Below, one piece after another: positions 1-64,000 of a stretch of 64,000 nt of DNA. The notes beneath the pieces were generated by a model. The model saw nothing but the letters and a program-made list of their open reading frames with translations. It searched no databases and was not told the DNA's origin. The DNA is from Halobacteriovorax sp. Lineage in GTDB: Bacteria; Bdellovibrionota; Bacteriovoracia; Bacteriovoracales; Bacteriovoracaceae. Both the position numbers and the translations under genes were made by a program. The number at the start of each line of letters is the position of its first letter. Position 1 is the first letter of the stretch. The stretch lies in NCBI GenBank assembly GCA_002720865.1, contig PBIO01000011.1:62001-126000 (forward strand). Reading direction: 5' to 3'.

Positions 1-3000
1 ATCTATAGTTGCGTTCGTGCTGTAGGTATAAAGATTTCCAGCTGTAGTTAGGTCTTGCATAGTTCCATCAGTCGTTGACCCGGGAAGAGCAGAAACCGTA
101 TTTCCCCATAGTGTAATATTTGGCTTAGACCTAACGGTTGAAAGAAGAGAGCCACCACTAATGTCCACATAAAAAGACTTCCAAGCGGTCGCATCGAGAA
201 GATCACCTAGTCCCTTGCCATCTTTGAATCCTCGATGATTAGTAAACTTTACGTTACCCGTATCATCACATTCCCAGATAAAGACATCATTAGCATCAGT
301 CGCCGTCAATCCGGTACAACTACTAAGTTCAGGTACATCAACCTCTAAGTATTGAGCGCCATGGATACAGTCTCCTGATCCTGCACAAAGAGCGGCTCCT
401 CTCGTACCAGGGGAAGAGTTATTAATCCAATCATTCCAATCAGCAGTATTAGTGTAGAATTTTAAGTGTGTCGGCTCTAGCCAAGTATAGGTTCTAGCAA
501 CTGAAGTTGATTGATTTCCAGCATCGTCGCAGGCAATAACTCTAAGACCTTGGGTCGTATTATTCACTGTCTTAACAGGTATATTTACCGTCGTTCCCGG
601 TGTCCCTGTCCCATTACTACAGTCCGTTGGAACAGTACCATCTAAGCGGTAGCGGTATTCACTAAAATTTGTGTCTGTGGAAGCAGTAAAACTTGTATTA
701 AAAGCTGCTCCATAATAGCCAGTTGCCGTTCCTAAAGTAGGAGCAGTTGGATTTGTTTCATCAAAAGTTACGGTCGAAACATCTGTCGTGGCCGTAATTT
801 GAGTGGAGCTATTTCCAGCAGCATCATTAAAGTCAATTGTAAAAGTTAAAATGGCCTCAGAGTCCCCTGCTTGCATGGTATAAGTTGCATTGTAGTTCGG
901 AGCCGTTCCACCAATCGTTGCCGCATTTCCATCAATTGTGACTACAGGATTGGCCAATAAAGTTTCACTAACCGTGAAGTTTAAAGTCACAATATCTCCA
1001 ACTTTTGCCGCATCTGTATTAAAAGAATTATTACTAGCGATTGTAACTGGTGACGCTGTCGGGGCCGTCTCATCAAAGATAACTGCTGAGGCATCGGTAG
1101 TTGCAGTAATTTGAGAAGCATTATTTCCAGCTGAATCTTGAAAATCGACCGTAAAGCCAAGAGTTCCCTCCGTATCTCCGGCCTGCATAGTATAACTCCC
1201 TGTCCATACAAGTGGTCCACCAGAAATTGTCGCTGCATTTCCGTCAATAGTTACAGTGGGACTTCCTAACAACGCTTCGTTCACAGTAAATGAAACTGTA
1301 ACAGTATCACCAACTTTTGCTTTAGTTGTATCAATATTATTTGAAGAAATAGTTACCGGCGATGCCGTAGGGTTTGTTTGATCAACAGTATAAGTCTCAT
1401 CTGAAGTATGAGTATTTGAACTTAAAACATTTCCTGCAGCGTCTTGGATTGTACTATTTAAATCCGCTAGGTCTAGTCCTACGGTTCCGTCTGTGGAGGT
1501 TGTATTAACAGTTACTGTCCTTGTCGCTCCAGACCCTGCAACACCAGAAACAGAGGGCGATCCACTTCCTGATAAAGAAACTGAAAAATCCCCGGCTACA
1601 ACAGTCGCAACAGACTCATCAAAGGTAACAGTAAAATCAACGGAGTTTCCATTTGTAGGAGAAGTATTTGTTCTATTGATTGTCGATATAGTTGGAGCAG
1701 TATTATCAATCACAATAGCTTGATTATCAGAAATTGAATTAGCCGCCCCTGGTGAAGCAAGAGTTAAGGTTGCATTATTACCAGTGGCATCTTGAATAGT
1801 TCCTGCATTTAAAACTAATGAGTTTGTAGCTGCATAATCTAGATCCGCACTATCTTGACCGCCCACAACGGTGTACTGAAATGTTAATGTATCTGTCCCT
1901 GAACCAGATGAATAGTTAACAGCATAGTCCGTTGAAAAATCTAAGGTGATTTGCGGCGACCCGGTCACGATAACGGCTTCATTAAAAATAACTCTAATAT
2001 CTATGACCTCAGATGATTTATAGGATCCGTCACCTTTAGTACTATTAACTTCACTAACTGTGGGTCCCGACGAATCAACCGTCCAAGTTTGATCAGAGGT
2101 ATGCGTATTAGGACTTATGACATTGGTCGCTGTATCAGCAATAGAATTATTTGCATCACTTAAGTCTAAACCGATATCTCCATCCACTCCTGTAGTATCA
2201 ACTGTGACAGTCCAAGTTGTTGGTCCCCCAGATACTCCAGAAACAGAAGGTGACCCGGTACCAGTATTTGTAACCGTAAAGTCCCCGGCGATAACAGACC
2301 CAACGGCCTCTGAGAAAGTAACATCAAACTCTACAGAAGTTGCACCAGTTGGATTAACAGCCGGAGTGCTACCTCTATTAATTGTAGAGACCGAAGGTGC
2401 AGTTGTTTCGATAACAATATTTTGATTATCAGATATTGAATTTACAGCATTTGGAGTAGCTAAAGTTAAAATAGCAGCATTATCTGCTAGATCATTTATA
2501 GTCCCACCATTAAGGACGAGAGAATTAGTGGCCACATAATCTAAATCAGCATTAGCCTCTCCACTGCCTACTGTGTATTGAAAAGTTAATGTATTTGACC
2601 CCGTTCCTGAAGAATAATTTACAACAGCATCAGCTCCGCCAGTTTCTAAGGTAATCTGAGGAGTTCCTGTGACATCGACTAACTCACTAAATTCAACAAG
2701 AACATCTATCACCTGTCCAAGTCCATATGTTCCATTTGCTTTAGTTGATCTTACCTGTGAGACAGAAGCTGCGGTCTCATCAAAAGTAACAGAAGATCCG
2801 TCCGTGACAGTGGTTTGCTGAGTTCCCGCGTTTCCAGAAGCATCAGTAAAATCTAAAGTAAAACTTAACACCCCTTCAGTATCTCCAGCTTGCATTGTGT
2901 AAGTTGCCTGATAATTCGGGTGGGCGTTTGCAATGGATGTTGCATTCCCATCAATTGTAACCGTAGGGCTTCCAAGCAGCGCCTCATTTACAGTAAAGCT

Positions 3001-4857
3001 TAAGGTAACAACATCACCGACTCTCGCCATTGTGGTGGTTGCATTATTAGAAACAATAGATCTAAAGGTTGTACTTGGCGCAGCTTCATCAAAGGTTACA
3101 GATGAAGCATTAGTAACCGCTGTCACTTGGGTTGCAGAATTTCCAACGGCATCAGTAAAGTCGAGAGTAAATCCAAGAGATGCTTCTGTATCCCCTGATT
3201 GCATTGTATAAGTGGCCTGATAGTTGGGGTGAGTACCGCCAATGGTTGCAGCATTACCGTCGATTGTTACGGTTGGACTTCCAGTTAAGGCCTCATTTAC
3301 AGTAAAGCTTACGGTAACCACATCACCAACTTTGGCCCTACTTGTATTTAAATTATTAGAAAGTATTCCAACAAACGAAGCCGTTGGAGCAGTTTCATCA
3401 AAAACAACTGAAGAACCGTCGGTAACGGCCGTTACTTGAGTGGCTGTATTTCCGGCCGCATCAGTAAAGTCGAGGGTAAAACCTAGTACCCCTTCTGTAT
3501 CACCTGCCTGTAAAGTATAGGTTGCTGTATAGGTAGGATGAGATCCACCGATCGTGGCACTATTGCCATCAATCGTGACCGTGGGACTTCCCGTTAACGT
3601 TTCACTTAAAGTAAAACTTAGAGTTACAATATCGCCAACTTTAGCCAAGGTTGAAGTTGAATTACTTGAATAAATAGAAACTGAACTCGCCGTAGGTGCG
3701 ACATTATCATAAGTATTAATAAGTGAGTTTGAAACTAAGTTTGGATCTGAGTCACTAATAGCAAGTGCGCCGCCGGCATTAAAAGTCACAGTAACAGAGG
3801 TCGCTGGTCCTGCTGTTGGAGTAATATCAACAGAGTAAGAAGCTGAAGTATATTGAACCAGGTTTCCTGCAGAGCCACTCACAACGGTAAAGTCACCGAG
3901 AGCAACGCCGCTTACATTTTCAGAGAACGAAGCACTTACAGTATAAGGGCTACTATTATGAAAAGAGCTCTCTGTGGTTGTCAGAGTCACTGTAGGTTGA
4001 GTGACAGAAACACTTGATGGTTTTAAATAAAGTGAAACCTCAGTTGTATCTGAAAAGATTTTCACATCACTGGCAGATTGATTAGTAACAGCGCTAGCTA
4101 TACCGTTTGCAAAAGTATAACTATCTCCAAGAGCAGTACAAGTTGAATTTGTATGAACTTCAATAATCGTTGTAAACAAACTAGTGGCAATACTACTTCC
4201 ACCAGTTGGAAGAAGAAGTGAAGTTGAAGTATTCCCATTCCCCGTTGCTCCATCAGCAATACAAACTTCAAGCCCCGTGCTCGTGGCATTGCTCGCTGTA
4301 GAGTCTGGTCCATCTAGTTGAGGAAGTTTAATTTTATAGGAGCCGGCAGGTCCAACTACGCCAGAGCAATTATCAGTACCGGCGGTTACACTTGCTAGCG
4401 AATTACATGACGTTATTCTTAAGGCCTTAAATTGAGAAGAGGCTCTATAGATTGAAGCTGCAAAGTCCACGTCGTCACAGCGGCTATCGTTCATCAAAAG
4501 AGCAAGAGTTCCGTCCCCTCCTTCAAGATTCATAGAAGTTTTACCGCAGCGAACGGGGCCCGTCATTTTCGATCCACCTTTCCAGCCCACGGCCCAAAAA
4601 GTCCAAGTTCCATTTTCAAGTTCTAAAGTCGAATGGCCGTTATAAGCATGATAGGTATAAGCAAGATCTTTTGAAGCCTCATGGGCATAAATCATTAGGC
4701 CACCGGGAAGGACTGAATTTAAATCTCCAATAGCTGCTGATAAAACGGTTAATGAGTTTTCTTTTTTCTTCTCTCTCTTTCCGCCGCAGGAATTCAAACT
4801 CGCAAGTAGCAAGGCTCCTAAAAGAAAAATAAATTTACTTGTTTTTAATCTCAGCAT
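1..4857 (-). CDS. Giant Ig-like repeat surface lipoprotein (partial, C-terminus outside window)
   Basis: The reading frame is open from the ATG at 4857 to the window edge, at least 1619 codons, so the C-terminus is missing. Residues 1-24 form a lipoprotein signal with lipobox LNSC and Cys24, followed by a Lys/Glu-rich stretch. Residues ~25-310 are a unique Cys-containing region. Residues ~310-1365 are Ig-like beta domains of three kinds in the order C-A-A-A-B-C-B-C-A-A. Kind A (~100 residues) carries SPTVTIDGNAATIGG and a DFTDAAGN-like core, kind B carries AVVNYSSG and ADLDY, and kind C carries VTFSEAV and DGxxGLDL. Residues ~1365-1455 resemble the chitobiase C-terminal Ig-like domain (YRYRLDG). 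A further Cys-bearing region follows to the edge. It is probably a surface adhesin or fibre; no enzymatic motif is visible. The architecture is clear and the function is inferred. Confidence 0.85.
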   Translation of the reverse strand, partial: MLRLKTSKFIFLLGALLLASLNSCGGKREKKKENSLTVLSAAIGDLNSVLPGGLMIYAHEASKDLAYTYHAYNGHSTLELENGTWTFWAVGWKGGSKMTGPVRCGKTSMNLEGGDGTLALLMNDSRCDDVDFAASIYRASSQFKALRITSCNSLASVTAGTDNCSGVVGPAGSYKIKLPQLDGPDSTASNATSTGLEVCIADGATGNGNTSTSLLLPTGGSSIATSLFTTIIEVHTNSTCTALGDSYTFANGIASAVTNQSASDVKIFSDTTEVSLYLKPSSVSVTQPTVTLTTTESSFHNSSPYTVSASFSENVSGVALGDFTVVSGSAGNLVQYTSASYSVDITPTAGPATSVTVTFNAGGALAISDSDPNLVSNSLINTYDNVAPTASSVSIYSSNSTSTLAKVGDIVTLSFTLSETLTGSPTVTIDGNSATIGGSHPTYTATYTLQAGDTEGVLGFTLDFTDAAGNTATQVTAVTDGSSVVFDETAPTASFVGILSNNLNTSRAKVGDVVTVSFTVNEALTGSPTVTIDGNAATIGGTHPNYQATYTMQSGDTEASLGFTLDFTDAVGNSATQVTAVTNASSVTFDEAAPSTTFRSIVSNNATTTMARVGDVVTLSFTVNEALLGSPTVTIDGNATSIANAHPNYQATYTMQAGDTEGVLSFTLDFTDASGNAGTQQTTVTDGSSVTFDETAASVSQVRSTKANGTYGLGQVIDVLVEFSELVDVTGTPQITLETGGADAVVNYSSGTGSNTLTFQYTVGSGEANADLDYVATNSLVLNGGTINDLADNAAILTLATPNAVNSISDNQNIVIETTAPSVSTINRGSTPAVNPTGATSVEFDVTFSEAVGSVIAGDFTVTNTGTGSPSVSGVSGGPTTWTVTVDTTGVDGDIGLDLSDANNSIADTATNVISPNTHTSDQTWTVDSSGPTVSEVNSTKGDGSYKSSEVIDIRVIFNEAVIVTGSPQITLDFSTDYAVNYSSGSGTDTLTFQYTVVGGQDSADLDYAATNSLVLNAGTIQDATGNNATLTLASPGAANSISDNQAIVIDNTAPTISTINRTNTSPTNGNSVDFTVTFDESVATVVAGDFSVSLSGSGSPSVSGVAGSGATRTVTVNTTSTDGTVGLDLADLNSTIQDAAGNVLSSNTHTSDETYTVDQTNPTASPVTISSNNIDTTKAKVGDTVTVSFTVNEALLGSPTVTIDGNAATISGGPLVWTGSYTMQAGDTEGTLGFTVDFQDSAGNNASQITATTDASAVIFDETAPTASPVTIASNNSFNTDAAKVGDIVTLNFTVSETLLANPVVTIDGNAATIGGTAPNYNATYTMQAGDSEAILTFTIDFNDAAGNSSTQITATTDVSTVTFDETNPTAPTLGTATGYYGAAFNTSFTASTDTNFSEYRYRLDGTVPTDCSNGTGTPGTTVNIPVKTVNNTTQGLRVIACDDAGNQSTSVARTYTWLEPTHLKFYTNTADWNDWINNSSPGTRGAALCAGSGDCIHGAQYLEVDVPELSSCTGLTATDANDVFIWECDDTGNVKFTNHRGFKDGKGLGDLLDATAWKSFYVDISGGSLLSTVRSKPNITLWGNTVSALPGSTTDGTMQDLTTAGNLYTYSTNATID

Positions 4858-5074
4858 TTATACCGGTATCCCTAGAAGCTTATCGGTTAAAAACCTAATA
4901 ATTTGAGTAATTTAGAGTTTAAATCTGAGATGAATTTGAGCCTAGGAGAACCTCAAAGGACAATAATTTTAGTGGGATAGGCTAGCTGCTAAAAAGCTCT
5001 TAAAAATAATATGACAAGTAATTTGGTCGGTTTTAGGAATTTAGGGCCAACTATGAAGTTGACCCTTTACTTAA

Positions 5075-6205
5075 CTATTTAGTTTTAATCTTTTCTTCAA
5101 AGCTTGTCTTAAGCTCCCCTTTAATTGGGGTAATTAGGTCTTTGCTGGTATCCATTTTAAGTTCGATACTAACAAGGTACTTCTTACCTTCCTTAGGAAG
5201 ATCAGAAAACTTTTCAGCTTTTAAATGAAGTTTTGATTTTCCATTTACATCGGTGATGTCAAAATCTTCTGCCTTTAATTTCTTTTCGATGACTTTATGC
5301 CTACCTATTCCAATAAAGCCTTTTTTAATAATCTTCATTGAGACAGAAATCATTTTTTTATTCCTAATCTTTCCGACAATAAAGCTAATTCCTTTCGTGC
5401 TTAATTTTACACTCTTAATTCCTTTAGTAACTGGAGCTAGAAATGTTTCCTTATCAACAACCTTCGCTGAAATTTTTCCTTTAACGGTAATGTCCTCATC
5501 ACCAGCGTCGTCAATTTCGATATTCGATTTAGCGAACATTAAGGCTGATTTACTCGCCTTATTAACAGCAGAGATTTTAATATTTCCGCTTTGCTCTAGC
5601 TCTAAAATAACAAGAAACTTTGGTTCACTAACATCTAAAGATTTAAACCCTAGATCAACAATTGCGTTAACCTTTCTCTTTACAATATAAGGCTCGGCAA
5701 CAGTCTGAGTACAGGCATATGTTTCAGTGGTGTAAGTTGTCTCGTCGTGACATTCATAAACTTCGTATGATTCCTGAGGACAGACTTGCCTTCCTGGAGT
5801 TGTATGACAAACTCTTTGACCTGGTTTGTTTTCGCAAATTTGATGCCCTGGTAAATCACGGCAAACTTCTTGCCCAGAGTGATTTGTTCGGCACTGAGTT
5901 CTTCCCGGCTGCCAATGACACTCTCTTCCTCCCCCTTCAGTTCGGCAAACTTCTTCACCAGCTTCCCAGTGACAAGGACCTTGCCTATAGTGAGTCTCAT
6001 AGCCACAAACTTCTTCTGTATGTGGGATTTGTCTTGTACAAGTCGTATCCACTTCTCGGTAATTGTAACGAGTTTCGTTTTTAATAATATCTAAACTCAA
6101 ACTCTCTGAGCTTTGACCATAGTAATTAAGTTCTAGTTTTGATTCTGCTTTTAAATTGATGCTGAAAAATAAGACCGCACAGCAAACGAACAAGTAAGTT
6201 TTCAT
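5075..6205 (-). CDS. Secreted protein with a cysteine-periodic repeat domain
   Basis: This is a 376-residue protein of unknown function. I chose the ATG at 6205, not an in-frame upstream one at 6280, because GGGGAAG lies just before it and it opens a clean signal peptide (MKTYLFVCCAVLFFSINLKA). Residues ~55-170 hold 12 cysteines, eight of the intervals being 9-10 residues, in units such as CHWEAGEEVC, CHWQPGRTQC, CRDLPGHQIC, CENKPGQRVC and CHTTPGRQVC (C-x4-G-x3-C). The C-terminal ~200 residues have no cysteine and look beta-rich with many lysines. The repeat suggests a disulfide-stabilised or metal-binding exported module. I recognise no named domain. It stands alone on its strand, about 190 bases from the next gene. 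Confidence 0.8.
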   Translation of the reverse strand: MKTYLFVCCAVLFFSINLKAESKLELNYYGQSSESLSLDIIKNETRYNYREVDTTCTRQIPHTEEVCGYETHYRQGPCHWEAGEEVCRTEGGGRECHWQPGRTQCRTNHSGQEVCRDLPGHQICENKPGQRVCHTTPGRQVCPQESYEVYECHDETTYTTETYACTQTVAEPYIVKRKVNAIVDLGFKSLDVSEPKFLVILELEQSGNIKISAVNKASKSALMFAKSNIEIDDAGDEDITVKGKISAKVVDKETFLAPVTKGIKSVKLSTKGISFIVGKIRNKKMISVSMKIIKKGFIGIGRHKVIEKKLKAEDFDITDVNGKSKLHLKAEKFSDLPKEGKKYLVSIELKMDTSKDLITPIKGELKTSFEEKIKTK

Positions 6206-6396
6206 TTTTTCTTCCCCATAGAAAATTATTAATGGGAAGCTAGTTGCAACTAAAGTGCCGGCCCAGATTTTATTGACCACGCGTCAAGAGATTAAAAAGA
6301 AAAGGATCTTTTTTTGGCCACTAAAAGCAAATTGAAACTGGTATCAGAATGACCGAGCAAAACGGTCCCATATTGACAGGTATACTCACTGCATCA

Positions 6397-7593
6397 CTAG
6401 AAAGAGAATCCCGTAGAAAATTTAAGCTCTCTATTTGAAGACTCATTTGAAACTGTTGAGTAATCAATAAAGACTCGATCAAAAATCTTCATGACTTTAT
6501 CTGTAAACTTATAGCCTACACCAAAACTAAAAGAGCTATGAGAATCCGCGGCCGTATTGTTCCACTTTTGAAGAAGGTAGCCTACTTCTGCGTAAAGATT
6601 GGCATTGAAGTTTAAATTTAAATAAAGCCCAAGTTCGTAGACGATAAAAGTTTCTTCTAAAGAGGTTCCTGAAAAAATCTTAAGGGACTTAAGACCAAAC
6701 TGTCCTCGCATTCCTATTTTTGAATTAAAATCTTTTCTTGGTGTCCAGCTTAACCCCATCGTCACCAAAGAATCAAAATCGTCTGCAACCTGTATAAAGT
6801 CAAAACTAAAGGCCGCAAGCTTTGCTGGGTTTGAGGTATAGGGCGATTCATCATCACTGGATTCACTCTCCTCTTCTTCGTCACTATCAGAATCCGCACT
6901 GCTCTTTTCTAGCTTTTCTGTTTTCTTCTCCACTTCTTCATTAAGCTCATCTAAGTCTTCATCAAGGTCATCGTCTAAGCCTTCGCTTAAGTCTTGATCT
7001 AAGTCCGACTTAACCAGAGCCTCGTCTACGGTATCGCTCTCATTAAATTTTGAAAGCTCATCTAATTCACTTTCAATAATAGATTTTGAAGCCACTGGCT
7101 TTGGCGGTGTAATCTTTGGGATCGGTTTTGGTTTTACCGTTGAGGCAGCCTTAACGGCGCTTAGTTTCTTGACGAGTTTTTTGGTTTTATAAGTTTTTCT
7201 TCTGTATGGTTTACGACTTACTTTAATTTTAAGACGTTCTTTTGAAACTCTAAGTTTTGATAAGTCTTTTTTTAAACGTCTTACTTCAGAGCTACGATTG
7301 AACTTTGTTGTGGTTACCTTACATTTATATTGAAGCTTACATGTAGTTGTTCGAGGAGCACTTTTCTTACAAGACCAAGTACTGATGGCCTTAGGCATAT
7401 AGAAGCCTCGGCAATAGGCCGTTGACCTGGCCATCTTAAGTTCGGCTCTTTTTTGAAGTCCTTTCATAGCCTTTGAATTTCCAGAAATAGAAATATTAAA
7501 AGGCTTGCGATTTATCTTTGCGTAAGAGCTCCACGAAAAGAAACTTAGGCTTAAAAAAACTAATACAAGAATGCTCTGCAACGAATTCCCCAT
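6397..7593 (-). CDS. Secreted beta-barrel-like protein with acidic linker
   Basis: This 398-residue protein has a hydrophobic signal segment ending near SSYA (residue ~25) and a basic Cys-containing region (~30-150) with KTYKTKK-type stretches. A very acidic linker (~170-255) follows, with runs of Asp, Glu and Ser. The C-terminal ~140 residues alternate polar and aromatic residues and end in Phe (STGFSF), the usual C-terminal signature of outer-membrane barrels. The likely role is an outer-membrane porin-like anchor with a periplasmic arm, which is inference. The start is uncertain. ATG 7593 has no Shine-Dalgarno, while the TTG at 7581 follows GGGGAATTCG, a context shared with the gene starting near 38969. 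Confidence 0.75.
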   Translation of the reverse strand: MGNSLQSILVLVFLSLSFFSWSSYAKINRKPFNISISGNSKAMKGLQKRAELKMARSTAYCRGFYMPKAISTWSCKKSAPRTTTCKLQYKCKVTTTKFNRSSEVRRLKKDLSKLRVSKERLKIKVSRKPYRRKTYKTKKLVKKLSAVKAASTVKPKPIPKITPPKPVASKSIIESELDELSKFNESDTVDEALVKSDLDQDLSEGLDDDLDEDLDELNEEVEKKTEKLEKSSADSDSDEEEESESSDDESPYTSNPAKLAAFSFDFIQVADDFDSLVTMGLSWTPRKDFNSKIGMRGQFGLKSLKIFSGTSLEETFIVYELGLYLNLNFNANLYAEVGYLLQKWNNTAADSHSSFSFGVGYKFTDKVMKIFDRVFIDYSTVSNESSNRELKFSTGFSF

Positions 7594-7708
7594 AAATTAA
7601 ATGCTTACATATAGTTTAACTTTAAAAATTGGCGTGGGGCAAATGCCAAAACAGCAAAGCTTTGGTAATAATGCTCATAGTTTTAACGACAAGGACGCAG
7701 GGCGACAT

Positions 7709-8782
7709 ATGAGTATTGTAAAGATTCATCCAGAAGTTAAAGAAGTTCTCTCAAAATTTGAGCTTCCAGAGGAAGTTGGCTTTGGGAAAGTAATGGCTCC
7801 AATTATGATTGAAGCTGACTATGCAAACGGAAAATGGGGTCCCATTGAACTAAAACCTTATGGTCCTATAACCTTAGACCCAACGGCCAAGGTACTTCAT
7901 TATGCTCAAGAAATCTTTGAAGGATTAAAAGCCTATAAAACTGACGGACAAGGTCCTTTCCTTTTTCGTCCAGATGAAAACGCCAAACGTTTTAATTCAT
8001 CTGCCGTTAGAATGGCCATGCCAGAGCTACCGATTGAATCTTTTGTTGAAAGCTGCAAGGTCATTACCTCCTATTGTTCCGAATTTATTCCTCCAAATAC
8101 TGGAGAGACTTTATATATTCGCCCCTATATGTTTGCCACTGAAGAAAGTCTTGGAATTAAGCCAAGTGAAAAATTTAAATTTCTAGTGATTGCTTCTCCA
8201 AGTGGAAATTATTTTAGTTCCGGCTCTGTTACCGTCGGTATTGAAAGAGATGCCGCTAGAGCAACTCCGGGAGGAATGGGAGCGGCTAAGACTGGCGGAA
8301 ATTACGCTGCTTCATTACTATCGGCGAATCAGGCCATTGCAAAAAACTGTCAGCAAATCCTTTGGTTAGATGCTGTTAGACATGAGCGAATTGAAGAGAT
8401 GAGCGGTATGAACTTTTTTGCGGTCATCGATGGAAAACTTGTTACTCCGGCGCTTACAGAAACAATTTTGGCCGGCATAACAAGAAAATCAATTATCGAA
8501 ATTGCAGCTGCTGAAGGCCTTGAAGTAGAAGAGAAAACCATGCTTATCGGTGATCTTATCGAAGATATTAAATCTGGAAAATGTTCTGAAGCATTTGCTT
8601 GCGGGACCGCTGCCATCATCACTCCAATCAATGCCCTTCAAGAGTCTGATGATACTCAATACAAGCTTACAAACCCTGAAGGACCGGTTGCCGCGAAGCT
8701 TAGAAAAACATTATTAGATGTACAGGAAGGACGTAAGGAAGGACCAAATGGATGGGTTGTTAAAATCAACCCACCCGTTTAA
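7709..8782 (+). CDS. ilvE: Branched-chain amino acid aminotransferase (BCAT, fold type IV)
   Basis: Transaminates Leu, Ile and Val with 2-oxoglutarate in the last step of their synthesis or the first of their breakdown; cytosolic, PLP-dependent. The 357-residue product matches the family's long form. Visible motifs are GQ/AQEIFEGLKAY near the N-terminus, YIRPYMFATEESLG, the PLP lysine in AAKTGGNYAASL (Lys194), MSGMNFF, and GTAAIITPI near the C-terminus. I chose the ATG at 7709 because the product then begins like other family members and has AGGG six bases upstream. In-frame upstream ATGs at 7601 and 7643 would add a non-conserved leader; 7643 has a fair GGGG before it. It is monocistronic, divergent from the barrel protein gene. 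Confidence 0.92.
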   Translation: MSIVKIHPEVKEVLSKFELPEEVGFGKVMAPIMIEADYANGKWGPIELKPYGPITLDPTAKVLHYAQEIFEGLKAYKTDGQGPFLFRPDENAKRFNSSAVRMAMPELPIESFVESCKVITSYCSEFIPPNTGETLYIRPYMFATEESLGIKPSEKFKFLVIASPSGNYFSSGSVTVGIERDAARATPGGMGAAKTGGNYAASLLSANQAIAKNCQQILWLDAVRHERIEEMSGMNFFAVIDGKLVTPALTETILAGITRKSIIEIAAAEGLEVEEKTMLIGDLIEDIKSGKCSEAFACGTAAIITPINALQESDDTQYKLTNPEGPVAAKLRKTLLDVQEGRKEGPNGWVVKINPPV

Positions 8783-8783
8783 T

Positions 8784-8799
8784 TAATGCTAGAGCATTA
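8784..8799. terminator. Possible small hairpin between convergent genes
   Basis: TAATGC-TAGA-GCATTA forms a six-base-pair hairpin just past the ilvE stop and before the stop of the convergent antiporter gene. It lacks a T-run on either side, so termination is only a suggestion from position. Confidence 0.25.
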
Positions 8800-8807
8800 G
8801 GCCTTCC

Positions 8808-10160
8808 TTAAAGATTAGGTAAACACCACATGCAGATACCGGCAATAATAGTCGGTATGGCAGAACCCATTAGAAGCTTAAGTGGGTTAATCCCCTCATC
8901 TCCAAATGAATTCTTTAAAATACCAAATCCGGCCGGGTTTGGTGCGTTGGCAATAACGGTTAAACCACCACCAACAACGGCACCACCAACAAGGGCGATC
9001 TTTTTAGCATCTGATAACTCCACAAGAGAGCCGAGGTAAGTTAATAAGGCATTATCAGTAATACCTGTTAACCCGGTTGTCCCTGCGAAAAGAGTAAACT
9101 CTCCTAACATGGCCAAAACCTCTTTAATCCACCAGGCCTGCATTGAACCAAGTGTCACGAGACCACCTAAGAAGAAGCCAACAAGAAGAGATTCTTTAAG
9201 CTGAATTCTATCTTGATATTCTTGGGTAACAGTTGTGAAACCAAGGAAGAATAAAAAGAGGGCTAAAAAGGCCACCATATGGTGAGCAAGAATAACAACC
9301 TGGGCGATAAAGATTAAGTGAATTAAAGTCATCCACCAAGTTGGAACCATATAGTTATCATGCTTTTGTTTAATTTCTAAATCACCTTGAAGTTCTTTTT
9401 TAAACACAAGTGCTGTTGCGATAGTACAGATGACAATCGAAATAGCCGCTTTATAACCAAAGTGAGTCATCATATGAGAAATTCCCCATCCCCATTTACC
9501 GGCAACCATAAGAACTGGTGGAGCAGCAAAGTGAGTAAGAGTTCCACCGATAGAGATGTTCACAAAGAGTAAACCTATTGTGGCATACATAAACTTTCGG
9601 CTCATATTAGAAGAGTAGAAATAATCTAAAAGGATAAGGGCCGTAACTGTCATGGCCGCAGGTTCTGTAATAAACGATCCAAGTAGCGGTCCAAAAATTA
9701 AGGCCGCACAATAAAAAGACATCTTAGAACCAAAAGGCATGATCTTAGCAAAGATACCGATCATCTTTTCCGCCATTAGAATAATTGGTCTTGTTCCGGC
9801 CATGGCCATAATAACAAAAACAAAGGCCGGCTCTGTAAAGTTGAGTCCTGATAAGTAATTGACCGCCCCTTTTATATGAACACCGTTCGCATCTAAATAA
9901 CCTCTATCGACTCCGAGGATTAAGTGATGGGCATCATCGTAATTAGCAAAACCATTAATGGCCGCGTAGCAACCAATAAAGATGGCTCCCCAAATACCGA
10001 AGACCGCTTCAACTTCTCCCATAAAATGCCAAAAATTTTCTCCGATCGATCCTTCTGGATATTTATGAGCAATATGTTGGAACTTTTTCACCATAAAGGT
10101 GTGAGACACGGCCAAGGCAAAACAAACCGTACCTATGATTTCAATCGTTGTAGGATTCAT
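8808..10160 (-). CDS. Putative Na+/H+ antiporter (Na_H_antiport_2 / DUF1504 type)
   Basis: A 450-residue inner-membrane protein with about 11-12 hydrophobic segments spread over its whole length. Features recalling the bacterial Na+/H+ antiporter family PF07399 are the N-terminal TVCFALAVSHTFMVKKFQ segment, FITEPAAMTVTALIL, GGTLTHFAAPPVLMVA, TGLTGITDNALLTYLG, and ANAPNPAGFGIL near the C-terminus. By family it should exchange cytosolic sodium for external protons; substrate specificity cannot be read from the sequence. The ATG at 10160 has GGAG eight bases upstream. It is not in an obvious operon: the ferredoxin gene upstream ends in a strong terminator. Confidence 0.85.
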   Translation of the reverse strand: MNPTTIEIIGTVCFALAVSHTFMVKKFQHIAHKYPEGSIGENFWHFMGEVEAVFGIWGAIFIGCYAAINGFANYDDAHHLILGVDRGYLDANGVHIKGAVNYLSGLNFTEPAFVFVIMAMAGTRPIILMAEKMIGIFAKIMPFGSKMSFYCAALIFGPLLGSFITEPAAMTVTALILLDYFYSSNMSRKFMYATIGLLFVNISIGGTLTHFAAPPVLMVAGKWGWGISHMMTHFGYKAAISIVICTIATALVFKKELQGDLEIKQKHDNYMVPTWWMTLIHLIFIAQVVILAHHMVAFLALFLFFLGFTTVTQEYQDRIQLKESLLVGFFLGGLVTLGSMQAWWIKEVLAMLGEFTLFAGTTGLTGITDNALLTYLGSLVELSDAKKIALVGGAVVGGGLTVIANAPNPAGFGILKNSFGDEGINPLKLLMGSAIPTIIAGICMWCLPNL

Positions 10161-10235
10161 GCAAACTCCAATAAATTCAAATTGTTATTTATTTAGATTC
10201 TAGCAAGACTTGAAAAACTATCAATGCTTATTAAT

Positions 10236-10261
10236 AAAAAGGCCGGTTAATTTAACCGGCC
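10236..10261 (-). terminator. Rho-independent terminator of the ferredoxin gene
   Basis: On the minus strand a perfect GC-rich stem (GGCCGGTTAA facing TTAACCGGCC, 10241-10261) is followed by five T residues. It lies about 30 bases past the ferredoxin stop and separates that gene from the antiporter gene. Confidence 0.85.
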
Positions 10262-10291
10262 TCTCTATTACTTGATAATTTTATTAAATTA

Positions 10292-10543
10292 CTAAGCGGC
10301 GTCGTTACCAATAGATGCAACGGGACAAGCTTCAAGTTGCTCTTCGCAAAGCTCAACTTCTTCAGGTGTAGAAGGTTGCTTAATAACATAAGCATTACCG
10401 TCTTCATCTTCAGCGAAAAATTCAGGTGCACCTGTGTAACAAACGTTACATGCAATACATCCTTCTCCGTTATCATCATCTGGGTCTGTACAATACCAAG
10501 CTCCCGCTATGTTTTTAGCGTGCTTCATTTCTGGATTAGCCAT
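10292..10543 (-). CDS. Single-cluster [4Fe-4S] ferredoxin
   Basis: An 83-residue, very acidic electron carrier. The cluster ligands are CIACNVC (Cys29, Cys32, Cys35) plus Cys73 in ACPVASI, the pattern of monocluster bacterial ferredoxins. Two further cysteines, Cys18 and Cys66, lie where some monocluster ferredoxins carry a structural disulfide or a second-site remnant; which applies is inference. The start ATG has AAGGAG a few bases upstream. The gene stands alone, with its own terminator and no redox partner gene adjacent, so the partner is unknown. Confidence 0.9.
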   Translation of the reverse strand: MANPEMKHAKNIAGAWYCTDPDDDNGEGCIACNVCYTGAPEFFAEDEDGNAYVIKQPSTPEEVELCEEQLEACPVASIGNDAA

Positions 10544-10720
10544 ATATAACTCCTTACGTATTTAAGACAATTTCAACTATTTATAACTGATTTATCGGCA
10601 ATCTATCAATTTAAATTGAAGCAAATCTTCTTAGACATTATTTCGCTTTGCTTCATTGCTCAAAAGCTCTAAATTTGCGAAAATCGGGGCGATTTAATCA
10701 ACCACTATAGAGAGTAGAAT

Positions 10721-12487
10721 ATGGAAGAGCAGGCTCTAAAACGTGCCAATGACTGGGCCAAAAACCCAGCAATCGACGAACAAGACCGAAAAGAGATCAT
10801 TGACCTTATTGACGGGGGCTTCAAAGAAGAATTAGTCGAGAGATTTTATAGAGATTTAGAGTTTGGAACTGGCGGCATGCGCGCCAAGCTTGGACAAGGT
10901 ACTTACAGAATGAATAAGTACAATATTAGAAAAGCGTCCCAGGCCGTAGCCTCCACCGTTCTAAAAGAAGATCCCATTGATGGTGGGAACCATGGAATCG
11001 CCATTTCATACGATAGTAGAAGATTTAGCGAAGAATTTGCCAAGGAAGCAGCCTGTGTTTTTGCAGCCAACGGAATCACTGCCTACCTATTTAAAAGAAT
11101 GAACCCAGTGGCCCTCGTTTCTTTTTCTACTCGTCATAATAAATGTAATGCGGGAGTCATGGTAACGGCCAGTCACAATCCACCAGAATACAATGGATAC
11201 AAAGTTTTCTGGGGAGACGGGGCGCAGGTTACTCCACCGAACGATAAAAATGTCATCGATCAATTCAATAGCATCACAGACTATGCCTCAGTAAAACTTG
11301 TCGATTTTGATTCAGCCCTAAAAGAAAATAAAATTGTCATGGTTGGTGAAGAAGTTGAAGATCTTTACTACGATGCCATACTTGGGAAAGCGATTAATCC
11401 TGAGCTCTGCAAAAATAATGGTGAGCAGTTAAAAATAATCTACACGGCTCTCCATGGTACAGGTCATATTCCCTGTAACCGCGCCTTAAACGACCTCGGT
11501 TTTACAAATATTTTAAATGTACCAGAACAACAAGAACCCAATGGAGATTTTCCAACAGTTTCTTCTCCAAACCCTGAAAATGCTGAAGCACTTGATCTTG
11601 GTGTAAAGCTTATGAAAAAAGAAGGGGGCGACATGGTCATGGGTACTGACCCAGATACTGACCGCGTGGGGATTGCTCTTGAAAAAAATGGAAAAATTAT
11701 TTATCTCAATGGAAACCAAATTGGAATTCTTATGCTCCACTATATCTGCTCTAACTTACAAGAGCAGGGAAGAATGCCAAAAGATCCCTACTATGTCCGA
11801 ACCATCGTAACCACTCCTCTTCAAGATAAGATCGCTGAAAAATATGGCGTTGAAAAAGAGGTAACCTTAACAGGCTTTAAGTGGATTTGCGGCCGAGTAA
11901 ACGAGATTGAAAAAGAAGAACCAAATAGGAACTTTGTTTTTGGAACGGAAGAGTCTTTTGGTTATTTAAATCATGACTACGTAAGAGATAAAGACGGGGT
12001 AAGCTCCATCGCCCTTCTCTCTGAGATTGCCCTATACTATAAATTAAAAGGAAAAGATTTAGTTGATGCCCTAGATGATATCTATTCTGAATTTGGTTTT
12101 AGTCACGAAACTCTTCTTTGTTTAGTTTATGAAGGTAAGGCCGGTGCTGAAAAGATAGACAGAATCATGGAGCATTTTAGAAATCTACCTGATCCCATGT
12201 TTGCTAATGAAGCTGTTCACACCTTAAAAGATTATAAATCTGGAGAGGCCAACTCCTATTTTGATAATTCAGTGGAAAAACTAAACCTTCCTCCAACAAA
12301 TGCCTTAGGGTTTTTCCTAAAGTCTGGAGATACAGTTTTCTTAAGACCATCTGGAACAGAACCAAAAATTAAATTTTATATTATGCTTCAAGTTACTGAA
12401 GGCTCACTTGAAGAGAAGAAGAAAAAAGCTGAAGATAAAACAGAGACAATTTTAAGTTATATAAAAGAAGTAGCAGAAAGGACCTAG
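10721..12487 (+). CDS. Alpha-phosphohexomutase (phosphoglucomutase)
   Basis: Interconverts hexose 1- and 6-phosphates, most likely glucose-phosphate, feeding glycogen or cell-wall sugar synthesis; cytosolic. The 588-residue length and N-terminal FGTGGMRAKLG segment match the long bacterial PgcA/PGM2-like branch. Catalytic elements visible in order are the phosphoserine loop TASHNPPEYNGYK (Ser151), the Mg-binding loop GTDPDTDRVG (Asp310, Asp312, Asp314), the sugar-binding loop FGTEESFGY, and the phosphate-binding loop RPSGTEPKIKF from Arg542. Activity on mannose or ribose phosphates cannot be excluded. The next gene, queC, starts two bases past the stop, so the two are co-transcribed although functionally unrelated. 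Confidence 0.93.
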   Translation: MEEQALKRANDWAKNPAIDEQDRKEIIDLIDGGFKEELVERFYRDLEFGTGGMRAKLGQGTYRMNKYNIRKASQAVASTVLKEDPIDGGNHGIAISYDSRRFSEEFAKEAACVFAANGITAYLFKRMNPVALVSFSTRHNKCNAGVMVTASHNPPEYNGYKVFWGDGAQVTPPNDKNVIDQFNSITDYASVKLVDFDSALKENKIVMVGEEVEDLYYDAILGKAINPELCKNNGEQLKIIYTALHGTGHIPCNRALNDLGFTNILNVPEQQEPNGDFPTVSSPNPENAEALDLGVKLMKKEGGDMVMGTDPDTDRVGIALEKNGKIIYLNGNQIGILMLHYICSNLQEQGRMPKDPYYVRTIVTTPLQDKIAEKYGVEKEVTLTGFKWICGRVNEIEKEEPNRNFVFGTEESFGYLNHDYVRDKDGVSSIALLSEIALYYKLKGKDLVDALDDIYSEFGFSHETLLCLVYEGKAGAEKIDRIMEHFRNLPDPMFANEAVHTLKDYKSGEANSYFDNSVEKLNLPPTNALGFFLKSGDTVFLRPSGTEPKIKFYIMLQVTEGSLEEKKKKAEDKTETILSYIKEVAERT

Positions 12488-12488
12488 A

Positions 12489-13187
12489 GTGGGAAAAAGT
12501 AAAGACTTAGCAGTAGTTTTAGTTAGCGGAGGGATGGACTCACTAGTCACCGCCGCCCTAGCAAACGAGGCCCATGAGTCACTGGCCTTTCTCCACTTAA
12601 ACTATGGACAAAATACAGAAGACAAAGAGCTACAGTGTTTTCACGCCATTGCCGATCACTACAAAGTTGATAAAGCCCTACGAAAAGTAATTGATGTCTC
12701 CTTCTTAAAGCAAATTGGAGGCTCTTCTCTTACTGATGACTCCATCGACGTAAAAAAATATGCTGGAGATTCTGGTGATATCCCAGATAGCTATGTTCCC
12801 TTTAGAAACACACATATCGTTTCCATGGCCGTTAGTTGGTCAGAAGTTATTGGTGCTAAGAAAATCTATATCGGCGCCGTTGAAGAAGACTCTAGTGGAT
12901 ATCCCGACTGCCGCCCCTCCTACTACAAAGCCTTAAATGCCCTTATCAAAGAAGGAACAAAAGAAGGCGATATTGAAGTTATCACTCCTGTTATCCACCT
13001 CAAAAAAGAAGAGATTGTAAAAAAAGCCGTTGAGTTAAAAGCGCCTCTTGAATCTTCATGGTCTTGCTATGAAAGAGGTGATAAATCCTGCGGTGTTTGT
13101 GATTCCTGCGCTCTTAGACTTAGAGGTTTTGCTAAGGCCGGAGTAAAAGATCCTATCGAATACGATACAAGACCTGAGTATAATTAA
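12489..13187 (+). CDS. queC: 7-cyano-7-deazaguanine synthase (queuosine pathway)
   Basis: Converts 7-carboxy-7-deazaguanine and ammonia to preQ0 using ATP, an early step to queuosine in tRNA. The 232-residue protein has the PP-loop SGGMDS at residues 13-18, NYGQ after it, and VPFRNTHIVSMA in the middle. Its zinc-binding cysteines near the C-terminus are Cys193, Cys201, Cys204 and Cys207. It starts with GTG, preceded by AAAGGA. No other queuosine gene and no preQ1 riboswitch is visible nearby; the gene depends on the phosphoglucomutase transcript. Its stop codon overlaps the stop of the convergent gene on the other strand. Confidence 0.95.
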   Translation: MGKSKDLAVVLVSGGMDSLVTAALANEAHESLAFLHLNYGQNTEDKELQCFHAIADHYKVDKALRKVIDVSFLKQIGGSSLTDDSIDVKKYAGDSGDIPDSYVPFRNTHIVSMAVSWSEVIGAKKIYIGAVEEDSSGYPDCRPSYYKALNALIKEGTKEGDIEVITPVIHLKKEEIVKKAVELKAPLESSWSCYERGDKSCGVCDSCALRLRGFAKAGVKDPIEYDTRPEYN

Positions 13188-15661
13188 ATATTATCTAAGA
13201 CTTGATTTAGTCTAACTACCATAGCTCTTCTTGGAACACCTTGACGTTCCATCACATCGGCCATGCTCTGAAGTTTTGAAAGTTTTTTCTTTTTTTCCAC
13301 AAGCTCTTTGGCCGTTGGTTCATACTCAATAAAACTCGCGGGAGCACGTCCCTTCTTCTTATCCTTCTTATACCCTTCAACTAAATTTTTAACATCCTCG
13401 GGAAAGACATAACCTCTTGCTTCAGCTTCCGTAATAGTCAATGTCTCTTGAAGCTTATAGCTAGTTCCATCCTTAGGTGTATAAAGTTCTACCTTTAACG
13501 CTTTTTCATCGAGGACTGCAATTGGATAACCCTTATGCCTCGCTAATAAACTGGCCTTAACTGTATTATCCTTAAACTCATCCTTAGGAACAATTCGAGT
13601 TAGCATACTTCCCTGGGCGTAAGGAACACTTGGTCTTGGTGGAATATAAGCAACTGACTCACTAGCACTGGCGGCGGTTCCAGGTGCCGCAGACACAGTT
13701 CCTGGAGATCCTACAGATTTATAACTTTTTACTCCACTAGAGCCACCACCACCGATTCGAGTTTGACTCCTTGGAGGTGCCACAGCTTGCACGGCCTTAG
13801 GATCGCGTTTAGCTTCCTCAGCATACTGAGCTTCCCAGTTTTCTTTTTCATCCTCATATCTCGCGATTTGATCCGCGATTGATTGCTTTTGCTCAAAGAT
13901 CTCCTTAAGAAAATCTCCATCATTCAACCTTTGCACTTCATTCATCAATCGCTCTAACTTCGCCTTCTTTACGGCCGGCGGAAGATCACTCTTTACAATA
14001 GACTCCGTCTCTCCCTGAATATCAGCAAGTCGATTCTCTACTTCACTATCGGCCCATTTATAAACTTCATTCTTATAAGCATTAATCCCCTGGTAAATAT
14101 CACCGCCCGAGTAAGAAAATCGCTGCCCACTAGGAAGCTCCAAGTTCGACAAATAATCCCTAAACCTAGAATCTAATCTCTCAGCCTCTTCCGGACTCTT
14201 ACCTTCGGCCTTAACTTTCTCAATCCTCTTCGCAACATCTTCCATTCCCTGCACTCGAGCAATCGCCGTATCAACTTCTGACTCGATAATTGCGATTTCA
14301 ACCCCTCTTACAGTATTTTTGTGATCTATTGTTCTACCCACGAGATCAAAGAGTTCGTTACCTTTAGAAACATAATCACTTGGAAAATTAAAACAACTTA
14401 GCTCTTTCTCTAGTTCTTTCACTTCTGCTCTGTCTTTATACTCTTCTTCTGTAGCGGACCCCTTCACGTCATTGAACTTGTCATATTTATGAAGTTCTTT
14501 TGCCATTGCCAGGTTTTGTGAGCTGTCCATTTTACATATTTGAACAGCCTTAGTTATTAAAGATTCACAGTTTGGACCATATTTTTTTTCATAAATTAAT
14601 CTTAAGTCCTTTAAACTTGAAAATTCATTTTCTTTTGCAATCTTGGCGAAGTTTAAAAATTTACTTCTCACTTTTTTTCTATCTGACTCACTAAAATTGA
14701 TTATTCCCGTAAAGAGCCACTTTAAATCCGGATGCATTGCTAAAGACATTCGTTTTTGAAGCTCTTTTCCCGTCGTACCTGAAGAAAATCTAAAATATTC
14801 GATTCCACCTTTAAACTTTGCAGTCAGGGCGGACTCAGGTTCATCGGATTTAAGAACTTTTTTAAAGTCCTCAACATGATTGTAAATATCATTCTTTTTT
14901 AAAAAGGATTCGTATTCAGAAGAGTTTAATCCGAGTAGACTTTCACTTGAATCTAACCCAATCTTTTTCGAGAAATTACCTACATCAAGTGAAATTTCAC
15001 CATTAGGATAACTGGATTGTGGTTCAAGAACCTTTCCTTCTTTTACTGCACTGTATTTAGAAATTCCTTCAAAGTACTCTTCTAAATTATTGGAGTTCAT
15101 AATCTTTAAAGTCTCTTCTTTGAATCCGTATGAAGTAGCCATACCCTTAACTTTATTTTGAATTGCGTTTAATGAGTCGGTACAATTATTTTGTTTAATC
15201 GCCTGCTCTACAGAACGGACACAGGCTTTCCCACCCGCAATTGAGGACTCCATCAAGTCTATTGAAAAGTTTGCCCAGGACTTCATCTCAAAAGGCTCAC
15301 TTAAGGCAGCCAACTTCTTATTAAAGCTATCTTTATCCTTACAAAGTCCTTGACCCAATTTTTCATTACAAAAACACTTTAGGGACATTGATACCCCTCT
15401 TTTTTTGTCAAAGATCATAAAGTCAGAATCAGATAGGGTCCCCCTATCTATTTTTTTATCTAAATATTTACATTGAGACTTACCAATATCACCGCTAAGT
15501 TTTTCAAGCATTTTAATACTGGTTGCAGTTTCAGTTTTTGAACAATTAAAAAGTGAAAGGTTATTACTGCCATCTCCCTTCTTACAGACTTCACTATACT
15601 CTTCTCCTAGAGCAGCTAGGTTTAATCCTAAAAGAAAGATTGTTATAATAAGAAATCGCAT
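13184..15661 (-). CDS. Large secreted coiled-coil protein of unknown function
   Basis: An 825-residue exported protein I do not recognise. It has a signal peptide (MRFLIITIFLLGLNLAALG). The N-terminal ~130 residues contain several cysteines (VCKKG, LFNC, CFCNEKLGQGLC) that could form disulfides. Residues ~400-620 are rich in Glu, Lys and Arg and likely coiled coil. Residues ~620-690 are a Gly/Ser/Ala/Pro-rich linker with GGGGSSG. The last ~130 residues are lysine-rich. The 5' half (14340-15661) is visibly richer in A/T than the 3' half, which might mark a fusion or uneven selection. The 3' end overlaps the queC stop by four bases. No catalytic motif is visible. Confidence 0.75.
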   Translation of the reverse strand: MRFLIITIFLLGLNLAALGEEYSEVCKKGDGSNNLSLFNCSKTETATSIKMLEKLSGDIGKSQCKYLDKKIDRGTLSDSDFMIFDKKRGVSMSLKCFCNEKLGQGLCKDKDSFNKKLAALSEPFEMKSWANFSIDLMESSIAGGKACVRSVEQAIKQNNCTDSLNAIQNKVKGMATSYGFKEETLKIMNSNNLEEYFEGISKYSAVKEGKVLEPQSSYPNGEISLDVGNFSKKIGLDSSESLLGLNSSEYESFLKKNDIYNHVEDFKKVLKSDEPESALTAKFKGGIEYFRFSSGTTGKELQKRMSLAMHPDLKWLFTGIINFSESDRKKVRSKFLNFAKIAKENEFSSLKDLRLIYEKKYGPNCESLITKAVQICKMDSSQNLAMAKELHKYDKFNDVKGSATEEEYKDRAEVKELEKELSCFNFPSDYVSKGNELFDLVGRTIDHKNTVRGVEIAIIESEVDTAIARVQGMEDVAKRIEKVKAEGKSPEEAERLDSRFRDYLSNLELPSGQRFSYSGGDIYQGINAYKNEVYKWADSEVENRLADIQGETESIVKSDLPPAVKKAKLERLMNEVQRLNDGDFLKEIFEQKQSIADQIARYEDEKENWEAQYAEEAKRDPKAVQAVAPPRSQTRIGGGGSSGVKSYKSVGSPGTVSAAPGTAASASESVAYIPPRPSVPYAQGSMLTRIVPKDEFKDNTVKASLLARHKGYPIAVLDEKALKVELYTPKDGTSYKLQETLTITEAEARGYVFPEDVKNLVEGYKKDKKKGRAPASFIEYEPTAKELVEKKKKLSKLQSMADVMERQGVPRRAMVVRLNQVLDNI

Positions 15662-15737
15662 ACTTACTTATCGCCAATATTTTTGGCTACTTAAGCCTTT
15701 TTCTGCCTACTTTTTAGTCATTGTTAGACTCCTAACA

Positions 15738-15784
15738 CCCTCTTTATAGGGGGTAACCCCCAATCCCCCCTCTAAATGGGGGAG
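15738..15784. repeat. C-run/G-run paired hairpins upstream of the protease gene
   Basis: GGGGGTAACCCCC (15749-15761) and CCCCC-TCTAAAT-GGGGG (15766-15782) are adjacent hairpins. The first G-run can alternatively pair with CCC at 15738-15740 across TCTTTATA, giving two similar loop sequences in tandem. They lie in the 205-base gap between two divergent secreted-protein genes. No T-run follows, so I list them as a structured repeat, not a terminator. Confidence 0.5.
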
Positions 15785-15867
15785 TACAGAGTTATTAAAT
15801 CCATCAAACTTGGCATTGAACCTGCATTAAATAAAAGAAAAAACTGCATTTCTGGGGAGAAACTGCG

Positions 15868-16782
15868 ATGAAGACATTAGTATTACTATTTACTCTATTA
15901 TCAACTCAAGCATTTGCTGGCGCTGACTGCGAAGGCGTTTGCGGAAAAGAAATAGCCACAGAACTAAACTCCCCTTTATTAGAAGCACTAAATAATATAA
16001 CTAATTTTTCCGGTGAAGGTTTCCCTGAAACTATGGCGAACGACCCTCGTCTAGTTCGCAGTAAATCTTCACCTAAGTGGCTCGCTGCCGTTGGTAGACT
16101 TGTTTCAAATACTTCTGCTACAAAAAAAGAGCAATGCTCATTATCTATCATCGCGGACGCTCCGGGAAAGGATGGGATAATTGCTGTGACAGCCGGTCAC
16201 TGCGTTGATCATTGGGTCGATGGCAATGGTGGCTTTGAAGTTGGTCACAATGAAACTACTTTTAAAACCAATTCAGGAAAAACTATTAAGCGCTCTATTT
16301 CTAAAGTTCTTAAAGCTGAAACTCATAAAGGTGATTACGCTATTGTAAAGCTTAACGCTCCTATCAAATATTCTGATATCAAGCCTCTTCTAAATGCCCC
16401 TTACGATTATTATGACCTTTTAGATAAGGATCTAGATGAAGCAAATACTAATCCTTATGCAACTATGGCCGGCTACTCAGCTGATCGTACAAAAGGGCAA
16501 AAGGGAAAAGTTTTAACTTATCACGAAAAATGTCAGCTTAATGGTGGAGCTTCTGGAATGAAGAAAGGTTACTGTACTTCTTATCAAGGTGCTTCTGGTG
16601 GTGCTGTTGTTGTAACAGCGACTGTTGGTGATATGGCTGATGAGACTTGGCAAGAAACAGAGCAAAGTTACTTTGTCGGTTCAATTGTAGGTGGTAGAGC
16701 TGGTGATGATAATGACAAGACAATGTTTACTGACACTTCTTACTATTCAAAAACATTAGATAAGATTCTAGCTGATCATTAA
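15868..16782 (+). CDS. Secreted trypsin-like serine protease (S1 family)
   Basis: A 304-residue exported protease. A signal peptide ends near AFAGA (residue ~18). The catalytic triad is visible: His111 in TAGHC, Asp156 in GDYAIVKL, and Ser243 in GASGGA (the family usually has GDSGG; the Asp before Ser is Ala here). CEGVCG near the N-terminus, the TAGHC cysteine and two later cysteines can form the usual disulfides. In a predatory bacterium such enzymes may digest prey protein, but nothing here shows the target. GGGGAG precedes the ATG. No inhibitor or maturation gene is adjacent. Confidence 0.9.
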   Translation: MKTLVLLFTLLSTQAFAGADCEGVCGKEIATELNSPLLEALNNITNFSGEGFPETMANDPRLVRSKSSPKWLAAVGRLVSNTSATKKEQCSLSIIADAPGKDGIIAVTAGHCVDHWVDGNGGFEVGHNETTFKTNSGKTIKRSISKVLKAETHKGDYAIVKLNAPIKYSDIKPLLNAPYDYYDLLDKDLDEANTNPYATMAGYSADRTKGQKGKVLTYHEKCQLNGGASGMKKGYCTSYQGASGGAVVVTATVGDMADETWQETEQSYFVGSIVGGRAGDDNDKTMFTDTSYYSKTLDKILADH

Positions 16783-16800
16783 AATTTTTCATTCAAGCAA

Positions 16801-16815
16801 GTAACCAGGTACCTA
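16801..16815. repeat. GGTACC-type sequence at a gene end
   Basis: GTAACCAGGTACCTA contains the palindrome AGGTACCT and overlaps the stop codon of the AgmX-type lipoprotein gene. It resembles the palindrome at 23201-23215. Confidence 0.4.
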
Positions 16816-17175
16816 GTGGAAGTTGATGGGTTGGTTGATTTGAATTTCCCCGATGCTACTTGGGGGAAAGCTTAGATTCTTTGATACATTCGTCATACAT
16901 TTTAGGATGAGGTTATTTAGGCGACCACTCGTAAGTTTCGTGTTGGCCTCGGTGATCTTGCCCGATTTTCCAATGGTAAAGCTGACTTTGGCGATACCCT
17001 TATCGATATTATTTCTTTTATGCTGGTTAAAGCAGCTTTTGTATTTGGGAATGCTTGCATCGATTTTGTTTTTTATGAAAATGTTTTTATTATCGTCTGA
17101 TAGGTACTCTGGCGCGCTTGAGCATGAGGTTATTAGGAAGAGGGTGAGAGCGAGGTAGATATTAATTTTCATCAT
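16813..17175 (-). CDS. AgmX/PglI C-terminal-domain lipoprotein
   Basis: A 120-residue lipoprotein with lipobox ITSC close to the N-terminus. The rest resembles the AgmX/PglI C-terminal domain: a KYKSCFNQ helix, then VSFTIGKSGKITEA, a second cysteine in LILKCM, and a C-terminal PINF strand. In myxobacteria this TonB-like domain occurs in gliding-motility proteins; in other Deltaproteobacteria and Bdellovibrionota it is found in envelope proteins of unknown role. I start it at the paired ATGs (17175/17172), which overlap the end of the upstream TPR gene and follow GAGGA. The stop codon lies inside AGGTACCTAG, one of the GGTACC-type sequences seen at gene ends in this window. Confidence 0.75.
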   Translation of the reverse strand: MMKINIYLALTLFLITSCSSAPEYLSDDNKNIFIKNKIDASIPKYKSCFNQHKRNNIDKGIAKVSFTIGKSGKITEANTKLTSGRLNNLILKCMTNVSKNLSFPPSSIGEIQINQPINFH

Positions 17176-17821
17176 TTTCCAAATCCTCGTCGGCGGTTCC
17201 GGCAAGGAGTGGATCGATATAATTATCTGGAGCCGTTTCGGTTTTGTTGGCCCCTGTGATTTCGTCCATTTTCTTTTGGGTGATCTCTAGGGATTCATTG
17301 CACTTATTATAACCGGCCGTATCACCGCGGTTCATTTTCATTTCAGCGGCCTCGCTAAAGCAGCGCTTAGCTCCTGGGTACATCTTTTGATCGAACTTCA
17401 TTTTCCCAAGACCCATAAGACAGATTTCTTTTAATTTATCAAAGGCTTCATCTCTTGGCTGCTTCTCATCTGCTTTTTCAATAAGGCTATTAAAAACTTT
17501 TTCCGCTTCAGCATATTTTTGCTGAGAGACATGGGTTAAGGCCAAACGAACTCTTAGGTCCGTGGCCTGCTTAAGCATATCGTTATCTTTTAAAATACCG
17601 ATAGCTTCTGTTAGAAGACTTTCACTATTATCTAAATTTCCAGCAGCTCTTGAGAAAACCCCGGCCTTCGCTAAGATCAATGCTTTTTTTACATCGTCTT
17701 CAACTTTTTGGCTTTGCTCTAAAAGCCTCATGATTCCAAGCTTCATATCATCAAGATCTTCAGGAACATCATTTAGATTTTCATCAAGACTTGTGTTCAT
17801 ATTGAAAGGTGTATCGGCCAT
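17162..17821 (-). CDS. TPR-like helical repeat protein
   Basis: A 219-residue soluble, acidic protein with no signal peptide. Residues ~35-190 form helical pairs typical of tetratricopeptide repeats (for example AGNLDNSESLLTEAIGIL, QQKYAEAEKVFNSLIEKA, YPGAKRCFSEAAEMK). It likely serves as a cytosolic scaffold; the partner is unknown. It starts immediately before the stop of the upstream DUF2298 gene and its own 3' end overlaps the AgmX-type lipoprotein gene, so all three are probably translated from one message. Confidence 0.8.
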   Translation of the reverse strand: MADTPFNMNTSLDENLNDVPEDLDDMKLGIMRLLEQSQKVEDDVKKALILAKAGVFSRAAGNLDNSESLLTEAIGILKDNDMLKQATDLRVRLALTHVSQQKYAEAEKVFNSLIEKADEKQPRDEAFDKLKEICLMGLGKMKFDQKMYPGAKRCFSEAAEMKMNRGDTAGYNKCNESLEITQKKMDEITGANKTETAPDNYIDPLLAGTADEDLENDEN

Positions 17822-19798
17822 CTAATTACCTACTTTATATAATGCGAATACTTTATTACCTATTTTAGTTTGAACGAGGGGCACAAATAAATCAACATAT
17901 TGCTTAAATTTCGCAAGTCCCAAGGGCCTATACTTGGCATGCTCTGCGCCACCGACAACAACATACTGAATTCCTCTTTCTTTTAACCACTCAAAAGACT
18001 TTAGAGCATCTTTACTTTCATAAAGAGCGTCAACTTCTTTAAATCTTCTAAAAGCTTCTCTTGGGCTCGCACCGCGAGTTATCACATGCCCGTCCCACCC
18101 AAGATAGGTAGGAATTCCCGTATGCATACTAATTCGTGCCCTATTGTTTTCAAAGCTTTTCCCTGGAGTCTCAAGTAATAGAGGAGTCCCTACTATATTT
18201 TGATTAAGATAATTTATAATCGGTAAATCCCCTTTAGCTACTATGGTTAGATACTTTGTGCCTTTAAGGGTCGGCCTACCGGAGCCAAAGGCATTGTACT
18301 TAGTCACATTATGCTGATCAAAGCCCGCGGAAAGAATAAAGATGCCAAGAAAAATAAGAGAGACAATATTAAACTTTTTAAGGTCTTTATAGAGGAGCAT
18401 CGCTATCACTCCTAAACTTATAAAAAGCTGATTCCCAAATTTAAAAATAGTATTCATTCGATCTAAAAAAACAAAATTTTCGGTTACAAGAATGGTGACG
18501 AAGAAGGCAGCTAGAATCGAGTAGAGGTATCTTGGTTTTTTTATATTGTTTATATAAAGAAGAAGCATAAAAAGAGCGATGAGAAGCCACCAAAGACCCT
18601 GATGCACGAAATAGTTAATAATCGTATTATGCTCTCCACCGTAGAGAAAAAACTTGGCAGCTTTTCCTCCCTTAAGACTAATAATCATGGGAAGCCAAAG
18701 TAGACCTCCAAGGATTAAGGCCAAAGGGATCACAGGTTTTTTAAGCTGATCTTTTATAAAGCTTGGACCTTGAAAGACGGCAATCATAGTGAAGAAAAAA
18801 GCAAGGTAGATAATATCCCATGAATTTAAAGCGCCAAGGCTAGCGATAAGAAATCCTAGTAGCAAAGTGCTAATGGAAAAGAGATTTCTTTTCTCTCCAA
18901 GGACAATTCTTAAGAGAAGGACAAAACCAAAAAGGGAAAATGGATAGGCCATGACATGGGGATGCAGATCTCCAAAGATAAAGGACCAGAATGGATATTC
19001 GGAAAATCCATTATTCTTAAAAACCCTAGTTGAAGCCCAGAAAGCATTAATCCCCTTTTTTCCATCTATAAAATAACCAAGCCAGCTCCCAATACTGGTA
19101 GCCGATAATAAAAGCAGCCCCCCTAGAATCGAGGGTATTAGCTTATGCTTTAAACTTTTTAAAAGTGAGATGGCACCTAAGAAGAAAAGACCTGCTGTCG
19201 TTGCAAGAGAAAGGTGAAAACTACTGGCCCCTTCTAAGCTTAATAGGCTTCCGAGTTTTCCGTACATAAAATAACCAAAATAATAGTACTTAAGCTTCTC
19301 TCCCCAAAGCCACGGATCCTCTGGGGGAAAGGCTGTATTTCGTCCCAGAAAGTTCAAGAGATTAAAGTCCATCGGTTTTTCACCCCAATAAATTTCAGGA
19401 TGAAAGGAGTTTAAGATGAGTAAGACCCAAAAGATCACAAGAAAACATGAATTATAAATTAATAATTCTTTTAAGATTGATTGATCAAGTCTTATTAAGG
19501 AGTAGATTCCAGCAACGATCAAGACTGGTAGAAATAAATTTATAGGGACAAAGTGAAAGATAATCCAAGAGATCCAAGAGCAAAGGAGAAGACCGATACC
19601 TAAGGAAAATGGAATCAAGGATTCTTGCTTAGTATGAGTGAAAATCTTCGCTCCAATTAAGCTGCAAGAAAAAAGGACTCCAATCCATAGGTAAACTTTA
19701 AAGAGCTCCCCCGAGCCTAGTTGAAAAAAGAAGAAATTAAAGATTATTCCAATTAAAAGTAATGGTACTAAAATAAGATAAACTTTTTTTAAGTCCAA
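17822..19798 (-). CDS. DUF2298 / YYY-family polytopic membrane protein
   Basis: A 658-residue inner-membrane protein with roughly 13-15 hydrophobic segments. Residues ~140-180 carry the family's most recognisable stretch, with GEKPMDF, FPPEDPWLWGE and YYYFGYF. Further along are FGDLHPHVMAYPF and, after the membrane part, a soluble C-terminal domain with YLGWDGH. The family has a GT-C-like layout, so a lipid-linked sugar transferase is plausible but unproven. The start is TTG at 19798, with AGGGAAG upstream, overlapping the pyrD end by ten bases. It is best known from Chloroflexi and archaea and is less usual here. Confidence 0.85.
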   Translation of the reverse strand: MDLKKVYLILVPLLLIGIIFNFFFFQLGSGELFKVYLWIGVLFSCSLIGAKIFTHTKQESLIPFSLGIGLLLCSWISWIIFHFVPINLFLPVLIVAGIYSLIRLDQSILKELLIYNSCFLVIFWVLLILNSFHPEIYWGEKPMDFNLLNFLGRNTAFPPEDPWLWGEKLKYYYFGYFMYGKLGSLLSLEGASSFHLSLATTAGLFFLGAISLLKSLKHKLIPSILGGLLLLSATSIGSWLGYFIDGKKGINAFWASTRVFKNNGFSEYPFWSFIFGDLHPHVMAYPFSLFGFVLLLRIVLGEKRNLFSISTLLLGFLIASLGALNSWDIIYLAFFFTMIAVFQGPSFIKDQLKKPVIPLALILGGLLWLPMIISLKGGKAAKFFLYGGEHNTIINYFVHQGLWWLLIALFMLLLYINNIKKPRYLYSILAAFFVTILVTENFVFLDRMNTIFKFGNQLFISLGVIAMLLYKDLKKFNIVSLIFLGIFILSAGFDQHNVTKYNAFGSGRPTLKGTKYLTIVAKGDLPIINYLNQNIVGTPLLLETPGKSFENNRARISMHTGIPTYLGWDGHVITRGASPREAFRRFKEVDALYESKDALKSFEWLKERGIQYVVVGGAEHAKYRPLGLAKFKQYVDLFVPLVQTKIGNKVFALYKVGN

Positions 19799-20865
19799 TC
19801 TATAGCTTCCCTATCACTTAATAATTGTCTTAGGTTCTGAGCATTATTTCGTTTGATCAGCTTATCAATATCACGATAGATTCCATGAAGAAGGCTCGGA
19901 CCTTGGAAAATAAAGGCCGTATAAACCTGCATGGCCTTGCCACCGTTCTTCCAAAACTCAAATAGCTCTTTAGAAGAAGAAACGCCGCCCACTCCGATTA
20001 ATTCGATTTCCGGCGTTTCTTTTAGGGCCTCTAAGATTTGATTTCTAACCTTTCGGCTTTTTTCTGTTAAAAGTTTTCCTGAGATTCCACCGGGACCCCT
20101 TTCTTCCATAATAGTCGTATTGGTGGCAATCAATCCATTTAAACGATGATTCTTTGAGATTTCAATTAAGCTACGAATTCCTTCTTCAGAGAGATCAGGA
20201 GCAATTTTTAAGTAAAGAGGGACTGGGCTTTTTTCACGAAGAGGCTTTAGGGCGTCGAAGATTTTATTCATCTCCTCTTCCCCTTGAAGGTCCCTAAGCC
20301 CAGGAGTATTCGGGGAACTTACATTTACAACTAGATAATCCGCGACTTTTGAAAAGGTTTCATAAAGAGAAGCATAATCCTCACAGGCCTTTTCCGGTTC
20401 TGTAACTTTATTCTTCCCAAGGTTCACCCCAAGAATTCTTCCATTTCGATTAGATTTTTCAATACGATCTAATAGAACCTTAGCCCCGTCATTATTAAAG
20501 CCCATTCTATTTCTGAGGCTTTCTTCTCCTACATAGCGAAAGAGTCTAGGTTTATCATTTCCGGCCTGAGGCTTTGGAGTAACCGTTCCAACTTCTACGG
20601 CCCCAAGTGGAAGGCGGCTAAAGAAGTCGATGGCCATGGCATTTTTATCAAGACCTGCAGCTAGGCCAATTGGAAATGGCCATTTAGTTCCACCGATATC
20701 TAGGGCAAATCTATCATTGAATTCGACATCTCCAAATATCTTTGAAGCGACACTTGGGAACTTGCCAAGGAAATCCATTGAATGTTCGTGAATGAACTCC
20801 GGATCCATTTGAAAAGCTGCGGTCTTAAAAATCTTATATGATGCTTCTCTAATAAAGTTGGACAA
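19789..20865 (-). CDS. pyrD: Dihydroorotate dehydrogenase, quinone-dependent (class 2)
   Basis: Oxidises dihydroorotate to orotate in pyrimidine synthesis and passes electrons to quinone at the inner membrane. The 358-residue protein has the class 2 N-terminal helix (YKIFKTAAFQMDPEFIHE), FMN-binding GLAAGLDKNA, EVGTVTPKPQAGNDKPRLFR, NRMGFNNDG, NVSSPNTPGLR (class 2 catalytic Ser), KIAPDLS, ATNTT, and GVGGVSS. I chose the TTG at 20865, which has GGAAGGGG just upstream and aligns with family starts. The ATG at 20934 would overlap the preceding gene by 86 bases and add a non-conserved leader. The chosen start still overlaps that gene by 17 bases. Confidence 0.93.
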   Translation of the reverse strand: MSNFIREASYKIFKTAAFQMDPEFIHEHSMDFLGKFPSVASKIFGDVEFNDRFALDIGGTKWPFPIGLAAGLDKNAMAIDFFSRLPLGAVEVGTVTPKPQAGNDKPRLFRYVGEESLRNRMGFNNDGAKVLLDRIEKSNRNGRILGVNLGKNKVTEPEKACEDYASLYETFSKVADYLVVNVSSPNTPGLRDLQGEEEMNKIFDALKPLREKSPVPLYLKIAPDLSEEGIRSLIEISKNHRLNGLIATNTTIMEERGPGGISGKLLTEKSRKVRNQILEALKETPEIELIGVGGVSSSKELFEFWKNGGKAMQVYTAFIFQGPSLLHGIYRDIDKLIKRNNAQNLRQLLSDREAIDWT

Positions 20866-21787
20866 AATCCCCTTCCAATACGGAGCCACCCGAATGCAAT
20901 ATGGCAATCGCTCCGTCAGGACCAAAGTAATCAATAATCTCCACCGTGCCTTTTATCTCCCCTTTTGAAACTCCAATTAAAGCTCCAGTTTCTGGGTCAT
21001 AAATTTCTTGGCCTTCGGTTATGACTTTCAAAATATCACTAATTTGAATACCACTTCTTCTTCCTGCATTTATATAAATCTTATTTCCTAATATTTTGGC
21101 GACCCTTCCTACCCAGTCCAGCTTTGCAGAAATATTGAGAATTCTAGGTACGGCCTTTCTTGTGGCAACCCTTACGGCATACCTCAATAATTCCTGACGG
21201 TAGGTTAAGCGCTCTTCCCTTTTTTGAGCAAAGAAGCGAAAGGAAGCGTCATCAGCGTAACCCCTAAGAGTTTCTGTGTAGATTTCTTTATTGGAATTCA
21301 CATCAAAGATACGAATCTCAACTTTAGCTTCCGTATAAGATTTAGTTTCCTTAACAACTCCAATTTCGTCGATTTTTTCTCTAATTCTAGCGTGAGTAAT
21401 TCTTCCGAAGATAACAAAATTAACACCGCTAACTTTTGCCTTTCGAGCAAGCTGAACTAGCTTAACTCCGCCACCTGCGTAGATTTCTTTTGAGCTACCA
21501 AAAAGTTTTTTGGCCATAGGATCAACAATAAACTCTCCCGTACGAGAGAGCTCTTTTCGAAGTTCCTCCGTAGAAGTAATTCCGAGATCGTCACCTCCAT
21601 AAGGAGCCTCATTGAAAAACTTTAAGAGGGCCACTTTCTTTTTAACACCACTAAAGTACTTTCTCGCCTTCGCTCTAGGTCTCTTTCCCTGCTGAGTACG
21701 TTTAATAACATCACTTGCACAGGAAGTTCCGAGTAATAAAATTAAAAGTAAAGCAAGTGGACTATTGCTCTGTAGATACTTTTTCAT
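20849..21787 (-). CDS. CsgG/FlgT-like envelope lipoprotein
   Basis: A 312-residue lipoprotein (lipobox GTSC, Cys ~23). Residues ~50-200 look like a CsgG-type domain (VALLKFFNEAPYGG, GEFIVDP, FVIFGRITHA, KVEIRIFDVNSNKEIY). The C-terminal ~90 residues match the FlgT C-terminal domain (GNKIYINAGRRSGIQISDIL, then a GDFVQLY end). FlgT and CsgG homologues sit at outer-membrane rings or pores; no flagellar or curli gene is nearby, so the actual machine is unknown. It overlaps the upstream secreted gene by 26 bases and pyrD downstream, so it is part of a tightly coupled run. Confidence 0.8.
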   Translation of the reverse strand: MKKYLQSNSPLALLLILLLGTSCASDVIKRTQQGKRPRAKARKYFSGVKKKVALLKFFNEAPYGGDDLGITSTEELRKELSRTGEFIVDPMAKKLFGSSKEIYAGGGVKLVQLARKAKVSGVNFVIFGRITHARIREKIDEIGVVKETKSYTEAKVEIRIFDVNSNKEIYTETLRGYADDASFRFFAQKREERLTYRQELLRYAVRVATRKAVPRILNISAKLDWVGRVAKILGNKIYINAGRRSGIQISDILKVITEGQEIYDPETGALIGVSKGEIKGTVEIIDYFGPDGAIAILHSGGSVLEGDFVQLY

Positions 21788-23177
21788 TCTTATTTTCCTC
21801 TGTTTTATCGACTTCTATTTTCCCTGCGGCCGTAGCTAGTAATTGAAAACTAAAAGGACTTTCATCTGGAGATTTTGCTAAGACTCGATTTTCATCGATC
21901 TTTTCCTCACCAAGTTCAGATAGTGTCTTTAGAAGGGCATCTTTATCACCAGTATACTTTAAATTTAGTTTTCCTATTGATCCTTCATAACTAATAAGTT
22001 TGGTAGCAAATCTTTGGCTAGCCCCTTTAATGGCCAGTAGTTCCCCAACTTTTTCAAAGTCTAGAAATGATTCCACCCCAGAAATCAAAAGCTCAACCGA
22101 TTTATCTTGGGAGGGAATTGATGCAATTTTCTCATCAAAGGAAGCAAATTCAGAAGAAGCTGTTCGGTAAACCCAAGTCGCAATATTTGTAGAAAGAGGC
22201 TTTCCTTTTTCAAAGCTATATTTATTTTCAGAAGGAAGAATATCATGTGAGTGAACAACTCCCCCATTATTCATATCGAGTAAAATAAAGTCTCCCGTAA
22301 GCTGATAAGCTCGCTCTTTCATAAGAAAGTCTTCTTTAACTTTATCTAGACTAATATTGAGTTTTAACCAAAGTGCATCTTTAAATTCGTTAAGAGGAAG
22401 TGGTTCTTCAGGATTCTCTTCATTAACTTCAGGAATAACTTCTCTCGGTGCTTTTAGAAAAGCATCTAATTCTTTTTCCTTCGCTGGGTCTGTAAGCTCG
22501 ATACTTGTAAAGCGAGTTTTTAAATTTTCACTAAGCCATTTTTTCCAGTGTTCTTTAATGACAGTTGTAAAATCACTTTCTAGCTCAACCCCAAGATCGC
22601 TCCAAGTAAGATCATTAATATCAAAATCCGCTGACACAAAGATAGTTTTAATCTCCCTAGCATCCGAGTCGGAAATCATTTGAAAATAAATTTTCTTAAG
22701 AAGGCTTCTATCTACTTTTGCGTTGAGATTTATATAACGTGAATTTGGGATTTGCGGCGAGCGAGTCATCTTTTTAATTGAATAACTTTTTACGGCCCTA
22801 TTTAATCTTCCCCATTTTGATTTTAGGGAAAGCCTTTTTAAGCGATGGGACTTATTATAGTCAGCTCTTTTAGCGGCCGGAGGATTTTTATCCATGCCAT
22901 ATTTTTTTTGAAGCTGCTCTTTGATCGGCTCAAAGTACTTCTCAAATTTTTCATCGTAACTTTTCCAAAACTGAGCAGAGTCAAGGCCAAGATATTTTAA
23001 CTCTTTTGAGATCACATCACTAAAGGCTGAATAAAGAAGCTGAGATTTAATAAAGCTTAGGGAGTCTTCGTTTTTTGCATAAAAACGACCTTCCCCATCA
23101 ATGCTACTAGCTGCTTCGCCAAAAGCAGCTGTGCAAAAAAGAGTAGCAACGAGTAATACGAATATTTTCTTTATCAT
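21762..23177 (-). CDS. Secreted protein of unknown function, partner of the CsgG/FlgT-like lipoprotein
   Basis: A 471-residue exported protein with a signal peptide (VATLFCTAAFG). Residues ~30-130 are helical and basic. Residues ~150-240 and ~280-430 contain alternating strand and helix segments (for example VELLISGVESFLDFEKV, LNLKYTGDKDALLKTL), as in the repeated small domains of FlgT-like and FlgO-like proteins, but I cannot assign a family. The tail is Lys/Glu-rich. Coupling by a 26-base overlap to the CsgG/FlgT-like lipoprotein suggests the two act together in the envelope. Confidence 0.7.
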   Translation of the reverse strand: MIKKIFVLLVATLFCTAAFGEAASSIDGEGRFYAKNEDSLSFIKSQLLYSAFSDVISKELKYLGLDSAQFWKSYDEKFEKYFEPIKEQLQKKYGMDKNPPAAKRADYNKSHRLKRLSLKSKWGRLNRAVKSYSIKKMTRSPQIPNSRYINLNAKVDRSLLKKIYFQMISDSDAREIKTIFVSADFDINDLTWSDLGVELESDFTTVIKEHWKKWLSENLKTRFTSIELTDPAKEKELDAFLKAPREVIPEVNEENPEEPLPLNEFKDALWLKLNISLDKVKEDFLMKERAYQLTGDFILLDMNNGGVVHSHDILPSENKYSFEKGKPLSTNIATWVYRTASSEFASFDEKIASIPSQDKSVELLISGVESFLDFEKVGELLAIKGASQRFATKLISYEGSIGKLNLKYTGDKDALLKTLSELGEEKIDENRVLAKSPDESPFSFQLLATAAGKIEVDKTEENKNEKVSTEQ

Positions 23178-23200
23178 GACTTCCTTCCTTAGAGTCTGAT

Positions 23201-23215
23201 AGGTACCAGGTACCT
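23201..23215. repeat. Perfect GGTACC palindrome
   Basis: AGGTACCAGGTACCT is a perfect 15-base inverted repeat in the 47-base gap between the dnaE stop and the start of the next minus-strand gene. Similar GGTAC sequences occur at other gene ends here (16801, 39246, 50751, 51796). Confidence 0.6.
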
Positions 23216-23224
23216 TAAATTTTT

Positions 23225-26200
23225 TTAACTAAACTGAACTTCTTCAATTCGTCCATCAACGATGAACTTAACGCTGTTAGACTGAAAAACTTCATTAACT
23301 TTCGCTGCCATTTGAGGAGTTGGATTAACCAAGAACTCTTGTCCTAACGGCATCCTTGCTCGACCTTCCTGTGATTCAAAAATCACATCGAGGGGAACTG
23401 TTCCTCGGTAGCTTAAAAGCACCTGCTTAAACCTCTCTAATCTCGAGGGGTTAAGTTCATCCATTTTAACATTAATTCTTACGCCAGTAACCCTCTCTTC
23501 GGCCTGGTCGCGAAGCTTAGTTATCTTCTCAGGAAAAAATTTCCTAGGATCTTCACTAAGATTACTCCAACCCTTCATCACCACGGGCTCGTCGCCTCCG
23601 AGAAGCTCTTCATATTCAGCAAAAACCTTCGGAAATACGATACATTCAAGCTTTCCACTTAGGTCTTCTAATGTGGCGAAGCACATCTTATCGCCCTTTT
23701 TAGTTAGAATATTCTTCCTACCTGAGATCAATCCAGAGAGGGTCACCTCTCTTTTATCGGACCCAGTCATATCCATGAGGGTAGAAATTTCCATAGAAGA
23801 GAGCTGCTTTATCACATCTCTGAATCTATCAAGGGGATGTCCACTCACAAAAATTCCCATTAATTGCTTTTCATATCCAAGTTTTTCCCGGTCATCAAAA
23901 TCAGCAATTTCCTGGATATCTAGTCTTTCCATGGCCGTAGAAAAATCACTTTCTTCAGCGCCAAAGAGCGACACTTGTCCAAGGGCTTTTTCTTCTTGTT
24001 TTTTAGCGGCGTAAGAGATGATCAATTCCATACTCTCTAAAAGAGTTTTACGGTTCATCTTTTCACAGCCGTCAAAGGCCCCAACTTTAATAAGGGATTC
24101 AATCATCCTTTTATTAACAGACTTAAGATCAACTCTTTGGCAAAAGTCGATAAAGCCTTGGAATGGACCATTCTCGGTTCTTTCTACAATTAAAGATTCA
24201 ACTGCTGCTTCACCAACATTTTTAACAGCGCCAAGTCCAAAGCGAATATCTTTTCCAACGACGTTAAAAAGCCAAAGGGACTCATTTACATCGGGAGGAA
24301 GAACTTCGATTTCATAATTTTTAGCATCGTTAATATAAGTCGTAACTTTATCAATATTTGATAGTTCCGTTGATAAAAGCCCCGCGAAAAAACAGGCCGG
24401 ATAATATTTTTTAAGAAAGGCCGTTTGATAAGCAATAAGGGCGTAGGCAACGGCGTGAGATTTATTAAATCCGTATTCCGCAAAGTTTGCCATCAACTGA
24501 TAAAGCTCATCCGCTTTCTTTTGATCATAGCCTCTTTCATCAGCACCCTTTAAAAAGATGGCCCTATGCTCTTCAATTAGTTTAATTTTCTTTTTACCCA
24601 TGGCCTTACGAAGAATATCCGCTTGCCCGAGGGAGTAGCCCGCAAGAACCTGGGCAATTTTCATCACCTGCTCTTGGTAAACAATAACCCCATAGGTATC
24701 TTTTAGAACTGGTTCTAGCTCAGGGAAAGGATATGATTCAGTCTTTCTTCCGTGCTTAATATCAATAAAGTCATCAACCATTCCCGAGTTAAGAGGACCT
24801 GGTCTATAAAGCGCGTTAATAGCGGTAATATCATCTAATGTTCCAGGCTTGATTCTCTTACAAAGATCAATCATCCCAGAAGATTCAAGCTGGAAGACAC
24901 CGATGGAGTGACCGTCGGAAATAAAGTCGTAGACTGAAGTGTCTTCAATATCAATTTCTTCAATATCAAAACTAGAGTCGTGATCTCTTTGAATAAACTT
25001 CGCGGCATGATCAATAACCGTTAGAGTTTTAAGACCTAAGAAGTCAAACTTAACCAGTCCAATTTCTTCGGAGAAGTCTTTATCAAATTGAACAACCTTC
25101 TCACCCTTGGCCCCTTTAAAAAGCGGGCAGTATTCCACAAGTGGCTGACTGGTAATAATAACACCAGCGGCGTGAATACCAGCATGACGGTAGAGTCCCT
25201 CAAGCCTTAAGGCAATAGTCATAATTTGGCGGATTTTAGGATCCGTTTCCATAAGCTCTGTAAACTTAGGTTCTTTTTCAATGGCCTCAGGAAGAGAAAT
25301 CCCAAGTTCATCAGGAACAAGTTTAGAAAGAACATCTGATTCAGAGAAAGTTAAACCAAAAACACGGGAGACGTCTTTTATAACCGCCTTGGCCTGAAGT
25401 TTTCCAAAAGTAATAATCTGACCAACGTTTTCTTCCCCATATTTCTTCGTTACATAATCGATAACTCTTGGTCGCCCGAACTGACAAAAATCAACGTCAA
25501 AGTCAGGCATAGAAATACGTTCTGGGTTAATAAATCTCTCAAAGAGAAGATTGTATGGAAGCGGATTAATATTGGTAATCCCAAGAGAATAGGCAACAAG
25601 TGAACCAGCACCAGATCCCCTTCCCGGTCCAACAGGAATTCCGTTATCTTTTGACCACTTAATAAAATCCCCAACGATTAAAAAGTATCCAGGGAATCCC
25701 ATTTGAATAATCATCTCCACTTCTTCGTGGAGTCTTTCATAGTATTTAGGTTTTTCTTCTTCCCAGTTTGGCTCAGCAACTATTTTTGTAAACTGAGGTC
25801 CAGCAAAACGCTCTTCAAGTCCTTCACGGGAAAGACGCCTGAAGTAATCATCAGTACTCTCACCTGTCTCAATTGGAAAATCTGGTAGATGATAGATTTG
25901 ATTTCCATTTTCATCGGTCCAATTAAGTTCCACATTACACTTGTCCGCAATAACAAGAGTATTATCGCAGGCCTCAGGAATATGACTAAAAGCTTCGCGC
26001 ATTTCTTCAGGAGTCTTAAAATAAAACTCTCTTGAAGTCATACGCATTCTATTTTCATCAGCGTAGGTCTTACCTGTTTGAATACAAAGTAGAACTTCCT
26101 GGGCCGTAGCATCTTCAGGGGTCATATAGTGGGCGTCGTTAGTCGCCACCAAGTTCATATTATGCTCTTTTGCGTAAGCAATAACTTTTTCGTTAACAAT

Positions 26201-26821
26201 CTTTTGCTCAGGGATTCCGTTCTCTTGAATCTCTAGATAAAAGTCATCACCAAAAATTTCATGAAGCTTATTAATGGCCTTTACTGAACGCTCGTCTTGC
26301 CCCGTAAAGAAGTTATAACCAACTTCTCCTTTTAAACAGGCCGTAGAACAAATAAGTCCTTCACCGTATTGCTTAAGAAGATCCAGATCGGCCCTTGGCT
26401 TATAATAAAAGCCTTCAAGATAAGCATGGGAGAGAAGCTTACATAAGTTTTGATAACCAGTATTATTTTTAGCAAGCAAGATAAGGTGATGAATCTGACG
26501 TGATGATTCTTCTTCATCTTGAGAGCTTACAGATTTATTTCTTTTTGCGGCCTTACGATCAAACCTTGAGCCGGGTGTAAAATAAATTTCAGAACCAAGG
26601 ATTGGTTTGATTCCCGCTTTTTTACAGCGCTTATAAAAATCAATCGCACCGAACATATTTCCATGATCAGTTTGAGCAATGGCCGGCACACCAAGTTCAG
26701 AGGCTCTTTCAATTAAGTCCGGAAGCCTAATGGCCCCGTCTAATAAAGAATACTGGGTATGCAAATGTAAATGCACAAATGAATCGGGATTGGTTTCTCG
26801 AATGGATGCCGTCTCAGTCAT
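23225..26821 (-). CDS. dnaE: DNA polymerase III alpha subunit
   Basis: The replicative polymerase subunit. The 1198-residue protein has all parts in order: an N-terminal PHP domain (HLHLHTQYSLLDG at ~17-29, TDHGNMFG), the polymerase palm with GPGRGSGAGSLVAY and the catalytic aspartates in PDFDVDF (~438-444), and the fingers with YRHAGIHAAGVII. The lysine-rich MGKKK segment and NKSHAVAYALIAYQTA follow, then helix-hairpin-helix repeats (~850-910) and a C-terminal OB fold (~1020-1090). Length is slightly above the usual ~1160. The PHP histidines are largely retained, so residual proofreading or structural metal binding is possible. It appears to be transcribed alone. Confidence 0.97.
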   Translation of the reverse strand: MTETASIRETNPDSFVHLHLHTQYSLLDGAIRLPDLIERASELGVPAIAQTDHGNMFGAIDFYKRCKKAGIKPILGSEIYFTPGSRFDRKAAKRNKSVSSQDEEESSRQIHHLILLAKNNTGYQNLCKLLSHAYLEGFYYKPRADLDLLKQYGEGLICSTACLKGEVGYNFFTGQDERSVKAINKLHEIFGDDFYLEIQENGIPEQKIVNEKVIAYAKEHNMNLVATNDAHYMTPEDATAQEVLLCIQTGKTYADENRMRMTSREFYFKTPEEMREAFSHIPEACDNTLVIADKCNVELNWTDENGNQIYHLPDFPIETGESTDDYFRRLSREGLEERFAGPQFTKIVAEPNWEEEKPKYYERLHEEVEMIIQMGFPGYFLIVGDFIKWSKDNGIPVGPGRGSGAGSLVAYSLGITNINPLPYNLLFERFINPERISMPDFDVDFCQFGRPRVIDYVTKKYGEENVGQIITFGKLQAKAVIKDVSRVFGLTFSESDVLSKLVPDELGISLPEAIEKEPKFTELMETDPKIRQIMTIALRLEGLYRHAGIHAAGVIITSQPLVEYCPLFKGAKGEKVVQFDKDFSEEIGLVKFDFLGLKTLTVIDHAAKFIQRDHDSSFDIEEIDIEDTSVYDFISDGHSIGVFQLESSGMIDLCKRIKPGTLDDITAINALYRPGPLNSGMVDDFIDIKHGRKTESYPFPELEPVLKDTYGVIVYQEQVMKIAQVLAGYSLGQADILRKAMGKKKIKLIEEHRAIFLKGADERGYDQKKADELYQLMANFAEYGFNKSHAVAYALIAYQTAFLKKYYPACFFAGLLSTELSNIDKVTTYINDAKNYEIEVLPPDVNESLWLFNVVGKDIRFGLGAVKNVGEAAVESLIVERTENGPFQGFIDFCQRVDLKSVNKRMIESLIKVGAFDGCEKMNRKTLLESMELIISYAAKKQEEKALGQVSLFGAEESDFSTAMERLDIQEIADFDDREKLGYEKQLMGIFVSGHPLDRFRDVIKQLSSMEISTLMDMTGSDKREVTLSGLISGRKNILTKKGDKMCFATLEDLSGKLECIVFPKVFAEYEELLGGDEPVVMKGWSNLSEDPRKFFPEKITKLRDQAEERVTGVRINVKMDELNPSRLERFKQVLLSYRGTVPLDVIFESQEGRARMPLGQEFLVNPTPQMAAKVNEVFQSNSVKFIVDGRIEEVQFS

Positions 26822-26944
26822 AGAATGTCTCTCAATAGTCTTCGTGTGTTGCTTAAAATAATAGACTAAAAAGTACGGTTCGTCAGCTCAAAGCCCTATA
26901 AAAAACCTTTTAAAAACAATAGGTTAGATAATGTAAGTAAGTTC

Positions 26945-28564
26945 CTAACTACCCAATAGTTCGTCGATAACAGGGCCGTAAAACTGCACTAAGGCAGACT
27001 TAGGTAATGACTTACCACCATCGGGCCAATGGCTTCTTAGCGATTTCACACTCTTGGACTTTTCTCCAGGATGCTGCACAGAACAAAACATGGACTTCCC
27101 GTCAGGAGAAAAACTTATACCAGTAAACTCCGCATCAATTGGGGCCGAGGCCACTTGATGAACCTTCCCCGCTTCTTTTCCACTTAGAGGAATAAAGAAG
27201 AGCCCGTTATTTTTAAAGGGCAGGTACTCAGGTTTACTCTTTTTATTCATATCGCTTCCACTAATATCCGAGCATAACCAAAGATTTCCATTTCTATCAA
27301 AGGCAATATTATCAGGACAGGCAAACTTAGTTTCTGGTCCACCTACTAAAAAGTCGGAGGCCTTAAAACTCATTCCAGAAAAATCATCTTGCTCTGCAAT
27401 TTTCAAAATTGAGCCATGAAAATTTCCGGCTCGCTTATTATTGGTAAGAGTCACAAGAACATCACCATTATGCGGATTGATTTCTATATCTTCCGGTCGA
27501 TCACATGGAGTGGCCCCTAAAAGCTTGGCCGCCTCTCGACAAAAAGTTAAAACTTCCGTTTGATCTTTAAAGGTCTTTTTTAGGATGGGCTGCTTATTAA
27601 TATCTAGAGAAACCCACTTCCCATTTTTAATATCCGCAACAAAGAGCTCCCCTTTTTCAAGGCTGTCATTTTTTTCAGCAATGAATTTATAGATATGCTC
27701 ACCGGCCTTATCGTCTCCTGTATAAACAACAGTTCTTCCTTTTTTATCCCTAATACAAGTGGCGCATTCATGAGAAAAACGCCCAAGCCCAGTAAGCTTT
27801 TTGGCCTTGCCAGTTAGAGGCTCAACTTCAACGACCCAGCCATAGTGCTCACTTGGATGACTAATATGCTGTTCCCAATTAAAGTCTGCTTTTTGAAGAA
27901 CCTTTCCTTTGCGATCTCTTTCCGTAAAGAAAATCATATAACCTTCTTCACAGGTTAAAAAACTTCCCCAAGGAGTTACTCCGCCGGCGCAGTTTCCGTG
28001 AGTACCAATGGCCAGCCTTCTTCCGGCAATTTTTCTATCGGCCACAATTCTCATGGGAGTCTCACCGTCAACTCTTCTATTGTACTTAGATCTTTTCTCT
28101 ACTTTCCAAAGACCGTCTTTTCCTTTTTTAATTTTTAAAAGTGAACCGCCTAGGGCCTTCATCTCCTTAATAATTTCTTTTCTTGACCTTGGACCACCAA
28201 TGGCCACATCTCGTCCGTGAAATAAATGGGGATAAAGATATTCGTGATTAACCCATAGAATTGATTCGTCCATTTTTCCGTTGAAAGGAACGCTGGCCGT
28301 ATAGTCGTTATTAAATCCGTAGAGCTCACCTTTAGAGTTAATTACATCTCCCCAACGAATCATAATATTATAATTAAGCCCCGCAACCGTTTCTAAATTA
28401 TCACTTTCGATTGGCCCTAAACTTTTAAAGGGAAGCTTATTGATTTTTTTAAATGAAGCACAGGAGCTCATGGGGAACATGGAACTAAGAGCTGCTATCT
28501 TAGTGGCCATAACTCCGGCACCAGTTAAGAATTGAACAAAATCTCGGCGGCTAAATTCACTCAT
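26945..28564 (-). CDS. Tat-exported PhoX-type phosphatase (DUF839)
   Basis: A 539-residue exported phosphatase of the PhoX family, which hydrolyses phosphate monoesters in the periplasm or outside using iron and calcium. The twin-arginine signal is SRRDFVQFL at residues 4-12. Family segments seen are ILWVNHEYLYPHLF, GTHGNCAGGVTPWGSFLTCEE, GRFSHECA, VYTGDD, CDRPEDIEINP, FACPDNIAFD, and TGISFSPDGKSMFCSVQHPG. Phosphate starvation often controls such genes, but I see no clear Pho box. It stands alone between dnaE and a divergent HAD-like gene. It is an obvious way to harvest phosphate from released prey or environmental esters (inference). Confidence 0.9.
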   Translation of the reverse strand: MSEFSRRDFVQFLTGAGVMATKIAALSSMFPMSSCASFKKINKLPFKSLGPIESDNLETVAGLNYNIMIRWGDVINSKGELYGFNNDYTASVPFNGKMDESILWVNHEYLYPHLFHGRDVAIGGPRSRKEIIKEMKALGGSLLKIKKGKDGLWKVEKRSKYNRRVDGETPMRIVADRKIAGRRLAIGTHGNCAGGVTPWGSFLTCEEGYMIFFTERDRKGKVLQKADFNWEQHISHPSEHYGWVVEVEPLTGKAKKLTGLGRFSHECATCIRDKKGRTVVYTGDDKAGEHIYKFIAEKNDSLEKGELFVADIKNGKWVSLDINKQPILKKTFKDQTEVLTFCREAAKLLGATPCDRPEDIEINPHNGDVLVTLTNNKRAGNFHGSILKIAEQDDFSGMSFKASDFLVGGPETKFACPDNIAFDRNGNLWLCSDISGSDMNKKSKPEYLPFKNNGLFFIPLSGKEAGKVHQVASAPIDAEFTGISFSPDGKSMFCSVQHPGEKSKSVKSLRSHWPDGGKSLPKSALVQFYGPVIDELLGS

Positions 28565-28728
28565 GGATATCTCCTTTTTTTACAGCTCTAAGTTACCGTA
28601 ACTACAAGTCTTAGACTAATAAATTTGGACCTGATTTTAGCTAGTTAGAAGAAAGTTTGGGGTTTTTACACTTCTCTTGCCAACAGTTTGAATTTAGGTA
28701 ACAATGCACCAAGTCACACGGAGCATCA

Positions 28729-29625
28729 ATGGTTATTAAGCGTAAAAAACGTGAAGATTCGAGGGCGCAACTTGAGTTTAGTTTTGGCCGCCCAAAAGAA
28801 AAAGATAGAAACGCCCATCTTGGGGGTAAGAGTTTCTATTTCTTTGATTTTGATGACAACGTCGTCTATCTCTCTACGCCAATTGTTCTATTTCATAAAA
28901 AAACCAATAAAGAAGTTTTTGTAGGCTCTGGTGAGTTCGCTCAAGAAAATAAGAGAATTGGAAAATCCGGTCCCTACGCCGACTACTATTTAAATTTTGA
29001 TGATCTAACCGGAAGCTTTAGATATTTTAGAGACCATAGCTTTGGTCTTCTCGATAAAATCGTAAGAAAAAAACAAACCTTTGTTCAAGATGTTGCCAAG
29101 GCCATTCAAAATGCTGAATACGATTGGAAAGCACCAAGCTGGAATTGCTTCTACCACGCTACATTTAATAACAGACCTACCAGTGTGATCACGGCCAGGG
29201 GTCATGATTCTGATACCATTAAAGAAGGGGTAAAGCTTATGGTTAAGGAAGGTCATCTTCCCCATGAGCCAAATTTTTTATCAATCTACCCCGTAAGTAA
29301 TCCAGAAGTTAGAGTTGCTCTTGGGGATAAGGAATTAACTTCTTCCATTGCTGAACTTAAGCGTGGGGCCATCAGAGAATCAGTTGAAGAGGCCATTAGA
29401 ATTTATGGATATTCTCCCCATCACCGTTTTGGTATGAGCGACGATGACCCTCATAATGTTGAGCTCATAACGGAAGAGATGAAGACCTTAAAAAGAAAAT
29501 ATCCTGAGATGAGCTTCTTTGTAATTCATACTCATCAAGATCATTTTGTTAAAGAAGAGGTTCTTCAGCATAAATTAAAAAGAAAAAAGAAGTCTCAAAA
29601 TTTTGAGCAAGTCGCCTTAATTTAA
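28729..29625 (+). CDS. HAD-superfamily-like protein of unknown substrate
   Basis: A 298-residue soluble protein. It shows HAD-type motifs: motif I FFDFDDN (Asp40 and Asp42, with Asn where many enzymes have Thr), motif II SVITARG (~152-158), and an acidic motif IV MSDDDPHN (~236-243). Between motifs I and II lies a ~100-residue insert with YADYYLNFDDLTGSFRYF that could act as a cap. N- and C-terminal ends are Lys/Arg-rich. A phosphatase role is suggested by the motifs only; substrate unknown. Its end overlaps the convergent DUF819 gene by nine bases. Confidence 0.75.
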   Translation: MVIKRKKREDSRAQLEFSFGRPKEKDRNAHLGGKSFYFFDFDDNVVYLSTPIVLFHKKTNKEVFVGSGEFAQENKRIGKSGPYADYYLNFDDLTGSFRYFRDHSFGLLDKIVRKKQTFVQDVAKAIQNAEYDWKAPSWNCFYHATFNNRPTSVITARGHDSDTIKEGVKLMVKEGHLPHEPNFLSIYPVSNPEVRVALGDKELTSSIAELKRGAIRESVEEAIRIYGYSPHHRFGMSDDDPHNVELITEEMKTLKRKYPEMSFFVIHTHQDHFVKEEVLQHKLKRKKKSQNFEQVALI

Positions 29626-30732
29626 GAAGTATTTTATAAGCTCCGCTATTCCAAGTCCTAAATAATTTCCTACAGCATAGCCCATAAGACCGCAGGTTAG
29701 ACCTGTCACTATTATTTCTCGATTTCCTAAAGTCCTAGCAACAGGAGCGATAAAGGCCGGTCCAAAGACCGCGGCCACATTAGTGATGATGGCCGTATCA
29801 AAGTCTATTTTAAAAAGCTTTGCCCCAATAAAATGTAGGCTAATAGCAATCAGTAAAACCAAGGTCACATACTGAACGATGCTTGGAGCATTCACCGCAA
29901 CTTCTCTAAAGTCGCACATACTTCCTAGTCCTATACAAAAAATATAAAGAAGGTATTCCCCTAAAACAAAACTACTTTTAAGATTTCTAATTTTTGAAGA
30001 AAAGGAAAAAAGAATCCCGAGGCTGGTACACCCCATAAGGATAATTGGAGCAAAAAGTTTATTAAAAAAGAGAAACGAGAGCCCCACACTAGAGCCCGCA
30101 ACAATAAGAGATAGAAGTAATGCCTTCCCTCCCTCTTTAAAATTAAAACCTAACTCCACTTCCTTGGTCTCTTGGTTTTCACTGCTACTTTGAAATTTTG
30201 GAAAATAGGGACTTAATAGTTTTTTCGCGGCCATCAAGACAAAAAGCATATAAAAAGAGGAAACAAAAATATCAGCAGCGTTTACCAATAAAAAAGTTTC
30301 ATTTTCAATGGCCAAGGACTTTCCAATAGCGCTCATATTAACGGTTCCACCGGAATAAACCCCAACCAGCATGCCACCCACTTTCCAAACCTCTTTTAAA
30401 TCATTCTTAAAAAGAAAAGAGACGCTAACGGAGGCGATACTAATACTAACTAAGCTAATGATAAAACTTGTTATGGTGGATTTGGTATTTCTCATCCATT
30501 TCTTTAAATCTAAGCTAAATAAAAGTAGCGGTACGGCCAAGAGGATAAGAACTTCAACTAAGGAATTGGTTAACTCCTTATTCAAAAGATCGGGAGTTAG
30601 ATTTCCAATCAAAATGCCAATAAGATAACACCAAACAACAGTACCAAAAAAGGACATCCACTTAAGTCTTTTTTCCCCTTCCATTAATAAGAAGGGCAAA
30701 AGAATAAAAATAGAGACTTGCAAAGCTCCCAC
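29617..30732 (-). CDS. DUF819-family membrane transporter
   Basis: A 371-residue inner-membrane protein with about ten hydrophobic segments. DUF819 (PF05684) features are the conserved GGTVNMSAI stretch, a repeat-like layout, and the C-terminal GPAFIAPVA...GLMGYAVGNYLG segment. Members are presumed small-molecule transporters; substrate unknown. It starts with GTG at 30732, overlapping the tetR stop by one base (TAGTG) with AGGAG upstream, so it is translationally coupled to the regulator. This coupling, and the divergent sphingolipid-type operon, make import or export of that pathway's inducer or product a reasonable guess. Confidence 0.85.
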   Translation of the reverse strand: MGALQVSIFILLPFLLMEGEKRLKWMSFFGTVVWCYLIGILIGNLTPDLLNKELTNSLVEVLILLAVPLLLFSLDLKKWMRNTKSTITSFIISLVSISIASVSVSFLFKNDLKEVWKVGGMLVGVYSGGTVNMSAIGKSLAIENETFLLVNAADIFVSSFYMLFVLMAAKKLLSPYFPKFQSSSENQETKEVELGFNFKEGGKALLLSLIVAGSSVGLSFLFFNKLFAPIILMGCTSLGILFSFSSKIRNLKSSFVLGEYLLYIFCIGLGSMCDFREVAVNAPSIVQYVTLVLLIAISLHFIGAKLFKIDFDTAIITNVAAVFGPAFIAPVARTLGNREIIVTGLTCGLMGYAVGNYLGLGIAELIKYFLN

Positions 30733-31382
30733 TACATCTCCTGGTGAGATCTTACGATGGCCATGCAGCTTTCAATGACCGTGGCCTCAGCTTTTTCAAA
30801 TCTTGGGTCTCTGGCATCCCCTCCTGCAATAACAAGAGCGCCTATTAAATTAAAATGAATTTTTTCACTTAGCTCTTTTACATCTCTTAGCTTGGGATAA
30901 AGACCTTTCCCGGCCCCTAGGGTTAGAACCTGTTCAATTCTATTTCGCATAAGATGAATATAGTTTTGATTACTTTCTCTTTCTTTGGTTTCAAAGATAG
31001 TTAAGTAATAAAAATATAACCAGAGTCTTCCGTGGTGGGGATAGATGCGGCAAAAGTCATAGAGAACTTTTATATAAGTCTCAAGACCCCTAAAGCTTCC
31101 ATCCGTAAGAGTTCTATCGATATAAAAATTTATATACTTAATTGATTCTTGGGAAACATGCATAACCGCGCAATCTAAAAGTCCTGGTCCGTCTTTACTT
31201 CCAAAATGATAATGAATACTGCCAAGGCTAATATTTAATTCATCCGCAAGCTTTTGAAAGGTCACATTTGGAACCCCTACCACCTCGGCCAATTTAAGAT
31301 ATCCCTCAACGATAAAGACCTGCTTTTCAGAGAGGATCACCTGCTCCGTAAATTTCCTACGATAATGAGAAAAACTGTCCAC
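30732..31382 (-). CDS. TetR/AcrR-family transcriptional regulator
   Basis: A 216-residue regulator. The N-terminal helix-turn-helix occupies ~20-65, with VTFQKLADELNISLGSIHYHF. The remaining helices form the ligand-binding and dimer domain, with no cofactor motif. It starts with GTG, preceded by AAGGGG. It should bind as a dimer to the imperfect palindrome at 31419-31457, which overlaps the promoter of the divergent operon, and repress that operon until a ligand, perhaps a sphingoid base or fatty acid, releases it. The ligand is inference from the neighbouring genes. Confidence 0.9.
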   Translation of the reverse strand: MDSFSHYRRKFTEQVILSEKQVFIVEGYLKLAEVVGVPNVTFQKLADELNISLGSIHYHFGSKDGPGLLDCAVMHVSQESIKYINFYIDRTLTDGSFRGLETYIKVLYDFCRIYPHHGRLWLYFYYLTIFETKERESNQNYIHLMRNRIEQVLTLGAGKGLYPKLRDVKELSEKIHFNLIGALVIAGGDARDPRFEKAEATVIESCMAIVRSHQEM

Positions 31383-31418
31383 ATGAACCCCTTCTAAGTG
31401 CCTGATTTTCTATTTATT

Positions 31419-31457
31419 TTTGAATGACTTTTCAGGTTGATTGAAAAGTTGTTCAAA
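31419..31457. promoter_or_regulatory. Predicted TetR operator (long imperfect palindrome)
   Basis: TTTGAATGACTTTTCA (31419-31434) is mirrored by TGAAAAGTTGTTCAAA (31442-31457): 14 of 16 positions match, around a seven-base centre. It lies between the divergent tetR and lipoprotein-lyase-ceramidase transcripts and covers the -35 box of the latter, the classic place for autoregulated TetR repression. Confidence 0.75.
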
Positions 31458-31470
31458 TCATAGCTAAAAT
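31441..31470 (+). promoter_or_regulatory. Predicted sigma-70-type promoter of the sphingolipid-type operon
   Basis: TTGAAA (31441-31446) and TAAAAT (31465-31470) are separated by 18 bases, each one base from consensus. The -35 box lies inside the right half of the predicted TetR operator. The operon's first start codon is 43 bases downstream. Confidence 0.55.
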
Positions 31471-31512
31471 TAAACAGAAAACAAATACTTTATCAACCGA
31501 TTAGGAGCCCCA

Positions 31513-33681
31513 TTGAAGCTTTCTGCTGATTTTTTGCAAAAGTCCTTATTAGTGATCTTTTTTGGTTCACTAATTTTAAGCACAAGCTGCGACATGGTAA
31601 GCGACGAAAGCCTTGATACTTCGGTTTACGATTTAGAATCAATTCAGCCGGCCTGCCCTATTAATGCCGATGACTTAGCTAAAATTTTAGATAGAGACCT
31701 AACCAGTCAGATCAACTGCTTAGAAGATAATCTTTTAAAGTTCACAAGCTTTGTTAAGCTTTCAAATAAAGAAGAAATTAAAAAATCCGAACTTGAAACT
31801 TTTGTTAATAAATTTTTATCTTCAAAACCTGAAGAAGTTCGCTCTTATTTAAATATCCTTTTTCAAATAAATTCCATCGCCTTAAAAGATGCCGATAATA
31901 TTATGAAAGTTACCACCATCCCACTCTTTGTGGATCTGGTAAGACATATCAATAGGCATGGCCGAGTTGTAAAAAAACTTCTAAGTGAAATTAATGCTGA
32001 TAATTATATTGGAAAAAGAAGCGATCTTATTACTTCCTTAAGATCGCTCTCCCAAAGCCTGCTTTCAACCATTAGAAAAAAAGAAAGTAATGATTATCAA
32101 ATCGACATTATTGATTTTGCCCTTGAGATAAAAAAGGCCGCCAATATCAATGACGAAGACCTTAATATTCAAAAAGTGGAAGAGCTTCTTTTTTTAAAAC
32201 GGCTTATTCTAGGGGGAGATTATAAAACTCTTACCTCTAAGAATTTTGAAGAACTTATTGCTCGCTCCTCTCTATTGGTTACTATCTATTTTGACTTAGT
32301 TGAGGCGAAAAAAAGAGACTTTGAAAAAGAGTCTAGTTTTTATAAGTTTCTTCTCTCGGCCATTATCGAATTAAATAATCTTGTCATGAAGAATAAGGAC
32401 TCTGAAGTTTACTTCTTTGATACAGATTTAATCAATACCCTGAACCATTTTGTGGACGGCACGAATTGGAAAAAGATAGGGGTTAGTCTTCAAGTCTTTA
32501 AGGCCGATGTCGTTGGCGGAGATGCTAACTACTACGATAAAAAAGATATTCGAAAACTATTTGAATACGCCAAAGAAACCTTTGAGTCCCTTTTCTTCTT
32601 TGGTTTTACTTATGAGCAATTAGAAGACGAGCTGGTTAAGAATGAGGTCATTGTCGACCTTAGCTTTCCAGACTCCCCCGAATACGCTGTGATCTCTGAA
32701 GATAGGCTGGTTCCTCTTTGGCATGACTTTTTAGATGTTGCTAGGTCCTACAGAACTTTTCCTGAGGAAAATAACCTCACCCTCTTTTCTTATAAGTACA
32801 ATAGAACCAGATGGGGTTTTCTCCTTCAAGCGGCTCTACGCTATGCTGGTCAAAAGCTTTTTGAGGTTTATCATACGGGACTAGATAAACGGGGTGAGCT
32901 CTCCGTCGATAAAGATCAAATTAGAAATATCGTTCTCGATTATCAAGACGCTCTAAAAGAATTTGGGCTTTGGCCTTCAAATCTTGAAAGATTAGTAAAC
33001 GAGCTTCTTATGGGAAGCGATCTTTTTCAGTTTGCTTCAAATGGGGATCAGCTTCTTCAAAGAATTGAATTGGCTCAGTATCTTCCCACAGTTATTGGCG
33101 CCAATATTATTGGAAAAGAAGTTCATAATCATCTTGAGATTTACTGCATCCCAAATGAAGACCTCTCCTATGATATTCCCTGCTATAGAGATAATTTTTT
33201 CCAGTCCCTCTTCTTTGATATGGATAAGATTAAAAACTTCCCTAATTTCTTTGGTTACTACTCCACCACTCCATGGCTTGGAACTCAGCAATACCTAAAA
33301 GATGTGGAGAAGATGGCAAGAATTGATCCCGATCCGGCCGTTCCCATGACTAAGGTCGATATTTCAAGGCTAGTAACCAGTATGTCTAATACGGAGAGCC
33401 TTTTTCTTAAGTACGATAAAAATCAAAACGGAGAGCTTGATCGATCGGAATTAGATAAGATCTATGAAGTCCTAAGATTAACTCTGGCCGAAGAGGCCAA
33501 CTTAAAACCTTCGAGTAAACTTTTAAAGTCTGTTTACCTATACATAGTAAAAAAACAAAAAGAGCCAACCACCGCCGCACTCTTGTGGTTTCATGCGTTT
33601 GGTAAAAAGAAAAATATTGTGGCCAACCGAAGTACCATCGCCGGTGTTCTAAAAATGTTTGGTTACAAAAAGAAGCCTTAA
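31513..33681 (+). CDS. Large lipoprotein with a C-terminal EF-hand-like loop
   Basis: A 722-residue lipoprotein, first gene of the operon. It starts with TTG preceded by AGGAG. The lipobox STSC ends the signal segment (Cys ~26). The body is mostly helical without recognisable enzymatic motifs. Near the C-terminus (~635-650) YDKNQNGELDRSELDKI matches an EF-hand calcium loop (D-x-N-x-N-G-x-L-D-x-x-E). I recognise no family. Its place directly upstream of the lyase and ceramidase genes suggests an envelope role in handling the lipid substrate, for example as a receptor or extraction factor, which is inference. A calcium-dependent step is possible. Confidence 0.75.
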   Translation: MKLSADFLQKSLLVIFFGSLILSTSCDMVSDESLDTSVYDLESIQPACPINADDLAKILDRDLTSQINCLEDNLLKFTSFVKLSNKEEIKKSELETFVNKFLSSKPEEVRSYLNILFQINSIALKDADNIMKVTTIPLFVDLVRHINRHGRVVKKLLSEINADNYIGKRSDLITSLRSLSQSLLSTIRKKESNDYQIDIIDFALEIKKAANINDEDLNIQKVEELLFLKRLILGGDYKTLTSKNFEELIARSSLLVTIYFDLVEAKKRDFEKESSFYKFLLSAIIELNNLVMKNKDSEVYFFDTDLINTLNHFVDGTNWKKIGVSLQVFKADVVGGDANYYDKKDIRKLFEYAKETFESLFFFGFTYEQLEDELVKNEVIVDLSFPDSPEYAVISEDRLVPLWHDFLDVARSYRTFPEENNLTLFSYKYNRTRWGFLLQAALRYAGQKLFEVYHTGLDKRGELSVDKDQIRNIVLDYQDALKEFGLWPSNLERLVNELLMGSDLFQFASNGDQLLQRIELAQYLPTVIGANIIGKEVHNHLEIYCIPNEDLSYDIPCYRDNFFQSLFFDMDKIKNFPNFFGYYSTTPWLGTQQYLKDVEKMARIDPDPAVPMTKVDISRLVTSMSNTESLFLKYDKNQNGELDRSELDKIYEVLRLTLAEEANLKPSSKLLKSVYLYIVKKQKEPTTAALLWFHAFGKKKNIVANRSTIAGVLKMFGYKKKP

Positions 33682-33700
33682 AAAGCAAAGTGGAGTAAAA

Positions 33701-35134
33701 ATGAACTTACCTAAAAATGGAATCGAAAAGGGAGAGCTCTTCTCTCAGATGGAAGCTGTTCGAAAGAATGATATAAAATGGAAAGAAGGTAAGGCCTTTA
33801 GCCTAGTCTTTAATGGAGGCCAAGAGCTTTCAGATATTATAAAAGAGGCCTACTGTCTCTTTTTCTCTGAAAACGGTCTTAACCCCTCTGCCTTTCCTTC
33901 CCTTAAAAAGTTTGAAAATGAAGTTGTTGGTATGACAGCGGGACTATTAAATGGGGGCGAAAAGGCGGCCGGAACCATGACCAGCGGCGGAACAGAATCA
34001 ATTCTTATGGCCATTAAAACCGCAAGGGAGTGGGCCAAAGAAAATAAGCCCCATATAAAAGAACCAGAACTTATTATGCCTATCTCGGCCCATCCGGCCT
34101 TTAATAAAGGCGGTCATTATTTTGGTGTAAAAGTAATATCAATTCCAACCAAGAAAGACTACCGCGCCGATGTAGAGGCCATGAAAGCGGCCATTAATGA
34201 AAACACCATTATGTTAGTGGGCTCCTCTCCCTCTTACCCTCAGGGAGTTATTGACCCAATTCAAGACATCGCTTCCCTTGCCCAAGAAAATAATCTTCTA
34301 ATGCATGTGGATGCCTGTGTTGGAGGGATTGTTCTTCCTTACTATAAAAAACTTGGAGCCGATATTCCTCCATTTGATTTCTCCGTTCCAGGAGTTACGA
34401 GCATGTCCGTCGATCTGCATAAATACGGCTACGCCGCTAAAGGGGCCAGCGTTGTCCTTTATAAAAATAAAGAATTAAGACGCCATCAGTTCTATGTCAC
34501 CACTGACTGGCCAGGGGGAATGTATGGATCTCCCGCCGTTCTTGGAACAAGACCAGGTGGCGCCATTGCCGCGGCCTGGGCCATTATGAATTATCTTGGG
34601 GAAGAAGGTTATTTAAAACTTATTGGAAAAATTAAAGAAACCACAGAAGAGTTTAAAAGAAGAATAGCAAATCTTAATGATATTCAAGTGGCCGGTGAAC
34701 CCGATATGTCTGTGATCTGCCTTATCTCAAATACCATAGATGTTTTTCAGGTGGGAGACGCTATGGCAAAAAGAGGCTGGCATATGGATATGCAGCAAGA
34801 CCCAAATGGTCTTCACTTAACCATCTCAGCGGCCCACGCCACCTCAATAGATGAATTTTTTAAAGACCTTGAAGAGGCAATCACCGAGGCCAAAGGTCTT
34901 GGCAATAAAATTGGTGGCATGAAAACTGCCATGGCCAAAGGTCTCCTTAAAACCATGCCTAAGAAAATGGTCTCAAAAATGGTAAAAAAAGAAGGTCAGT
35001 CCGTTGGAAAAACTGACGCTAGACCGGCCAAGATGGCCCCCATGTACGGCATGATGGCCGCCATCACCGATAACCAAGATAGAGAAACTCTTGTTAAAGA
35101 TGCTCTAGATAATCTCTTTTCGCCGAGGCCATAA
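33701..35134 (+). CDS. Sphingosine-1-phosphate lyase homologue (PLP-dependent)
   Basis: A 477-residue PLP enzyme of the group II decarboxylase fold. By homology it would split sphingoid-base 1-phosphates into a long-chain aldehyde and phosphoethanolamine. Lyase-specific features are GTMTSGGTESILMA, AHPAFNKGGHYFGVK, GSSPSYPQGVIDPI, HVDACVGG, the PLP lysine in SVDLHKYGYAAKG (Lys241), the following TTDWPGGMYGSPAVLGTRPGG stretch in two parts, and a C-terminal APMYGMMA segment typical of SPL and absent from glutamate decarboxylases. There is no N-terminal membrane anchor, as in bacterial SPLs. I chose ATG 33701, with GGAG upstream and beyond the previous stop; an earlier ATG at 33659 lies inside that gene. 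The next gene overlaps by one base. Confidence 0.9.
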   Translation: MNLPKNGIEKGELFSQMEAVRKNDIKWKEGKAFSLVFNGGQELSDIIKEAYCLFFSENGLNPSAFPSLKKFENEVVGMTAGLLNGGEKAAGTMTSGGTESILMAIKTAREWAKENKPHIKEPELIMPISAHPAFNKGGHYFGVKVISIPTKKDYRADVEAMKAAINENTIMLVGSSPSYPQGVIDPIQDIASLAQENNLLMHVDACVGGIVLPYYKKLGADIPPFDFSVPGVTSMSVDLHKYGYAAKGASVVLYKNKELRRHQFYVTTDWPGGMYGSPAVLGTRPGGAIAAAWAIMNYLGEEGYLKLIGKIKETTEEFKRRIANLNDIQVAGEPDMSVICLISNTIDVFQVGDAMAKRGWHMDMQQDPNGLHLTISAAHATSIDEFFKDLEEAITEAKGLGNKIGGMKTAMAKGLLKTMPKKMVSKMVKKEGQSVGKTDARPAKMAPMYGMMAAITDNQDRETLVKDALDNLFSPRP

Positions 35135-35805
35135 TGCTAATATTAAAACTGCTTATCCTCTCCTTCACTGCCCTGGCCTACGACTCAAGCATTGCTGTAA
35201 AAAAGGCCGGGGACAAAAAGATCTTTAAGGCCACCATTAAAACGAATTTTAAAGGCAAGCTTAACGACGTGGTTAAAGGCATCGAAAATTTTGATGATAA
35301 ATGTAATAACGAAAGACGCTCAAAAAGGAAGTTTTCAAAATGGGAGAAAAACTGCTCCTACCACAACGAAAATCTTGTTGAGGCCGTAAAGATTCAGGCC
35401 TTTCAAAAAGACGAGCTTATAAAAATCTATCCAAATGCCCAGTACCTAATGTGGAGAAATATCTACAACCGCGGACGTTTTTCTCATTACGACGTCATCA
35501 CAAAAAAAGAAGAAAAAAATAAGATTATTATCACTCATCAAAAACTACCTGACTCCTTAGTTAAGAAGCTTCTCGCAAAACCGGAGAAAACCGTTTCGGC
35601 CTTTGAAGATATCAAAGGCACTTATACCCTAACTCAAATCAAACCAAACCAAGTGCAGGTCACCTATACTTACGAATCCACCACGGACCATTGGTTTCTA
35701 ACAAAAGACTTTTTAGAAAATAATATTAAAAAAAACATGGTCCATGGTAGTGAACAGGCCGTAAAATCAATTGAACTTTCCCTTAAAAGATCGAGAATAC
35801 TATGA
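35134..35805 (+). CDS. Secreted SRPBCC/START-like protein candidate
   Basis: A 223-residue exported protein: signal peptide MLILKLLILSFTALA. It starts in a TAATG overlap with the lyase gene and ends in an ATGA overlap with the ceramidase gene, so it is translated with both. The pattern of antiparallel strands (IIITHQKL, YTLTQIKP, QVQVTYTYES) ending in a long helix (~190-220) is that of the helix-grip lipid-binding fold, but this is a fold impression and not a family match. Two cysteines near residues ~57 and ~73 could form a disulfide. A role in carrying the hydrophobic intermediate through the periplasm fits its neighbours. Confidence 0.7.
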   Translation: MLILKLLILSFTALAYDSSIAVKKAGDKKIFKATIKTNFKGKLNDVVKGIENFDDKCNNERRSKRKFSKWEKNCSYHNENLVEAVKIQAFQKDELIKIYPNAQYLMWRNIYNRGRFSHYDVITKKEEKNKIIITHQKLPDSLVKKLLAKPEKTVSAFEDIKGTYTLTQIKPNQVQVTYTYESTTDHWFLTKDFLENNIKKNMVHGSEQAVKSIELSLKRSRIL

Positions 35806-36512
35806 AATACAACGTCCCCTTGCTTGGTGAAAACTGTCCGTGGTACGAGCTTGCTAAAATGGCCCCCACAAACGTCAAGTGGTGTGAGGCCCCCACCTGC
35901 GGCATCATCAGTGAGCCGGCCAATACCTGGTCAAATCTAGTTTATCTTGCCCTAACGATCTGGGCCTACTATCAAGTAAAAGATAACGAAGATAAGCTGC
36001 TAATGAAATTTGTACCGGCCTTCTTTTTTATGGGACTTTTTAGCTTTGTTTATCACGCCTCCTATAATTTCTTCTCACAGTGGTTTGATTTTGTGGGAAT
36101 GTTCCTTATGACGGGACTCTTTATCTCCTTAAACCTAAACCGAATGAAAGTACTCTCAAGGGCAAAGCTCATGAAGTTCTACCTCTTCTTCAATATCTTC
36201 TTTGGAGGACTGGTCATTATTTTTTACCTCACCTACGTGCCAATTCAATCCCTTGTGGCAGTTCAGGCACTCTTTCTAATGTTTAGTGAGTTCAAGCTAA
36301 GAGATAATTTGCATCAAACCAATTACAAACCCTTTATTGCAAGTGTCATCCTCATTCTTGTGGCGGCCACCTTCTCCATTCTTGATGTGACGAGAACCTT
36401 TTGCGATCCCCACAACCATATAATCCAAGGTCACGCCATTTGGCATATGTTTAGCGCCCTTTCACTGGCCTTTGCTTTTAAGTACTACTCACAGTTTGAT
36501 TATAGTGAATAA
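35802..36512 (+). CDS. Alkaline-ceramidase-like integral membrane amidase (CREST superfamily)
   Basis: A 236-residue protein with seven hydrophobic segments. By family it cleaves the amide of ceramides to a sphingoid base and a fatty acid, with zinc in the membrane. The catalytic/zinc set of human ACER3 (Ser77, His81, Asp92, His217, His221) is found with identical spacing within each motif: Ser81, His85 and Asp96 in the SFVYH...FD segment, His211 and His215 in GHAIWH. The N-terminal KWCEAPTCGIISEP and ANTWSN match the family's acidic metal-site region. It starts in an ATGA overlap with the preceding gene. It is the second sphingolipid-type enzyme of this operon. Other CREST members act on other amides or esters, so the substrate is inferred. 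Confidence 0.87.
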   Translation: MKYNVPLLGENCPWYELAKMAPTNVKWCEAPTCGIISEPANTWSNLVYLALTIWAYYQVKDNEDKLLMKFVPAFFFMGLFSFVYHASYNFFSQWFDFVGMFLMTGLFISLNLNRMKVLSRAKLMKFYLFFNIFFGGLVIIFYLTYVPIQSLVAVQALFLMFSEFKLRDNLHQTNYKPFIASVILILVAATFSILDVTRTFCDPHNHIIQGHAIWHMFSALSLAFAFKYYSQFDYSE

Positions 36513-37269
36513 GTTTCTCTTATCCCTATTTATCCTCATTAGTCCCATGACCGTTTATTCGTCCTGGGACTTTAAAGTAGACCAGCTCTTTAGAAGTTTT
36601 CCCACGGGCTTTTATATTAAGGCCAACGGTGGTTACTCCTATAAGTTTTGGGAGGGGGAAAAAGACTTCGCTTACGGCTACCTAAGACCTAATTTGAATC
36701 TACAAACCAGCGCCGTAGTCAACGTGATCAATCCTCACCTCGACTTCAATCCCATAAGCTTTGTGAACCTCTTCGCCGGTTATAGCTACACCATGAGAAA
36801 TATCAGCGAGATCTCGAACTTTGATTGCAATCAAGTCATCTGTAAGGCCGATCTTAACCGAAAATACTATGGCGCTAGAGTCGCCCTGGCCTATAAAAAC
36901 TTTCTTCTCTTAACCGGAATAAAATGGACGGGCGTCTCCCTAAAAGATCCCACCTCTCAAAATTTCGCCGACGAGCAATCCTCAACCATTGCCTCTGCCG
37001 GAAAAGATCGACTCATCCAAAAGACCTTACTCTTTGGCTATCAGCTAAATAAGAAACTGCTCCTAGGCTACCTAGGCCAGTACAATCATATGCAAAACCT
37101 AAAGCAAAAAACCAAAATGCATATCGCCCTCACCCGCTTCACCTTCTCAAAAAACTGGGAACTAAGCGCAGGCCCAGGCCTCTTCCAAACCCGCACCGAC
37201 GCCAACAACTTCACCGTCCTAAGTCTCCTCACCTGGAAATTCAAGGAAGCACCCATCCTCGCCCATTAG
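36505..37269 (+). CDS. Outer-membrane-type beta-barrel protein
   Basis: A 254-residue exported protein with signal segment KFLLSLFILISPMTVYSS. The rest alternates strands rich in Tyr, Phe and Trp (YIKANGGYSYKF, FAGYSYTM, KLLLGYLGQYNHMQ) and looks like a 10-12-strand barrel, although it lacks a terminal Phe. I chose the GTG at 36505, which overlaps the ceramidase stop by eight bases; an ATG at 36472 would lie deeper within that gene. As last gene of the operon it may be the uptake channel for the lipid substrate, similar in idea to FadL, but no FadL motif is visible. A repeat begins ten bases after the stop codon. Confidence 0.75.
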   Translation: MNKFLLSLFILISPMTVYSSWDFKVDQLFRSFPTGFYIKANGGYSYKFWEGEKDFAYGYLRPNLNLQTSAVVNVINPHLDFNPISFVNLFAGYSYTMRNISEISNFDCNQVICKADLNRKYYGARVALAYKNFLLLTGIKWTGVSLKDPTSQNFADEQSSTIASAGKDRLIQKTLLFGYQLNKKLLLGYLGQYNHMQNLKQKTKMHIALTRFTFSKNWELSAGPGLFQTRTDANNFTVLSLLTWKFKEAPILAH

Positions 37270-37279
37270 GTAACTGGCC

Positions 37280-37299
37280 GGCCGGGACAGGCTTTCTTG
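37280..37299 (+). repeat. 20-bp direct repeat, copy 1
   Basis: GGCCGGGACAGGCTTTCTTG occurs here and again exactly at 39256-39275. This copy lies 11 bases beyond the stop of the minus-strand gene 37311-38969. Confidence 0.85.
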
Positions 37300-37310
37300 G
37301 AAATAAGTAT

Positions 37311-38969
37311 TTATTCTTCCAGAATTTCTTCTTTGACTCTTTCTGTACCAAGAGAGGGAGCATTTCCTAAGGTATCATCTGCGATGGAAATCCCATTTGC
37401 AATTTTTGAGGGAGGTACAATTTGATCGATGTCTGGAGCTACTGAAACATTCGTTCTAAAACTAGATTGCAAAGAACGAATATTGACGTCACTGGCAAGT
37501 TTAGCGAAAGGAAGTGCGTCTATGCTAGCAAACGCAGCTTCAATCACACAGCTTTTATAATCAGAAACCGCAGAATAACTTTTCTCACCTGTACAAATAG
37601 AGGAATTTTCTCTTTCCTTTGCTTCAAGCTTATTTAAATGGGACTCACAGTTTCCACTTGCCTCATTTACACTTTGATAAACTTCATTGGCCGCCAGAGC
37701 ATGAGAGCCACTCGTTCCTATTGCCCTTCCTAATTTATCCACCCGTTGGGTCAAACCCAAAAGCTTTACTGTTCCCACCCAAGAAAAAGGAGTTAGTGTC
37801 AAGGCCAAATTAATACTCGAACTTTGTAAGATCTCTTCCGTATCATCTCGTCTTTCAGTCTGGCCTCTTACACATGAGGCTGAGGTTAAGTAAACTTGAG
37901 CTTCACTTATTCTATTCTTAGATATTCCACTCGCCTCTTCTGGAACACCTAGTTCCCTTCTGCCAAATTGGCTAACCGTTTCTCTAAAATCTTCGCAGTC
38001 GTCACTTTTTCCAGAAATACAATTGAGTTGATTACTTTTCTTTTCAATCTCTTCTTTTAAAGCATTCTTTGTTTTATTGAGATCTTCTTCATATACTCTG
38101 TCGAAGTTATCACTAAAAGCTTGTGCATCAAGATTTTCAACAAAAGTGGTCTCATTTTCTTTGAATGTTTGTCTTTTAAATACTGGAAATATTTCTTCTA
38201 TCAACTCGATAGATTTTGATAATTTCAGATACTCACTTCCCCTATTTAAGTCACGTGTTGCCTTAATGTTCTCCCTTATTTTTTTACTATTCAGATACTC
38301 TAAATAGAATCCTTTCATCTTATCCCGAGATTTCTTCTTACTTTCAGCTGGAATTGATTTTCTACAATCCATCTTTAATTTTACACATCGAGAAATCATT
38401 TCTTGAGAAGCATACTGCTGGCAATTCAAATCTATTATAGAATCCGTCCCTAATTCTTTATCGATTTCATTCAGTGCGCTTAACAGCTTAGCCCCTTCAT
38501 CATCAAGCTTCTTCCAGTTGTGATGTAGGTCTGCGATTACCATATTTTTTAGGAATTTTTCTTTATCAGGGGAAGGCTTGTAACCCAAGATTCTTTCAAA
38601 CTCAAAACAGCTTTTCATTTCATCAGTAAAACTCAAGTTTGAGCCTAGCTTTTCACTATAGAACTTATCTATATCTGATTCAGATTCAAATGCAGAATCA
38701 TTTTTATTAAAAGTAGTAATACAAGATTCTTCAACATTCGGCGCACCAAGAAGCGAGAGAAATGCTGGTTGATCGATCATATTTTTTAAATTATTTTCAA
38801 CAATTTTTGGGCAAGATGATGGTGCAACGAGATTTATACAAAGATTTCTCACGTTTGTTTCATTGTTTATTCCAAGTAAAATAAATGAAGCGGAGCTTGC
38901 GACATCTGCAGGATTCGCTTGCAGTAGACCTGCGTAAAAAAATGAAAGCATAATCCAAAAATTTCTCAC
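37311..38969 (-). CDS. Secreted Cys-containing protein of unknown function
   Basis: A 552-residue exported protein I do not recognise. I chose the GTG at 38969, giving signal peptide MRNFWIMLSFFYAGLLQA. An ATG at 38999 would put ten extra residues before it, and GGGAATTCG lies just upstream of the GTG as a likely ribosome site. At least 14 cysteines are spread through the chain. Residues ~150-330 are Lys/Glu-rich helices; ~390-450 contain a hydrophobic segment (SSINLALTLTPFSWVGTVKLL) of two parts. It is visibly more A/T-rich than the operon to its left. Direct 20-bp repeats flank it at 37280 and 39256. Possible acquired cassette; function unknown. Confidence 0.72.
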   Translation of the reverse strand: MRNFWIMLSFFYAGLLQANPADVASSASFILLGINNETNVRNLCINLVAPSSCPKIVENNLKNMIDQPAFLSLLGAPNVEESCITTFNKNDSAFESESDIDKFYSEKLGSNLSFTDEMKSCFEFERILGYKPSPDKEKFLKNMVIADLHHNWKKLDDEGAKLLSALNEIDKELGTDSIIDLNCQQYASQEMISRCVKLKMDCRKSIPAESKKKSRDKMKGFYLEYLNSKKIRENIKATRDLNRGSEYLKLSKSIELIEEIFPVFKRQTFKENETTFVENLDAQAFSDNFDRVYEEDLNKTKNALKEEIEKKSNQLNCISGKSDDCEDFRETVSQFGRRELGVPEEASGISKNRISEAQVYLTSASCVRGQTERRDDTEEILQSSSINLALTLTPFSWVGTVKLLGLTQRVDKLGRAIGTSGSHALAANEVYQSVNEASGNCESHLNKLEAKERENSSICTGEKSYSAVSDYKSCVIEAAFASIDALPFAKLASDVNIRSLQSSFRTNVSVAPDIDQIVPPSKIANGISIADDTLGNAPSLGTERVKEEILEE

Positions 38970-39287
38970 CAGCGAATTCCCGTAAATCAGCATTAGCAAA
39001 TTAAATTATATCACTGTTCGATTTAATTCTGGGTAGGCTAAGTTCCTGAAATTGCGTTATTTAAGTAATTGCTCTTTAAGAGTTAAGAGTCATTCAAAAT
39101 ATCAAGGCTTTACGGCCTTGGTTCCTCAAGGTTCTAGTAGAAAGTCTCCCGATTCTATTGTGCGATTGAAAAATTATTTTATTTAGAGTGACAAGCATTC
39201 AGGTCACTTTCGGTCATTCAACAACTATCCCCTTTTAAATTATAAGTACCAGATTGGCCGGGACAGGCTTTCTTGCAAAAATGAAAA
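38970..39287. other. 318-base intergenic region with small hairpins and a repeat
   Basis: No open frame of convincing quality is visible. It holds CAAGGC-TTTAC-GGCCTTG (~39107-39121), AGTGAC...GTCACT (~39186-39209), and the second 20-bp repeat copy at 39256. It presumably also holds the promoter for the minus-strand gene ending at 37311. I see no tRNA-like cloverleaf in it. Confidence 0.5.
39256..39275 (+). repeat. 20-bp direct repeat, copy 2
   Basis: Identical to 37280-37299 and in the same orientation. It lies 12 bases beyond the stop of the minus-strand lipoprotein gene 39288-39956, almost the same distance as copy 1 from its own gene. GTACC lies just before it. Confidence 0.85.
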
Positions 39288-39956
39288 CTACCCACACCAC
39301 CGTAGGTCGAGGGGGGATTCGGGGTCCATTGGATCGCCAATGGATTGGGTCCAGCCTGAGAGGCCTTTGTGGTTGATTTTGACCCACTCTTCTACGACGG
39401 GGTCATCTACGAGGATTTTTTGGGGGGCATCGATGATGAAGTTTTTGCCGTCAAAGAAAAGGTAGGAGCCCTCTGATACGTAGTGGAGAACTTTGACTTC
39501 GTTTTCGTTATAGATTGTTGTTTTTGGTTCTAGGATTTTTATAAAGTGGGTTATGGAGCTGGCCACATCACCTTTTTCGACTTTTCCAATCACTTCTGAA
39601 GCGAAGAAGGGATATTTTTTAAGGGTAAGGGTATCTTTGATGAGATTACTTTTTAAGATCCCACAACACTCTCCCTGACAGCCATACATTAGAAATGGAG
39701 GGGCGGGGATTTCCTTGGCCGTATTTTGATGAACAATGGAAAGCTCTCTTGGAGAATTGCTTTCTTCGCTATCTTCTTTAGCGCTTCCTTCAGTATTTTC
39801 TGAATCCACATAGCCTTCGTAGTAATTACGCCACTTCTTTTCTTTTTCCGTAAGAGGCTTTTTAATCTTTTCTTTTTTTGCCGGTTTTACTTTTTCTGTC
39901 TCAGTGCTTGAGCAAGAATATAGGAGAGCTAATAATAAAAAATAAATTATTTTCAT
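39288..39956 (-). CDS. Lipoprotein with probable SH3-like domain
   Basis: A 222-residue lipoprotein with lipobox LYSC (Cys ~15). A basic then acidic low-complexity linker (~20-80) leads to a C-terminal domain (~90-222) containing GCQGECCGIL, KKYPFFASEVIGKVEKGD and VEEWVKINHKGLSGWTQS. That layout matches bacterial SH3-like domains, which often bind peptidoglycan peptides. The role is probably cell-wall binding or sensing; enzymatic residues are absent. AAGGAG precedes the ATG. The gene lies downstream of guaA on the same strand but is separated by a hairpin array, so it may be transcribed apart. Confidence 0.75.
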   Translation of the reverse strand: MKIIYFLLLALLYSCSSTETEKVKPAKKEKIKKPLTEKEKKWRNYYEGYVDSENTEGSAKEDSEESNSPRELSIVHQNTAKEIPAPPFLMYGCQGECCGILKSNLIKDTLTLKKYPFFASEVIGKVEKGDVASSITHFIKILEPKTTIYNENEVKVLHYVSEGSYLFFDGKNFIIDAPQKILVDDPVVEEWVKINHKGLSGWTQSIGDPMDPESPLDLRWCG

Positions 39957-39976
39957 AGATACTCCTTATTAACTAT

Positions 39977-40005
39977 TTGTATTCCTTGCCTGCTTTGCAG
40001 GCGCT
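39977..40005. repeat. 29-bp direct repeat with TTT-loop hairpin, copy 1
   Basis: This unit contains GCCTGC-TTT-GCAGGC (39988-40002), a six-pair stem with a three-T loop. An identical 29-base unit starts at 40015. Confidence 0.85.
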
Positions 40006-40014
40006 TTGAACTTG

Positions 40015-40043
40015 TTGTATTCCTTGCCTGCTTTGCAGGCGCT
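40015..40043. repeat. 29-bp direct repeat with TTT-loop hairpin, copy 2
   Basis: Identical to 39977-40005, nine bases after it. It carries the same GCCTGC-TTT-GCAGGC stem. Confidence 0.85.
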
Positions 40044-40075
40044 AACGCTTCTGCAAGCATCAAGGTATGCTATGC

Positions 40076-40100
40076 CGTTAAATTGCTTTGCAATTTAACG
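40076..40100. terminator. Perfect 11-bp hairpin with TTT loop after guaA
   Basis: CGTTAAATTGC-TTT-GCAATTTAACG is a perfect 11-pair stem starting three bases past the guaA stop. It shares the GC-TTT-GC apex with the two repeats next to it. It may end or protect the guaBA transcript; without a T-run, intrinsic termination is uncertain. Confidence 0.45.
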
Positions 40101-40103
40101 CAT

Positions 40104-41660
40104 TCATTCCCACTCGATTGTGCCAGGGGGTTTACTCGTAATATCGTAAACAACTCTGGTGATGCCTGCTACTTCGTTAGTGATTCTTGAGCTTGCCTTT
40201 GAAAGAAAATCCCTTGGAACATCGGACCACTCGGCGGTCATGCCGTCAGTTGAGTTCACAAGGCGGATGCAGATAACTTGCTCGTAAGCACGGGCGTCGC
40301 CCTTTACTCCCACGGTGTTCACGGGAAGAAGTACTGTGAAGGCCTGCCAAACGGCATCGTATACTTTGAAGTTATGCAGTTCTTCAAAAAGGATTTGATC
40401 TGATTCCTGAACTTTCTTAATAGAGGCTTCGTCGATTTCACCTAGAACACGAATACCAATTCCTGGTCCTGGGAATGGATGACGATGAACCCATTCATGT
40501 TTTAACCCAAGCTGCTCTCCCATCACTCTAACTTCGTCTTTAAAGAGGAAGCGAAGAGGTTCAAGAAGCTCTAGGTTCATTCTCTCTGGAAGACCACCAA
40601 CATTATGGTGAGACTTAATGGTTGAAGACTTTCCGTCTTCATCATGGGGAGAAAGAGATTCAATAACGTCTGGGTAAAGGGTCCCCTGCAAGAGGTACTT
40701 AAATTTAATATTGTGAGAGTCTTCGTACTCATGAACTTTTTGTTCAAAAACTTCGATAAAGGTAGTACCAATGGCCTTACGTTTTGCCTCTGGCTCCCCC
40801 TCTCCTTTTAGTTTCCCAAGGAAAAGTTCTTTAGCATCAATGACCTCAATATTAAGAGGCGTTTTTTCTTTTAGAAGTTCAATATGATGATAATCCTGCG
40901 GTCTTAAAAGTCCGTTATCAACGAAGAAGCAGTGAACTTTATCGCCTAAAACTTCATGACAAAGAGTGGCCGCCACAAGGGAGTCCACACCGCCAGAAAA
41001 AGCGCATAGAACATAGTCTTCTTTTACAGAGGCCGCGAGCTCTTTTGCTTCTTCAAGCATGGCCGCTGCTGACCAATCTTTTTTAAGATTCGCCATGTCT
41101 TCATAGTAATATCTTAGGATATCTTTTCCATGCTCTGAATGTTCTACTTCTGGATGGAACTGAAGGGCCAGCATGGCCTTTTCACTATGTTTCATTCCGG
41201 CCAATAGATTATTATTACTTGTAAGGACAGTTTCAAAACCATCTGGAACTTTTGTGACATGATCAAAATGGCTCATCCAAACATTGAATTCTTTTGGACA
41301 GCCTGGAAACTTATCCCCTTCAAAATGAATTTTAGCGTGGCCGTATTCCCCTTGAATCCCCTTCTCGACCGTGCCTCCGTAGTGACGGGCCATAAGCTGC
41401 ATCCCGTAGCAAATACCAAGGGTCGGAATATCATCTAGTCCAATAAGAAAGTCATAATCGTTTTTATCTTCAGCGACACTCATAGGTCCGCCGGATAAAA
41501 CAAAGGCCTTTGGTCTTTGCCCAGCTTCAATCCTTTTGCGACTTTCTTTAAGGGTTATAATTTCACTTGAGTAACCAAGCTCACGGGATTTTCTTGTAAT
41601 TAGCTGAGTGTATTGCGATCCAAAATCTACAATCCAAATTAACCTTTCTTGCTGCTCCAT
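40104..41660 (-). CDS. guaA: GMP synthase (glutamine-hydrolysing)
   Basis: Converts XMP to GMP with ATP and glutamine. The 518-residue protein shows a class I glutamine amidotransferase half (nucleophile Cys84 in GICYGMQL, and LQFHPEVEHS) followed by the ATP-pyrophosphatase half (SGGVDSLVAA) and the dimerisation domain ending KPPGTIEWE. Length is normal (E. coli 525). The guaB gene lies 21 bases upstream on the same strand, the usual guaBA order, so both are probably one transcript. A cluster of hairpins follows the stop codon. Confidence 0.97.
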   Translation of the reverse strand: MEQQERLIWIVDFGSQYTQLITRKSRELGYSSEIITLKESRKRIEAGQRPKAFVLSGGPMSVAEDKNDYDFLIGLDDIPTLGICYGMQLMARHYGGTVEKGIQGEYGHAKIHFEGDKFPGCPKEFNVWMSHFDHVTKVPDGFETVLTSNNNLLAGMKHSEKAMLALQFHPEVEHSEHGKDILRYYYEDMANLKKDWSAAAMLEEAKELAASVKEDYVLCAFSGGVDSLVAATLCHEVLGDKVHCFFVDNGLLRPQDYHHIELLKEKTPLNIEVIDAKELFLGKLKGEGEPEAKRKAIGTTFIEVFEQKVHEYEDSHNIKFKYLLQGTLYPDVIESLSPHDEDGKSSTIKSHHNVGGLPERMNLELLEPLRFLFKDEVRVMGEQLGLKHEWVHRHPFPGPGIGIRVLGEIDEASIKKVQESDQILFEELHNFKVYDAVWQAFTVLLPVNTVGVKGDARAYEQVICIRLVNSTDGMTAEWSDVPRDFLSKASSRITNEVAGITRVVYDITSKPPGTIEWE

Positions 41661-41681
41661 CTTCCTTCCTTAAATAATGGA

Positions 41682-43148
41682 TTAACTAATTGAATAGTTA
41701 GGGGCCTCTTTTGTAATAATAACATCGTGAGGATGACTTTCTTTTAATGAGGCGGCCGTAATACTGACGAATTCAGCTTTCTCTCTTAAGTCCGTTAATG
41801 TTTTCGCTCCCACGTATCCCATTCCTGATCTAATTCCACCTAGGAGTTGATAGATATTTGAGTGAAGACTTCCTCTATAAGGAACTTGTCCTTCAATTCC
41901 TTCTGGCACAAGCTTTCCAACTTCATCAACGGAACCTTGTCCGTAGCGATCTTTAGATCCAAGAGTCATGGCTCCAATTGAACCCATGCCTCGGTAAACT
42001 TTGTATGAACGCCCTTGATAGAGAATCATCTCTCCAGGTGCTTCGTCAGTTCCCGCAAATAGGGAGCCAATCATAATACATTTTGCGCCGGCAGCGAGGG
42101 CCTTCACAATATCACCGGAGTACTTAATCCCTCCATCGGCGATATAAGGAATCCCAGCTTTTTCACAAACGGCCCTTGCATCCATAAGAGCAGTTAGCTG
42201 AGGAACACCAATTCCCGCGATCACTCTAGTGGTACAAATTGAACCAGGTCCAATACCAACTTTTATTCCATCGGCACCAGCGTCAATTAAGGCCTGACAG
42301 CCTTCAGCGGTTCCAACATTTCCAGCGATCACATCGCATTTTAATTCTTTTTTAAGACGCTTCACCATTTCGATAACGCCTTTAGAATGACCATGGGCCG
42401 TATCAACGACTACAGCATCTACGCCCGCTTCACTTAGGGCCATGGCGCGATCATATTCTTTATCCCCAACACCAATGGCGGCCGCACATCTTAGGCGACC
42501 CTGATCATCTTTACTGGCGTTTGGATAATTGATGTCTTTTAAAATATCTTTAATCGTAATTAGGCCTTTAAGTTTTCCCGCATCGTCTACAACTGGAAGT
42601 TTTTCGATTCTATGCTTATGAAGAAGAGCCTTAGCCTCTTCAAGTGGAATATTTTCTTTGGCCGTCACAAGATCTTCTTTTGAAGTCATGACGTCTTTAA
42701 CTTTTTGACTAAGATTATTTTCAAACTGCATGTCTCTACTAGTTAAAATTCCCACGGCCATATTATTTTCATCAACAACAGGAACCCCTGTTATTTTATG
42801 AGTGGAGATAAGATCAACCAGCTTAAAAAGAGTTTCCTCAGGATGAATTGTGATTGGGTCCGTGATCATCCCGGCCTCAAACTTTTTTACTTTCCGAACT
42901 TCTTTTGCTTGAGCCTCGATTGAGAGGTTCTTATGAATAACACCAATGCCCCCTTCTTTTGCCATTGTAATGGCCGTATCTGATTCAGTTACGGTATCCA
43001 TGGCGGAGGAGACAATTGGAATTTTAATAGAAATATTCTTTGAAAACTGAGTGTCCATCTGAGCTTCACTAGGAAGAATCTCTGAATAACCAGGTTTTAA
43101 AAGAACGTCGTCATAAGTTAATGCGGGGTGATCGGAAATCTTGGACAT
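41682..43148 (-). CDS. guaB: IMP dehydrogenase
   Basis: Oxidises IMP to XMP with NAD, the committed step to GMP. The 488-residue protein has the TIM-barrel core interrupted by two CBS domains (~95-205; [14 protein letters not shown] and [11 protein letters not shown]). The catalytic loop is GPGSICTTR with Cys305, followed by GGIKYSGDI and [10 protein letters not shown]. Start ATG at 43148; a GAGG-type site (CTGAGGTTCTC on the coding strand) lies just upstream. It is 54 bases downstream of the FecR-domain gene and 21 upstream of guaA. Confidence 0.97.
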
Positions 43149-43202
43149 GAGAACCTCAGGCTTTTTGTGAAGTATATCACTGCCTGAGGATGATGAAAAT
43201 AA

Positions 43203-44492
43203 TTAGTATGAACGCTGATAGTCCTGATCATAGCTCTCAAGCTCATTAATCAGGTCATTTACCTCATTTGTGTGACGCGTCTGCTTCTTATACTCTCTTC
43301 TAAGAGTGGACTCAAACACATCTTTCGGCGCTTCCACGGACTTTGGTACAGAAGCTGGCGCTCTTTTCTTAGGAACCACCTTTTTCGGTGCCACCGCTGT
43401 TTTTTGGGCAGCTTCAAAGCGTTTCTTATTATAGATACGAATATCGCCTTTTTCTTTATGGGCCGTAGGCGTCCAATCAGCTCCAAAGACATAAACCTTT
43501 GCGCCGCTTTTCTTTGAATAATCCACCTTATTCTTAGCCACTCTTTTCTTAGGCTTCATCTTATTTAGCCTTGAGTTGTAATACCTCATAAAAGAATCTT
43601 TCTCAGTTGAAGAAGACGGAGTCTTAACAACAGGAGCACGATACTTTGGCTTATAAGTTGGAGTCACTGCAGGAGCCGTAGCTTTTCCGCCGTTGGCAAT
43701 TTCACGAATAAGAGCAGTGCTATCAGTGGGCTCAGTTCTAGAAGGAAATTGATCTCCTTCCACATGAGAAGCAATACCTCGGCTTCTTTTTACCATAGGA
43801 ATAGTTTTCGTTCTTTCTACTTCAGCAGGTTTCGCCGCATGTAATTGAAAGTCACGAGAAGCTTGCTGATCAAGAGTTTTAACTCCGCCAAAAAGACTTA
43901 CAACTTTCTTATAAGAAGCTTGCCCAATTGGTGTCGGCTGTCTTGGTGATCCATTTTCATAGTCTTTAGAGATAAACGAAAACTGACCGTCTTGAAGACG
44001 AGCTGTTCTATATTTTTCAAACTTATTTGAGAAGTCCCAACCACCAGAGATAGTCATGAGTTGACTCTTTCCGCTATAAGCATCAAAAGAGATCACAGAC
44101 TCTCCGTACATATAATTGACATGAGCATTAGCCGTTTCCACTGCGAATGACTCTTCTCTATTATAAGACTGCAGCCAAAGGTAACCACCTTTAAGCTCCA
44201 AAGTTTTTCCGTTAAGTTTTACATGTCCACTTCCAGAAAGGTGAAACTGATGATCGTAGTAATCAGAAAAGCTAACCTGACTCCCTACCTCAGTAAAGAT
44301 TTCAGAAAAGTTGTGAATATGATCCCCAACTTTAACCTTTTTAGTTTTACCCAAATGATGAATAAAAGCGTTACCTTTAACACTTCCCACCATCGCAATT
44401 GGCGCAATTGCAAAAGCATTGGCCATAAAGCCAAAACCTGCAATCAGGGTAATAAGAAGACTACTTCTTGTATTTTTGAACAATCTTTTCAT
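43203..44492 (-). CDS. FecR-domain secreted protein
   Basis: A 429-residue exported protein. A signal peptide (LITLIAGFGFMANAFA) precedes a FecR domain (~30-150: VGSVKGNAFI, KVGDHIHNFSEIFTEVGSQVSF, LKGGYLWLQ). After that come long basic, Pro/Thr/Lys-rich regions with no motif. FecR domains of this non-signalling kind occur in envelope proteins and are thought to bind other proteins or polysaccharide. I start at the ATG at 44492; a GTG at 44501 is possible. Either start overlaps the upstream YbgF-like gene by at least 32 bases, so the two are coupled. Confidence 0.8.
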   Translation of the reverse strand: MKRLFKNTRSSLLITLIAGFGFMANAFAIAPIAMVGSVKGNAFIHHLGKTKKVKVGDHIHNFSEIFTEVGSQVSFSDYYDHQFHLSGSGHVKLNGKTLELKGGYLWLQSYNREESFAVETANAHVNYMYGESVISFDAYSGKSQLMTISGGWDFSNKFEKYRTARLQDGQFSFISKDYENGSPRQPTPIGQASYKKVVSLFGGVKTLDQQASRDFQLHAAKPAEVERTKTIPMVKRSRGIASHVEGDQFPSRTEPTDSTALIREIANGGKATAPAVTPTYKPKYRAPVVKTPSSSTEKDSFMRYYNSRLNKMKPKKRVAKNKVDYSKKSGAKVYVFGADWTPTAHKEKGDIRIYNKKRFEAAQKTAVAPKKVVPKKRAPASVPKSVEAPKDVFESTLRREYKKQTRHTNEVNDLINELESYDQDYQRSY

Positions 44493-45177
44493 AATGACCA
44501 CTCAGGATTTTCCACTCGTCAGTGTTTCTATATTTCAATCTAAATTCTTCTACGGTATCGAAGAACTGATCGCTGTTACCTTGTTTTAAATGTGTCAGGG
44601 CCGCCCAAAGTCTTGCTCCTCTATAAAATTTCGAAGCTGGGTATTCCTTAACTAATCTATCTAAATGAGCAATCACCCATTCCGGATGCTCACCTGATTC
44701 AAAAGCTGAAACTCCAGCTTGAAATAGATACTTATCATTGATTTCTTTATGCTCAGGATAATGAACAGCAAGAGCATGGAAGAACTGTGCCGCCTTTTCA
44801 AAATCTTGTTTCTTAAAAGCTGTTTCAGCTGTGGCAAGAATTTGATTTGGACTCCACTTATAGATGTCGTACTTAACAAGATCATTTTGTGGAGCTACTG
44901 GAGCAACAGAAGCTAAGCCTCTTCCCTTCTCTTCTTTTTGCTTATCATCGAGCTTTAGCTTTAAAAAGTTATTGGTACTTTTTAAACCTTGAATCTCAAA
45001 ACGTAGGCGTTCAATTTCCATCTTGAGTTCTCTATTTTCTTTAGCCAAAACTAAAGCTGAGCGCTCATAGTTATTGATAACCTCTGCTCTTGATTCGATC
45101 TTTTCCATCAAGTCACATGATGAAAACAGTGCCGTAGTAGCAACTAGGAGAATAAATTTTTTGTTTTTTACGTTCAT
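44461..45177 (-). CDS. YbgF/CpoB-like lipoprotein with coiled coil and TPRs
   Basis: A 238-residue lipoprotein (lipobox FSSC). Residues ~25-75 are a coiled coil (ERSALVLAKENRELKMEIER and following). Residues ~100-235 are TPR-like pairs (FKKQDFEKAAQFFHALAVHY, YPASKFYRGARLWAALTHL). This layout matches CpoB/YbgF, which links Tol-Pal to peptidoglycan synthesis, except that it is lipid-anchored and no tol or pal gene is next to it. I chose the second ATG (45177), which gives a normal lipoprotein signal. Coupled to the FecR gene downstream. Confidence 0.78.
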   Translation of the reverse strand: MNVKNKKFILLVATTALFSSCDLMEKIESRAEVINNYERSALVLAKENRELKMEIERLRFEIQGLKSTNNFLKLKLDDKQKEEKGRGLASVAPVAPQNDLVKYDIYKWSPNQILATAETAFKKQDFEKAAQFFHALAVHYPEHKEINDKYLFQAGVSAFESGEHPEWVIAHLDRLVKEYPASKFYRGARLWAALTHLKQGNSDQFFDTVEEFRLKYRNTDEWKILSGHYEKIVQKYKK

Positions 45178-45354
45178 AACTAAGTCCATAAAATTGACTA
45201 TTACTATTCTTCATACGTCTAATCGGGTTCTTAGCAGAAAAACTTAAATAATCCCCCGTGGAACGCTTATGCTTACGAGTATTTTGCTCGGGTATTAAGG
45301 ACAACTACCCAATATCCTTGACTGAGGCCCCTAAAGCCCGAATAATTTTAGTCT

Positions 45355-46320
45355 ATGGAGCATTTACTCGGATTTGATATTGGTGGAACCAAGACAGAAG
45401 TCAGCCTCTTTGCTCTCGGGGGCGGAGATGGTGAGTTTAAGGTTTCAACTAGTTCAGGAAGATCTGATCTTAAGGTCATTGCCTCAAAGAGGATGCCCAC
45501 GGCCAGAGATGAGGGTTATGAACCCTATCTTAAAAATCTTCTGGATTTAATTTCTTCAGTAACAAATGAAGCCTCTATAAAGATAGAAGATCTTAAAGGC
45601 ATGGGCCTAGGTCTACCGGGCTCCGTTCATCCAGAATCTGGAAAAATGCTTAACGGCAATACTCATATGATGATTGGAAAGGATGTTGCCGGAGATTTAA
45701 GAGAAGCTCTTAACTTTAAGACCCCTATTGCAGTTAATAACGACGCCAGCTGTTTTGCATTGGCGGAGGCCCTTTGCGGAGCTGGCCTTAAGTATGAAAC
45801 CGACCACGGCCTTCCTGTATCAAAGCAGCAGTCTATTGGGATTATTCTAGGAACTGGCTGCGGCGGTGGTCTTATTAACGCCGGTAGAATTTTAAATGGT
45901 GGTAAAGGCGGTGGCGGCGAAATTGGTCATACGACTTTAATAACTGACGGTCATCCTTGCTACTGCGGTCGTCTTGGCTGCGCTGAGCTCTACTTAGCGG
46001 GACCGGCGTTTGAAAAAAATATGCCTGGTAAAAAAGCCACTGAAATTTTTGAATTAGCAACGAAAGAAGACCCTGCGGCCCTAGCTGTTGTTAATGATTA
46101 CCGCCAAAAACTTTGTGACTTCTTGATTAATTTAAATAATTTCTATGACCCCCACTTTATTGTTTTAGGGGGTGGTGTTAGTAAGCAAGAACTTATATAT
46201 AAAGATCTAGAAGAAAATCTTGGTAAAAAGATGTTCGTCTCTGGAAAGGTTCCAAACGTCTACCAACACCAACTATCTGATAGTGCCGGAGTTCTTGGTG
46301 CTGCCATAATGGTTTTATAA
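45355..46320 (+). CDS. ROK-family sugar kinase
   Basis: A 321-residue cytosolic kinase. The N-terminal phosphate-binding loop is GFDIGGTKTEV. GLGLPGSV, NNDASCFALAEA (catalytic Asp), GTGCGGGLI, GEIGHTTL and the zinc motif CYCGRLGCAE follow, as in glucokinases and N-acetylglucosamine kinases of the ROK family. The specific sugar cannot be told from sequence alone; glucose, fructose, GlcNAc or N-acetylmannosamine are candidates. GlcNAc would fit recycling of prey peptidoglycan. No regulator HTH is present, so it is not a ROK repressor. The stop codon abuts the stop of the convergent barrel protein gene with no gap. Confidence 0.88.
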   Translation: MEHLLGFDIGGTKTEVSLFALGGGDGEFKVSTSSGRSDLKVIASKRMPTARDEGYEPYLKNLLDLISSVTNEASIKIEDLKGMGLGLPGSVHPESGKMLNGNTHMMIGKDVAGDLREALNFKTPIAVNNDASCFALAEALCGAGLKYETDHGLPVSKQQSIGIILGTGCGGGLINAGRILNGGKGGGGEIGHTTLITDGHPCYCGRLGCAELYLAGPAFEKNMPGKKATEIFELATKEDPAALAVVNDYRQKLCDFLINLNNFYDPHFIVLGGGVSKQELIYKDLEENLGKKMFVSGKVPNVYQHQLSDSAGVLGAAIMVL

Positions 46321-47733
46321 TTAGAAACTAACTTTGACACCGATAGTATGAATAAGCTCATTACCTTCGGTTCCTGTTTGAAACATTCTATCTGATTCTT
46401 GATCGTAGTATTCAACTCCCATATAAGGTTGAACTTTAGATTTTCCCCATTTAAAAGAAGTTGATACCTTAGCCCCATACATACTTTCGTAAACGCCTTC
46501 AGTATCAATGGTCTGGCTTGTATAAGCATCAAGGGCCAGCCAAGGATTATCTTTTTCTCTTCCACCCCAAGAGCCAGAGTCTAATCCAACAGACGCGTTG
46601 ATTTCAAGCTCCCCTCTATCCATGGTCCATAAGTCTACTCCAGCAAGTGCTTCTACAGTTGCCCGGCAGCGCCATTTCCCAAGGTCACCTTCAGTCTTAA
46701 AGCCCACTCCGGCCTTGGCTTCGAGAGAGTACTCGTCATCCATATGCTCTAGGTAATTATACCTAACTGAACCACTAATTTCGTGCCAATAATCTTGGAT
46801 AGATTGAGAGCCCCTATCGTCATCAGTTCTTTCGCGAAATGATAGTGAACCAACTCCATATAAGCGCTTATCATCTTGAAAGTTTTTCGTTCCTCTTAAA
46901 GTAAGAGTGGTCTCTTCCATGGCCTCGATATACTTCTTACCATCTTCATCTCGGTAATACTTATATCCAAATTTTCCTTCCTGAGGAGCTTCCCTAGAAA
47001 AAAGATTACTTGAGTAGCGAATGCTAAAGCTACCCTCATCACCTTCTTCATCATACTGAAGAGCATGCCCATAAGTTCTCGCCCGGTCGTCAGCCGTTTG
47101 TTTTCCCGTTAAAGCTATTTTACCTCCATGAAGAAAATTATCATTATAAGTATCTGTGGTAATACTTCTTCTTCTATTTTTACCTAGCCAATGGTTCATA
47201 AAAGTTCTTTTTTCCCTGGCCACGTCCGCTTCTTTTTTCGCGTCGTAATCTAGGCTTAATTCTTTCTCTGAAGGAGCCGCGCAAAACCAGCCTTTTTGCT
47301 TCTTTCCACTATCTTTTGGTGAGCTAAAAAGTTTGTTCATAGGACCTTCACTTCGAACAGGGCAAGAAACGGCAGAGCCAGATGGAAGAGTGGCAATAGA
47401 TTGAATGGCCTCTAGGTTCTTAGTTCCAACTTCTACTAATTGCTTCTCAGAAGGGGCTTTAAGAGTTTTCATTAAATTATTATTCAGCATAAGAGGAAGC
47501 TCTTCAGTTAGATTACCACCGAGCTCTTGGATGAGCTTAGTCATCTTGGCGATGTCTGTGTATTCCTGAATCATCCTTTTGCTATCAAGCTTTCCATCTT
47601 TGTAAACCTCGTAAACATCGTCTTTTTGATTATAAACGAGACTTACGCCGTTACTTTCATAGACCGGCTCGCTGGCCACGGCCGTGGCAAGACATACAAG
47701 CGACAATAAAAATGCAAAAATTAATACCTTCAA
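46321..47733 (-). CDS. Outer-membrane beta-barrel protein
   Basis: A 470-residue exported protein. TTG start at 47733 with GGGGAGAGG upstream; signal peptide LSLVCLATAVAS. Residues ~20-180 form a soluble N-terminal part with two cysteines (SCPV, FCAAP). Residues ~190-470 are alternating strands with acidic turns (FSIRYSSNLFS, YSLEAKAGVGF, KVQPYMGVEYY) ending in Phe (IGVKVSF), typical of barrels recognised by BamA. Function unknown; perhaps a porin or adhesin. Divergent from the DsbD-type gene. Confidence 0.78.
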   Translation of the reverse strand: MKVLIFAFLLSLVCLATAVASEPVYESNGVSLVYNQKDDVYEVYKDGKLDSKRMIQEYTDIAKMTKLIQELGGNLTEELPLMLNNNLMKTLKAPSEKQLVEVGTKNLEAIQSIATLPSGSAVSCPVRSEGPMNKLFSSPKDSGKKQKGWFCAAPSEKELSLDYDAKKEADVAREKRTFMNHWLGKNRRRSITTDTYNDNFLHGGKIALTGKQTADDRARTYGHALQYDEEGDEGSFSIRYSSNLFSREAPQEGKFGYKYYRDEDGKKYIEAMEETTLTLRGTKNFQDDKRLYGVGSLSFRERTDDDRGSQSIQDYWHEISGSVRYNYLEHMDDEYSLEAKAGVGFKTEGDLGKWRCRATVEALAGVDLWTMDRGELEINASVGLDSGSWGGREKDNPWLALDAYTSQTIDTEGVYESMYGAKVSTSFKWGKSKVQPYMGVEYYDQESDRMFQTGTEGNELIHTIGVKVSF

Positions 47734-47775
47734 GAAAAACCTCTCCCCTTTTTATCGGGGAGAAATGACAAAAAC

Positions 47776-47803
47776 TTGACTCAAATCAAAGACTTAATAG
47801 ACA
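47776..47803 (+). promoter_or_regulatory. Possible promoter of the DsbD-type gene
   Basis: TTGACT (47776-47781) and TAGACA (47798-47803), 16 bases apart, lie in the 101-base divergent gap ahead of the gene. The -10 box is weak; another candidate, TAAGAT at 47813-47818, lacks a good -35. Confidence 0.3.
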
Positions 47804-47834
47804 AAGTTTTGCTAAGATTAGGCGATAAGGACCT

Positions 47835-50072
47835 ATGATGAATAAGATTTTTAGCCTTCTAGTATTGGGCTTTTTAAGTTTTCAAGTATTTGCGGATAAT
47901 TCAGTTCCCGATGTGGTGGTAAAGCATGGGGGTCAACTTTTAAGCCATAATGGCTCAACTTATCTTGTTTTAAATTTTGATGCCGCACCTAAATGGCATA
48001 CCTACTGGAAAAATCCAGGTGACGCAGGTCTTCCAACAAGTACGGAAATGAGCCTGGCCGGGGAACCTGTAAAACTAGAGGCCCTTGAATGGCCTGCCCC
48101 AAACCGATATTTTGAACAAGGTAATATGCTCGCTTATGGTTATGAAGGGGCCTATAGCTATTTCTTTAAACCAACTAAAGAGCAGCTAGCTAAAATAGAG
48201 TCCTCAGAACTAACCATCACGTCAAAATGGTTAGTCTGTAAGCATATTTGTATTCCTGGTAAAAAAGTCATTACTTTAGATCGGGGAAACTCAAGTGGAG
48301 ATTCACTTATCTCTAGAGAAGAGGCCGTAAACAGACTTGAGTCCTTACCAAAACTTGTTCCTCTGCCCACATCACTTGATCTAGTCTTGGCCAAAGACCC
48401 AGACACCAGCGGTCTTCTTTTATTTGCCAACCTAACTGATTTTTCCACAGAGAATTTAAATAAGAGCTTAAACTTAATCACTCCTTTTCCAAAGGAGCCC
48501 TTTACTTTTAAGCACGAAGTTAAATTCCAAGATAAAAAAGGGAATATTTACGCCAAGCTGCCAATTGAATGGGATGGGGAGTATATGGAGCCGGCCATTA
48601 ATCTTCCAAGTGATGGCAAATTTAAAACCCCCTATACCCTTAAGTTTCTTTTCGCGAACCCTTCGAGCGGAAAAGTTTCTATTATTGAAAAATCATTTTC
48701 CTCCTTTAGTTTAGATGCTGGAAAAAGACTTAATGGTTTCTTACAGATTTTGAAGCCAATTCCCCATGAAGAAAAACAAAAGACAGCAGATAATAATACG
48801 ACGACAGAGCCTGAAACCGCTAAAGATACTTCTCTTAGAAAAGAATCAAGTTCATCTATTTTTTATTTTATACTCTTCGCTTTTATTGGGGGTCTGATAT
48901 TAAATATTATGCCCTGTGTACTTCCGGTTATTTCCTTAAAGCTCTTTGGGCTTATTTCTCATTCAGAGGAATCTAAAAGTAGAATCTTAAAGCATAATAT
49001 TTTCTATACTCTAGGAGTCCTCGCCACCTTCCTTCTTATGGCCGTGGTGGTGGTCCTAGTAAAGATTAATGGCGAGTCCATTGGTTGGGGTTTTCAGCTT
49101 CAATCTCCACGCTTTATTGCGGTCATGCTAGTGATTCTCTTTTTAATGGCGCTTAATCTCTTTGGACTTTTTGAATTTAAAACTCCTGGAGGAAGTAAAC
49201 TCGGCGGAGTAGAATTAAAAGATGGTTTTGCAGGAGACTTTTTTGGAGGCGTTCTTGCCACCATTCTTTCAACTCCCTGTAGCGCTCCCTTTTTAGGTAC
49301 CGCTCTAACTTTTGCCTTCACCGGCTCAAACTTTGATGTCTTCGCCATTTTTGTTTCAATTGGACTTGGTCTTTCGGCCCCCTTTATCCTAACGGGAATT
49401 TTTCCTGGCATGATCAAGTGGCTACCAAAACCTGGTATGTGGATGGAGCATGTTAAAAAAGTTCTTGGGGTCACTTTACTCCTAACAATGGTTTGGCTTC
49501 TTGATGTCTTCACCACTCAAGCAGAAGGAACCAGCGCTCTAATAAAATTAAACACAGTCATCGTGCTTCTCTTCTTTGCCATCTACGCTCATCAAAAGAT
49601 GACCAAGAAGCTCTTTATTCGTGCTCTACTTTACTTAGCGCCCCTAGCGCTTCTTACCAATATTCTCCTCCACCCCATTAGCTCTCCAGAGACTGAGGGA
49701 AATGAAAGCTCCATGGTCAAAGAAAAAAGGGCCCTTGGACTTCCATGGGAGAAATGGAGCGAAGAGGCCATGAAGAACCATATGGAAGACGGGAATCTCG
49801 TTTTTATGGATTTCACGGCCAAGTGGTGCTTTACCTGCAAAATTAACGAAAAGGCCGTTATTGAAACAAAATCCTTCAAAGAGCTTACTGAAAGAAAAGG
49901 AGTTAAGCTTCTTCTCGCTGATTGGACCAAGCGTGACCCCATTATTGGTGATTGGCTAAAATCCAAAGGTTATGTGGGCGTTCCGGCCTACTTTATTCAA
50001 AAACCAGATGGAACCTTGATTGATCTTGGGGAAACCATTACCCTAAAAGAGATAGAAAAAAACCTCGATTAG
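47835..50072 (+). CDS. DsbD/ScsB-type thiol:disulfide transporter
   Basis: A 745-residue inner-membrane protein that passes electrons from cytosolic thioredoxin to the periplasm. After a signal peptide (VLGFLSFQVFA), an N-terminal ScsB-like domain has the redox pair CKHIC (Cys135, Cys139). The central membrane domain has the two conserved cysteines in MPCVLPV (Cys361) and STPCSAPF (Cys482). The C-terminal thioredoxin domain has WCFTC (Cys665, Cys668). The early KWHTYWKNPGDAG is typical of the ScsB/DsbD-like branch. The START gene follows eight bases after the stop. Its likely clients are the many Cys-rich secreted proteins of this genome. Confidence 0.93.
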   Translation: MMNKIFSLLVLGFLSFQVFADNSVPDVVVKHGGQLLSHNGSTYLVLNFDAAPKWHTYWKNPGDAGLPTSTEMSLAGEPVKLEALEWPAPNRYFEQGNMLAYGYEGAYSYFFKPTKEQLAKIESSELTITSKWLVCKHICIPGKKVITLDRGNSSGDSLISREEAVNRLESLPKLVPLPTSLDLVLAKDPDTSGLLLFANLTDFSTENLNKSLNLITPFPKEPFTFKHEVKFQDKKGNIYAKLPIEWDGEYMEPAINLPSDGKFKTPYTLKFLFANPSSGKVSIIEKSFSSFSLDAGKRLNGFLQILKPIPHEEKQKTADNNTTTEPETAKDTSLRKESSSSIFYFILFAFIGGLILNIMPCVLPVISLKLFGLISHSEESKSRILKHNIFYTLGVLATFLLMAVVVVLVKINGESIGWGFQLQSPRFIAVMLVILFLMALNLFGLFEFKTPGGSKLGGVELKDGFAGDFFGGVLATILSTPCSAPFLGTALTFAFTGSNFDVFAIFVSIGLGLSAPFILTGIFPGMIKWLPKPGMWMEHVKKVLGVTLLLTMVWLLDVFTTQAEGTSALIKLNTVIVLLFFAIYAHQKMTKKLFIRALLYLAPLALLTNILLHPISSPETEGNESSMVKEKRALGLPWEKWSEEAMKNHMEDGNLVFMDFTAKWCFTCKINEKAVIETKSFKELTERKGVKLLLADWTKRDPIIGDWLKSKGYVGVPAYFIQKPDGTLIDLGETITLKEIEKNLD

Positions 50073-50080
50073 GAGGAAGT

Positions 50081-50749
50081 ATTAAACTCCTCAGTTTTGT
50101 TATTCTCTTTTTGATCAGCACTCCTGGCTTTGGCTCTCAAGAGTGGACTCTGGTAGAAAAACAAGACAAGATTCAGCTCTACTCCGGCTCAAAACCTATA
50201 GATGATATTTATCCCTATAAAGCAAAAGTCTGGCTTCCCTACACCATCCCTGAAATTCTGGCGGTCTTTCTTGATAGCAAAAGAAAAAAAGAATGGGTTC
50301 CAAGGCTATGGGAAACCTGGATTGAGAACGAATCAATTAAAACCGGAACCAGAATTGAATATGCCGAAATACTTATTCCTTGGCCCTTTCAAAACCGGGA
50401 TGTCTTAGTAAAAATAGAAACCAAAGTTTTTGAAGATATCAATCATATCGTCCTTCTTGCGACCTCTGTTCAAAACGACCGAATCATCAAGGCCTCTGCC
50501 GTCAGGGCCATTGTTCACCCAAGTCGCCTAACCCTAAAATGGGACCCCATAAAAAAAGAAACCTCTCTAGAAACCGTCGCCTTCACCGACCCCAGAGGCT
50601 ATATCCCCGCCTGGATTGTAAACCTTTTCCAAAAAACCGAAGCCGTAAACCTCGTCGAATCCCTTAGAAAACAGCTGGCCAAAAATCTTTATTCAAAAGA
50701 ATATCTGTTAGAAATAAAAGAAGGACTGGAAGGAATTCGAAAACAATAA
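50081..50749 (+). CDS. Secreted START-domain protein, probable ATT start
   Basis: A 222-residue exported protein. Residues ~30-210 match a START lipid-binding domain: KAKVWLPYTIPEILAVFLDS, RKKEWVPRLWETW, IPWPFQNRDVLV, AFTDPRGYIPAWIVNLF. A complete signal peptide (KLLSFVILFLISTPGFG) is encoded only if translation begins near 50081. In that frame there is no ATG, GTG or TTG between an upstream stop and the TTG at 50111, but AGGAGGAAGT stands directly before ATT. I therefore place the start at ATT 50081; the TTG at 50111 would lose most of the signal. It lies eight bases after the DsbD-type gene. A 28-bp repeat begins two bases past the stop. Lipid cargo unknown. Confidence 0.75.
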   Translation: MKLLSFVILFLISTPGFGSQEWTLVEKQDKIQLYSGSKPIDDIYPYKAKVWLPYTIPEILAVFLDSKRKKEWVPRLWETWIENESIKTGTRIEYAEILIPWPFQNRDVLVKIETKVFEDINHIVLLATSVQNDRIIKASAVRAIVHPSRLTLKWDPIKKETSLETVAFTDPRGYIPAWIVNLFQKTEAVNLVESLRKQLAKNLYSKEYLLEIKEGLEGIRKQ

Positions 50750-50750
50750 A

Positions 50751-50778
50751 GGTACGCGTTTCCTTTTCCGGATTTCAG
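50751..50778. repeat. 28-bp inverted repeat, left arm
   Basis: The arm starts GGTACGCGTTTCC and pairs with 51769-51796 at 27 of 28 positions (the one mismatch is six bases from the arm's inner end). It begins two bases past the stop codon of the START gene. Confidence 0.9.
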
Positions 50779-50863
50779 TAACTTAAAGTGGATTTTGGAA
50801 ACCTTGGTACATAGATCTTTCAATCAACCTATTAGTAAGAGACTCTTTTAGGTATAAAGGCCC

Positions 50864-51760
50864 ATGCAAATTTTAACTAAAGTAATACTCTTAGCAGCCC
50901 TTTTTTACCAAGTCCCAGGTTTATCAAAGTCTGTAACTTTAGAATCCGAATCTAATTTTAGAAAGGATGTAAAAGTCAGATTACCTAGAGGTTTTAAGAA
51001 AAAAGAAAAATGGCCACTCATAATTTCTATGCACGGATATGGAGGAAGCTCTTTAATTCAAAGTTACTATTTAAGACTTAGAAAATATAATAATAAATTT
51101 GGTTTTGTCTACGCGGTTCCTAATGGCCTGAAAAATAAAGATGGAAAAGCCTATTGGAACGCTAGTAATTTTTGCTGTGACTTTGATAATAAAAATATCA
51201 ATGATGTTAAGTATATTGAAAACCTCATTGAGGAAATTTCTACTTCAAAAAGAATCAGCAGAATTGATCCCGATAGAATCTATCTCATGGGATATTCTAA
51301 TGGAGCTTTTCTCGCTTCAAAGATAGCTTGTGAATCAGATCTAAGAATTGCAGGAATAGTTACAATCTCTGGAACTAGTGATCTAAGAGACCAAAATGGG
51401 AACCTACTCCCGAAAGATAAACTAAATTGCTCCCACAACCGCCCAATTAAGGTACTTCATATTCACGGAGATTTGGACAGCACTATAAGGTATGAAGGCT
51501 TTGACAATGGAAAGACCGCTCATGTCTCCGCAATTGCTCAGACCAAACGCTGGGCAATTCATAATGGTTGTAAGGGCGATTTAAAAAAGAAAGACTATAA
51601 GTTAAACGCGACCAACTTTATGCGTGGTAAAGACACTGAAGTTTATGAGTTTAGCGATTGTGCCGCTCCAGTAAAGCACTTTAAGATTCTAAAGGGAGTA
51701 CACTTTGGAATCTTCAAGAAAAAATTTACTAAGGCCATGCTTAACTTCCTTTTCCTTTAA
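50864..51760 (+). CDS. Secreted alpha/beta-hydrolase esterase (LpqC / PHB-depolymerase-like)
   Basis: A 298-residue exported esterase. Signal peptide to about residue 22. Motifs of the LpqC/feruloyl-esterase/PHB-depolymerase group: oxyanion segment ISMHGYGGS, nucleophile Ser145 in GYSNGAF, acid Asp203 or Asp205 in HIHGDLDST, and catalytic His280 in KGVHFG. FCCDF and a further cysteine pair late in the chain suggest disulfides. Candidate substrates are short polyhydroxyalkanoate chains or aryl esters; neither can be fixed. The gene is A/T-rich compared with both neighbours and is enclosed by 28-bp inverted repeats, so it may be an inserted cassette. Confidence 0.88.
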   Translation: MQILTKVILLAALFYQVPGLSKSVTLESESNFRKDVKVRLPRGFKKKEKWPLIISMHGYGGSSLIQSYYLRLRKYNNKFGFVYAVPNGLKNKDGKAYWNASNFCCDFDNKNINDVKYIENLIEEISTSKRISRIDPDRIYLMGYSNGAFLASKIACESDLRIAGIVTISGTSDLRDQNGNLLPKDKLNCSHNRPIKVLHIHGDLDSTIRYEGFDNGKTAHVSAIAQTKRWAIHNGCKGDLKKKDYKLNATNFMRGKDTEVYEFSDCAAPVKHFKILKGVHFGIFKKKFTKAMLNFLFL

Positions 51761-52882
51761 TTAAGTATCTGAATTCCGGAAAAGGAAACGCGTACCAAAG
51801 ATATATTCCGCGTCTATTTCGATCTGTTCGAGACTTTTTCTATTATCGATTTCAATTCTGACTGTGCCCATGAGCTTTTCCATGGTTTCGATATAGTCTA
51901 TTTTGTTAAAGCTTAGGTAGTCTTTCCATTGCCAGATATTATGGGCCAAGCGCATCGACATTGGCATGGCAGTAATCCCTTTATCTAAGAGCTTTTTTGT
52001 TAGGGCCACTGAGTTCTCTAGGGAGTCTTGGCGCAAGTATAAAGTTGAGCAGCACTCCCCTTCTACAATTTGGGTACCAAGCTTTTTAGCGAGAATTTCT
52101 TTTCTCTTTTTATTTTCTTCTATTATGGAGTCTACTTTTTTGAGCTGCACTCTAAGCATAGCTCCGGATAATTCAGAGACTCTCATAGAGCTTCCAAGGA
52201 TTGTCTCCATGCCTTCAAACATCTTTTTATATTTTGGATTCAGCCCAAAGGCATGATCGCTAACTAATTTGAGTTTTAATCCAAGAGCCCCGTCATTTGT
52301 AGTGATGGCTCCTCCTTCCCCACAGGTAATTGTCTTTTCCATATTAAAGGAAAAGCAACCTAGATCGCCAAAGCTGCCCAGCCTTTTGCCCTTGTATGTT
52401 GCACCTAGGGCCTGGGCGCAGTCTTCAATCACAAAGAGGTTTTCTTTTTTAGCAAAATCACAAATTTTATCAATCTCACAAGGCCTTCCATCCATATGGA
52501 CAGGAATAATCGCCTTAGTCTTTTTAGTTACTGCCTCTTTTATAGAATCTAGTTCTAATAGAAATTCGCTTCCAATATTAACAACGACGGGTGTAGCTCC
52601 TACAGTTAAGACCGAGCTTATAGTAGCAAAGAAGGTATAAGCAGGAACAATAACCTCATCACCTTCTTTTATATCAAGGGCCCGAAGGGCCGCAACCAAG
52701 GCGTTGGTTCCACTATTAACCAGACAAGATGAACTGGTGCCGATAAATTCTGAAAACTCTTTTTCAAAGCTATCACATTCCGTAGCTTCTTCTCTATGTC
52801 GAAAGAGATGGCCACTCTCAAGGACCTTTTTAAGAGCCTCTAGTTCCTGATTGTCTATTAAGTGTTTATTACTCAAGTTCAA
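51761..52882 (-). CDS. DegT/DnrJ/EryC1/StrS-family aminotransferase
   Basis: A 373-residue PLP enzyme of the sugar aminotransferase family, which makes amino sugars for lipopolysaccharide, capsule or glycoproteins. Features: NSGTNALVAAL, VPAYTFFATISSVLTVGATPV in two parts, EDCAQALGATYKGKRLGSFGDLG in two parts, and the PLP lysine in FSFNMEKTITCGEGGAI. The MDGRP in place of the more common LYGQP and a short C-terminal region are unlike the sugar enzymes with known substrate, so I leave the substrate open. The last ~10 residues are encoded by the right repeat arm and may be an added tail. It overlaps the gpsA end by 14 bases. Confidence 0.85.
   Translation of the reverse strand: MNLSNKHLIDNQELEALKKVLESGHLFRHREEATECDSFEKEFSEFIGTSSSCLVNSGTNALVAALRALDIKEGDEVIVPAYTFFATISSVLTVGATPVVVNIGSEFLLELDSIKEAVTKKTKAIIPVHMDGRPCEIDKICDFAKKENLFVIEDCAQALGATYKGKRLGSFGDLGCFSFNMEKTITCGEGGAITTNDGALGLKLKLVSDHAFGLNPKYKKMFEGMETILGSSMRVSELSGAMLRVQLKKVDSIIEENKKRKEILAKKLGTQIVEGECCSTLYLRQDSLENSVALTKKLLDKGITAMPMSMRLAHNIWQWKDYLSFNKIDYIETMEKLMGTVRIEIDNRKSLEQIEIDAEYIFGTRFLFRNSDT
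51769..51796. repeat. 28-bp inverted repeat, right arm
   Basis: Reverse complement of 50751-50778 with one mismatch. It lies within the last codons of the minus-strand aminotransferase gene, encoding GTRFLFRNS just before its end. Confidence 0.9.
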
Positions 52883-53900
52883 ATCTCGATGGAATCTGCA
52901 TTAATGTTTCAATAACTTCTTTTGCTTTTTTCCCCTGAAATAAAACTTCATGAGTGGCATTAAAGATATTGGCCCTAATCTCATACTTCTCAGAGAGCAG
53001 ATGAACCGCTTGAGTGGTTTTATATCCTTCTACTGTGGTTCTTTGAGAGTTAATTATATCCTCTGGCGTTCTTCCCTTAGCCAGCTCTAATCCAAATTGT
53101 TTATTCCTTGAAAGGCCTCCAGTGGTTGTTAGGATAAGATCCCCCATACCTGAAAGACCATAAAAGGTTTCTGGTCTAGCGTTAAAGACTCTCCCAAACC
53201 TAAGCATTTCAGCAATCCCTCTCGTGATCATGGCCGCCCTAGTATTGTCATTATAGCCAAGCCCTTCAATCACTCCACCAGCAATGGCTAAAACGTTTTT
53301 AAGTGCTCCACCAAGAAGTACTCCTTTAACATCATAGGAAGGAAGGGCCTTAAAGTAGGGAGCCTCAAACATCTTAGAAACTTGCGTTAAAATTTTTCTC
53401 GAACGCCCTGCTAAGGTCACTAAAGTAATTTGTTCTTGGACTATTTCTTTGGCAAAGCTAGGTCCTGACAAAAAAGTAAAGAGCTCTTTATGATGGGGAA
53501 ACATTTCGTAAAATAAATCATCGGCCATTTCAAGTGTGACCGGATCAATACCTTTAGATAGGGAAACTACTGGAATCTTTTTTTCTAAGTACTTTTCAAA
53601 GCGGTCATGATTTTCTTCGAAGAATTTTCCTATGGCGGCCGTAGGAAGACCTGAAACGATCAGACCAATTTCTCCCTCTACAAGCTCATCAACCTCTTCC
53701 CAGGTTAGGGCCGGTATAAGATGGCTAGGAAGTTTTAGTCCTGGCAAATAAACGGCGTTCTCATCATTATCTTTTATAGGGGTATAAACGTCTTCGGAGC
53801 GGACTTTTAAGATAACTTTTTGAAAGTTATTCGCCACTACTGAAGCGATGGCCGTTCCAAAGGCTCCGGCACCAATGACAAGGGCTGTTTTTTGAGACAT
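52869..53900 (-). CDS. gpsA: Glycerol-3-phosphate dehydrogenase [NAD(P)+]
   Basis: Reduces dihydroxyacetone phosphate to glycerol 3-phosphate for phospholipid synthesis; cytosolic. The 343-residue protein has the Rossmann motif GAGAFGTA (residues 10-17), VSLSKGID, FLSGPSFAKEI, the catalytic Lys in GALKNVLAIAGG, and GLSGMGDLILTTTGGLSRN. Length is normal. It is 10 bases downstream of the DUF493 gene and overlaps the aminotransferase gene, in a run of envelope-precursor genes. SD GGAGAG precedes the ATG. Confidence 0.95.
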   Translation of the reverse strand: MSQKTALVIGAGAFGTAIASVVANNFQKVILKVRSEDVYTPIKDNDENAVYLPGLKLPSHLIPALTWEEVDELVEGEIGLIVSGLPTAAIGKFFEENHDRFEKYLEKKIPVVSLSKGIDPVTLEMADDLFYEMFPHHKELFTFLSGPSFAKEIVQEQITLVTLAGRSRKILTQVSKMFEAPYFKALPSYDVKGVLLGGALKNVLAIAGGVIEGLGYNDNTRAAMITRGIAEMLRFGRVFNARPETFYGLSGMGDLILTTTGGLSRNKQFGLELAKGRTPEDIINSQRTTVEGYKTTQAVHLLSEKYEIRANIFNATHEVLFQGKKAKEVIETLMQIPSRFELE

Positions 53901-53910
53901 TGCTCTCTCC

Positions 53911-54174
53911 TTAAAGTGAGATAATTCCTTCTATTGAGGATACTCTAAGATAGATTGTAATGACATCTTCAGAAGATTGAAGATGTTTTTTTACTGTGAT
54001 GCTCATATAGTTTCCTTTTTTACTTGGTCTAAAGGATACATCAGCGTCACCGACTAAAGCGATCAGGCTTTCTTTTTGATCAACTGGCACAATAAACTTA
54101 AAAACATAGGGGCTAGGCCACTCCATGGTTTCATCTAATACGGCCTTTAACTGATTTAACTTTTTCTCATCCAT
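53911..54174 (-). CDS. DUF493 (YbeD-like) small protein
   Basis: An 87-residue cytosolic protein matching the DUF493/YbeD fold: WPSPYVFKFIV near the N-terminus and YMSITVKKHLQSSEDVITIY in the middle, an ACT-like small alpha/beta domain. YbeD is of uncertain role, in E. coli next to lipoate genes and presumed regulatory. I chose ATG 54174; a TTG at 54183 inside the kdsC end is the alternative. No clear Shine-Dalgarno is visible, so it probably depends on translation of kdsC, whose stop is one base away. Confidence 0.8.
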   Translation of the reverse strand: MDEKKLNQLKAVLDETMEWPSPYVFKFIVPVDQKESLIALVGDADVSFRPSKKGNYMSITVKKHLQSSEDVITIYLRVSSIEGIISL

Positions 54175-54175
54175 A

Positions 54176-54733
54176 TTAATCAAATTGCGGGATCGGGATA
54201 TCTATTCCATTTGCATAACGAAAGATATCAATCACCTCTCTAACACAACCCTTTCCACCTTCTCGGTAACAAATATAATCAGCCACCTCTCTTACTTCAT
54301 GAGATGCGTGAGTTACTGTCGCAGAGAAACCTGCCTTTTTTAAAAGTGGCATATCAAAGAACTCATCTCCCATATAGAGAATTTCTTCCGCTTTAAAACC
54401 TTCGGCCATAAGCTCTTTAAAGGCTTCCCTTTTATCTTCTTTTCCAACATAAACAAAATCTAGGTCTAGGTTTTCTTCAAATCGTTTTACAACCCCGAGG
54501 CTATCGCCCCCGGTAATGACTCCAACTTTATAACCAAGTCTTTGCATGGCACGCATGCCGTAACCGTCGAGGACATTAAAGCTTCTATTAAATCCGCATT
54601 CTTCTCCATCCCAATAAATAGTTCCATCTGTCAAAATTCCATCAACATCAAAGGCTAAAACCTTTATTGGCTCAAGCTTAGCTTTAAAGTGACGACCGAT
54701 AGCGCGAAAATCTGGAAGATCGTGATTATGCAT
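54176..54733 (-). CDS. kdsC: 3-deoxy-D-manno-octulosonate-8-phosphate phosphatase
   Basis: A HAD-family phosphatase that removes phosphate from Kdo-8-P. The 185-residue protein has motif I AFDVDGILTDG (Asp29, Asp31), NVLDGYGMRAM typical of KdsC, VITGGDS, the catalytic Lys in GKEDKREA, and motif IV GDEFFDMPLL. The N-terminal ~20 residues are an extension. It starts with a one-base overlap with the kdsA stop. The C-terminal tail (DIPIPQFD) is slightly longer than usual. Confidence 0.93.
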   Translation of the reverse strand: MHNHDLPDFRAIGRHFKAKLEPIKVLAFDVDGILTDGTIYWDGEECGFNRSFNVLDGYGMRAMQRLGYKVGVITGGDSLGVVKRFEENLDLDFVYVGKEDKREAFKELMAEGFKAEEILYMGDEFFDMPLLKKAGFSATVTHASHEVREVADYICYREGGKGCVREVIDIFRYANGIDIPIPQFD

Positions 54734-55533
54734 TAGACTACCTCGTAAATTTTAAGAAGAGATTCAACAATTTTAGGGACTGTTTTTAAATCAAGACAGT
54801 TCGTCGGATCACTTTTGGCTTGGTCAGGAGTTGGGTGTGTCTCCATGAAGATTCCATCCGCACCTGCAGCAATGGCTGCCTTTGCTAGAGCTGGAATCTG
54901 CTCTCTCGCTCCCCCTGTACTTGTTCCAAGACCGCCTGGTCTTTGTACGCAGTGGGTAGCATCATGAATGGCTTTTACACCGAAGCTTTTCATAATTTCA
55001 AAAGAGGCCATATCTACAATAAGTCGATTATACCCAAAGGTGGTTCCTCTTTCTGTTAAAAGAATTGAGTCTTCTTTTAAATATGTTTTTGCTTTTGAAA
55101 CAATATTAGAAGTTTCCTCAGGTGATAAGAATTGTCCTTTCTTAACTTTAAGCCTGCTTCCGTTTTCAGCACAGGCCTTGGCTCCGGCCAGAATCATATC
55201 TGTTTGACGGCATAAAAAAGCTGGGACTTGTAAAACATCACAAACTTCAGAAACAGGAAGGGCCTGATCAGGATAGTGAAAGTCCGTGATCACAGGAAAG
55301 CCAAATTCATCTTTAATTTTTTGAAGAATGCGAAGGCCCTCTTCCATTCCTGGTCCTCTATAAGAATCAATTGAAGAGCGGTTGGCCTTATCAAAGCTTC
55401 CTTTAAAGGTTAGAGCTATTTTCTTTTCAAATGGTTCAAGGGACTTTTTTAGAGACTCCGCTATTTCCATAGCGAGTGCTTCTGATTCCAATACGCAAGG
55501 ACCAATAAAGAGTTCCAGTGGTTGTTTACTCAT
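54733..55533 (-). CDS. kdsA: Kdo-8-phosphate synthase
   Basis: Condenses arabinose 5-phosphate with phosphoenolpyruvate to Kdo-8-P, the inner-core sugar of lipopolysaccharide. The 266-residue protein has the family's IGPCVLES start, FKGSFDKANRSS, GFPVITDFH, LQVPAFLCRQTD, KKGQFLSPEE, TERGTTFGYNRLIVDM, DATHCVQRPGG and METHP. The presence of Cys in GPCVLES and NRSS fits the common enzyme, and metal dependence is not fixed by eye. One-base overlaps link it to pyrG upstream and kdsC downstream. Confidence 0.96.
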   Translation of the reverse strand: MSKQPLELFIGPCVLESEALAMEIAESLKKSLEPFEKKIALTFKGSFDKANRSSIDSYRGPGMEEGLRILQKIKDEFGFPVITDFHYPDQALPVSEVCDVLQVPAFLCRQTDMILAGAKACAENGSRLKVKKGQFLSPEETSNIVSKAKTYLKEDSILLTERGTTFGYNRLIVDMASFEIMKSFGVKAIHDATHCVQRPGGLGTSTGGAREQIPALAKAAIAAGADGIFMETHPTPDQAKSDPTNCLDLKTVPKIVESLLKIYEVV

Positions 55534-57158
55534 TAGTTCTGTTGTCCTTTATCTGCTGCTTCAATAAAAGTTTTAAAGAGCGGATGGGCGGCAAAAGGTC
55601 TCGACTTAAATTCCGGATGGTACTGACAAGCGAGAAAATAAGGATGATCCTCAAGCTCAATCACTTCAACCAGATTAAGTTCCTTATTGATTCCAGAAAT
55701 AACCATCCCCGCCTGCTTAACTTGATCCACAAATTTATTATTCACTTCAAGTCTATGACGATGCCTTTCGCTAATATCAGACTTCCCATAAATTTTATGA
55801 GCAAAGGTGCCTTTTTCTAAATGACAATCATAAGCACCAAGTCTCATGGTTGCTCCTTTTGAGCCGTCTTTCGTTTGTCCTTCCATATAATGAATAAGGG
55901 TAGATCCTTTCGTATCAAATTCGGCACTGGTTGCATCTTTAATTCCAGCAACATTTCTAGCAAATTCAACCATCGCTAATTGCATTCCAAGACAAATCCC
56001 AAAGTAAGGAACTTTCTTTTCTCTAGCATACTGAGCAGCACGAATCTTTCCTTCAGTGCCTCTTTCTCCAAAACCTCCAGGAACTAAAATTCCATGGCAT
56101 TCTGAAAGAATATCATCGACCTTGGACTCATCTTCCAATTCCTCGGCATCAATATAAGTAGTGACAAGTTTTAATTGGTTCGCCAAAGCTCCGTGTGTAA
56201 GGGCCTCACCTAGAGACTTATAAGATTCATGAAGGTCCGTATACTTTCCAACAATACCAATCTTAACTTCACGAAGGGGGTTATTATGATTGTAAACAAC
56301 CTTTTCAAGGTCCCCTACTTTAGGTGTGGTTGTCCACATACCTAAAAGCTCAGTAAGCTTATTATCAAGTCCTTGCTGATGAAAAGCTAAAGGAACTTTA
56401 TAAATTGAATCTGCATCCATAGAAGCAAAAACATTTCCTTTTGGTACATTACAAAAAAGAGAAATTTTATCAATGATATTTGGCTCAATCTCATGTTCTG
56501 ATCTAAGAATAATAATATGAGGGAAAAGACCCATTGACCTAAGTTCTTTCACAGAATGCTGAGCTGGTTTTGATTTTAATTCTCCGGCCGCACTTAAGTA
56601 TGGAAGTAATACCAAATGCACAAAGAGAACATTCTCAGGCCCAACATCATGAGCAAATTGCCTAATGGCTTCGATATAAGGCTGGGATTCGATATCACCA
56701 ACAGTTCCGCCGATTTCACCTAAGAGAAGCTCACAGTCCTCTGCGGCCACATGAATTCTTCTTTTAATTTCATCTGTAATATGAGGAACCACTTGAACGG
56801 TTTTTCCTAGGTATTTTCCTTCTCTTTCATTTTCAATAACCTGTAAATAAACTTGTCCCGTCGTAAAATTTGAACTTTTACTTAGGGTCAGGGAAGTAAA
56901 TCTTTCGTAATGACCTAAATCAAGGTCCGTTTCTGCTCCATCGTCAGTTACAAAAACTTCACCATGCTGAGTAGGACTCATCGTTCCTGGATCAACATTA
57001 ATATAAGGATCCATCTTAAGCATATTAATTTTAATTCCTCTTCTTTCTAGAAGAGAAGCAACAGAAGCCGCCGCTAGTCCTTTACCTAATGAACTTGCAA
57101 CCCCGCCAGTTATGAAAACAAATTTTTTGCTGGGCTTTCCCCTCTTTGCACTATTCAT
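55533..57158 (-). CDS. pyrG: CTP synthase
   Basis: Makes CTP from UTP, ATP and glutamine. The 541-residue protein has the amidoligase half (FITGGVASSLGKGL with the P-loop, KMDPYINVDPGTMSP, GEIGGTVGDIES) and a glutamine amidotransferase half (GGFGERG, nucleophile Cys in FGICLGMQ, and QYHPEFKSRPF). I chose ATG 57158, which overlaps the kdsB end by eight bases and follows AGGGG; a TTG one codon earlier is possible. Its place between kdsB and kdsA ties CTP supply to CMP-Kdo formation. Confidence 0.96.
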   Translation of the reverse strand: MNSAKRGKPSKKFVFITGGVASSLGKGLAAASVASLLERRGIKINMLKMDPYINVDPGTMSPTQHGEVFVTDDGAETDLDLGHYERFTSLTLSKSSNFTTGQVYLQVIENEREGKYLGKTVQVVPHITDEIKRRIHVAAEDCELLLGEIGGTVGDIESQPYIEAIRQFAHDVGPENVLFVHLVLLPYLSAAGELKSKPAQHSVKELRSMGLFPHIIILRSEHEIEPNIIDKISLFCNVPKGNVFASMDADSIYKVPLAFHQQGLDNKLTELLGMWTTTPKVGDLEKVVYNHNNPLREVKIGIVGKYTDLHESYKSLGEALTHGALANQLKLVTTYIDAEELEDESKVDDILSECHGILVPGGFGERGTEGKIRAAQYAREKKVPYFGICLGMQLAMVEFARNVAGIKDATSAEFDTKGSTLIHYMEGQTKDGSKGATMRLGAYDCHLEKGTFAHKIYGKSDISERHRHRLEVNNKFVDQVKQAGMVISGINKELNLVEVIELEDHPYFLACQYHPEFKSRPFAAHPLFKTFIEAADKGQQN

Positions 57159-57903
57159 CAAACATCCCCTCTAATTTTTTTAAATCTTCAGGAGTATCAA
57201 CTCCAATCAAATTTAAATTTGTGACCAAGGCACCGATACTCATGCCTTGCTCCATTGCTCTTAACTGTTCTAGCTTTTCAATATTTTCATAAACCCCCAT
57301 AGGAGATTCACAGAACTTTTGAAGTGCTGTTGGTCTATATGAATAAACTCCAATATGTTGCCACCAGGACGTAAGCTCACTTCCATCTCTATCGAACGGA
57401 ATACATCCTCTTGAAAAATAGAGACAACGTCCAGTTGGGGCCACCACGGCCTTAACAATATTGGGATTCTTCAATTCTTCTAAATCTTCATTTTTCTTAA
57501 CAAGAGTCGCGATATCAAAATTACTATCGAGGTGAAACTGGGCAAGCCTCTCTAGCTCCTCTCCGGTCAATAAGGGCTCATCACCTTGAACATTGATAAT
57601 GAGATCAAATTTCTTATCCGAGGACTTTTGAAAGGCCAGATAGATTCTTTCAGTTCCACTTTGAACATCATCGTCTACACGGATCACATTTCCGCCAAAT
57701 TCTTTTACATGGTTTTCTATTTTTTGATCGTCTGTAACAACATAGGCTTGGCAATCAAAGGAGGGAGAGGCGCCCATTGAAGTACAATTCTCGAAAACTC
57801 TTTGAATCATACTCTTGCCATTAATCTGGGCCAGGGGCTTTCCAGGATATCTCGTGGAGGCATACCTAGCCGGAATGAGGACCAAAACACGATTTTTGGC
57901 CAA
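57151..57903 (-). CDS. kdsB: CMP-Kdo synthetase
   Basis: Activates Kdo with CTP to CMP-Kdo for transfer to lipid A. The 250-residue protein begins with LIPARYASTRYPGKPLA, then VTDDQKIENHV, NVQGDEPLL, YFSRGCIPFDRDG, HIGVYSYR, and EKLEQLRAMEQG with GVDTPEDL at the end. Start is TTG 57903 with GGAG six bases upstream. First gene of the run kdsB-pyrG-kdsA-kdsC-DUF493-gpsA-aminotransferase. Confidence 0.95.
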   Translation of the reverse strand: MAKNRVLVLIPARYASTRYPGKPLAQINGKSMIQRVFENCTSMGASPSFDCQAYVVTDDQKIENHVKEFGGNVIRVDDDVQSGTERIYLAFQKSSDKKFDLIINVQGDEPLLTGEELERLAQFHLDSNFDIATLVKKNEDLEELKNPNIVKAVVAPTGRCLYFSRGCIPFDRDGSELTSWWQHIGVYSYRPTALQKFCESPMGVYENIEKLEQLRAMEQGMSIGALVTNLNLIGVDTPEDLKKLEGMFDE

Positions 57904-57979
57904 AACTACTCCGAGGGCTAAAAGTTGATAGAATTTATCACGAACTCACCTCTTCGCAAAATTATGATAGAATATTTAT

Positions 57980-58318
57980 ATGAAAACTTTTATTAGCGCA
58001 CTGCTCCTCATTCTTTCAACCAGTCTTTTTGCACAAGACTATAGAAGCACAGTGGTAACAGACCCTTCAATTTCAAGGAGATGCGACGCACTAATGAATA
58101 AGAGAAACCTTAAAATCGACCATAAGCAAAAACTAAAGTCTCTTATCGTTCGTAATCAAAAGATCCAAAAGATTGTGCCCAGTGAAAAAAAGTCCGTTAA
58201 GCAGGGCCTTCAAAAGAACCTCAGACACCTTGAACACGAGCTAAAGCTAACTCTGGTTCAAATCCAAAATCAAGAAGAGAATATTATTAGAAAAGGCTGC
58301 CCTGGCATCACTCTTTAA
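57980..58318 (+). CDS. Small secreted helical protein
   Basis: A 112-residue exported protein with signal peptide (ISALLLILSTSLFA). The mature part is basic and helical (KLKSLIVRNQKIQKI, LRHLEHELKLTLVQIQNQEENI), with cysteines near both ends (RRCDAL and KGCPG) that could be joined. No family recognised. It lies 86 bases upstream of the TolC-family gene on the same strand and may be co-expressed. A short CCAAC/GTTGG hairpin follows the stop. Confidence 0.65.
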   Translation: MKTFISALLLILSTSLFAQDYRSTVVTDPSISRRCDALMNKRNLKIDHKQKLKSLIVRNQKIQKIVPSEKKSVKQGLQKNLRHLEHELKLTLVQIQNQEENIIRKGCPGITL

Positions 58319-58404
58319 AACCAACTTTTTCGGTTGGCACCCCTTTGCTTTCTATGCAATGATTTTCAAACACACACAACGTCACGGAATAGACGAGAGA
58401 AATT

Positions 58405-59949
58405 TTGATTCAAAAATTAAGTTTAGCTATGGGCCTATTTGGGCTCCTATATTCACTTCCCGTTTCTGCCCAGAAGTCTAAGACTACTTACGACACTGAC
58501 AATGAGCTTTTAAAAAAGCCAGCTGTTATAAAGAACCAAAAAAAATATAAACTCAATGACGGCTCCTATGTTCAGCAGGTTGAGCGTTTTGATTTTAAAG
58601 ATAATTTTAAATCTTTAGCCTTGAACGATGTTCTTGAGCAAGGCCTTAGAAAAAATCACGATCAGCAACAAAGAGTGAATCAAGATGAAATCTTTGACCT
58701 CAGCTGGAAAGATACTTTTGAAGATTTCTGGTTCCCGAAAATTAATATTACACTTAGTTCCGGTGAGCAAACACTTGGTAAATGGCGCGAGGGTGGAAAA
58801 AATAGAACTGGTCGCGATATCGTCCCAGGTGGAACCCTAGGTCTTAATATTGGAGACTATACTGTCTTCAATTGGGGAAAGGATTATCTTGATTATCTAA
58901 ACGCCAGGGCCACTTACAAAAGAAATACAGAAATTTTAAAAGAGCAAAGAAGGGACCTTCGTCACGATTTAATTATTAAATATTTTGAAGTTTATAAAAC
59001 AAAAGAGATCGAAAAGATTAGAAGAAACCAATTACGTCACGCCAGTTTTATTTATAGAATGAACCGGGAAAAAATCACCATTAGAAAAATCCCAAGACAA
59101 GATTATTACCAAGCTAGAGCTGAGTACCTTAAGGCTCAAAATGATTACCACGATGCCAAGATCGCTGCCTCAACAGCCGATGAAGAGATGGCCTTTTTAC
59201 TCGCTGATAATCCAGGGACGAGATACCTTCTTTTAGACGAGCTTGATTATAAACAGCTAAATGTGGCTTACACAGAGGCTCTTACTTTAAGTAAAGAAAA
59301 CAATTCCTCAGTAAAAACAGCTAAGACCCTAGTTGATAATGCCAAAAGAACTTATACGAGAACTCTACGTGAAAACCTTCCCCTCCCAAAGATAACGATG
59401 AACCTTGGGGCTTATACTCATAGTTTTGGAAGAAGCCAGCACCGTACTAGATATGAAACGGCCACAACAGTTGGTGGAGGAATGGTTGGTACCAATACTT
59501 CCGATATAGAGCTTGTGGCCACAGTGAACGCCACTTGGAGCTTAACTGGCTCCGGAGGTCTACTCAATGGACGCTCTACGAGAACAAAACTTTTAGAAAG
59601 AGACTTAGCTTTTCAAAACTTATCTGAGACGGCCCATTTAACCAGCTCAAATATTCGAACTCATTATAATAAGATTAAGAACTATCAGAACCAGATCACT
59701 ATTCTTGAAGCCAGAATGGCGAACCTGCAAAAGAGTTTTGATACCATCCTTGAAAATTATATTAACCGTAAGACTATCTATGAGAATTTTCACACTTCTT
59801 TAAATGAGATGATTGATACAGAAATCCTTCATGTGAATACCTTATATGGTCACTTAAGAGAAAAAGTTGAATTAGCTAGATCAATTGGTCTTGAGGATTT
59901 CCCTGGAGAGAACTTTGAGTCCGTAGCTAAGAAGGTGCAAAAAAGATGA
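58405..59949 (+). CDS. TolC-family outer-membrane channel protein
   Basis: A 514-residue exported protein; TTG start with GAGAGA upstream, signal peptide to about PVSA (residue 22). The body has the two-fold TolC/OEP repeat: long helical hairpins (~150-275 and ~405-490) alternating with strand segments (PKINITLSSG, PKITMNLGAYTHS). SLALNDVLEQGLRKNHD marks the start of the OEP domain. The family forms trimeric channels for efflux or type I secretion. No inner-membrane pump or membrane-fusion gene is adjacent, so the partner is elsewhere. The next gene overlaps by four bases (ATGA). Confidence 0.85.
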   Translation: MIQKLSLAMGLFGLLYSLPVSAQKSKTTYDTDNELLKKPAVIKNQKKYKLNDGSYVQQVERFDFKDNFKSLALNDVLEQGLRKNHDQQQRVNQDEIFDLSWKDTFEDFWFPKINITLSSGEQTLGKWREGGKNRTGRDIVPGGTLGLNIGDYTVFNWGKDYLDYLNARATYKRNTEILKEQRRDLRHDLIIKYFEVYKTKEIEKIRRNQLRHASFIYRMNREKITIRKIPRQDYYQARAEYLKAQNDYHDAKIAASTADEEMAFLLADNPGTRYLLLDELDYKQLNVAYTEALTLSKENNSSVKTAKTLVDNAKRTYTRTLRENLPLPKITMNLGAYTHSFGRSQHRTRYETATTVGGGMVGTNTSDIELVATVNATWSLTGSGGLLNGRSTRTKLLERDLAFQNLSETAHLTSSNIRTHYNKIKNYQNQITILEARMANLQKSFDTILENYINRKTIYENFHTSLNEMIDTEILHVNTLYGHLREKVELARSIGLEDFPGENFESVAKKVQKR

Positions 59950-60779
59950 TCTTCCCACTTTTTAAATCACTTTTAATCTTACTACTTTTAATTGGATTTA
60001 CCTCCCAGTCCATGGCCCAAATTGCCACAGATTCAGGGGGCCTCACGGATATAGAGCAAGCTGAATTAGATGCCCTTGAAAAGGGTGAAAAGCTAGACCG
60101 CTCAAAAAATGTAAAAGAAAAAGAAGAGGAAAATACTAATGTCTATCGAGAGATGAAAGATTCAGACCAGGACATTATTATAAGCCAGATCGATAAGGAG
60201 CTTGGGATCTATTTAGAGGACTACTCTACAGATAATGATCAGCACCGCTTTGGACTTAATTATCATTTTAATACTGACTTAAAAAATCCATTTGAAATTA
60301 CGACGATGGAAGCCAACTATGCTTATCGTCTTGGAGTGGCCTGGTTAGAAATTTGTGCCGCTCTCACGACGGGAAAATACCGTGAGTTAACCCGTCTTAA
60401 TGGCTCAATCGGAGCGGAATCAGAGAATCAAAGGGAAGAGAACGCCACTAACCTTACTTTAGGTGGTGGACTTGGTTACAGGACGCGTTACATTAGAAAC
60501 TTGATCAATAGCAGTAATATTTTTGAAACTATCGCAGCATATTTGACCTACAACTCCTTTAGCGATAATTTTCGTTCTGAAAGTTATACAGGTTATGGAA
60601 TAAAAGCTGATTTCGGCGTTCATAAGAGAACCGGTGCTAGAAGCCACTGGGGTATGAAAATGAGCTACAACCTCGCCTCTGTTAGAAAAGCAAAGCAGTT
60701 CGAGGGAGAAGGCTCAGCCGCCAGAAGTTTAACCATTACATGGCTAACTTTTGGACTTGAATACAGTTTTTACTTTTAG
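59946..60779 (+). CDS. Outer-membrane beta-barrel protein coupled to the TolC-family gene
   Basis: A 277-residue exported protein. Signal peptide (LLLLIGFTSQSMA). An acidic, Lys/Glu-rich N-terminal segment (~25-80) precedes a barrel of about ten strands (HRFGLNYHFNTD, WLEICAALTTGKY, LTLGGGLGYRTRY) ending in Phe (GLEYSFYF). The start is in an ATGA overlap with the TolC-family gene, so equal expression is expected and a physical partnership is plausible. No named family recognised. Confidence 0.75.
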   Translation: MIFPLFKSLLILLLLIGFTSQSMAQIATDSGGLTDIEQAELDALEKGEKLDRSKNVKEKEEENTNVYREMKDSDQDIIISQIDKELGIYLEDYSTDNDQHRFGLNYHFNTDLKNPFEITTMEANYAYRLGVAWLEICAALTTGKYRELTRLNGSIGAESENQREENATNLTLGGGLGYRTRYIRNLINSSNIFETIAAYLTYNSFSDNFRSESYTGYGIKADFGVHKRTGARSHWGMKMSYNLASVRKAKQFEGEGSAARSLTITWLTFGLEYSFYF

Positions 60780-60791
60780 CCCGGAGCCCAC

Positions 60792-62111
60792 ATGATCCCA
60801 CGGTACGAAAAAAAAGAGATTTCCCAAATTTGGGGAGATCATAATAAATTTGAAACCTACCTAAAAGTTGAGCTCGCTATTTTAAAGGCCTTAGAAGGAA
60901 GTAAAGTTCCAGAAGGTGTTACGGAAAAAATTAAGGCAAAGGCCGTCATTAATCCCGAGAGGATTGATGAAATCGAAAAAACCACCCGCCACGATATTAT
61001 CGCTTTTTGCACGAGCATTACTGAGAATGTTGAACCTGAAGTAGGAAAATATTTTCACTTTGGCGTGACCTCTTCAGACATCATTGATTCATCTACTACT
61101 CTTCAAATAAAAGAAAGTATTGAGACCATACTTCCCCTTTATAAGAGCCTCTTAAAGACTCTTTACTCAAGAGCTGAAGAGATGAAGGGTGTACTTACCA
61201 TTGGTCGAAGCCATGGAATGTACGCCGAGCCTATGAGCTTTGGCCAAAAGCTTTTAGGTCACTACAATGAATTTGCTAGACGTTATAAAGAACTAGAAGA
61301 TTTTTATAAAAACGAATTAACAATTCAATTTTCCGGAGCCGTTGGTAACTACTGTATCCTAACTCCAGATCATGAGAAAAAAGCGGCCGATATCTTGGGA
61401 CTAAAAGTAGAGCCGGTTTCTACTCAAGTCATTCCAAGAGATCGAATTGCAAAGCTAGTCACATTAAACTCACTCACCGCTAGTGCTATTGAGCGTATCT
61501 CCGTTGAGATTCGTCATCTCCATAGAAGTGATGTCGGTGAACTTGCTGAAGGTTTTAAGAAGGGACAAAAAGGCTCTTCAACCATGCCTCATAAAAAGAA
61601 TCCCATCTCTGGAGAAAATTTGACTGGTATGGCCCGAATTCTTCGCTCTCATACCTCCATGGCCGTAGACAATATTGTCCTTTGGCATGAAAGAGATATT
61701 AGCCATAGCTCAGCGGAGCGTATGTATCTTCCCGATCATTTTGGAATCCTAGCTTACGCCCTAGAAAGATTAGACAATACAATTCGTGACCTAGTTTTTC
61801 ACACTGAAGTAATCGAAAATAGAGTTCTAGAAGGTACCGGTTATCTTTCAAGCTACTATCTTCACCATCTCGTTGAAAAAACAGATGTTAAAAGAGAAGA
61901 CCTATACTACTGGGTTCAAGATGCCGCCTTTGTCGGAGCTCAAGAGAAAAGTGCAGAGGCCTTTCATAATAAGCTTTTAGAAATCGCAGAAAGCAAAGGC
62001 CATAAGCTAGATCTAGTAAAGCCGGACCTAGAGGAAATAAGAAGAATCTATACCTGTCAGACAGATAAAGTATTTGCGAGATCTTTAGAGCAATACCCTC
62101 TGCCTAACTAA
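60792..62111 (+). CDS. purB: Adenylosuccinate lyase
   Basis: Splits adenylosuccinate to AMP and SAICAR to AICAR in purine synthesis. The 439-residue protein begins PRYEKKEISQIWGD, has TRHDIIAFC, HFGVTSSDIIDSS, IGRSHGMYAEPMSFG with the catalytic His, and the signature loop SSTMPHKKNP (Ser262/263). Length is that of the Bacillus-type enzyme. It is 12 bases past the barrel gene and so may share its transcript, and ends six bases from the convergent manC. Confidence 0.96.
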   Translation: MIPRYEKKEISQIWGDHNKFETYLKVELAILKALEGSKVPEGVTEKIKAKAVINPERIDEIEKTTRHDIIAFCTSITENVEPEVGKYFHFGVTSSDIIDSSTTLQIKESIETILPLYKSLLKTLYSRAEEMKGVLTIGRSHGMYAEPMSFGQKLLGHYNEFARRYKELEDFYKNELTIQFSGAVGNYCILTPDHEKKAADILGLKVEPVSTQVIPRDRIAKLVTLNSLTASAIERISVEIRHLHRSDVGELAEGFKKGQKGSSTMPHKKNPISGENLTGMARILRSHTSMAVDNIVLWHERDISHSSAERMYLPDHFGILAYALERLDNTIRDLVFHTEVIENRVLEGTGYLSSYYLHHLVEKTDVKREDLYYWVQDAAFVGAQEKSAEAFHNKLLEIAESKGHKLDLVKPDLEEIRRIYTCQTDKVFARSLEQYPLPN

Positions 62112-62117
62112 AGAAAA

Positions 62118-63197
62118 TTATAAGTGATCTTTTCCAAAGTCCGTGGTTTTTAAATACTCCACGGCCTTCTTAACTTCCTGAGCCTTTTCTTTAGGCACCA
62201 CAAGAACATTATCTTCTGTTGAAACGACCACAAGTCCATTTACATCTATTAAAGAGACAAACTTCCCAGGAGCAAAAACGATATTATCTTTTGCATCCTG
62301 AAAAAATGTTCCTTTGGCCTGTCCAGTATAGTTGTCATTTTCTTTTTCTAAGACCGTTTCAAGGGCATCCCAAGAACCCAGATCATTCCAATCAAACTCG
62401 GCCGGAATGGTCATCACTTCTTTAGACTTTTCCATGATGGCGTAATCGATAGAATCCTTAGGGATCTTCTCGTAGATTTCACCAGTCTTTTCAAAATCAT
62501 TAGCATTCTCTTTTAAATCATTATAGTGAGAGAACATCTCAGGAGCGCAGCTTTCAAATTCCTTTAAGAGCCTTTCAATCGTTCCCACGAACATTCCAGC
62601 ATTCCAGAAGTACTCCCCTGAGGCCACATAGTTTTTAGCTGTTTCAAGATCTGGCTTCTCCTTGAATTCTTTAACATCAAAAGAGCTGTCTCTAACTTCT
62701 TCCCCTCGATGAATATAGCCAAAGCCCGTATGAGGAAAATTAGGCTTTATACCAATAGTTACAATTTTAGATAGACCAACCGAGAGCTCAGCTGCTTTCT
62801 TTAAGGTATCTTTAAAACCGCGATGATTTAAAATCACATGATCACTTGGAACAATGGCCACAACATCAGATTCTGAAGCCCCATTGGCCACTAGGCTCGC
62901 AAGACTTAAAAGAATACAGGGTCCTGTATTTCTTCCACTTGGCTCAAAAATAATTCCCTTCGTTCCAATTCGCTCACCGGCAGAATCCTTAACTAGCTGC
63001 TCTTGAGCCTTAACTGTAATGACATAACGATCCTCTGCTCCTACTAAGTCATCAAAGCGAATTAAGGTTTCTTCTAAGAGACTTTTATCGCTAACTAGAG
63101 GAAGATACTGTTTAGGTTTTTTAGTAACTGATGAGGGCCAGAAACGAGTTCCTTGACCACCGGCCATAACAAGACAATATAATTTTGATTCTTTCAT
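62118..63197 (-). CDS. manC: Mannose-1-phosphate guanylyltransferase
   Basis: Makes GDP-mannose from GTP and mannose 1-phosphate, for polysaccharide or glycolipid. The 359-residue protein carries the nucleotidyltransferase loop MAGGQGTRFWP (residues 11-21) with KPKQYLPL, then IVPSDHVI, TGFGYIHRG, VKEFKEKPD, YFWNAGMF and DWNDLGSW. The C-terminal isomerase domain of long ManC proteins is absent. It follows the SPOR gene by six bases on the same strand. No other GDP-mannose gene is nearby. Confidence 0.92.
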   Translation of the reverse strand: MKESKLYCLVMAGGQGTRFWPSSVTKKPKQYLPLVSDKSLLEETLIRFDDLVGAEDRYVITVKAQEQLVKDSAGERIGTKGIIFEPSGRNTGPCILLSLASLVANGASESDVVAIVPSDHVILNHRGFKDTLKKAAELSVGLSKIVTIGIKPNFPHTGFGYIHRGEEVRDSSFDVKEFKEKPDLETAKNYVASGEYFWNAGMFVGTIERLLKEFESCAPEMFSHYNDLKENANDFEKTGEIYEKIPKDSIDYAIMEKSKEVMTIPAEFDWNDLGSWDALETVLEKENDNYTGQAKGTFFQDAKDNIVFAPGKFVSLIDVNGLVVVSTEDNVLVVPKEKAQEVKKAVEYLKTTDFGKDHL

Positions 63198-63203
63198 ATT
63201 AGG

Positions 63204-63812
63204 TTATTCGAAGCGCCCAATGACATAATCTTGACCACGGAAGAGTTCCATTTCTTTTTTAATATAGGCCTTCGCCTCCTCTATAGAGGAGAATACTCCT
63301 AAACTGGTTCTATACCAAGTCCCTCTGCCGCTAATATCGACCTCATTAATAATCGGGTTATATCCTCGGTATTTAAATCCATTAGCAAATTCTTCAGCTT
63401 CGGATTTAGAGCGATGAGAGCCTAGCTGAATAGTAAACTTTCCCGCAAAATCATCTCCTGAAACCTGAGTTGTTTCATTTCCCTCATCAGCAGCAGGAGT
63501 GGCCTCTACCTTCTCAGGAGCTTCTAACTCTTGCTTAAGTCTCTCTTCAAGGGCCTTATGAGTCTCATCCTTTAACTTCTGAGGATCAACCTGCTCTCGC
63601 TTTTCTATTGTTTTATTAAGCTGCTCTTCTTGGCCAGATAGCATATCCACTTTTGCCCGATCTTCAGGTGTATAACCTGCCTGTAGGTATGAATAGTTTT
63701 TTCCAATCTTTACCCCAAGGACAAATGCCGAAATGGCAATAAGCACCATAAAGATGAAAATTAGGGCAACCTCTTTTTTAGCGAAGACGTAAAGCTTTGT
63801 ATTTTCGTTCAT
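63204..63812 (-). CDS. SPOR-domain membrane protein
   Basis: A 202-residue protein with a short cytosolic N-terminus, one membrane helix (~13-33, VALIFIFMVLIAISAFVLG), a long charged linker (~45-120), and a C-terminal SPOR domain (~125-202: FTIQLGSHRSKSEAEEFANG, GTWYRTSLGVFSSIEEA). SPOR domains bind glycan strands lacking stem peptides at division sites, so a role in cell division or septal wall remodelling is likely. It is probably the first gene of a pair with manC. Confidence 0.88.
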   Translation of the reverse strand: MNENTKLYVFAKKEVALIFIFMVLIAISAFVLGVKIGKNYSYLQAGYTPEDRAKVDMLSGQEEQLNKTIEKREQVDPQKLKDETHKALEERLKQELEAPEKVEATPAADEGNETTQVSGDDFAGKFTIQLGSHRSKSEAEEFANGFKYRGYNPIINEVDISGRGTWYRTSLGVFSSIEEAKAYIKKEMELFRGQDYVIGRFE

Positions 63813-63972
63813 ATGATAATTTTAAATTGAACTTATATTTGATGCAAAAAAAAACTGGGATCAAATTTTGCGCAGGTATTCAATTTATAAACCCCTCAAA
63901 TCAGAAGCCCAATAATTCCAACAGAACTACTCAAGAAAGCCGATTTCCAAAGATGCAACTCTCTTTAAGCCC

Positions 63973-64000
63973 ATGAACAAAGGATGGAGAAACAATATGA
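63973..64000 (+). other. Possible start of a plus-strand gene cut by the window edge
   Basis: An ATG at 63973 and an in-frame ATG at 63997, the second with GGATGGAG upstream, stand at the edge. No product can be judged from nine codons. The 188-base gap before the SPOR gene would be a divergent promoter region. Confidence 0.3.

Follow-up and report, generated by a model that had tools for sequence, protein, structure and literature searches.

RAYT and TIRYT transposases are widespread, and the prevailing view is that most are domesticated or move short repeats only. TIRtrons, or TIRYTs, are described in passages of two papers (PMC3733652; PMC6006769) as Y1 genes lying between long inverted repeats that have no relation to GTAG REPs, and the same passages have these repeats dispersed between genes as singles and dimers. 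Most are linked to subclass 2.1, according to part of the later account (PMC6006769), and the motif GGGGWSAS is said in part of the other to occur in the majority of published TIRs while not being required of all (PMC3733652). REPINs are paired inverted repeats, and a Y1 transposase, the RAYT, presumably mobilises them in trans (PMC3116915). A literature search for passenger genes on RAYT/TIRYT elements turned up no paper, which is not proof that there are none.

The locus considered here lies in a window of 64,000 nucleotides from the genome of Halobacteriovorax sp., where an esterase gene stands between two inverted arms. It resembles a mobile insertion cassette in having transposon-type ends around one gene and no transposase. 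Mobile insertion cassettes, however, use the ends of DDE insertion sequences, whereas the ends here are of the Y1 type, with no consistent target duplication, and movement of the gene is only putative. The pairing of inverted arms recalls REPINs, and the Y1 proteins of this genome match the RAYT model below its cut-off. Unlike REPINs, the arms are not GTAG/CGTC-tagged palindromes, they are 0.3-1 kb apart rather than about 0.1 kb, and their copy number is low (PMC3116915).

Inverted arms around an esterase gene

The first-pass annotation of the window saw arms at 50751-50778 and 51769-51796 that match at 27 of 28 positions. They do, and the repeat in fact extends to 36 nt (50751-50786 and 51761-51796), of which 33/36 positions (92%) are identical. 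In random 64-kb sequence of the same composition, the expected number of such pairs no more than 2 kb apart is about 2e-8. On a PWM for arm ends derived from 30 arms, the left arm scores 50.8 bits, and shuffled sites all score below 8. The features of the locus are these:

50111..50749, + strand: START-domain gene, upstream neighbour (profile match; congener synteny)
50751..50786, + strand: left arm, terminal inverted repeat of the W type (repeat search, seven genome copies, PWM)
50787..50863, + strand: leader of 77 nt from the left arm to the esterase start
50864..51760, + strand: esterase gene, intact (Pfam, NCBIfam, homologue alignment, PDB match)
51761..51796, - strand: right arm, inverted copy of the W repeat (repeat search, genome copies, PWM)
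51761..52882, - strand: DegT-type aminotransferase gene, convergent (profile match; 3' end is arm sequence)

One base separates the stop codon of the START-domain gene from the left arm, and the right arm, with its outer end GGTACGCG at 51796, directly abuts the stop codon of the esterase. The bracketed unit is 1,046 bp long. As the annotation had it, the arms enclose one gene and no transposase gene. The product of the one gene is a 298-aa alpha/beta hydrolase; because the esterase is the sole ORF between the arms, the unit is at most non-autonomous. No sigma-70-like promoter was found on the + strand of the leader. Rfam families gave no match within the locus and nothing above threshold at related loci.

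The esterase gene runs from an ATG at 50864 to a stop codon at 51758-51760, is present in one copy in the genome, and has a GC content of 0.355, the minimum among the 43 long ORFs of the window, which bears out the earlier remark that it is more A/T-rich than its neighbours. Its product matches Pfam Abhydrolase_2 at 1.8e-11 and a feruloyl esterase in the PDB (9j07) at 1e-8; the closest named NCBIfam models, PHA depolymerase/feruloyl esterase-like, score below their cut-offs. The nucleophile motif GYSNG is present, the D and H are conserved, a signal peptide is probable, and the C-terminus is intact when aligned with homologues of 58-64% identity.

The right arm also encodes the final 11 residues of the aminotransferase (GTRFLFRNSDT) and its stop codon. 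Here (51761-51796) a mobile arm appears to have been captured as coding sequence, replacing the native aminotransferase tail seen in alignment.

Positions at stop codons, one of them supplied by an arm, could mean that the arms serve adjacent genes, say in forming 3' ends or stabilising mRNA, and are kept for that irrespective of mobility. I consider this quite improbable, in that the W arm folds no better than shuffled sequence and relatives lack arms at given sites. A REP-like hairpin in the arm was likewise rejected: the W arm does not fold and has no internal hairpin. One end flanking a Y1 gene was checked for folding and showed a weak fold (z about -2.4).

The same site in related species

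Two congeners, G001 and G002, which differ by about 20% or more in DNA, both lack the esterase. Homology with G001 breaks off 7 bp short of the left arm and restarts 17 bp past the right arm, and between these flanks G001 has a response-regulator gene and a dehydrogenase gene. The junction in G002 holds two ORFs, one of them a Nudix gene, and the aminotransferase is missing. In both congeners the START-domain gene adjoins a dsbD-like gene. To judge from these arrangements, the junction between the START-domain and aminotransferase genes is a spot of gene turnover. A precise absence of the unit was looked for, and the gene is indeed absent; however, since the junction is filled by other genes in both congeners, neither provides a clean empty site.

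Nor does conserved synteny of the gene in relatives, which the annotation had raised as an argument against mobility, come to light. Homologues exist in other genera of the family Bacteriovoracaceae, where they are not linked to the neighbour genes of the window and none has arms around it. In genome_contigs no relative was confirmed.

The arms resemble the ends of Y1 transposase genes

There are four Y1_Tnp genes in the genome, all of them elsewhere than at the esterase locus, with the HuH motif NHYH and the tyrosine motif Y-x-Y-QNP. Three lie between inverted ends that share the pattern of the arms, and the fourth has one recognisable end:

C19, inverted ends of a Y1 gene: GGTACACGCTTCCTTTTGGAG
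C31, inverted ends of a Y1 gene: GGTACGTGGTTACTTTTCGCG
C9, inverted ends of a Y1 gene: GGTTCCATGTACCTTTTGGGG
C14:1113642, single end of the fourth Y1 gene: GGTACCTGGTTACTTGT

The consensus of these ends is GGTACNNGNTTMCTTTT..TCANNTACTTA, and the inner part, TCANNTACTTA, is common to most ends. Transposase genes with similar ends, which the annotation had proposed to look for, do exist as to the shared pattern, but exact W-type ends are found at none of the Y1 genes here. Against the NCBIfam RAYT model the Y1 proteins reach 1e-18 to 1e-20, which falls short of its cut-off. Many of the Y1 genes in related genomes of the family are framed by GGTAC-like inverted repeats, each unit measuring about 690-900 bp.

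Because they are alike to the ends flanking Y1 genes in the same genome, the esterase arms would belong with the terminal repeats published for TIRtrons/TIRYTs. As far as the passages of PMC3733652 and PMC6006769 describe these, the likeness is in three respects: repeats of the same kind flank Y1 genes here, none of them exactly W; the 36-nt arms are long, have no GTAG tag and are not stem-loops; and they are dispersed in the genome as singles and dimers. The differences, on the same partial view of the two papers, are that the arms begin GGTACGCG and the ends GGTACNNGNTTMCTTTT rather than GGGGWSAS, that no HTH domain was found at the C-termini of the Y1 proteins here, and that a complete TIRtron has a transposase gene inside whereas the esterase unit has none. 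A dimer that brackets a host gene, as here, goes undescribed in those passages.

A genome of a related genus has an end pair of 2,060 bp enclosing a Y1 gene together with an AAA_14/DUF4143 gene (L151:1552-3611; G016 C32:16551-18610). The latter gene is a possible passenger on a TIRtron.

Copies of the arm across genomes

In this 4.9-Mb genome the W arm, GGTACGCGTTTCCTTTTCCGGATTTCANNTACTTA, occurs seven times, as three inverted pairs and one solo arm. A look for further copies, which the annotation had called for, accordingly yielded six besides the left arm, with two more inverted pairs among them:

50751-51796 of the window, + ... -: W pair around the esterase
C14:1251172-1251584, + ... -: W pair around a native 116-aa gene
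C14:735633-735928, + ... -: W pair
C31:52195-52215: W solo arm

With six of the seven arms falling into + ... - pairs, the arrangement is far from random: in 200,000 random placements, two pairs were never obtained. This genome-wide work rests on pattern searches, in which solo arms do occur alongside pairs. A scan of the family's 128 other genomes, allowing no more than 1 mismatch in 18 nt, recovered no W arm, G016 and G076 having near-matches, but of a different end type, and the exact 21-nt core was not found in the 84,980 species genomes of genome_contigs.

At orthologous sites, arms that are of the W type here are of another type, GGTACACGCTTCCTTTT, in G001, and 3/3 shared arms have changed alike (L020:5173 against L121, G001 C47:5489; L019:4634-4929 against L119, G001 C24:10803-11043). 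In the second of these the interior between the arms differs too. The switch of type looks like concerted replacement, or else re-insertion at the same spots. G001 has five arms (L161, L162, L121, L119) and no Y1 gene was detected in its assembly, which is 81%-complete; arms may outlive their transposase.

Several other occurrences are worth recording. G002 has a 250-bp arm pair on C1 (L163:1233-1483) and, 10 bp away, a gene that by its N-terminal sequence appears to encode another esterase, of the PHB-depolymerase type; the search used found no relation to the window esterase. Two sites 70 kb apart (L038 and L039; G000 C10:17258 and C10:87259) are identical over the stretches shown, which suggests a large duplication or an assembly repeat. 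In a more distant family, the ends of short palindromic pairs of the GGTACC(A/T)G type lie no more than 57-58 bp apart (L165 and L166 in G116, L029 in G122), and a similar end may exist there in REPIN-like form.

A MITE distinct from the arms, about 250 bp long (ends CTGACCTACTACCATGGTGATGAA..) and with target duplications of 8-9 bp, is present here in several copies (L223, L224, L225, L228) and was not found in the two congeners. Degraded copies lie inside two transposase-free arm pairs (L049:1501-1845 and L019:4634-4929). The 119-bp interior common to the two pairs was for a time counted as shared cargo, an argument dropped because that interior belongs to this unrelated MITE family.

Mobility of the arms

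Evidence of movement comes from C20:81050-81394, where a transposase-free arm pair of 345 bp is precisely absent from both congeners; at this site G001 has two convergent genes 13 bases apart. Comparison of the three genomes thus shows arms to be mobile by lineage-specific insertion, if only when they are paired and lack a transposase gene.

The W pair at C14:1251172-1251584 has a different history. The 116-aa gene that it encloses is syntenic in both congeners; in G001 it has just a left arm, and in G002 it is free of arms. The copy in this genome ends in codons made of arm sequence. Since the pair encloses a native gene that is one-armed in G001, brackets can apparently form in place around resident genes, and a bracket around a gene is therefore not proof of a cassette. 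The right arm could instead have been lost in G001 rather than gained here.

The same native gene keeps a single orientation across the three species. This bears on the proposal that the esterase is an invertible switch, turned round by recombination between its arms, for which the inverted arms around a single gene give the ground and for which no evidence emerged. No invertase is seen in the unit, where the esterase is the only ORF, arms of 36 bp offer little length for homologous recombination, and such a switch is extremely improbable.

Target duplications are not consistent over the arm pairs. At the esterase, where the annotation advised looking for one, there is nothing beyond an ambiguous AAA/AAA, and C14:1251172-1251584 alone can be cited, with ATGA on both sides. 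From what is known of the families, this fits Y1 rather than DDE chemistry. It also counts against the view that the unit is a non-autonomous derivative of a DDE insertion sequence (a MITE or mobile insertion cassette), given that duplications of 8-9 bp are present at a true MITE in this genome. Near-perfect terminal inverted repeats of 36 nt with no internal hairpin are what such a derivative would have, but the arm pattern flanks Y1 genes, not DDE genes, and I regard this origin as very improbable.

How the bracket may have formed

I propose that the arms are two inverted copies of the terminal repeat of a Y1 (HuH-tyrosine, IS200/RAYT-like) element of the TIRtron/TIRYT type, and that a Y1 transposase acting in trans puts such ends into gene junctions, singly or paired. 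Action in trans is the natural reading because Y1 transposases of the arm type are encoded elsewhere in the genome; the enzyme would be one of this kind, and the ends would be inserted by the single-strand chemistry of the Y1 family. The esterase was presumably acquired by this species, or lost by its congeners, at a spot of gene turnover. The bracket most likely formed around it where it stood, as at the native gene on C14, although the order of events could have been different. That the arms were inserted around an acquired esterase, forming the bracket in place, stands evenly between right and wrong in my estimation.

I favour it over the other account, that the esterase replaced a transposase gene and the 1,046-bp unit was moved here in trans by a Y1 transposase, which I hold only tentatively as the less probable of the two. 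In size the unit falls among the Y1 units (about 690-900 bp, with one of 2,060 bp), the 345-bp pair was inserted as a unit with no transposase, the G016 pair holds a Y1 gene plus an AAA_14/DUF4143 gene, the esterase is A/T-rich and lacking in congeners, and its site is a convergent junction, like that of the 345-bp element. Yet the esterase has a single copy, no empty site and no clear target duplication, its homologues have no arms, and the sister pair on C14 encloses a native gene. The W arm, moreover, was seen in no other genome searched. Any esterase brought in from one of the sampled genomes therefore arrived without W arms, and a cassette would have needed bracketing in this lineage beforehand. 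Bracketing in place is then the shorter story, because the cassette would itself need that prior step. What the annotation suggested, a minimal cassette moved in trans, is upheld as regards apparently mobile ends of Y1 type, transposases elsewhere and an inserted 345-bp pair, and not as regards movement of the esterase with them.

Arms put in around a standing esterase have points against them as well. Insertion of a unit explains equally that both arms are of one type and that congeners lack the gene, no Y1 gene of the genome has W-type ends, the right arm on C14 may have disappeared from G001 rather than been added here, and no movement was observed.

Implications

A more general idea is that Y1 (RAYT/TIRYT-like) single-strand transposases mobilise in trans any 0.3-2 kb between inverted ends, the esterase and the G016 ATPase gene included. 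I think this unlikely, if still worth stating. If bracketing in place is the rule, then inverted ends around a gene are by themselves no evidence of a cassette, and annotation should be cautious. Ends of the Y1 type around whole genes, with cases both of insertion as a unit and of bracketing in place, would make the movement of host genes testable.
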